Below are positions 1 to 64,000 of a stretch of DNA of 64,000 nucleotides, one piece after another. The stretch spans positions 124,001-188,000 of the forward strand of contig JBBELK010001058.1 of NCBI GenBank assembly GCA_037783545.1, given 5' to 3'. The translations under genes and the position numbers were made by a program. This DNA is from Henricia sp. BOLD:AAB3569. Lineage: Eukaryota; Echinodermata; Asteroidea; Spinulosida; Echinasteridae. The first letter of the stretch is position 1, and every line of letters starts with the position of its first letter. The notes under the pieces are model-generated. The model had not been told where the DNA came from and made no database searches. It saw only the letters and a list, made by a program, of their open reading frames with translations.

Positions 1-358
1 ATTTTGATCGAGTTTAGTTTCTAATTAAAGCATGGGACAGACACCCAAATGCAAAACCGGGTTAGAAGCTCGATGTTTTTTTTTCTTTACTTTGCTTTAC
101 TTTTGAAAGCAAAATTCAGCTCCGAGAAAAGATATTTTAATGGTGATTTTGCACAATCATCTGGTATGATCGCTGAAAGTTATAGGTCGCGCACGATTTC
201 GCGAGGGCAAACCATGTGCTTCTTGCACCAAGGACAATAATCTGACAAGAAACAAATATGTTGGGGTCTGTACGCTTCGCTCCGATCGTCAGTGAACCTG
301 CATGAGCGTACGATAACGGCACTGTTTTCTTGTTTTCCCCATGATCACAAAGGTACAG

Positions 359-607
359 GGGCCAATTTTATAAAGCTGTTTAGCAGAAATATTTGCTTAA
401 ATAAAATTTTGTTTGCTTTAAAATAAAAATGGGTTAACGTTATTAGTCAAAATTGTATGTCAACTTGTGTTCTTAGCAAGAATAGCAGATATTCTTGTGA
501 AAAACACAAATTGACATGCAATTTTGACCATTAACCCATTTTTTATAAAGCGAACAAATTTTTGATCAAGCAAATTTTTCTGATAAACAGCTTTATGAGA
601 TTGGCCC
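359..607. repeat. CWG-family foldback MITE, copy 1
   Basis: The ends GGGCCAATTTTATAAAGCTG and its inverse AGCTTTATGAGATTGGCCC are flanked by CAG direct repeats (356-358 and 608-610). The arms extend inward with TTTAGCAGAAA and CAACTTGTG-type pairing. Confidence 0.8.
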
Positions 608-984
608 CAGGTATGAAAAAAGGTATGTTTTGATGCAACATTATTTTGCTAGATGCATCGTTTATTATGGCAAGAACGAATCACGTATACTGCCTTTAGC
701 GCCCTCTTTCAAACACATGCACACATCATGAAATATCAACCTTTGTACCTGCACCGTGCGATATGTCGACCCTTTATGTGTTATTTTTACTCATCATACT
801 GCAGTCATAAAAGAGATTCAGTATACCGGAAGATGCGGGCGATAATTTGGCAATGAGATAAACATGATAGAGGTAACTGGTGCAAACATTTTCCCGCCGC
901 CATGGATTGCCGATGTTTCTTGGCATAAAAACAAAACAACGCAATCTTTAACTTTAATAAAACAAGGAAGTTACGTCGAGAAAT

Positions 985-1107
985 GGAAATAAAATCTGCA
1001 TCACAGTTGTTCTAGTTTTAGCTTCTATATCTATAGGCCTATACTGCTGGAGAAAAAGGGAGAGGCGGCTTCAAGTTCTCCACGTAACTCCTTGGCTGCG
1101 CGTAAGT
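985..1107 (+). other. Possible orphan or 5' exon with hydrophobic coding potential
   Basis: One frame reads ICITVVLVLASISIGLYCW and then RKRERRL, a membrane helix plus basic stop-transfer, ending at a strong donor GCGC|GTAAGT at 1108. It could be a tail exon of a gene upstream of the window or a 5' UTR exon of the IgGFc-like gene. No start or acceptor is certain. Confidence 0.3.
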
Positions 1108-1404
1108 TTAGAAATGTTTTTTTTTCTGTTTGATTAATTAAATCTTAGTTATTTTTAAATATATATAATGGGTGTGATCGTTCGACGTAAAGGGGGACTA
1201 GAGCATTGCATAAAAGACTATTTAGTTGGAGAAGAATTACAAAAAATTGCTTCAGGTATGCAACACTCAGGGGAGGGTATTTATTTTTCTTTCGTTTTTG
1301 AGGGGAGGGGGAGAGACAAGTTTAGTGCAAAATGAGTTCAGAATTATTCTGAAGCGTTGTTTTTTTTTCTTTCTAAAAACAAACTTGATTTCTTACTTTG
1401 ACAG

Positions 1405-1514
1405 GTTTGCAGCAATATTTGACAGAATGTATGAGTCTGGTGGATTTAGAAGATGTGTGGCCCTGCTTATTGTAGTAGCTCTATGTGGATTAAATGGCAC
1501 CGACATCATAACAG
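1405..1514 (+). CDS. IgGFc-like gene, signal-peptide exon
   Basis: The acceptor AG is at 1403-1404 and the ATG at 1427. The exon encodes a start methionine, a short polar N-region and a hydrophobic core, then ends in phase 1 at donor GTTTGT. The phase joins exactly to the exon at 4672. Confidence 0.7.
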
Positions 1515-4500
1515 GTTTGTAAAATAGAGTTTAAAAGGAAGAATTTGGCCCAGCATAACCATACAAAATGTGATATTTCATTTACTCTGAAATTTAGTTT
1601 TGTTGATTGAAGTACTTTGTTTTCTTCTTTTCTTATTTTAAACTACAACTGATACAAAGGCTGAATTTTCTTACTACTGCCGTGATTCGAGACCACCAGG
1701 GGCCAATTTCATAAAGCTGTTTAGCAGAAAAATTTGCTTAATACAAAATTTGTTTGATTTATAAAAATGTGTTAAAAATCAAAATTGTATTTCAACTTGT
1801 GTTCTTAGCAAGAATAGCAGATATTCTTCTGAAAAACACAAGTTGACATGCAATTTCGACTGTTAACCCATTTTTATAAAGGAAACAAATGTTTCTGCTA
1901 AACAGCTTTATGAAATTGGCCCCAGTTGGCTTCATAGCTCAATTGGTAGGGTGTCTGCACCTTAAAGGGCCCCTTATTTAGGATTTTTATCAATGAAATA
2001 TGTGCTTTAAAACCACTCTACTCAGTTAAAGTCATAAAATCCTATTTGGAGTTTGCTTTGGGGGTTAAAACAAAGGTTTTTAGTTTTTATGCTAATGCAA
2101 ATATGCATATTCATGACCAAGGTCACGATGTCACAAGAGGCAAACACAGGAAAATCACATTCAACTGTGCACAAAAGATTCCACTTTTTTCTCAATTTTC
2201 CTGAAACTTTTGTAATCCATGGCTGTTTGAGTTTGTTTCACATGTTGCCTGCTGTAAGCCATGACAAAACTGGGGGTAGAAACTGCAGCAATTTGCCACA
2301 AGTCCAACTTGAAGTCTTATGTTTTTTCTTAACTTTTCCCTTCTGTCTTCCTTATGTGATGCACTCAAAACAGCGCCCTCTGTCTGTGATTAATTGCAAT
2401 GAAATCTTCAAAGTTGAAAAAGGCCACCTTTTATTGATTTTACATCCAAACGAACAATAGTAATGACAAGTAATCCGTCATTATGAAGCAAAGCTAAGGC
2501 ACAAAGTTGTTTAGGAAGTCACAGGCCCTTTAAATTACGAGGCACGGTCCAACTGTGAAGTAAATTAATGGAATGTAACTACCAATATTTTTTACATAAT
2601 GCTGGATTGTGATGAAAGTAATTGTGACTTGTCATATGTAAAAGCACACACTGTTAACCAATCAGCAATGGCCATTTGGCATTCAATGTTAAAGTTGCAT
2701 GTCCAGATCACATTTTTTAATCCCCCATTTTTCCCATAAGTGTTGAGATTTTGATACCATATCATTTGTCATATTTTTCTCATTACCATTCTGAACTTTT
2801 GCATTTTTAATCTGTATATTTTCAAGGATATCGCCAAAAAAAATCACCAATATTTTGTAAACTTATTTATCCGGTTCCATAAAGCAGTGCAATAATTACA
2901 CCAACCTTGCTTCCACACCCAAATTGGAGATGGCAAATTACATGTTTTCTTCCCGTGGATAGTATTTTTGTGAGGTATTTTATATGATTCTTAGGTTAAA
3001 ACGAAATTAATTTTCTGGAAAAATCTGAACGCGCTCCTTTAACATTTCTTCCCTATCACAGCAGTTGTGTCTCTTTTATTAAATGCAGTCATGCAGAACA
3101 AGCCAGCTAATATTCTGCATGTGCAGTCTGGGTACATAATATTGTGGACAGCTTAAAGGCCTATTTTTATATAATTTGCAGATGAAACCATTTTTTTCCT
3201 TTCTTTTTTATGAAATCCAGGAACAGCAGCATTACTTACCTACCCGCCCTAAAAACTTTATATTCTTGACCTAACAGTCTGCATTACCCAATTGAAATAA
3301 TTTATGCAGGCCTGAGAGAGTGAAGTCCATTAAATTCAATTACTTTTTTTGGCTTTTGAAACCATGGGGACCTCATGTTGTAATCTTTGAGCTCACTACC
3401 ATTGAACTTTGTTTATTTAATGTACTGTAATGTAAAGGCCTACATTTGTAAGGCGTATTTCTATAAGCACTAGGTATAGAAATCTGCATTTATGTTATGC
3501 ACCATTAGGTCCCAAAAAAAAAGTTTTCTGTCTATGATCAGACTGAAGTTTGCACACAGATTTGTACATAGTAAGGCCTATAGTAAACTTGCAGAGCCGT
3601 CACAACACTGAATGTTCTGAGAGTTGTCACTCCACAAACAATGGACATGGAAATAAGTGGCATATTTCAGTATTCAGCTCAGCTCAGCCCAGACACGCTC
3701 TAATTCACAATCGCAATTCCTTGTTGTGTCGCAATTCACTGTAATTTCAGCTTTGTCAAATGTACCGCGTTTAAAAAAAACCATGAAAATCCATATGCGT
3801 TTTCCTGGTCTTGGTGGGGTGTTTCAAATATTCGTTCTCAGTTGATCGGGTACTATGGGGCTTGTGTCATGCACTCTGCTGTGGCGCACATCATATACTG
3901 CGTGTGCGCGCGATCCATAAAAATCCATCGTGTTGGAACACGCACACGCAGTACACAGCGCCCATGCATTTTGGACCGCGTAGATGCGAACCAAAAATAA
4001 GTAAATCATTTGCAAACGATCTAAATAATTTCATCTTTACGGATTATTTTCTGGTAAAATTATATCATTTTGAGTGGAAACCTTTCATTGGGTAGTTGCT
4101 ATTAATTCAATCTTTACTTTCAGAACTTTTCCCCTGTAAACTCGTCGATTACTTTTTGGGGTCATTGCAAATGACCAAGGTGCATTTGGGGACAATATAA
4201 TGCAGCATATTTTTGCTTATGGTCACGAAAACTCGATCTAGGCTGCGCGACTTATATTGTACCTTTTTATTTTTAGAGCGGGTCACATGTATGTGACAAC
4301 ATGCCCTCCATGCTAAATGGTCTTTCTATAAATTAGGGGTCCAATGTTGGTGTCCCCCGTTACATTTTACATATTGTTTTTGTAAATTTAGGACACATTA
4401 TTTAAATACTTTCCATCTCAAAGAGTGAGTACATAAAGTACAATTCGTACAAAATGGTTTAAAAGCCATTTTAATGATTTTTGTATGAAAAATAACACAT

Positions 4501-7500
4501 ATTAGGTGTAACGGTGGACACCAAATGTCACACTTTTGGACCCCTAATTTATAGAAAGACCCTAAAACCTTCCTGTACATATCCCCTGTAACTGCTTTTA
4601 CATGTCCAGTAAACACTTTTCATTGCTCTCATGTGATTTTTTTTCTTTCAAATTTAAATTTAAACTAACAGAGCCAGGTCGACAAACGCACATCTACGGA
4701 GATGACTTTCTGGTTGTCGTGCCACTAGATGAGAGCGAACCAGAAACGGGCTCCTTGCTTCAGATTGCGTGCATGGACTGTGGCGACAGGTATAGACCCT
4801 TTGCACTGGCGGCCATGACCATGTAGATCCACAAAGTGCCTTCTCATGCATGATGCATGGTGACAATGTGACTGCCCCCTGTCATGGCCGCACATGCAAA
4901 TGATCTATTTACCATAAATCAGCACTGAAAATTCAACTTAACAGACTTAGGGGTGATTTACTCTGAAATTTAGTTTTGTTGATTGAAGTACTTTGTTTTC
5001 TTCTTTTCTTATTTTAAACTACAACTGATACAAATAATGAATCTTACTAGCTTATTTAAGATTGCCGTCCTCACAAAGGTAATGTTGATGGCCAGATCTT
5101 AAAGTTAGAACACATCATTGGTAGGCCTAATCTTGAAAATCCGAAATTTTCACAGATTTACACATTACTTACACAATATAAATAAGATGACGGTAGTAAA
5201 CTTCCCCTGAAATGGTTTTGTTTGAGGTGCTATAGTCCGAGAAATGAGCAAAACAATTGTTCTTCATCTCGCGAGACGTAAATTCACTTAGCCCCAAAAG
5301 CCACCTTGCCTCAAAACCACTGCGCCCTTACACCACTTCGTCCAAATACCACTTCGCTTCAAAAACACTTCGTGCACAGGCCGTGGTTCAGGGCGAAGTG
5401 TTACGTTCGAGGCGAAATGATTTCAGGGCGAAGTGACCGTAAAGCCTTTTTTGACTATTTTCTCAAAAGTTAGACACGGAGCTGACTTTTGCTCAGGTTG
5501 GTTTTAATCATTCATATCTTTAATCACACAGGGAGATAAAACCATTTGTAACGGTTTAACAATCATGTGTTCTGCCTTTAAATTGTGTTAAAGAGGTAAC
5601 TACATGTACGTGTATTGAATAAGTAATAGGTTTTAATTCTGAATAGGCACAATTTTTCTACCTTATTAAATATGCATGATGGTCACATTAGCAGTCAAGT
5701 GCACACATTGTACACCGAATGCCCTCAACTAGTACTTATAGCCCTGCATCACCATGAGTCAGGCATTACTCCTGAAGATAAACAGAGCACGCTGTTCGAA
5801 ACGTTGAGTTCACACTCACCGGTTCTTTTCAGAACCACACATATACAAAAGAGATTCACATGGTGCTACCGCAAACCCTTATACAAGTCAAGACAAAGAT
5901 TTAAACTTGATTCCAGGGGCCGATTTCACTAACGCTTTGCGATGATCGCTAATGCCCAAATCAATCGCTAAACTCGAAATCCATCGCAACTTTGCGATCA
6001 ACTTCAAAGAGCGATTTCACAAAAAAATTAGTTTTTTCGCTAGTTGTTATTTAGCGATGAATATTTAGCGACGACTAATTTGTCATCGTAAATGGAAACA
6101 TTCATCGCTAAAATACAATTTCGCGCCATTTGTTTAGTATTTTCAGTGTGTCTCGAAATGGCGTTTCAGTTGTACATAAACAACGCAAGAGCATTACAGA
6201 GAGCGAGAGGGTTTTCAGGGACAGGACAAATCCTCTGGATTCATAGTGACAAAAAGATGCACAAATATTATCGGTTTACGCGGAATGGCGTCATGAGAAT
6301 TATTGACATTTGCAACCGTTGAAGTATTTGTGGCTTTCAAGTTTTACGCTATGCTGCTTTTATTCCACAACATCCGATCATGGCATATTATTATTATTAT
6401 TATTATTTATTCGGCCAATACATCAACAAAAAAAACAAAAAAACAAGAGCACACAAATTACAGGCTGTGAACAATAAACAAAAGATACAAAAGAAAGCGC
6501 AATTTACGATGTAATACTGAATAATGCAGAGAAAATAGACAGGAGTGAACTAGGACAAAACAGTCCAAGCCGGCCAGGGTAAGCAAAAGTGAACCTAAAC
6601 ACTGTAGCCCTAAAGCCTGCTTACCCAAGCTTGATCTGTTCACATAAAGAGACACATATAAATATTTTGTAAATTAATAAAACATAGAAAAAAATATATA
6701 TATTTATATAACGGCAGATTAACTTGTGGATAAAATAAGGTGTTACAGAAAAATGCAATTAAAATGATATTTAGTACGAAAAAAAAAAATCAAAGTGATA
6801 TGTGTGTGGTCAGGCAAATACATTTAAATGTAATGAATGAAATTAGAATAACAAATTGGCAAGAATGTGGAATAAACATATTAAACACTCATTTGTTTTT
6901 TTTTTGTTTTTTTTTTTGTTTTTTAAATACCACAGGAAATATTGTACTAAAGTGTGACGTCAGTTGCCATGGCAATTGGGTCTAAACACGTCCACCGGTA
7001 TAGCACAGGAAAACAGTTCACTGGATTCAGTGTAGACCCAACAACCATGGCAACACACGAAGGGTGACGTATTCACTTTAGTAGTCTATTGGCAAAACAC
7101 AAAACACAAACACTTCGAGTAAACAAGTAAACATTCAGAAAAGACCAAGGAAAGAACAAACAAACACAAACACCAACAAGTCAAAGTCGAAAACAATTCA
7201 CTTCCAGTACCCCTATCCCTCCCCCCTCGCACCTCCCCCTACCCCCACTGCACCCCTCGCCCACCCTTCCCCTTTCCCTCCCACCACCCAAACCCCACAC
7301 CCCCCCACAGAGCCGCTCCCCCAAGACCCGCCCCCCTCCCCCCACAAGAAACAAACAAACAGCCCAACAAACAAACATCAACAACCCAAAAAACAAACAA
7401 ACAAAACGCAACAACAACAATGGGAATGAGTGAAGATTTATCCTAGATCCTGAAAGTAGCTAGACAAGGTTTTGTTGAATGAATTGAAGCTGTCCATGAT

Positions 7501-10500
7501 AACAGAGTCTCTGATATGTGAGGGAAGGCTGCTCCAGATCCGTGGGAATGAATGAGTGATGGAGTTCTTAAGGGCAAGTGTTCTGGCATACTGGTGGATG
7601 AAAACGAGATGATCCTGGTGGCGCGTGTTTACAGTTAAGTTATCATGAATCGAATGACAGTCAATAACTCGAAATAGGGACTTCATAACAAATGTGATTG
7701 CTTGCTTGTCACGTCTGTTCCCTAAGGACGTCCAGTTGAGGGCTCGAAGTCTTTCCTCATAAGACATAGACCCCCTTGCAACCTTTAAGCACATCCTGCT
7801 GGCACGGCGCTGGACCCTCTCCAGTTTGGATTTGTCGACCGCGGTGTATGGGGACCAGGCTGGCAAACCATATTCCAGCACTGGTAGCACAAGGGATTTG
7901 TAGAGGGATGCAATGGCCTTTGTTGACGCACCACCTGCCACTTGCCATATGAAGCCTAATGTTCGGTTGGCTTTCGAAACAACCGTGTTGATGTGGTTAG
8001 TCCAGGTCAGGGTACTGTTGATAGTAATACCAAGGTATTTGTGTGTTGTAGTGATGCTGAGAGGAGTGCCGTGGAGGGTGTAAACTGGTGGTTCCACTGG
8101 TTTCCTCGCTCTTGTCATGTGCAGTACTTTTGTCTTCTTTTTGTTGATCTGCATGCCGTTCATTGTACTCCATCTGCCAAGTTCAGTGAGGTCTGCTTGG
8201 AGGGCAAGCTCATCATCTGGTGACTGGATTGGTTGGTAAATAATTGTATCATCGGCAAATAACAGGACGTTTGTCGACAGGTTGTGGGAAATGTCATTCA
8301 CGAAGAGGTTGAAAAGCAAAGGGCCTAGGACGCTTCCTTGTGGGACTCCGGATGTTACTGGGGCCCAGTCCGAACAGCAACCGCGATACATAACACGCTG
8401 CCTTCGGCCAATCAAGAAGGATTTAATCCATGCCCAGGTTTGTCCACGGATGTTGTAATTACTTGCAATTTTTTCAAGCAGGGTGTGGTGAGGCATGACG
8501 TCAAAAGCCTTGCTGAAATCGAGGAAGATTATGTCGATGCGAGGAGGACGCGGTCTATCGAGTATGGTTGCCCAGTCAGAGATTGCATTTGTAAGTTGGG
8601 TGACGCAGGATCGATGTGCAGTGAAGCCGTGTTGTTTGGGGTTTGCAAGGCAAAGTGAGGTGATATGTTCATTGATGTTCTCTCCCACGGCTTTTTCAAG
8701 AACTTTGCAGATGACCGAAGTCAATGCGACTGGACGGTAGTTTTGGATGTTGGTGCGCTTACCAGACTTAAACACTGGTGATATTTGACTAAGTTTCCAG
8801 TCCATAGGGAGGTAACCGGTTGAAAGCGAGGAGTTCATTATTCGTAGGAGTGGAGGTGCAAGTGTTGTGGCCATTGCTCGTATTAATGTAGACGAGATGC
8901 CATCACATCCTGGAGCTTTGTGTGGGTTGAGATTGAGCAGAGTTTTCCGAAGCCATCCAAGCTTAACTGAGATAGGGGAAAGTTCAGGTATTGGCATGGA
9001 ACAAGGGGGCGGAGTCAGTGGAGGTGGTGTGGGCGGTGACTGAACTGAGTGAGTGAGTGAGTGAGTTTGGAGTTTAACGCCATGCCGGCATCAGTGGCCA
9101 TATTCATGGCGGGATCATGTTAATATATAAAACGCTTGGTTTTAATTAAAAATAATTAAATCATGTAAGTTGTGGAAAATATATGATCTTGGAATCAGTT
9201 GTATAGATATCAAGTGATATATTTCAATAAGATTATAGAAACATTGTATATAAGTACTACATGGATTCTGGGCAGTTTTCCAAGGGAATCCCCAGGAGGC
9301 CGGTTATAGAGGATCCCCCAGACACACGGTACCGTGTCTAAATGGTCCCGCAAGGCCGGCCGTTTCCCTTGCAGTTTAAGGGCCCGGGCCCCGCCGGTAT
9401 TTTTACAGGTCCGCTAACCTCCGGGTGATGAAGGGACAATGGTACCGAGTGTCTGGTCAATCCTCCACACCCCGTCCCCAGAACAAATAGGGGTCCCTGT
9501 TTCACCGTCCAGTGAAGATCAACCATGAAGTAAAAAATAAATGATATATTCAACAAAATTGAAGGAACGTTAAAAAGTATAGTTTACATGAGTGGGTTTT
9601 ATTTCAGGGAAATCAACCTTGGGGCAGAATAATATCTTGTCTCGCCTGGGCGAGCAAACCCCAGGATGAGTCCCTAATTAATGTTGTTTGAAAAAGTAAA
9701 GAATGAAGTAGAGTTTTACAAAATGTGGTAGAGTTGGGATGATTTGAGGAAGTCAATGATAATACTAGGGTTTATGTTGAAGAGATCTTTCAGTGTAGTG
9801 CAAGTAAAGTATTGTTGTCTAACTGGAGCTAAGTCGATGCAGTCGATAAGTAAATGATGTATGGTAAGAGAGCTGTCGCAGGGGATACATTGGGGTTGTG
9901 GTTCTGATTTTAACAGAAATGAGTGGGTTAATATGGAGTGGCCTATGCGGCATCTGGTGAGAACAACCTGGTCTCGACGAGATAGATGTAAATAAGTTTT
10001 CCAAAATCCAGTATTTGGTTGAATAGAGTAGAGCTTGTTAAAGGTACAAGTTGTCCATGATTCCTGCCAGATGCGTTGTATGTAGGAAAAAATGGGAAAT
10101 CTTAAGTCGTTATAAGGTATGGTATTAGGCGTAATTGACAATCTTAAAGCTTGCTTGGCGAGAGCATCAGCTTCATCGTTTCCTTTTAAGCCAACATGGC
10201 TGGGAATCCAGCAGAATAGGACATCAACATTTTGTACATGAAGTTCTGTCAATTTATCGAGGGCTTCTATTAAGTAAGGGTGATTTATATTTCGATTTCT
10301 TAAGGATTGTAGGCTTGAGAGTGAATCACTGAAGATGATGAAGTTTTTGTTGTCAAGCGAGTCTATCATATCTAGAGCTAGTAGGATAGCCTTGAGTTCG
10401 GCAGTGTAGATTGAAGCATAATTTGGTAGGCGAACACTCCGTGTGTACTTCCCACTGACAGCAGCAGAGGAGACTTTCTCATCATCTTTTGAACCGTCAG

Positions 10501-13500
10501 TGAAGATTGATGTATGGTCTGGGAACAAAGTACGGAGTTCAAAAAATTCATTTTGAAAGACGGATGGGGAGGTTTCCGTCTTTTTGTATTTGGATATATG
10601 TAAAAAGACCTGTGGAGAATAGCATTCCCAGGGTGGGGGGACATCTACATAGTTAGTTGTTATGTTCTGCAAGTTAAGTTTGGATGCTTGTATGTGGGGC
10701 CGAAGTCGGAGGCCGAGTGGTTTGATGACCTTTGGTTTAGCAGTATATATGTGTTCATATTTGGGATGAAAGACACATTGGTAGGCAGGGTTTGATGGGT
10801 TGGCTGCTAATTTGATGATATATTGTAAAGAAAGTTTGGTGCGTCGTAACTCAAGAGGAGGTTCATCTGCCGTAATGTAAAGGCTTTCGATGGGTGACGT
10901 TCTGAAAGCACCAAAAGCCAGACGTAAACCTTGATGATGGATCGTGTTTAGTTGTTTCAGATAGGATTTAGGAGCAGAGCCATAAACGACACTGCCATAA
11001 TCGAGTTTAGAACGGATAAGAGATCTGTATAAATGTAAAAGAACTGAGCATTCTGCACCCCAGTCTTTATTAGCAACGGCTTTAAGGATATCTAGAGCTT
11101 TAAGACATCTAGTCTTAAGGGATCGAATGTGGGGTAAAAAGTTAAGTTTTGAATCAAAGATTATTCCAAGAAATTTTGTTTCGCTGAATACTTTGATTTT
11201 GTTAGTTCCAAGAAAGAGTTCAGGGTCGAAGTGAGCATTCCTCAGTCGACAGAAATGCATGCAGACAGTTTTATGAGTGGAAAATTTGAAGCCATTTTCA
11301 TTGGTCCATTTCTGTAGTTTGTTGAGAGTTAGTTGGAGTTGACGTTCAATGGTGTTCATGCGGCTAGCTCGGTAGCAGATTAAGAGGTCGTCAACATACA
11401 GTGCTGGTGTGATGCCATCCTGTACTGTCTGGATTATTGAATTAATTTTGATGCTGAACAGTGTGACCGATAGGATGCTACCCTGTGGGACGCCCATTTC
11501 TTGTTCATGAGAAGTTGAGAATGTGGAGCCAATTTTCACTTTAAATTGTCTGTCGATTAAAAAATCAGCAATAAAAAGGGGTAATTTGCCACGAAGCCCC
11601 ATAGAGTGAAGATCTCTCATTACACCATACTTCCATGTAGTATCATATGCCTTCTCCAAGTCAAAGAAAATGCAAACAGCATGTTCTTTTTTCAGGAAAG
11701 CATCTCTGACAAATGATTCCAATCGAATTAGGTGATCTGTTGTGCTGCGATTTTTCCGGAAACCACACTGATATTCTGAGATGAGTCCATTGGTTTCGAG
11801 ATACCACACAAGTCGATCGTTCACCATTCTCTCCATTGTTTTGCACAGACAAGAGGTCAGAGCTATTGGTCTGTAATTTGAAGGATTTGTATGGTCTTTA
11901 CCAGGTTTGGGTATAGGTATGATGGTTGCTTGTTTCCATGAAGTAGGGAAGTCACCAGTATCCCAGATATTATTAAATATGTGAAGAACGGTCAGAAGAC
12001 ATTTCTCAGGGAGGTGTTTAAGAAGTTGGTAATGTATTCTGTCAGGACCTGGTGCTGTGTCGTGTGATTTTGAAAGGGATGTGAGGAGTTCTTCAAGTAT
12101 AAATGGGCGGTTGTATGTTTCTGTGTTGCGAGATGAAAAGTTGAGACGAACGTTTTCTGCACGCTCTTTATTGCGCTGAAACTCGTGTGAGTGGTTGTTA
12201 GCGGAGGAGTTTTGTTGAAATGTGGCGGCTAACTCTTCTGCTATTTCAGTCTTGGTGGTGAGCATTTCATCACTTCTGTTTAAATGTTTAACGCCGGGTC
12301 TGGTCTTTTGACCATTCATTTGTGACTGAACTGAGGAGAAGAACTTGTTGAATGCTTCGCAGATGTCAGTGGGTTTGTGGAGGAGTGAATCATGTGTCCG
12401 AAAAGCAGGAGGGCATTGTGACTTTTTCTGGTCCCTTACGAAGCACCAAAAGCTGCGCTTGTTATCTTTCAGCAGAAAGAGGTTGTTGACGTGTTTCCAG
12501 TAGGCAAATTTAGTTAGGTTTTTCACTTTGTTACGAACTTGTTTGTAGTGTTCCCATGATGTGCTAGATCCAGATTGCTTAGCCTTAACAAACAACTTAT
12601 GCTTTAGCCGGATGAGCTTTTTTAGTTCTGGCGATATCCATGGAGATAAACCACGGCGGCATTTCTTCCTTGAGATGCAGTCTCGAATAACAGCATCCAG
12701 TATGTCCCTGAAACCGTCCCATGAGGCTTCAGGGTCGGTGTCGTCCAAGAAAGCTGACCATGGGGTAAGGTGAAAAAGCATCTCCATGTGGTTGAAATCG
12801 GCCTTTCTATACTGTAGAAATGAACGGATAACTTGAGGTTGAGGAGCCTTGTTTGAAGAGAGCGTGAAATGAACTGCGTGGTGATCACTACTGACTGGAT
12901 TAGCTATAGATTCAACTGACGTGAATTTCTCTGGTCGATTCGTGAAGATGAGATCAATGGTAGTTCCACTTGATGGTGAGTCACGAGAAGGACGAGTCAC
13001 ATCCTCTACGAGTTGTGTGAGACCAATGGAGTCGGTTATTTCCTTCAGTTTGACAGTGAGAGCCGTCGATTCGTCTTCCCAATTGATGTTAAAGTCGCCA
13101 AGAAGGATCACGCCTTCATAGCATGGGAAATCCGATTGCACTACGTCACATGTCTCCTGTAGGCTATCGAAGAAACTATTGTCGGAATTTGGGGGTCGAT
13201 AAGCAATGCCTACCAGCCACTTGGTGCGCTTGAAGGTCAAAGACACCCAAGTTAGCTCAATGGTGTCAGAATTGAGGTGGTCGAGATGTGTGGGCAAAAG
13301 CGAGTCATTGACTACAGCCATTAAACCACCGCCACGACTGTTGCGATCACGGCGAATTGTAGAATAGCCGGGCAGAGATGCAAGAAAATCAGTGTCCTCG
13401 GATGACATCCAGGATTCGGTGATGAGAACCATATCTAGTGGATTGAGTTCAAGAAAGGATTGGAGATCTTGTTGTTTGTTACGAATACTTCGGGCGTTTA

Positions 13501-16500
13501 GGAGTATACCCGAGACGGTATTCTTTGGCCGATGGTTGGAGGGTGAAACTGCAGGAGGGCTGGATGTGTCTGGCGGGGGTTGAGTACTGGTGAAACTAGC
13601 AGGCATGACAGAGTCGTTGAATAATTCAGAAAATGATGTGTCGCTACATGTTGAAAATGGCAGGCTTTGATGAGTGCAGGATGGGCAGAACCAGTCAACT
13701 GTGCTTGAGATAAGTCTTTTGTAGAGAGTAATTGACATATCTGGAATACATTTTTGATGAGAGTACTGCAGGCATTCCTCACAAAGAACAGATCTTTGAT
13801 TTCTTTTAACTGGCTTGCTGCAATTTCCACATGGGTCCTTCACAGGGCCAGGATTGCTCTCAATGTCCCCACAAACAGTAAGTGGAATGTTAAATGTAGC
13901 AAAACAGTTTGCATAGTAGCTAACTGGGGCATGGCTGAACTTACTTCTCCCAAGTTTCTTGTTGATCCGCCATGTTAAATAGGGTATGGTGTAAATACAC
14001 ACACATCCATGTGTGTGTACACACATGTGTGTATGCCGTGGACAAAGGCTGGACCACACTGTACAATGGGTGGCATCATGATATGAATGGAGTCGGTCAC
14101 GCGTGAAACTTGATGCTTGAAGAGTTGTTTGGAAGGGCTGAAGTACTGGCACAAATTCATGCAAAATTCCACTTTCCTGGGTCGAAATTCCATCAGAAAA
14201 GGAGCTAGGAGGATCAGTGGCACAAACTCTATCAGTTGATATAAAATTTACATGATGTAGTGACCAAAAGACAGCAAAAATATAGAACATTTGTAGAGCT
14301 GAACACAGAGGTTGTTGACTGGCCGCCATGTAGCTAGTGTCTGCAGAATCGTGCATCGTGCATCGAGTCACTGAATTTATGGTTGTTTACGCGTTACTAT
14401 AAGCGATCCAATAAATTTATTTATAATTAATACTCATCGCTATTGCGACGGCTTTAGTGAAATGCAAAATCCATCGCCATCGCAATAACGATGGATTTGA
14501 ATTTAGCGATCATTCTAACGATGATCGCAAAATATTGTGTTAGTGAAATCGGCCCCAGTTCAGATTATAGCTAACATTTTTTATTTACTGGTATATTTTC
14601 CCCTAGTTCCTAGTTTCCCAATTTTTCTATCCAACCTCTGACTCAATAAATAAACTGACTCCGAGTCAATAAATCAAAGTCAGAAATTACAGTTTGTTTC
14701 AGTAAAACTTGCATAGGGTCACGATTTACTGGTCACAATTTCTCCCCCCAGCTTGGAGGCAAGTGGAAACATCAAGCTACTGGAGACAAATTTCACGGTA
14801 ATTTTCACCGCTGGGCCGACCGTCTCTGTGTCTCTTGACGACTTTTCACCGTTTTGGACCAATAAAACAGTTGCCAATCTCGTCATTTCATCAGACTTGA
14901 ACATCACCGTTACAATCATTCTAAAAATCGGTGGAACTCTCAACGCCTACACAGCAATTCCTTCACAATCTCTGGACAAGTACTATCCTGTTGCTTCATA
15001 CGGACGGCAGGAGGACTTATCCGAGCTTATCGCGGTTGCGATTAGAAACAAAACAAACATCACTTATAAACCATTTGGTGAAAAGCAAAAACCATATAAA
15101 AAAAACAGAGGTGAGTGCCAGAGATTTCAGACCAAAGGAAGCTTTACTGGAGACGTGTTGGATGGAGACAAGCCAATTATTGGCATAGTTGGGACAAGGT
15201 GCCAATCCAGAAACCAAATATGTCCACGTTCATTGGAGCAGCTGTACCCACTGGTCTCACTCGGAACCAAATATGTTGCGGTGCCTGTTATTAACAATGA
15301 CATTAAAAAAGCAGCCAACGTGTTCCGTGCTGTAGCCGTGTGGAATAATACTACTCTTACGTGGTTTTCACGAAAGCATACACTGAACCATGGTACGGCG
15401 TATGATATCTCCCTAAACCAAACAGGGATTATTGAAGGCTCTAAACCTTTCATTCTCCTACACCATACCGAGTTGGTGACTCCAAGTCTTGACAATGCAA
15501 TCGTAACAATTCCACCGATGGAACAGTTCACGCGCAAGACATTCACATTCTCAACCTACCAAGCAGAAAACATAACAATCTATATCAGCATTATGGCTCC
15601 TTGCAAGGACATAAACAATATTATGCTGCAGCCTTCCGCAGGCGAGCCAGAGTCTTGTAAAACCACCACCAATGAACGGACGTTTTCATCCAGCAAACTC
15701 TGTGGCAACCTTTGCCGCCTGGATCCAGGCACATACACCATAGGACCTACACCTCAATCTCCACAGGCCAAGTACTCGGCTGTGTTGTACGGAGTCAATA
15801 ATCAGGCAAACTTTGCACATATTCTCGCTAGTGAACTCTACCAAGTTACTTGCAGCGTGGAACCGTCTCAAAAAGTTAATCTGTGCCCTGAATTTATACC
15901 CATTGAGCCCATCCACACTACGCCGACCCCCCAAGGCCAAACGACAGTCACCGCAGACAACCTTACTCCAACCAAGGGCACCCCAGCACCTACTTCAAGC
16001 AATGGCACAGGTAGGTATTGACCTTTATCAAAATGCATCCATCTTTGTCTTGTTCCCCATAGTACCCGTATGTGTCGGGCATGATCAGTGCTTTAGCATG
16101 TAATCTTCTGATGTTTTGAGAGAATCACTGTCCACGCTGCACACTTTGCTAATCACGCTACGTGTGTGTCATTGTGATGCACACTGAACAATTCCAACAC
16201 GGAGCCAAACTATTCTTCCTGAATGCTGCAAGCCTCACTTTGGTTACACTGATTTGAATGTACATGTATTAAAAAGTATTTTCCCATATATGGCTTGCAG
16301 GAAAAATAGTTTGGTCCCATGTTGAAATTGTTAATTATGTGCATCATAATGACACACGTGTAGCACGATCAATAAAACGTGCCACGCAGACAGTGATTCT
16401 CTCAAAAACAACAGTAGATAACACACACGGTCGCGCAGATGCACTGATCGTGCCCGACACGTACTATGGGGAACAAGACAAAGATGGACGCATCGTGATA

Positions 16501-17872
16501 AAGGTCAATTGCAGCCTCACATTATGATAACTGCATTGTCCTAAATAGGGCACTTTCACATGGGGAAAGAACAATAGAGCCACGTGGGGAAATGCACATA
16601 CCGGTAGCTGCTAGCAGAAAAGCACTGGCGCTTTTGTTCTCTTTCCGATCTGGAGAACAAACACGGGAGATGTTTAGTGACCCGTAACAGCTGTGAAACC
16701 ACTGTGTACAAGTCCTGCAAGCATTCTGAAGGCAATTAATACATGAAAAAGGTGTATGCAAAAATGTTGTTCTTTGCCAAGTATTTAGAACAAATGACAA
16801 CTTGAATGCAAGTCCTTTTTTAGTTATTGCAAATTATGTAAACAACCTTTAATTCCTCAGTACTGATTTATTTATTTATTTATTTTTGTGTTTCAGTAAT
16901 AGCTGTAGTAGTAGCAGTGGCAAGCATTCTCATTGGATTAGTAATCATGGGCATTTGCTTGATCCGGTATTACCGAGGGTAAGTTTGTGTTAATGTTGCA
17001 TTTTTGGCCAAACAAAATTAACTTACACGTACATGTATAATCATGAATATTGTGCAATTTCCATTGGAAATAGACAGCCGAAGTGCCATGGTAAATGGCT
17101 CTAAACATCATGGCCGTCGGGAAAAGTACCATTGCAAAAGCACAGGGACATTGTTCAATAATATTTAGTGTAGAGCCATTGCCTAGGCAACTAACAAAAG
17201 ACGACATTCACTTTGGATGTCTACTGGATGGTGCAACAGTGGTAGGGTTATTCGTATAACAATCTTGAACATGTCAAACACAACAATCCTTCAATGACAA
17301 CAATTTTTAAAGATGTTTTCACTTGCAAGTAATACCCTGTTTACACCGAAATCCCGAGGAACAAAAATTGGTCAAAATGGCATTTCCTCAGGAGTTGGTC
17401 GGCAAGATCTTAAGTTCCTCCTAAGTTGCTTGTCAGAAGGTCGTAAGTTAGTCCTGAACACTCGCAATAACTCAGGGGGAATCGCCATCGCTCGGCACAA
17501 GTTAAAAGCTCAAGCCTGTATCAAAGCTCAAGCCCGCCGCACACGTTTGCGATTTACCGGCCATTCAGTGCACATACTGGGAAGGTGTGCGCTGAAACAT
17601 CGGGCCGGTCTGACCGTATACCGCACAACTGGGGCAAATCAAACTCGTTTGATTTTTCCGCATCTGATGGTCCGGTGTTCGAGTGGTCAGTAAACCGCAA
17701 AGGTGTGTGGCAGGCTTTAGAGTGTTCAAAGTTCAATATTAAGATGAATAATTGTCTGTTTAATTCTTTCTTTTTCTTTAGACACAGATGGTCACGCTTG
17801 TTTGAATCCCAGTACTCGGAGGAAAATCCGTTAAGAATGGAGCCTTTAGACAATACAAGTACTACTTGTTAG
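1427..17872 (+). CDS. IgGFc-binding-like single-pass membrane protein (6 exons, 545 aa)
   Basis: Spliced coding exons are 1427-1514, 4672-4789, 14752-16010, 16897-16978 and 17782-17872; a short 5' UTR part of the first begins after an AG at 1404. Phases agree at all junctions (1,2,1,2) and give 545 aa. Residues 1-29 form a signal peptide with core VALLIVVALC. The ectodomain (about 30-488) is rich in N-X-S/T sites and holds two similar blocks, each with a PLVSLG or PVASYG-like turn followed by N[KN]TxxT strands, as in IgGFc-binding protein N-terminal domains. A Thr/Pro-rich stalk follows, then a hydrophobic segment (VIAVVVAVASILIGLVIMG) with a basic stop-transfer and a 30-residue tail. The family call is by pattern recognition. 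IgGFc-binding domains are known in mucus and immune proteins; a surface recognition role is inference. The exon chain is much surer than the family name. Intron 3 carries the large nested transposon block. Confidence 0.75.
1581..1657 (+). repeat. 77-bp exact direct duplicate, copy 1
   Basis: TTTACTCTGAAATTTAGTTT through AACTACAACTGATACAA is repeated without change at 4957-5033. The two copies lie in successive introns of the IgGFc-like gene. Confidence 0.85.
1700..1922. repeat. CWG-family foldback MITE, copy 2
   Basis: Close relative of 359-607, with CAG at 1697-1699 and 1923-1925. It lies in intron 2 of the IgGFc-like gene, 186 nt after the signal-peptide exon. Confidence 0.8.
1966..2529. 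repeat. TTAA-flanked element with AGGGCC ends
   Basis: AGGGCC at 1966 and GGCCCT at 2529 are flanked by TTAA (1962-1965, 2530-2533). It splits a tRNA-like stretch (CATAGCTCAATTGGTAGG just before it). TTAA duplications are used by Kolobok and piggyBac superfamilies. Confidence 0.55.
2534..4310. other. Intronic sequence, no gene seen
   Basis: AT-rich intron 2 of the IgGFc-like gene. A short inverted GCGTGTGCGCGCG / CGCACACGC pair lies near 3900-3950. Nothing else supportable. Confidence 0.5.
4318..4562. repeat. GGGTC-family MITE, copy a
   Basis: TGGTCTTTCTATAAATTAGG and the inverse to GAAAGACCC are flanked by TAAA at 4314-4317 and 4563-4566. The interior shares TTACATTTTACAT and CTTTCCATCTCAAAGAG with copy b. 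Confidence 0.8.
4672..4789 (+). CDS. IgGFc-like gene, exon 2 of the coding chain
   Basis: This 118-nt exon is preceded by a pyrimidine tract and ACAG. It encodes a strand-rich stretch (DDFLVVVPLDESEPETG) with a CMDCG cysteine pair and ends GACAG at donor GTATAG. The donor bases from +2 are also the end of an inverted-repeat element. Confidence 0.7.
4791..4908. repeat. TATAGACC-family foldback MITE at a splice donor
   Basis: Ends TATAGACCCTTTGCACTGG and the inverse ATTTGCATGTGCGGCC to GATCTAT. The first bases overlap the 5' splice site of the IgGFc-like exon ending 4789. A second copy lies at 39650-39785. Confidence 0.75.
4957..5033 (+). repeat. 77-bp exact direct duplicate, copy 2
   Basis: Same sequence as 1581-1657, 49 nt after the TATAGACC MITE. 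Confidence 0.85.
5103..5577. repeat. TTAA-flanked element with CTTCGCCC array, copy 1
   Basis: TTAA at 5099-5102 and 5578-5581. Ends pair as ACACATCATTGGTA and AACAATCATGTGT. The core (5290-5450) is an array of CCACTTCGCCC-like units that reverse orientation around GTGCACAGGCCGTGG. Confidence 0.75.
6158..6322 (+). pseudogene. Harbinger transposase N-terminal remnant (54 codons)
   Basis: The frame reads MAFQLYINNARALQRARG, then HSDKKMHKYYRFTRNGVMR, resembling the start of PIF/Harbinger transposases (RxFxxR, YRFxRxxI pattern). It stops at TGA 6322 before the DDE domain. It lies inside the left arm of the CAG-flanked element, which supports the superfamily call. Confidence 0.55.
6946..7082. repeat. 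Small foldback element in LINE 3' UTR
   Basis: ACTAAAGTGTGACGTCAG and its inverse CTTTAGT, with inner GTTGCCATGGCAA and CCATGGCAAC. A related diverged copy occurs at about 17050-17215 (TGCCATGGTAAATGGCTCT, AGTGTAGAGCCATTG). Confidence 0.65.
7200..7345. repeat. C-rich low-complexity tract in LINE 3' UTR
   Basis: CCTCCCCCCTCGCACCTCCC and similar; G-runs on the LINE sense strand, as often seen in LINE 3' UTRs. Confidence 0.6.
7438..8997 (-). CDS. LINE reverse transcriptase (partial ORF2, about 519 aa)
   Basis: The frame is uninterrupted for 519 codons and open further upstream, so the first Met is not a real start. RT blocks: NPHKAPGCDGI (block 1), NYRPVALTSVICKVLEK (block 2), IFLDFSKAFD (catalytic Asp), SGVPQGSVLGPLLF, and the catalytic LLFADD motif, then HKYLGITI. 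The C-terminal half has LVLPVLEYGLPAW and ends NKTLSSYFQDLG. No endonuclease is present because of 5' truncation. The order is that of Jockey/CR1-type non-LTR elements, whose protein acts in target-primed reverse transcription. It lies antisense within intron 3 of the IgGFc-like gene. Confidence 0.85.
   Translation of the reverse strand: MPIPELSPISVKLGWLRKTLLNLNPHKAPGCDGISSTLIRAMATTLAPPLLRIMNSSLSTGYLPMDWKLSQISPVFKSGKRTNIQNYRPVALTSVICKVLEKAVGENINEHITSLCLANPKQHGFTAHRSCVTQLTNAISDWATILDRPRPPRIDIIFLDFSKAFDVMPHHTLLEKIASNYNIRGQTWAWIKSFLIGRRQRVMYRGCCSDWAPVTSGVPQGSVLGPLLFNLFVNDISHNLSTNVLLFADDTIIYQPIQSPDDELALQADLTELGRWSTMNGMQINKKKTKVLHMTRARKPVEPPVYTLHGTPLSITTTHKYLGITINSTLTWTNHINTVVSKANRTLGFIWQVAGGASTKAIASLYKSLVLPVLEYGLPAWSPYTAVDKSKLERVQRRASRMCLKVARGSMSYEERLRALNWTSLGNRRDKQAITFVMKSLFRVIDCHSIHDNLTVNTRHQDHLVFIHQYARTLALKNSITHSFPRIWSSLPSHIRDSVIMDSFNSFNKTLSSYFQDLG
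9047..14369 (-). mobile_element. Near-complete LINE with RNase H (I/Nimb-like)
   Basis: The element runs from about 14369 down to an (ACTC)n tail at 9047-9068, with a 3' UTR of about 650 nt that includes GGCGTTAAACTCC. Candidate target duplications are ACTGAACT (9039-9046) and ACTGAATT (14370-14377). It sits exactly at the 5' break of the first LINE. One long ORF spans nearly the whole element. Confidence 0.75.
9716..14371 (-). CDS. LINE polyprotein: 2A peptide, PHD finger, endonuclease, RT, RNase H (1551 codons)
   Basis: Open for 1551 codons with no stop or frameshift; the first true ATG is near 14356. In order: an N-terminal segment (1-167) with a hydrophobic patch at 27-43; 2A motif GDIESNPGP at 168-176; PHD-type zinc finger (C181, C184, C197, C200, H205, C208, C229, C232); apurinic-like endonuclease 285-505 (N292, E319, GDFN 425-428, SDHH 495-498); RT with FDLEKAYD 903-910, MGVPQGS 959-965 and YVDD 992-995; RNase H 1287-1410 with D1292, E1325, D1349, D1399; and a C-terminal CxxC...H...C knuckle. 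2A sequences in non-LTR elements are known from sea urchins and other invertebrates; the 2A would release the N-terminal piece during translation. All catalytic residues are present, so the copy may be young. Confidence 0.9.
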   Translation of the reverse strand: MTRCTMHDSADTSYMAASQQPLCSALQMFYIFAVFWSLHHVNFISTDRVCATDPPSSFSDGISTQESGILHEFVPVLQPFQTTLQASSFTRDRLHSYHDATHCTVWSSLCPRHTHMCVHTHGCVCIYTIPYLTWRINKKLGRSKFSHAPVSYYANCFATFNIPLTVCGDIESNPGPVKDPCGNCSKPVKRNQRSVLCEECLQYSHQKCIPDMSITLYKRLISSTVDWFCPSCTHQSLPFSTCSDTSFSELFNDSVMPASFTSTQPPPDTSSPPAVSPSNHRPKNTVSGILLNARSIRNKQQDLQSFLELNPLDMVLITESWMSSEDTDFLASLPGYSTIRRDRNSRGGGLMAVVNDSLLPTHLDHLNSDTIELTWVSLTFKRTKWLVGIAYRPPNSDNSFFDSLQETCDVVQSDFPCYEGVILLGDFNINWEDESTALTVKLKEITDSIGLTQLVEDVTRPSRDSPSSGTTIDLIFTNRPEKFTSVESIANPVSSDHHAVHFTLSSNKAPQPQVIRSFLQYRKADFNHMEMLFHLTPWSAFLDDTDPEASWDGFRDILDAVIRDCISRKKCRRGLSPWISPELKKLIRLKHKLFVKAKQSGSSTSWEHYKQVRNKVKNLTKFAYWKHVNNLFLLKDNKRSFWCFVRDQKKSQCPPAFRTHDSLLHKPTDICEAFNKFFSSVQSQMNGQKTRPGVKHLNRSDEMLTTKTEIAEELAATFQQNSSANNHSHEFQRNKERAENVRLNFSSRNTETYNRPFILEELLTSLSKSHDTAPGPDRIHYQLLKHLPEKCLLTVLHIFNNIWDTGDFPTSWKQATIIPIPKPGKDHTNPSNYRPIALTSCLCKTMERMVNDRLVWYLETNGLISEYQCGFRKNRSTTDHLIRLESFVRDAFLKKEHAVCIFFDLEKAYDTTWKYGVMRDLHSMGLRGKLPLFIADFLIDRQFKVKIGSTFSTSHEQEMGVPQGSILSVTLFSIKINSIIQTVQDGITPALYVDDLLICYRASRMNTIERQLQLTLNKLQKWTNENGFKFSTHKTVCMHFCRLRNAHFDPELFLGTNKIKVFSETKFLGIIFDSKLNFLPHIRSLKTRCLKALDILKAVANKDWGAECSVLLHLYRSLIRSKLDYGSVVYGSAPKSYLKQLNTIHHQGLRLAFGAFRTSPIESLYITADEPPLELRRTKLSLQYIIKLAANPSNPAYQCVFHPKYEHIYTAKPKVIKPLGLRLRPHIQASKLNLQNITTNYVDVPPPWECYSPQVFLHISKYKKTETSPSVFQNEFFELRTLFPDHTSIFTDGSKDDEKVSSAAVSGKYTRSVRLPNYASIYTAELKAILLALDMIDSLDNKNFIIFSDSLSSLQSLRNRNINHPYLIEALDKLTELHVQNVDVLFCWIPSHVGLKGNDEADALAKQALRLSITPNTIPYNDLRFPIFSYIQRIWQESWTTCTFNKLYSIQPNTGFWKTYLHLSRRDQVVLTRCRIGHSILTHSFLLKSEPQPQCIPCDSSLTIHHLLIDCIDLAPVRQQYFTCTTLKDLFNINPSIIIDFLKSSQLYHIL
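13844..13870 (-). other. 2A ribosome-skipping motif in the LINE ORF
   Basis: GDIESNPGP fits the consensus D-x-E-x-N-P-G-P exactly, with Pro as the last residue where the new chain would begin. It is preceded by NIPLTVC and followed by VKDP and the PHD finger. Confidence 0.85.
14752..16010 (+). CDS. IgGFc-like gene, main ectodomain exon
   Basis: This 1259-nt open exon follows a C-rich tract and CAG and ends at donor GTAGGT in phase 1. It encodes most of the ectodomain: many N-glycosylation sequons, paired cysteines (for example GTRCQSRNQICP and CGNLC) and a Thr/Pro-rich stalk at the C-terminal end. It is the best-supported single exon of this gene. Confidence 0.8.
16017..16509. repeat. 493-bp hairpin element directly after a splice donor
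   Basis: ATTGACCTTTATC at 16017 pairs with GATAAAGGTCAAT ending 16509, and the arms continue pairing for over 200 bp (CATCTTTGTCTTGTTCCCCA, GTGTCGGGCATGATCAGTG and their inverses). It starts 6 nt after the donor GT at 16011. Confidence 0.85.
16897..16978 (+). CDS. IgGFc-like gene, transmembrane exon
   Basis: The acceptor TTTCAG follows a TTTA-rich tract and the donor is GTAAGT. The 82-nt exon encodes one hydrophobic helix followed by CLIRYYRG, a typical stop-transfer end. Phase 1 in and phase 2 out both match their neighbours. Confidence 0.78.
17050..17220. repeat. Diverged relative of the 6946-7082 foldback
   Basis: Inverted GGCTCTAAACAT and AGTGTAGAGCC blocks and a CATTCACTTTGG end resemble 6946-7082. 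It lies in the last intron of the IgGFc-like gene. Confidence 0.45.
17782..17872 (+). CDS. IgGFc-like gene, cytoplasmic tail exon with stop
   Basis: The acceptor follows a TTTCTTTTTCTTTAG tract. The exon encodes a 30-residue cytoplasmic tail (HRWSRLFESQYSEENP and following) ending at TAG 17870-17872. A polyadenylation signal lies about 320 nt downstream. Confidence 0.72.
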
Positions 17873-18193
17873 AGCAGTGATTGTTTATGTTCATTAAAAA
17901 TATAAATATGTATATAAATCTGCAACAAACACGACTTTAAAACTCGATGGACGTGTAATTTTAAGAATTTTGATTGATTGAACCAGCGACTTTTAGGAAT
18001 TAACCTGGTCAAACCAGCAGCTGGTAGATTCAACTTGTTTGTAAAAAATATATCTACGATAGTCAAACTTCGTGTCTTCTTTATAATATTGGACAAAATG
18101 CAAAGCATTTTTACAATCTGTAAGTTAACAAGTATCACAGTCATTATCAAATAATGAGCAATTTTATAAGTCTTGCTTCCTTCTCGTTTGTGC

Positions 18194-18199
18194 AATAAA
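18194..18199 (+). terminator. AATAAA polyadenylation signal (candidate)
   Basis: A canonical AATAAA hexamer lies 322 nt after the stop codon of the IgGFc-like gene, followed by a T-rich stretch. It is the first full hexamer I see after the stop. Confidence 0.4.
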
Positions 18200-18340
18200 G
18201 TCAAGAGATTTACCTTTTTTTCACTAACTAGATGTCTGAAATTACTCGTCTAATTTGTTTAAATTTTAAATGAATTATGCAGTACTACAATGTCAATAAT
18301 TTAAACAAAAATAAAGGTGCATATTTGATGACACATATAT

Positions 18341-18582
18341 GGGACTTTCTATAAATTAGGGGTCCAATGTTGGTGTCCCTGTTACATTTTACATCTCGTT
18401 TTTGTAAATTCAGGACATATTCTTTATATACTTTCCATCTCAAAGAGTGAGTACATAAAGTACAATTCTTAAAAAATGGTTTAAAAGCCATTTTAATAAT
18501 TTTTGAACGAAAAATAACACATCAGGTGTAACGGGGGACACTAAATGTCACACTTTTGGACCCCTAATTTATAGAAAGACCC
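18341..18582. repeat. GGGTC-family MITE, copy b
   Basis: Very similar to 4318-4562 over its full length; flanked by ATAT (18337-18340 and 18583-18586). Confidence 0.82.
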
Positions 18583-18589
18583 ATATACA

Positions 18590-20640
18590 TGTAAGTTTAT
18601 ACATGTACCCCGTAAACACACCTATCTGTACACAGGGGTTTATGGGGTACTTGCATTGTTGTCCTATTTTCCCTTTTCTTTAGAATTCCTCTGTGGGGTA
18701 CCACTGTTCCTTTTGAATTTCTTTATGGGGTACCATTGTTCCATTGTGTTTGGTACCCCACAAGTGTGTCCATGTTAGACCATTTTGTTACACAGCAATA
18801 TTTTATACCTTGCTTAAAGATGTTTTATTTGCAAAAACTACACTCTTTCATTCTGTAAAGGCTAAATAAATTCCTATCATTTTCTTGACACGATAGCTAA
18901 TGCTGTTAAAAAAACACTGACATGTTTAAAGGTTATTTGTATTGATGTTGGATAAAGAAAAATGATGTCCGTCCTTGTCGTTGACCCTATTTAATTGGAG
19001 GATTGCCAGGTAAAGGAATGAATACCACTATGTTCATGTATAGGCCATGCAGCCGATTTCACGAAACTTTACGCAATTGTGCAAGTCCACTTACGCCATT
19101 ACTTGCGCAATAACTTATGACGTAAGTGGACTTGCGCAATTGCGTAAAGTTTCGTGAAATCGTCTGCTGGGCACACTTGGAAAAGACAGGGCATGGACCC
19201 AAACTTTTTGGGGGAGAGACTGGACCATTAAATTGCACTTAACCTAAAGTTAGTTTAAGTAAGATGCATTTTTATAAAATAATCTTTTTAAATTGTGCTG
19301 AAAAATATTAAATTACAGAATTTTTTTTCTAATTTTAGCCAATGTCCCATTTTACCTAACTTTTAGCACACAGAAGTGGATTGAATTTTGATGAAGCATG
19401 TCTGGTCCAAAAATCATCATTATTTAAAAGAAATTATGTTGGATAATGGATTATGAGGAAAACGGAAAAATGTTTAGGGTTATGGGGGAACATACAGTAA
19501 TTTATCAGAAGGGGAAACCCCAGCTGAACACATTACACTTCCTGTATGTGTAATCACAGAGCAGAATTCATTTCCTCCTACAAAGTCTGAATTAGATTAG
19601 ACCATTTCCCAAGCATAACATTCTGCACATGCAGCCTTTGTGGCATGCATTAAGTATTGCACAGTAGGCATAGTAACTTAATACTGAAGATCAAGTATAT
19701 GGGTTTTTTTTTAATGGATTGTGGGCTAATAACTGACACACTGCACTGCTTGGAAAATTGAACTGAAAAAAATATCTGTGCGCGTTCATGATTATGCATT
19801 ATAATCTTCCCCACCCCACCCCACCCACAAAACAATACCAAATTTAATATGGTTTTTTGAGCAAGACACATTCTAATTGTACATTTTTACACAATTTTGT
19901 TTGCAAGCAACCTGTACAACATACGTGTATACAGGTAATTTCTAAAAGTAGGTGTCAAAAATTGTATTGCGTAAGAATTGTGTTTAAACAGATTTTAAAA
20001 ACTGATTTAAATTGAATTTTCAGGTACAAGTTTTATGTTGTCAAAACTGTCTGATGTACTGGGACACTATAAACTGCATGCAATAACATGCAGACACTTT
20101 ATATGCAAGTGTGTATTTGCTGTTTTTGATGAATAAAAATGGGAATTTATAGAACAAAATAGTGCAGATTTTCATATATTCCATGATTTATTATTTTTTT
20201 TATACTTTTGATACTTGGAAGGTAAGAGAAACAAACTCGGAATGGTCATAAAACACGAGCGAAAAGATGTGTTTGCCGGTGTTTGCCAGTAGCTGCACGT
20301 CCAAACATCGGCAAACACGGTTTGCATGGTGAAGTTTGCTAATGTTTTATGGGCTGTCCACACCTGCAAACTTTTCTAAATAACATGACACGAAAAAAAA
20401 CGAAACAAAAACTGTTTTGTCGTTACTTGTAAAATCTTAACGAATGCAAAATATAAACAAAATAAAAACTTACAATATGTATTGCGTTTAAACCTTCTGC
20501 AAAAACGGTTTTTATTTATTTTTTTTCTATTTAAATGTCCCATCCCTATTTTAAACACCTGTTTTCCAAGCATCCTTGATAAGAGTGTATTTCCTTTAAA
20601 AAATGATTCTGCAAGGTACATCAAAAATAAACCTTAGTTT
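18590..20640. other. Intergenic region between convergent genes
   Basis: The IgGFc-like gene ends near 18200 and STN1 ends at 21522 on the other strand. Apart from the small foldback at 19050-19167 I see AT-rich sequence and no gene. Confidence 0.5.
19050..19167. repeat. Foldback MITE, GCAGNCGATTTCACGAAAC ends
   Basis: Inverted arms of about 45 bp pair almost perfectly (CTTTACGCAATTG, AAGTCCACTTACG). Termini resemble the GGCCGATTTCAC group, but I see no CWG duplication. Confidence 0.65.
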
Positions 20641-20643
20641 TAT

Positions 20644-21233
20644 GGGTCATTCCATGAAGTTGAGGAACAAAGTGTGACATTTCTTCATTTCCACAAAAAT
20701 GGTCAATAAGTAAGAATCACCATTTATATAACGATGTTGCATGATGTGATGGCTTACACTGTTTGGGGGTAATTTGGAAGTCTTCACTGTTGACAAAGTG
20801 CCGCCATTTTGAATTATTTAACAAAGTGGTGGTTGTGGATGTAACTTGGAAACCAATACAGTTCAACTGATTTCACTCCAACTACAAATGTTTTCATGTT
20901 GAATTCGAAATTAACACAGTTCTCAAACTACACAATCCTTTTTAATCTGAATTTGAAGGATTCTAGATTATATTTCTTTGTGATTCAACAAAATCTGCCA
21001 AAAAGCACCGAATGTCACACCTACATTTGAACAAAATTTTATTTATTTGACATCTAAATTTAAATCCATGAGGATTTTGTTACAAGTAATGAATGTTTTA
21101 AATTTCTCTCATCCAACAGCTTGAATTTCCAATTAGTACTGATTCATGCATGATTTATCAAGGGCAAAAAAAGAGTAAAAATGGTTGTGGATGTAACACG
21201 GAAACCGTGTTCCTCAACTTCATGGAATGACCC
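20644..21233. repeat. GGGTC-end element, 590 bp
   Basis: Ends GGGTCATTCCATGAAGTTGA and its exact inverse, flanked by TTAT (20640-20643 and 21234-21237). The interior (TGGTTGTGGATGTAAC repeated at both sides) differs from copies a-d, so it is a related but separate element. Confidence 0.75.
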
Positions 21234-21415
21234 TTATAGGTACTCATTCTTTGTCAAATATGGTGGGGTGGGGAATATGCCTCACCACACCACGTTTATA
21301 GCCAACACCTGACCACATTGCTAGACACTTGGCCCAATGCTTCTTTAGAAAGATGAAAATTGCACTGACCTCCAACATGACCTTGGCCGACTGAAGGGTG
21401 CTTGGGACATCATAC

Positions 21416-21500
21416 CAATGACCTTTTGACAGGAATGTAGTGTTTTTAAGTCACACTGATGACCTGACATTACTCCAGCCAGACAAAGCCGCTGACCTTT
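21416..21500 (-). pseudogene. Degenerate duplicate of the STN1 3' end
   Basis: This stretch aligns with about 85 nt at the end of STN1 exon 9 (21526-21605), sharing GACAGGAAT, AGTGTTT, GTCAC and CTGATGAC blocks at the same spacing. It has many substitutions and no conserved frame. It looks like an old local tandem duplication. Confidence 0.5.
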
Positions 21501-21521
21501 TCACCTCTGCACTGACCTATG

Positions 21522-21682
21522 TCAATTGACAGGAATAAAGTGTTTGGGCGTCACGCTGATGACATCACTCTGTTCCTCCAATCGGATGAGAGCTAGCCTT
21601 ACAGTGTCGGCCGTAACGTTTCGAAAGTCACCGTGGTTATGCAGACGATCCATAACATGCAAATAGTGGCAGCCATTTTCAT
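21522..21682 (-). CDS. STN1: STN1 exon 9 with stop
   Basis: This exon encodes ENGCHYLHVMDRL and LIRLEEQSDVISVTPKHF, matching the vertebrate C-terminus, and ends at TGA (plus-strand 21522-21524). A degenerate copy of its 3' end lies just downstream. Confidence 0.92.
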
Positions 21683-24600
21683 CTAGGGACCAAGAAAGAC
21701 AGTCGCAGAAAGAATTAATCCTGACTTTCGCTAATTAATGTAAAATGTAAGCCCACACGCCCTACATGTTCGGTTTTTTGGGGGACTTTTCAGTTTTATG
21801 GGACCTTAACGAAAATGAGTCGTGATGAAGGCTTAAACAAGGAAAAATTTCCACCAAAAGAAGAAAGATTGAATTAGTGCATTGCAGTTTTAGCATACTA
21901 TTGTTTGATTTAAAGGCACAGGCTCGTCAGCAATGCACGCGCGCCAAATTCGTGCAACGAAATACGCAGCTCCATGCCATTGCTATGGAGCTGCGTATTT
22001 CATGGAACAAATTTGGCGCACGCGCATTGCCGACGAGCCTGTGCCTTTAAAGTTTAAACACAAACAAATTGACCAAGTTGGTTTGAATGAATATCAGATA
22101 TTCGATTGAATATTTTATTAAGATAGTTGAATAGTAAATTATTCGAATTTGCACAATCCTAAAAATTGCTACTTACATTTTGTAAACTGACAGTCTGTTC
22201 CGAGTATTTCCAGAATCGTTTCATCCAATCTTGAATGGTAGCCTGTCTTCAACACCTGTTGGGCCATGGAGTAAACTCAATGTTACCACTCCATTGTTTT
22301 CCCACAATTCCCCCAAAATTACTGCTAACCATGGACTCTAAGTTGCATGGTTTTCATGGTATATGAGGCAATGGTTCTATCTGGCCTCTTCAAGTTAAGA
22401 GCGGTTACCAGCTTCACTCGTCGTGTTTGGGGTTCACGACTTAATACGTCCCCTTTGCACTTCGGTGTGAGTTAAGAGCGTTGCTGGTTCCACTCGTCGT
22501 GTTTAGGGTTCACGACTTAATACGTCCCCCAATCGAACAAAAGGCAGAATTCATAAATAAACTATTAAAATAGCTTACAGGAGCGTGTCCAGATTAAAAA
22601 TGTTCCCATGGGTGTTGAGATTTTGATACCATATCATTTGCCATATTTTTATCATTACCATTCTGAAATTTCGCGCTCTCAATCCGTATATTTTCAAGGA
22701 TATCGTCAAAAAACCAATAAAAATACAAATACTAATTCCCAGTTGTTAATTCATAATTCAGAATTGTGAGGAAATAAAGCTCTTGCTTTTTGTACGGACT
22801 GCGGTCATTTCTTGTGTCAAGAATGCCACAGAGCGCATGAGGAGATGCTGGTTATGAAATCACACAAGATCTACACTCTGGATGAGCTGCTCTCGGGCAA
22901 GATTACCTACAAAAGCAAAATCCGCCAAGAGCAATATTTATTTATTTATTTATATACCACATCCAACAGCGAAGGGACCGCCAATTACAGGAATGGGAGC
23001 AAGTGTGGTTGAGTGCCTTGCTCAAGGGCACATGTGCCACAACCCGTCACGGCCAGGAATCGAACCTACATTCTAGTACTAGCACAGGAACTTAAGTTCG
23101 ACGCACTAGACCGCTCGGCCATAACCCCCCAATATCTTTCATGTACATGTGTGTTAGTCCTTGCATATGGGTTGCTGATGTCAATAATTGTATTTTATTT
23201 TTTAGGGAAAAATGAAATGTTGATAAAATTGTCACATAACATTAAAATAGTTACTTTCATGTTACAATGACTATCACAATTGGGTTCATTGATTTCATTG
23301 ACCCCTGAAACATGGGGATAGATACCATAACCAGGCTATTAAAAAGATGACAAACCTTGTTTGCCAGGAGCACCTCCGCAGGGTGCGGACATGTGCGCTA
23401 TATAAGTATCCACCATTATTATTAAAACACAGTGCACATCTATTACATGCTCGTGACACACCCCCTACGTACACAGCCTTACAAAAATGTGCAACAACAA
23501 AATATAACACTTCAGCAACAACACAAAGCGTACAGGTCATTCGTTGGAAGCCCCCAGCTAATGGCGGATATACAGAAAGGGAGTGCCTTGCTCTTAGATT
23601 GGTGTATAACGAAGTAGATCCTAGAAGGAGATTGGTCTAAGGCTGCCAACTTTCCCGGATTTTAGAGAAGAAATCTGAAAAATACATCCCGATTTCAGAC
23701 ATCTGAAAATCTCTGAGATTGTTAATTAACAATCCAGGAGGGTTTTTGTCTGTGTCAGGAGTCACGAGATCAGTCATTTTCCAGGAAATCTGTTGCAAAA
23801 TCCGGAAGAATTGGCAGCTCTTTAGAACATATCATTTAATCTTAAGCGGGCCTCCCACTGTGCGATTTTTGCTACGATTGGGTACGATTTGGTACGATTG
23901 TGTGTAGAGTCTATAGAGAGTCTTTGGCAATCGTACAAATTCATAGGAAATTCGTGGCAAAAATCGAACAGTGGGAGGCCTGCTTTACATCATACCTCAT
24001 ACATATTAGCCAAACCACTGCGGTACACTACTCCTTCCTTGTCAAGTTTCTGCACGGCTTGCTTAATGATGCTTCGAATCTGCTGAATTGGAGCCGAGGC
24101 ACTGCCATGCTGTCAAAGGAAGGTTGGTGCATGAGATTACAAGTTATATTCCAGTATAATTAGCATTGTAACTAGCAGAGGGTAGGATAAAGGGGGCGCA
24201 GTCTGTCACTGTAGGGCACCACACTCCAAATGTGCTGTTGCCATTTAGTTTATGGTTTTTAAATTTTTTTAAGTGCATTTTCTCTTCTTAATGATTTAAT
24301 AATAATAATAATTAGATTTGTATAGCGCACATATCCACCCTGCAGGGTGCTCAAGGCGCTGTTACCATTATTACCGCTGCCATCAGGGAATCACCAGAAC
24401 CATTTCGCTTCAACTAGGTGGCTGCTGGTCAGGCGCACAACCCTATCAGCAGTTAGATTGTGGCATTCCCCTTAACAGCTTCCCATATATCGCTTGGGTT
24501 GACGAGGCAACTGGGATTAAGTGTCTTGCCCAGGGACACAGACACGTTGGTCGAAGTGGGGCTCGAACCCCCAACCTCTGATTGGGAGTCCCGCTTCATA

Positions 24601-27600
24601 CCCACTAGACCACACGCGCTCCCTGCATTTATAAATATGAATGTTCACAAATGCAGTTGATAAACAAATGCACACAGGAAATTAGTCTTCTTTGCAACAG
24701 ATATGGAAACATGTACATACCCATCAAAACTTTGGAAACACCTTGAAAGTTTTAGTATTATTTTGTTTATTCATAATAAACCAAGCTATTAAAGCAAACG
24801 GAGGTGTAAGGGGTATCTGGAGAGAAAGCAGTCATCTGGAATGCTGTCCATCATGGAATGGCCTGCCCAGTCACCTGATCTCAATCCCATTGAGCTGCTC
24901 TGGGAGAAGTTGGATCGTAAGGTACAGAAAGAAATGCCCAAACCAGCCAAGAAAACCTCCGGGGAGTCTTAAAAGAGGTGTATTTCCACTGAATGTTTGG
25001 GGAAACTGATAATCGGGATGCAGAGATTGTGTGTAGCTGTCATAGCTGCTAAGGGGGGATTCTTTTATGAACATCAAGTTTAGCCGTTTCTTTTTGCATG
25101 CTTTCCAATTTGTTGATAAAGCCCACTGCTGAGGCCGCAGATGGCACAAAAATAACATGTATATATTGCTTTTTGTTAGAATACACCTACATCTGCTTTC
25201 ACAAAATTAACATTCACAAATTTACGTTTTCTTCTCAAAAACCTGAAATTTTCAAGGTGTATCCAAAGTTTTGATGGGTAGTGTATGCAGAAGAATTAAT
25301 TCCTTTCTAGAAAAATAACCATGTTTATGACCACGGTACACATAGAAAATGTTTGATTATTTTCATCACAAAGAGTACTTTACAGCCTATACTTACCGGT
25401 ACGTTCCTATACTCCAAGCAGGGAGTTGAGGCTATTTTCATTACACCATCTAATGTCTCCAGTTCATGCAGGTGGAAATTGCTGATTTTCGTTGACTTAC
25501 TGGCAAGGAAACTCCGAAGATAGCTGCATAATCTGTCACCTAAGTGAGCCTGAAAGACACAAAAGCAAAACAAAATCTTTAATAATGATAATAATAATAA
25601 TAATAAATATCTGTAATGCGCTGGTATCTATCAGAAAGATGCTCAGGGCGCAGCAACACGCAAGAATGAGAAACAAATGTAAATATCATTTTCATAAAAC
25701 ATTTTCCCATCGAGCGAGCATCAGCATTAATGATACACTCTTAAAGCCGCTTCATACTTCACACAAACCCAAACACAGACACGACAAAGTTTTTGCAGCA
25801 AGTTGAACGAGTTTCCGTTTGAACTTGCATGAATGTTTGCCACGAAGTGTATGAACAATTCTGATTCATGAAAAATTTCGCATTCACTTTTTGGGGATTG
25901 CTAAGGCCTCTTTCATTACAAGATCAAAACTTCTACAAAACACTGCAAAAAGAACACCAAGGCCAATACTAGGGGTTCAGGAAGAAATTATTTACAATTT
26001 CAAAGTTCTTCAAGTATTTTAAAATCATAACTTGTGTCTTATAATGTCAAAATAACAGAGTCTTGAGTCTAACTCAAGTGAGAGTTAGGACAACAACACG
26101 CTATAACCTCTACTGACCTCACTCGTAAGCCCGGTTCTCTTTTCCTCTTTCTCAGTTTCCAAATCCTGACGAACGTGACTTGGAAGAACAAAAGGCCGGT
26201 CGTAGAGTTTCTCATACAAATTGGGCAGTTCCTCCATTCGGTAAATCTCGGCTAAACAGGGCGGATCTTCATTCTTTCCTGACAACGAAAAACAAAACCA
26301 GCTAGGAACCATCATTTTGAACACATTTAATAGAAATGATTTATGCATGTCCAGACTTGTTTTTATTATTATTATTGTTATTATTTCTTTCTGGTATTCA
26401 TACCAAGGATTCCTCAATAGTACTCATTGCACTGTCACTCGCAAGTGTCAGGAAACCCATGAAGAATTAGAATTAGAAATGACCAGAGACACCGGGGAAT
26501 CCCCTTGCTTTTTACGAAAGAATGCTCTGTGATCTTTAGAGTGCGTTACCATTACCTAACACAGTGGACCAACGGCTTTACATCCCTTCCGAAGGATGGA
26601 GCAAGTGTGGTTGAGTGCCTTGCCCAAGGGCACAGGTACCGCAGCCGGATTCGAACCCAGGATTGCGAGTCAATGACCCAAACCACTCGGCCACGGTACC
26701 CCACATTTACTGCAGCTAAGTACTGATAATTTCATTTGAGCAGTGAGAGGTGTAGTATCTTGTCCGTGTTTAAAAATAATATAACTTTTTAATAATAATA
26801 TAATAATTCTTTAATGGCACAAAAATCCACCAAGAATATTCACTGGGCACAATTCCATCGTTCCATAAAACTCTCTCAAGGGGAGTACTTAGCTCCAGCT
26901 GCCTGCGTTAGGTAACCTTGAGCTAATCAAACATAAACAAGATCTTCACCACCGGCACATAGGTGGAGAGAGGCATTTCATGGCAAAGTGCCTTGCCCAA
27001 GGGCACATGCACCATGGCCAAACAAAGGGCACATGTACTATGACATGGCCTGGATAGACACTAATGAAAAGCTCAAGAAATTTCAAACGGTAAACAAAAA
27101 CAAAGATTGTTTTATTGACATAAAACTCACTGAAATATGACGCTGATACTTCAAGTTTGTTGCGATACCGTTTAAGGCGACCTCGTACATGAATGGTGTC
27201 CCCTAGCTCCATGCGAGTCAATCGATGTGAATCATGCTGCTGCACTTTACCCAAGACTGCAGCACCGAATGACGTCTCACAATTATCATCAGCGATTCCT
27301 GAATAAAAATGGATTTTTAAAGTGAACAACAAATGAAACTATGTGACACTGTGTGAATTTTATCCTAATTTACTATACCTCATAAATATTCATCAGGCAG
27401 CCGCGGTATTTCATTGGTCCATTCCAGCAACAGAGCCGTGTGATAGTTTTTACTAACACAAGGGTAATATCACACAGCCTAGATTTGTCCCAGTACACTG
27501 TGATCATTTTACCAACGACGCGCGCTTCTTGCTCATGCAGATGGGTCATTCTATAAATATGGGGTCCACTTTTTCTGTCCCGTTACATCTGACATCTTGT

Positions 27601-30600
27601 AAAATGTTGTATTTTGTAAATTCAGGACATATTCTTTAAATGCCTTCTATTTCAAAGAGTGATTACATAAAATACAATTCATAAAAATATGGTTTGAAGG
27701 CATTTTTAATGATACTTGTATGGCAAATAGCAGTATGTCAGGTGTAACGGGGACAGAAAAATGTCACACGTTGGACCCCAAATTTATAGAATGACCCAGT
27801 TGCATTTTCAACTTTCAAACACAATTCCAGTGCTTGTCTGAATTTCAAAATTATTTAATGATTAGACATTAACTTTCTGTTCCATGTCTCCTAAAATTGA
27901 AAAGAATGTTTTAATTTAACCAAATACTGCATGATCAAAAACATGAGAGAATGGACCAATAAAATACCGTGGCCACCTAATTATTATTTATGAGGTATAG
28001 TAAAACAAATACATGGTTTTTATGGGAGATACATGTAGTGAAAACTAACGACCCCGAGGTGACAAGAAAAACCTCACTAAAAGTGTTAATAACAATGTTA
28101 CCAAACACCACATGATTTTATTTGCAGGTAATTTGAGGTAAGAAATTAACAAAAGCCTTTTTTATTATTCAACTCAACACAAAAACCATGAATGGATTTT
28201 TCAAGCTTTCTGAAGTATTACTGCCTCTATGTGACTGAAATTTCTACACGGTGGGCTTTTAATCACGAGTGGAAATAATCCCCTTTGTAACAGTTTACCA
28301 ATGATGTAATCTACCTTTAATGCTTGTCCACTCAAGTCCAAAACGATCGATTTGTGTTTTAGATATGACTTGTTTATCTTCTCAGCTTGTTTTTTTTGCC
28401 ACAACAATTCCAGGGGTTTTACTGTCAAAAACATATTGCTGTGGACTCGATTAATTATGTCATAGACGTTGAAAAAAAGTACTTTTGAACTCACCAAAAG
28501 GGGCATCAATTTTCCTTGGTTTCCAACAGCAGCAGTTAATCACGCCTGTTCCATCGTCAACTGCCAAAAGTAACAATTGAGAAATGGACCTCAAACATCA
28601 ATTTAAGTGTAGATTTGGGTCATTCTATAAATTTGGGGTCCACTTTTTCTGTCCCCGTTACATCTGACATCTTGTAAAATGTTGTATTTTGTAAATTCAG
28701 GACATATTCCTTAAATGCCTTCTATTTCAAAGAGTGATTACATAAAATACAATTCATAAAAATATGGTTTGAAGGCATTTTTAATGATACTTGCATGGCA
28801 AATAGTAGTATGTCAGGTGTAACAGAAAAATGTCACACGTTGGACCCCAAATTTATAGAATGACCCATTTGATAGAAAAGCCCCAAATTAACAGCGACAA
28901 CAATTTTCAGAAAGATTCAGCAGTTGATCGATCACAGCTTCATCAGACTGTGTACAAAACATTGAGACTGGCTGAAAAAAAAGTGTTTTCTAAGAAAATC
29001 TCTCATTTGTTTTTGGATCTGAATGACGACTTGTGCCTCATAGCTTGGCCAGATAGTTTGGGGACTTTGGGCAGTTGGGGACTTTGGGCAGTTGGGGTGG
29101 GAGGGGCAGTTGGGGTGGGAGGGGCAGTTGGGGTGGGAGGGGAAGTTGGGATGGGAGAGGCGAGGGGTGGGAGAGGCGAGGGGTGGGAGAGGGGAGGGGA
29201 GGGGAGGGGGTAGGGTAACTAACCTCCATACTGGAACATTCTAGGTCGTTCCTCGACCCTGACAACCCATCCAATGATGTCAAGTTTAGTAATAGGGTGG
29301 TTCTTGTATGCAAATGCACCTGTAAGTCCGATGTAAAAAAAACAAAGGGAAAATAAACAAGTGGCTGGAAACAAGTTGGACATCACTATTTTTTTCCCAT
29401 CAGTAAGTGCTATCTAAAAACAAAAAACTAAAAATTGGTAGGAAAATGTGATATTTTACGAGCATAAAACTTTAAAATGTTCAGCCAGTCTCATGTTTTG
29501 TACATGAGGCCTAAGGTGAATTCTTTCCAAATATTATTTGATATTTCCCACTAAATTAACAGGCCGGGGTCAGATCAATTACGACATCCCAATTACGAGA
29601 TTTTGTGGGTGTGACTCCACATTTATTGTAATCGAATAACAATCGGTCGACGACGAGAATTCTTCTTGTTCGATTGTGATACAAAACGTATCACAATAAA
29701 TTGGTAAAAAATCGTGTGTGACCCCATCTAAATACTCGTATTACAAGCCATTCCATACCTTCCCCACGCGCACGTGCGTACTTCTGCTTCACCGCACGCG
29801 CCTGGCTACTTTTCCCAGGGCTGCTGCAGGCAGCAAGCACGCACACGCAATGGAAAGCCAGCACAATACTATGACGAGATTGTGTTGTTCGTGCATGTGA
29901 CCCCACTTCATTATAATATACGATTAAAATCCGATTATAATAAGTTTGTCGTCTGACCCTGGTTGTAGTTGGAACTATTACAATCGTATCATAATCGAGT
30001 ATTTACGAGATTTGTCTCTTGTGACCCCGGCCTAAGATACACATTCACACCAACAGTCCGAAGTTATTGTTGAGACTTTCCCAATAATAAGTTAGGAGTA
30101 TTCCCTTACAGAAATCTTCCAAGCTTGCTGCAAGCTTGCGGCAAGCTTGCAGACAAGCTTGCAGACAAGCTTGTCTGCAAGCTTGCAAGGTTCCAAAAAT
30201 GCAAATGAGGGCGAGCTTGCTGCAAGCTTGCCGCAAGCTTGCCGCAAGCTTGCCGCAAGCTTGCCGCAAGCTTGCGGACAAGCTTGCCTACCTGCTTACA
30301 AGCAAGCTTGCGGCAAGCTTGCGGCAAGCTTGCCATAAGCTTGCCATAAGCTTGCCGCAAGCTTGCTGCAAGCTTGCCATAAGCTTGCTGCAAGCTTGCC
30401 ATAAGCTCGCCGCAAGCTTGCCATAAGCTCGCCGCAAGCTTGCCATAAGCTTGCCGCAAGCTTGCCGTATAGCTTGCCGCAAGCTTGCCGCAAGCTTGCC
30501 GCAAGCTTGCCGCAAGCTCGCAGTATAAGCTTGCAGTAAGCTTGCCGCAAGCTTGCCGCAAGCTTGCCGCAAGCTTACTGCAAGTTTGCCTACTGTACAT

Positions 30601-32686
30601 GCGTACCTACCGCTCGCCAGCAAGCCTGCCCCAAACTTGCCGGGATTGGAATTTTTGAAATTTTGCAAGCTAATATATGTACCGCAGGGACAACTTAGAC
30701 AAATTTGAAGCTTTTGAGTTTTGTTGAGTAAACCTAACAAGATAAAACTGCATGTTCCTTGCTCTATGAGCAGCTGAAAGGAATGCATTAATCTTGTTAA
30801 TTGCTAAAAAATAAAACTCAGTCCTACAAAATGAATTTAGGCATAAATCAGAGGTGTTATGAGAAGATCACAGTACACATGCAAAACCAAGGACATGACC
30901 GATTGAGAGTGCATGGCTATCCTGATACATACATCCTGCTAAATTTAAGCTAAACTAACTGCTTAATTTTTATGTCAAATTTACACTTCCTGACACTGAT
31001 ACCTAGTGATATTTGTAGGTAAAATAATTATCTAAGACTAAATAAAACTGTTCTGGCTAGTGTCCTACAATGAACAATGTTGTTCATTATATGTGAACAT
31101 GATAATGAACAATACAATGGTTTGTCTATACACATACATGTAGGCCTACATGTAGCTCCATAGTCCATGGTCTACACAAGAAACAAATGGATCCTGCTCT
31201 GATCTGTGGCCAAATATCCATAAAATAAACTCTTCATTATTTCAGTTTTGTTAATTTGTGCAAGTATTACCTTAGTAAAGTAAAAAGAGGCCTGATAAAG
31301 CTGATTTCAGATGAGAAATATCACCACATTTTGATTTCCAGCCCTTGCAACACTTTCAAACCAGCATGCAGTTACAAAAGTCTGGTTCCAGCTGCTACTG
31401 TATGCTCACTTGTTTAATGTTGGAGTCAAGGAACCAGAGCTAGTGTATATCCCTAGACTGGTTCTCAATCTTCATTGTTAAAAGTGTAGGAAATTAGGCA
31501 AATAAATGGAACCTGGCATTGCATTCATTTTTTTCATTTTTTTTGGTCTAAACAAATAAAAGTAAAAAGGTTCAGTTTTATTTATGTTGCTATAAGCTGG
31601 AAGCTTGTTTGTTTTCCAAACAAATTTGGACAATTACTGTATGGACTACAGAACTTAAGGATTTATATTTTTCTTTCTAATTAAGGCAATTATTTGTTGC
31701 AGATCTAGAAATTAATTTATATGAAAAATGTAAAAAAATGCTATTGAATTCAGAAAATGCAAATAAAAAACATGGATTATTATACGTAGGAAATTATTAT
31801 AGGAATGTTTTTCTCATCAGGCACATGTATGCAAGCTAGCTGCAAGCTTGTACGCACATGTACATGTACATGTAGCTTGCTGCAAGCTCGCAGGCACACA
31901 TATATACTAGCTTGCTGCAAGCTTGCAAACACACGTGCAAGCTTGCTGCAAGCATGCAGAGCTTGCACATGGCCTGCAAGGTTGCTGTAAGCTTGCTGCA
32001 AGCTTGCAGGTGGCCTGCAAGTTTGCTGCAAGCTTGCACATGGCCTGCAAATTTGCTGCAAGCTTGCTGCAAGCTTGCTGCAAGCTTGCTGCAAGCTTGC
32101 TGCAAGCTTGCTGCAAGCTTGCTGCAAGCTTGCAGGCCAAGTGCAAGCTTGCTGCAAGCTTGCAGGCACACATGCAAGCTTGCGGCAAGCTTGCAGCAAG
32201 CTTGCAAGCTTGCGGCAAGCTTGCAGCAAGCCTGCAAGCTTGCCGCTAGCTTGCGCACAAGCTTGCACACAAGACTGCAATCTTGTACAAGCTTGCGGCA
32301 AGCTTAATAAGCTTGCAGCAAGCATGCAAGCTTGCCACTAGCTTGCGCACAAGCTTGCACACAACACTGCAATCTTGTACAAGCTTGCGGCAAGCTTAAT
32401 AAGCTTGCAGCAATCTAATTACAAGCTTAATGCAAGCTTGCGGCAAGCTTACATTTCTGTAAGGGTTAGGACTGGCCCAACAATTGTTGGGTGACTAATT
32501 TTAGGAAAAGCCTCCACAAAACGTGGGGAAATTACCTTCACCCGTGGGATACTCCTTCAAACGTAGGATGTCAGCAATGTACAACTTGGCATACAATTTG
32601 CTCACAGGGTCCAAATGCCAAAACCTCTTGGGCACAAACTCAACAGTCTCGCAGTTTGAAGCCATGCCTATTGCCATTGTCTTCAT
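21522..32686 (-). CDS. STN1: CST complex subunit STN1 (9 exons, 382 aa)
   Basis: Coding exons on the minus strand are 32686-32536, 29319-29224, 28560-28495, 27298-27131, 26278-26118, 25549-25397, 24109-23996, 22255-22177 and 21682-21522. All have GT-AG introns and phases match throughout. The 382-aa product compares with 368 aa in human STN1. Recognisable blocks, in order, are FWHLDPVSKLYAKLYIADI, the OB-fold core with DDGTGVINCCCW, GDTIHVRGRLKRYRNK, LPNLYEKLYDRPF, and C-terminal winged-helix segments ending ENGCHYLHVMDRL and LEEQSDVIS. STN1 binds TEN1 and CTC1 in the nuclear CST complex that recruits DNA polymerase alpha-primase for telomere C-strand fill-in. An in-frame TGA directly precedes the ATG at 32686; ATGs at 32677 and 32665 are alternatives. 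The gene is divergent from STK36 and convergent with the IgGFc-like gene. Confidence 0.95.
21914..22046. repeat. TTAA-flanked hairpin MITE, AGGCACAGGCTCGTC ends, copy 1
   Basis: Near-perfect palindrome of 133 bp with TTAA on both sides, in STN1 intron 8. Confidence 0.82.
22177..22255 (-). CDS. STN1: STN1 exon 8
   Basis: This short exon encodes YHSRLDETILEILGTDC, second winged-helix region. It starts in phase 0 and ends in phase 1 at donor GTAAGT. Confidence 0.85.
22773..22931 (+). pseudogene. TRIM B-box fragment inside STN1 intron 7
   Basis: The plus strand encodes FCTDCGHFLCQECHRAHEEM and then KSHKIYTLDELLSG, nearly identical to B-box 1 and the following linker of the TRIM gene at 42000-43241. 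The similarity stops abruptly at 22931 in an ATTT-rich run followed by a SINE. It is a truncated copy with no RING or coiled coil nearby. Confidence 0.8.
22935..23130 (-). mobile_element. SINE fragment adjoining the TRIM pseudogene
   Basis: Reverse complement has GGCCGAGCGGTCTAGTGCGT, then GGTTCGATTCC and CTTGAGCAAGGCACTC, and ends in an (AAAT)n-type tail next to the TRIM fragment. Confidence 0.65.
23848..23981. repeat. Foldback MITE in STN1 intron 7
   Basis: GGGCCTCCCACTGTGCGATTT and the inverse ATCGAACAGTGGGAGGCC, with repeated TACGATTG/CAATCGTA inside. It ends 15 nt from exon 7. Confidence 0.72.
23996..24109 (-). CDS. STN1: STN1 exon 7
   Basis: This exon encodes IRSIIKQAVQKLDKEGVVYR, equivalent to the IHSIFKNAIQLLQEKGLVF segment of human STN1. 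A foldback element ends 15 nt from the donor. Confidence 0.9.
24296..24625 (-). mobile_element. tRNA-derived SINE 2, STN1 intron 6
   Basis: Reverse complement head GTGTGGTCTAGTGGGTATGA with GGGTTCGAGCCCCAC, body with GGCAAGACACTTAATCCCAG, tail GCGCTATACAAATC and (ATT)n. Confidence 0.82.
24716..25283 (+). mobile_element. Internally deleted Tc1-like element in STN1 intron 6
   Basis: Inverted ends share CCCATCAAAACTTTGGA and ACACCTTGAAA, with TA on both flanks (24714-24715, 25284-25285). The interior encodes the end of a Tc1 transposase (24853-24972): MEWPAQSPDLNPIELLWEKL and LDRKV, ending TAA. The catalytic core is mostly deleted. Confidence 0.85.
25397..25549 (-). CDS. STN1: STN1 exon 6 (first winged helix)
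   Basis: This 51-codon exon encodes a helical segment with LRSFLASKSTKISNFHLHEL, corresponding to the first C-terminal winged-helix region. Its donor is GTAAGT. Confidence 0.9.
25575..25660 (-). mobile_element. LINE 3'-tail fragment in STN1 intron 5
   Basis: The reverse complement reads GCGCCCTGAGCATCTTTCTG, then a GCGCATTACAGATATT block and (ATT)n, the same terminus as the LINE fragment at 59165-59245. Confidence 0.7.
26118..26278 (-). CDS. STN1: STN1 exon 5
   Basis: This exon completes the OB-fold (EIYRMEELPNLYEKLYDRPF) and starts the linker to the winged-helix domains. The donor is GTCAGT and it ends in phase 0. Confidence 0.92.
26380..26705 (-). mobile_element. tRNA-derived SINE (Leu/Ser-like head), STN1 intron 4
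   Basis: The reverse complement starts GGTACCGTGGCCGAGTGG and GGTTCGAATCC (A and B boxes), then GGCAAGGCACTCAACCACAC and a 3' part shared with 63585-63930. Both copies end at the same CTTTCTGGTATTC boundary. Confidence 0.82.
26795..27065 (-). mobile_element. SINE fragment, STN1 intron 4
   Basis: Reverse complement has GCCCTTGGGCAAGGCACTTT, an AGTACTCCCCTTGAGAG block and an A/T tail, related to 39110-39342. It lies about 65 nt from exon 4. Confidence 0.6.
27131..27298 (-). CDS. STN1: STN1 exon 4 (OB-fold, GDTIHVRG block)
   Basis: This exon encodes the polar linker and the strand motif LGDTIHVRGRLKRYRNK followed by VSASYF, which matches the IGDTIRVRG block of vertebrate STN1. Confidence 0.94.
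27543..27797. repeat. GGGTC-family MITE, copy c (STN1 intron 3)
   Basis: GGGTCATTCTATAAATATGG end and inverse GAATGACCC; flanks are AGAT and AGTT, a 4-bp duplication with one change. Second subfamily, together with 28617-28866. Confidence 0.78.
28495..28560 (-). CDS. STN1: STN1 exon 3 (OB-fold core)
   Basis: This 66-nt exon encodes VDDGTGVINCCCWKPRK, the most conserved STN1 OB-fold motif. It is in phase 1 at both ends. Confidence 0.93.
28617..28866. repeat. GGGTC-family MITE, copy d (STN1 intron 2)
   Basis: Near-identical to 27543-27797; flanked by ATTT at 28613-28616 and 28867-28870. Confidence 0.82.
29047..29216. repeat. G-rich tandem tract next to the STN1 exon 2 donor
   Basis: Plus-strand units GGGGCAGTTGGGGTGGGAG, then GGGTGGGAGAGGCGA and GGGGAGGGGAGGGG. 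Many runs of three or more G could form G-quadruplexes on the non-template strand of the minus gene's complement. Confidence 0.7.
29224..29319 (-). CDS. STN1: STN1 exon 2 (OB-fold start)
   Basis: This exon encodes AFAYKNHPITKLDIIGWVV and VRVEERPRMFQYG, aligned with the first OB strands of STN1. A G/C-rich tandem tract begins just inside the downstream intron. Confidence 0.92.
29561..30033. repeat. Element with AGGCCGGGGTCA inverted ends, STN1 intron 1
   Basis: AGGCCGGGGTCA (29561) and TGACCCCGGCCT (to 30033) are inverted ends; inner copies of TGTGACCCC occur at 29714 and 29897. Many ACGAGATT/AATCGTGT motifs occur inside. Confidence 0.65.
30103..32465. repeat. 2.4-kb foldback with AAGCTTGC palindromic satellite arms
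   Basis: Termini CCCTTACAGAAAT (30103-30115) and ATTTCTGTAAGGG (32453-32465) are exact inverses. Next to each is an array of the 11-bp unit AAGCTTGCCGC and variants: 30117-30640 and 31830-32456. The core GCAAGCTTGC is itself palindromic. The middle, about 30645-31825, is ordinary AT-rich sequence without a gene. The arrays create long false ORFs (KLAASL repeats) in several frames. Confidence 0.85.
30645..31825. other. Loop of the satellite foldback, no gene
   Basis: AT-rich unique-looking sequence without splice-supported exons or domains; longest frames are short. Confidence 0.5.
32536..32686 (-). CDS. STN1: STN1 exon 1
   Basis: Residues 1-50 contain the family block LDPVSKLYAKLYIADIL. The exon ends GGTGAAG at donor GTAATT in phase 1. 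The palindromic satellite of intron 1 ends only about 70 nt past the donor. Confidence 0.92.
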
Positions 32687-32972
32687 TCACATCGTAGAGA
32701 ACATTCACTGACGTCTTTACTCAAGTGACATTAACAGAACTGTTTTGAAAATGGTGGGGGAGAATAAGAATGTAAATTAAACCAAACATATATAGAGATT
32801 ATACCTCTGGCCGCACAAAACGTATAGTGTCAGAGTCGGACCTTTCCCAGCAGCTGGATTTTTTTGGGCGCATAGCATTGGGGGTATGCACCCAATGCAA
32901 TTATTATTATTTAATTTCACTGTCTGATTTTGGTGGTTTTGGTGGGGCGGATTGCATTAAGGTATAAAAATG

Positions 32973-33330
32973 ACCGATGTGAAGTTGGTTACTTATTCGA
33001 AGTTCAACATTCAATAAGGAGCTGTTACTTATTCGATATTCAATAAGGAGCTGTTACTTATTGAACTTTCAATAAGGAGCTGTTACTTATTCGACATACA
33101 AATGCACAGGAAATTTTATTTCAAAGGGTCAAATGCCCCACCCTGGGGCATGAAAAACGTGACCAAACCTCCACCTAGGGAATGTGGCAGCGCGGGGGTA
33201 CGGGGGAAGGGCCGGGGAAACAATTAATAGGTGCATAAGTAACAGCTCCTTATTGAATGTTGAATATTTAGTAACAGCTCCTTATTGAATATTGAACGTC
33301 GAACGTCGAATAAGTAACCAACTTCACACT
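32973..33330. repeat. Foldback with AATAAGGAGCTGTTACTTATT subrepeats and 12-bp flanking repeats
   Basis: Inverted GTGAAGTTGGTTACTTATTCG ends with two to three AATAAGGAGCTGTTACT units per arm. Both sides carry GGTATAAAAATG (32961-32972 and 33331-33342) as a direct repeat, possibly a long target duplication. Confidence 0.75.
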
Positions 33331-33519
33331 GGTATAAAAATGTTGGGTTGTACTCTTGTTTTAAGTATGAACCATGACGCAAGCCTTGATATTTTCTTGG
33401 GCCCGATGTCGTGCGGCGTTACTTCTATTGGCGACTACGCCAACTATGATCTTCAAACTTTTCTCACGTAGCCTACATTTATTTGCCAGTGACGGTCGAG
33501 TTGTCCTGGGGATTTGTTG

Positions 33520-33715
33520 GTTGGGACCGAGTTGACCTGGGACCGAGTTGAACTGGGACCGAGTTGACTCGGGACCGAGTTGACTCGGGACCGAGTTGAC
33601 TCGGGACCGAGTTGACTCGGGACCGAGTTGACTCGGGACCAAGTTGACTTGGAACCGAGTTGACTCGGGACCAAGTTGACTTGGAACATTGCAAGTTGAC
33701 TTGGAACCGAGTTGA
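33520..33715. repeat. 16-bp minisatellite GGGACCGAGTTGACTC
   Basis: About ten tandem units, the middle ones nearly exact and the edges diverged, lying between STN1 and STK36. It gives false ORFs with a VNSVPSQLGPEST repeat on the minus strand. Confidence 0.85.
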
Positions 33716-33760
33716 CCTGCACCCTCACGCGTGCCTTTAACCTTCCTCCATGCTTTTGTT

Positions 33761-33989
33761 GGGCGCAATCTTCATGCTCGGCGCAAATTCTTAATTTGCG
33801 CAAGCAGATTTAAAACCTGCGCACAAATTTTGAGCTGGAGGTACTGAACCAGATTGCGCAGCGAAATTAAAACTGCGCTTGGCAACCTATCTTGCGCAGG
33901 TTCTGAAATTGGGTTCGGAATCAAAATTTGCGCTGCGCAATCTTTGAACTGGGTAAAGTTCAAAATTTGCGCCGAGTTATTATGCGCCC
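33761..33989. repeat. GGGCGCA-ended foldback MITE
   Basis: GGGCGCAAT and ATGCGCCC ends, inner GGCGCAAATT and AAATTTGCGCC pairs. The interior has many TTGCGCA motifs. Confidence 0.65.
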
Positions 33990-34433
33990 AAGGTCAAAGT
34001 CTGAACTTCTGGCCAGCATAGGGGGCCTACACTTCTCATGTTTCAAATCATGATTTTCCCACAGGCTTTAGCACTAAAACAATATAACAAATTCTAAAAT
34101 TCATTATTAAAATTTGCAAACAAGATATTAAACATGGAAAAAATATTTTAATCACAGTAGACTTTTAGTTTTGTTGGATGAACAAAATTTATATATTTTA
34201 GTAAATTAATTCTTTTGCACAAATGTAAAAGCTTTTGGGCTCTCGTTTGTCTGAATCCCAGTCTCTTTATCGTGCTTTGCATTATGTGTGTTCTCGGGTT
34301 TGCTGACTAATTCCGTTGCTACAACTGTCAATGGAGTGATGTTGTTGGGAACAGTTGGTACTTGGTTTGAATTTTTTAATAACTAAATATCGCCTATTGA
34401 GCTGTTAATGTTTCTTAGGTATTTGTTTACCGT

Positions 34434-34860
34434 TTAGTTTATGCCACAACTCGAATTTAAGGAAAATAATTATTGGAATCGATAGATTGGATTATTTTGA
34501 AGAAATACCTTTTCCATTGACATTTCTGCGCAAATGTTGTAGGCCCATGAGGCCTAGGCCTAGGCCTATTTCCATGTCACGCCCGCCTCCATACAAAAGT
34601 GTGTAAAACTGCTGCCGGCTGAGGCAGTATGTGAAGCGCGCAAAAAAAGAGGGCGTGCATGTGATGATCCGTTTGGTTTCTGGCCGGCCGCTTCGCGTGC
34701 AATCATATGCAATTTTCTTTCTGTGATTTTTCTCTAAAAAGTAAAACTAAGCCTTTGCGACGGAAATGCATGTAGGTCTAAGTAATCCTATTCTAAAATC
34801 AGCCAAGCTATCGATTCCAATAATTATTTTCTTGAAATTCGAGTTGTGGCATAAACTAAA
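34434..34860. repeat. Foldback with 51-bp arms upstream of STK36
   Basis: TAGTTTATGCCACAACTCGA with GGAATCGATAG at 34435-34485 is inverted at 34808-34858 with only a few mismatches; the 320-bp loop includes GGCCTAGGCCTAGGCCTA. Confidence 0.75.
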
Positions 34861-35206
34861 AAAATACCGTTTCTTATTATCAGGATCATTTTTGTTTAGT
34901 ATTTCTTTGCATTCAGATTCTTTGGCATAACCATAGTTATGATAGTACCTATTATTAAGTAAATAGGCCTAGACTAGTTGACCGTCACCGTGCCTTGCTG
35001 CGCAGCATGCCTCATCGATCATTGCTTGGCTTCAGGCTGACAGTCATCTGCATCGCTGTTGTATAGCAAAACATATGATACTTGCCTTAAATTGTTCCCA
35101 CTCCTACGTTACTTTTAGAAGGCTAAAAGTATTTTCTGACGTTTACATTGGGACGTGATCATGGTGATGAATCAATTTTAACTGATCAATTTTTATTCTC
35201 CACGTT

Positions 35207-35240
35207 GCCATCTTGGCCATGCCTGCACTACCAAGATGGC
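35207..35240. promoter_or_regulatory. Inverted pair of YY1-like motifs upstream of STK36
   Basis: GCCATCTTGG (35207-35216) and CCAAGATGGC (35231-35240) form an inverted pair matching the YY1 core AAGATGGC. They lie about 300 nt before the STK36 ATG in otherwise unoccupied sequence. A possible 5' UTR acceptor (CTAACAG) sits at 35377-35383. The promoter role is inference. Confidence 0.4.
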
Positions 35241-35532
35241 GCGCCCGTTTACGAATCTGAAAATTTCACCTTACAGTCAAAATTTTTAGACATCAAGATT
35301 CACTTGTGAACCCAAGACAGTCACACACATCTCATTTTTGACATTAATATAAAATTGTAATTTGCTTGAATTTTACCTAACAGAGCTATTTGATTCCACC
35401 TCAGCAGAAGACGGAGCTTCGCCATTGATGTCGCAACAAACTGAAGGAAATGCAGACTCATGAATTGGACATCACAATAATAAATTCCTCATAAGAAGCC
35501 AACTCTACATACCCTTCAAAATTGTCGTCACA

Positions 35533-63448
<27,916 letters not shown>

Positions 63449-63584
63449 GTAAGATTACATTGGAACAACACTAGTGTATTTAAACACCATCTACAAGTAT
63501 AAAACAACAATGTATATTTTTAGGGGGAGGGGTTTGGATAGAGAGGCCACTCCACTAGTGTACCATCCTGTTCCATTTTTTTTT

Positions 63585-63930
63585 GTTCTTTCTGGTATTC
63601 ATACCAAGGATTCCTCAATAGTGCTCATTGCACTGTCACTCGTAAGCGTGAGGAAACCCATGAAGAATTCGAGTTAGAAATAGAAATGGCCAGATACACC
63701 GGGGAATCCCCTTGCTCTTCACGAAATAATGCTCTGGGATCTTTAGAGTGCATTACCATTACCTAACACACTGGACCAACGGCTTTACATCCCTTCCGAA
63801 GGATGGAGCAAGTGTGGTTGAGTGCCTTGCCCAAGGGCAAAGGTACCGCAGCCGGATTCGAACCCGCAACCCCAAGTTTTCCCCCATGATTGCGAGTCAA
63901 TGGCCCTAACCACTCGGCCATGGTACCTTG
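63585..63930 (-). mobile_element. tRNA-derived SINE, same family, STK36 last intron in window
   Basis: Nearly identical to 26380-26705 along 320 bp, with a longer D-to-anticodon stretch. The head reads GGTACCATGGCCGAGTGGTT on the minus strand. Confidence 0.85.
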
Positions 63931-64000
63931 GGAGTGTTGAAGACTTCATTTTAAAGTTCCCTCATTTGTAATCTTTAAGAGTGTACTTGTCTTAAATTTT

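Follow-up and report, generated by a model that had tools for sequence, protein, structure and literature searches.

An Apparent 2A-PHD-RT-RNase H LINE in a Henricia Genome Is Two LINEs, One inside the Other

Introduction

APE-type LINEs that bear a 2A sequence were reportedly described by Odon et al. in 2013, and the Nimb elements are LINEs that carry RNase H. LINEs with a PHD finger encoded in a single open reading frame (ORF) are known in L2 subgroup 4 and CR1 subgroup 6 (PMC4120745); the main text of that paper contains neither "Virus-like" nor "translational recoding," and the term "APE-type non-LTR retrotransposons" occurs in the paper once. Target-site duplications are reported as short, at 3 to 5 bp, for LINEs of the L2/CR1 lineage and as 10 to 15 bp for zebrafish Nimb-2 (PMC4245944). 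Among the 2A-like signal sequences of sea urchin NLR proteins, the signal and the 2A are reported to form one short N-terminal oligopeptide that precedes the protein (PMC4981915).

We analyzed 64,000 nucleotides of a Henricia sp. contig (JBBELK010001058.1, assembly GCA_037783545.1), referred to here as the window, in which a preliminary description had proposed an apparently intact LINE combining 2A, PHD, endonuclease, RT, and RNase H. This supposed single large LINE consists of two LINEs, with a shortened copy of family B lying inside an element of family A in the same orientation.

Results and Discussion

A composite open frame

The open frame without internal stops that had been proposed is borne out, with 1546 aa on the minus strand from an ATG at 14356 to a stop codon at 9716-9718, or 1537 aa when counted from the ATG of element A itself (14329). 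Matches to Exo_endo_phos, RVT_1, and RNase_H exceed the curated cutoffs in a Pfam scan. The frame crosses from A to B at 12322/12321, within its codon 679, such that residues 1 to 678 (N-terminal peptide, 2A, PHD, and endonuclease) are those of LINE family A and the remainder (RT and RNase H) is that of LINE family B. The frame and motifs attributed to an intact LINE do exist, but the source of the RT and RNase H is a second, inserted LINE, and of 40 scored matches a single one has the combination. The long frame is a chance fusion, and its combination of domains is accidental because a shortened B landed in A and the reading frame stayed open by chance.

Element A and its host repeat

As proposed, the 2A, the PHD finger right behind it, and the endonuclease are parts of one young LINE. 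The 5' part of A (12322-14330, minus strand) holds the N-terminal peptide, the 2A, a PHD finger (13676-13831; Pfam PF00628, E value of 1.8e-4, 21.9 bits versus a cutoff of 24), and an APE-type endonuclease (12881-13498; Pfam PF03372, E value of 5.3e-11). Copies at C11 and C139, which have other flanks, share 99.75% identity with this part, and a copy at C33 shares 98.5%. The 3' part (6386-9035, minus strand) carries A's own RT, a 3' untranslated region (UTR), and an (AAT)n tail; its RT domain (8020-8754; RVT_1, E value of 3.5e-35) lies in a 519-aa ORF at 7438-8997. This part is 99.1% identical to copies L039 and L040, in both of which it joins the 5' part without a break. L040 encodes PHD, APE, and RT in a single ORF of 1200 aa, in which the PHD match is slightly under the cutoff (22 versus 24 bits) and RNase H was not found. 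A is a young LINE that belongs to known kinds, namely, the single-ORF PHD LINEs and the 2A-bearing LINEs, and a young 2A-PHD family with intact-looking copies is what is left standing of the original proposal.

The left edge given in the preliminary description, at 9047, is the end of B, and A runs on to about 6386. At the other side, the first ATG of the frame falls in a flanking high-copy repeat, and A starts at about 14330; among the six long A copies fetched for comparison (L039 to L044), the start lies at 14329-14331 in five and at 14138 in the sixth (L044).

A sits within this MITE-like repeat, R, one portion of which lies 3' of A (5913-6388) and the other 5' of A (14332-14558). We compared 23 R copies (L016 to L038, from 33 R entries), all of which match the 3' portion and match the 5' portion up to 14332 or 14331. 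The two portions are adjacent in 23/23 copies, with the second beginning 3 to 14 nt past the stop of the upstream portion. Around A in the window copy, no target-site duplication is visible, and a few R bases are missing instead. An Rfam search of 8900-14900 for known RNAs or ribozymes (up to an E value of 1) returned only a subthreshold U5-like match, which falls in R and scores 32.5 bits against a gathering score of 40.

Insertion of B into A

Element B (9050-12321, minus strand) is 5' truncated and comprises RT (11159-11914; Pfam RVT_1, E value of 1.7e-35), RNase H (10145-10513; Pfam PF00075, E value of 6.9e-11), a 3' UTR, and an (ACTC)n tail. Over 3276 nt it is 99.7% identical to L075 (C103), whose native ORF of 1227 aa encodes APE, RT, and RNase H, its own endonuclease lying upstream of the part in common with B. 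Matches to relatives of B at C103, C171, C577, C161, and C917 all end within 4 nt of the query end (9047).

The B segment is bounded by a direct repeat identical at 14/14 bp and spaced 3286 bp apart. The upstream copy, which reads CTCAGTTCAGTCAC on the minus strand, occupies 12322-12335 and the downstream copy 9036-9049; the duplication shrinks to 10 bp if the 4 bp (CTCA) in which it overlaps the tail are left out. All six A copies align with the window to either side of the site, which they cross uninterrupted and without B. The target is present once, letter for letter, in four of them (L039, L040, L041, and L044), and L042 and L043 have diverged there.

Searches with the junction itself separate the two families. 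A 301-bp query spanning the junction drew 43 candidates, of which 40 were scored. Of these, 23 belong to the A side and reach no farther than position 159, 16 belong to the B side and start at 158 to 161, and the window is the sole match to span the junction. In a protein search, in which 30 of 5205 candidates were scored, the nonwindow matches at 97 to 99% cover either residues 7 to 680 (C11, C139, and C33) or the frame from residue 671 on (C103, C171, and C917). Neither the 30 scored of 5205 protein candidates nor the 40 scored of 43 junction candidates included a second instance of the full domain combination. The preliminary description had proposed near-identical copies with different flanks as a check; such copies were found for either half on its own and not for the whole.

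Alongside the observed junctions, duplication, filled and empty sites, and separate relatives of each half, no evidence against nesting was found in the one assembly examined. We therefore regard B as almost certainly a later nested insertion into A, itself within the MITE-like repeat, and the fusion as accidental. In this reading, a young family A LINE, with a single ORF and an (AAT)n tail, first inserted into the repeat; it encodes an N-terminal peptide that evolves fast and begins with a hydrophobic stretch, followed in order by the 2A, PHD finger, APE endonuclease, and RT. A family B LINE (APE, RT, and RNase H, with an (ACTC)n tail) later entered the linker between A's endonuclease and RT, probably by target-primed reverse transcription. 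This B copy is 5' truncated within its own linker and lies in the orientation of A, its frame by chance continuing that of A.

An assembly artifact joining two LINE families is very improbable. Copies in both families are nearly identical (99 to 100%), which makes such sequences prone to misassembly, and a single assembly was examined; however, a chance misjoin is not expected to yield a 14-bp target-site duplication, and the tail of B lies exactly at one side, with A resuming right after it. Still more improbable is a genuine chimeric LINE in which the 2A-PHD-endonuclease and RT-RNase H parts of two families were joined by template switching and spread as a unit. The frame is open, the endonuclease and RT domains are complete, and the junction falls in the linker between them, as such an element would have it, but the duplication at both ends of B and the empty sites in A copies rule this origin out; the remainder of A lies directly downstream, and the junction has no second copy among the 40 scored of 43 candidates. 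A single intact LINE to which all five parts are native, as the uninterrupted frame and complete set of motifs would suggest, is ruled out by the junction and protein searches, the contiguous A copies, and the target-site duplication.

A false "all-in-one" LINE is thereby removed, and the locus illustrates how a nested insertion that keeps the frame can pass for a novel domain architecture and mislead automatic annotation. Among the matches listed in a literature search for nested, in-frame, or chimeric LINEs, no similar case was apparent by title.

The 2A motif and N-terminal peptide

The 2A signal of the preliminary description is present as DIESNPGP at 13844-13867 on the minus strand. Across the genome, the pattern DIExNPGP has 48 sites versus 0 for a reversed control, and DVExNPGP has 29 versus 2; the motif is therefore not a chance occurrence. 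The PHD finger right after the 2A, singled out as notable, is present but not unusual here: of 8 other 2A loci, 7 have a PHD-like Cys/His cluster, read by eye, behind the motif. These 8 are a subset of the 48 DIExNPGP sites, in which some frames contain stops and several loci are related. We infer that ribosome skipping at the 2A of A yields two products, the N-terminal peptide and the PHD-endonuclease-RT protein; 162 residues of A extend up to the end of the 2A, before the PHD.

Near the N terminus of A lies a hydrophobic, signal-like stretch, LCSALQMFYIFAVFW (14264-14308, minus strand; mean hydropathy of 1.75), which may serve as a signal. The hydrophobic start of A does not exceed shuffles of the same residues, as 213/2000 reach it for L040 and 129/2000 for L041, and neither does that of L078 (264/2000). 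Most related families show a stronger stretch: hydrophobic starts beyond the shuffles were found for A2 (1 of 2000), L077 (1), L001 (4), and L079 (14), and more weakly for L081 (30/2000).

The comparison of A (L040) with A2 (L042) does not support strong purifying selection in the N-terminal peptide, where 136 codons carry 55 changes and dN/dS is 1.14. For the same pair, dN/dS is 0.27 in a 60-codon PHD stretch and 0.40 over the next 180 codons, a value raised by the end of that stretch, which looks frameshifted in L042. Because the A2 copies are themselves broken, neutral decay accounts for part of the change. Between A and L079, the N-terminal dN/dS is 0.49 at a dS of 1.3, near saturation. 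In the 26 codons up to and including the 2A motif, A and A2 differ by 0 nonsynonymous and 2 synonymous changes; the codons before the motif vary among more distant families, with 8.5 nonsynonymous changes versus L077 and 15.3 versus L079.

5' ends of 2A LINE families

In three 2A LINE families (A, L079, and L001), the 5' end of the element lies 0 to 7 nt upstream of an ATGGCG start codon. A has ATGGCGGC and a leader of 0 to 2 nt, the L079 family CAAGATGGCGGA and a leader of about 4 to 6 nt, and the L001 family AAAGATGGCGAC and a leader of about 3 to 7 nt. L077, which has ATGGCGTCC, is probably a fourth such family; its case is built on alignments of 67 to 70% identity, three of the four of which share scores and are probably one family, and in that copy the 2A lies in a different frame from the ATG. 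The closeness of the 5' end to ATGGCG resembles an almost leaderless TISU/YY1-like arrangement. TISU is an AUG within SAASATGGCGGC. Its 5' UTRs are reported as 4 to 45 nt long (PMC2518114), against the 0 to 2 nt of A.

A TISU-like 5' end is not a rule for all 2A LINEs, as the L078 family fails it: ATGGCG is absent from its locus, and three further copies match the whole 600-nt query, in which the ATG is at 302. The one further long copy of L081, at 97%, aligns over the full length of the query.

Tentatively, several 2A LINE families might start with a composite like (CAAG)ATGGCGGC, at once a YY1-like transcription initiator and the TISU-like start codon for an mRNA nearly devoid of a leader. 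The hydrophobic, signal-like peptide would be made first and released by the 2A before PHD-endonuclease-RT, acting as a disposable leader that places the element's RNA and protein. We consider this possible but doubtful. Literature searches found no work joining TISU, YY1, and retrotransposons, and titles and abstract openings among the matches listed held nothing pertinent on TISU or short 5' UTRs with transposable elements or on YY1 with LINEs. If the 5' ends do nearly coincide with the start codons, this bears on how LINEs carry promoters and on near-leaderless translation starts.

Comparison with known systems

In carrying a 2A near the N terminus of a LINE ORF, A resembles the APE-type LINEs said to have been described by Odon et al. 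The relative of B, L075, is Nimb or I like in domain content, with a single ORF for APE, RT, and RNase H. The 10- to 14-bp duplication of B is similar in length to that reported for Nimb-2 (PMC4245944). As in the single-ORF PHD LINEs described in PMC4120745, A has one ORF with a PHD toward the N terminus, APE, and RT, and RNase H was not found in it; A differs by the 2A and the 162 residues before the PHD, and the comparison is one of domain order. Like the 2A-like signal sequences reported for sea urchin NLR proteins (PMC4981915), A combines an N-terminal 2A with a signal-like stretch, although in A 162 residues precede the cleavage point and the signal role is a putative one.

A nested insertion behind one open frame

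The open minus-strand frame from 14356 to 9716 (1546 amino acids) encodes a DIESNPGP motif, a PHD finger, an APE-type endonuclease, a reverse transcriptase (RT), and an RNase H. A preliminary description read this as a single LINE with an open frame and all motifs; the frame is open and the motifs are there, but split matches, a duplication, and contiguous copies of the outer element assign the parts to two elements. When the frame was searched as protein against its own genome (740.7 Mb, 2104 contigs; best 30 of 5205 candidates scored), the matches of 97 to 99% identity, the window excepted, covered either residues 7 to 680 (contigs C11, C139, and C33) or residue 671 onward (C103, C171, and C917). 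Within the same best 30, C139 and C33 carry an extra match to the RT part just downstream, at only 29% identity. A 301-bp query across the junction at 12322/12321 returned 43 candidates; among the best 40 scored, 23 matched the outer side, 16 matched the inner side, and one, the window, spanned both.

The outer LINE, element A, lies at 14330-12322 and 9035-6386 on the minus strand, and the inner LINE, element B, occupies 12321-9050. A perfect 14-bp direct repeat is present at 12322-12335 and 9036-9049. Six long A copies (L039 to L044) match the window from about 14330 (14138 in L044) to 12322 and resume leftward from 9053 or 9045, both stretches being contiguous within each copy; in four of them (L039, L040, L041, and L044), the target site is single and runs directly into the window's post-B sequence. 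The B copy L075 is 99.7% identical to B over 3276 nt and has a 1227-amino-acid ORF with its own endonuclease upstream. The A relative L040 has a 1200-amino-acid ORF with PHD, APE, and RT domains, and no RNase H match was found in that ORF. Based on the split matches, the 14-bp repeat, the contiguous A copies, and the domains that L075 and L040 each possess, a 5'-truncated B was inserted into A between its endonuclease and RT.

Open reading across the junction is a matter of chance: codon 679 contains the first B base, 12321, and a same-orientation insertion would keep the frame open with 1-in-3 odds. The first ATG of the frame (14356) is part of a surrounding repeat, R; counted from A's own ATG at 14329, the fused frame has 1537 amino acids. 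Both insertions appear to be recent: the 5' part of A shows 2 mismatches and one gap over 2008 nt against L039 and the same numbers against L040, and B has 10 mismatches to L075 over 3276 nt. Intact-looking ORFs occur among copies of both families; the A frame of L039 is broken within the RT.

Genomic setting of the nest

Element A sits within the high-copy repeat R (14332-14558 and 5913-6388); the two portions of R on either side of it are separated by 3 to 14 nt in each of 23 R loci (letters compared in 11). No duplication is visible at A's insertion into R, and a few target bases were lost. The ends of R resemble each other weakly in inverted orientation (73 to 76%), in a MITE-like manner. 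Within R, at 14389-14499, Rfam gives a U5 match that stays below threshold (32.5 bits; gathering threshold, 40). By eye, the adjoining stretch at 14780-16021 looks like a host gene whose product would be related to adhesive proteins of the IgGFc-binding type.

The N-terminal peptide, 2A, and PHD finger

The 2A motif is real, because the DIExNPGP pattern occurs at 48 sites genome-wide, versus 0 with a reversed control. Between A and A2 (L042), dN/dS is 1.14 before the 2A, falls to 0.27 across the PHD stretch, and is 0.40 in the next 180 codons, the end of which looks frameshifted in L042. Over the 26 codons whose last ones encode the 2A, there are 0 amino acid changes between A and A2; against the more distant families L077 and L079, there are 8.5 and 15.3 nonsynonymous changes, respectively, located before the motif. 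Judged from such comparisons, the pre-2A part of A is fast-varying. Its HTHMCVHTHG segment is encoded by a microsatellite-like stretch, and the initial residues, MAASQQPLCSAL, are similar across A, A2, L079, and L001.

Near the start lies a hydrophobic stretch that is above shuffled sequences in A2, L077, L001, and L079 and more weakly so in L081; it is not above shuffles in A or L078. The N-terminal peptide of A may serve as a disposable leader, perhaps with signal function, from which the 2A would separate the PHD-endonuclease-RT protein, a role and release weakly indicated in A itself.

Seven of eight other loci show, by eye, a PHD-like cluster after the 2A; we chose these eight from the 48 sites, and they include frames with stops and several related families. 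The exception is L080. L001 (positions 950-1550) belongs to a LINE family with an A-like N terminus and a 2A, and the PHD is absent between 2A and endonuclease. Past the 2A at 581, the L078 frame has, by eye, two tandem PHD-like Cys/His clusters.

5' ends and start codons

Copies of A begin 0 to 2 nt upstream of ATGGCGGC, at the start codon (14329). In the L079 family (minus strand), where the ATG lies at position 114 of the query, copies begin at 108, 110, and, in one more, 143; elsewhere in the genome, copies of the flanking repeat end at or before 107. For the L001 family (ATG at 1078 of the locus, query position 129), the best 40 of 1304 candidates scored include four copies beginning at 122, 123, 124, and 126 and two further element matches that are short internal pieces. 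As aligned, the 5' end lies 0 to 7 nt before an ATGGCG start codon in these three families. L077 is probably a fourth: alignments of four distant relatives (67 to 70% identity, three with identical scores) begin exactly at ATGGCGTCC, position 126, an ATG out of frame with the 2A in L077 itself. The L078 family does not share this arrangement: three more copies align over all 600 nt, with the ATG at 302. For L081, the one other long copy (97% identity) likewise aligns over the full query. The ATG surroundings resemble the TISU/YY1 motif by comparison with the TISU consensus. TISU is described as a YY1-bound element acting in transcription and in translation of very-short-leader mRNAs (PMC2518114).

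Comparison with known elements

2A sequences are reported from APE-type LINEs (Odon, 2013). A 2024 review likewise describes 2A-like sequences in non-LTR retrotransposons (PMC11512398). PHD fingers are described as common among LINEs of the L2 and CR1 lineages, some of which apparently have a single ORF with an N-terminal PHD (PMC4120745). The putative leader and 2A of A can be likened to the 2A-like signal sequences of sea urchin NLR proteins, for which a double role, as signal and as 2A, is reported (PMC4981915). Duplications are given as 3 to 5 bp for L2, with CR1 being similar, and as 10 to 15 bp for Nimb-2 (PMC4245944); that of B fits the Nimb-2 range, and by duplication length B is a candidate Nimb- or I-like element.
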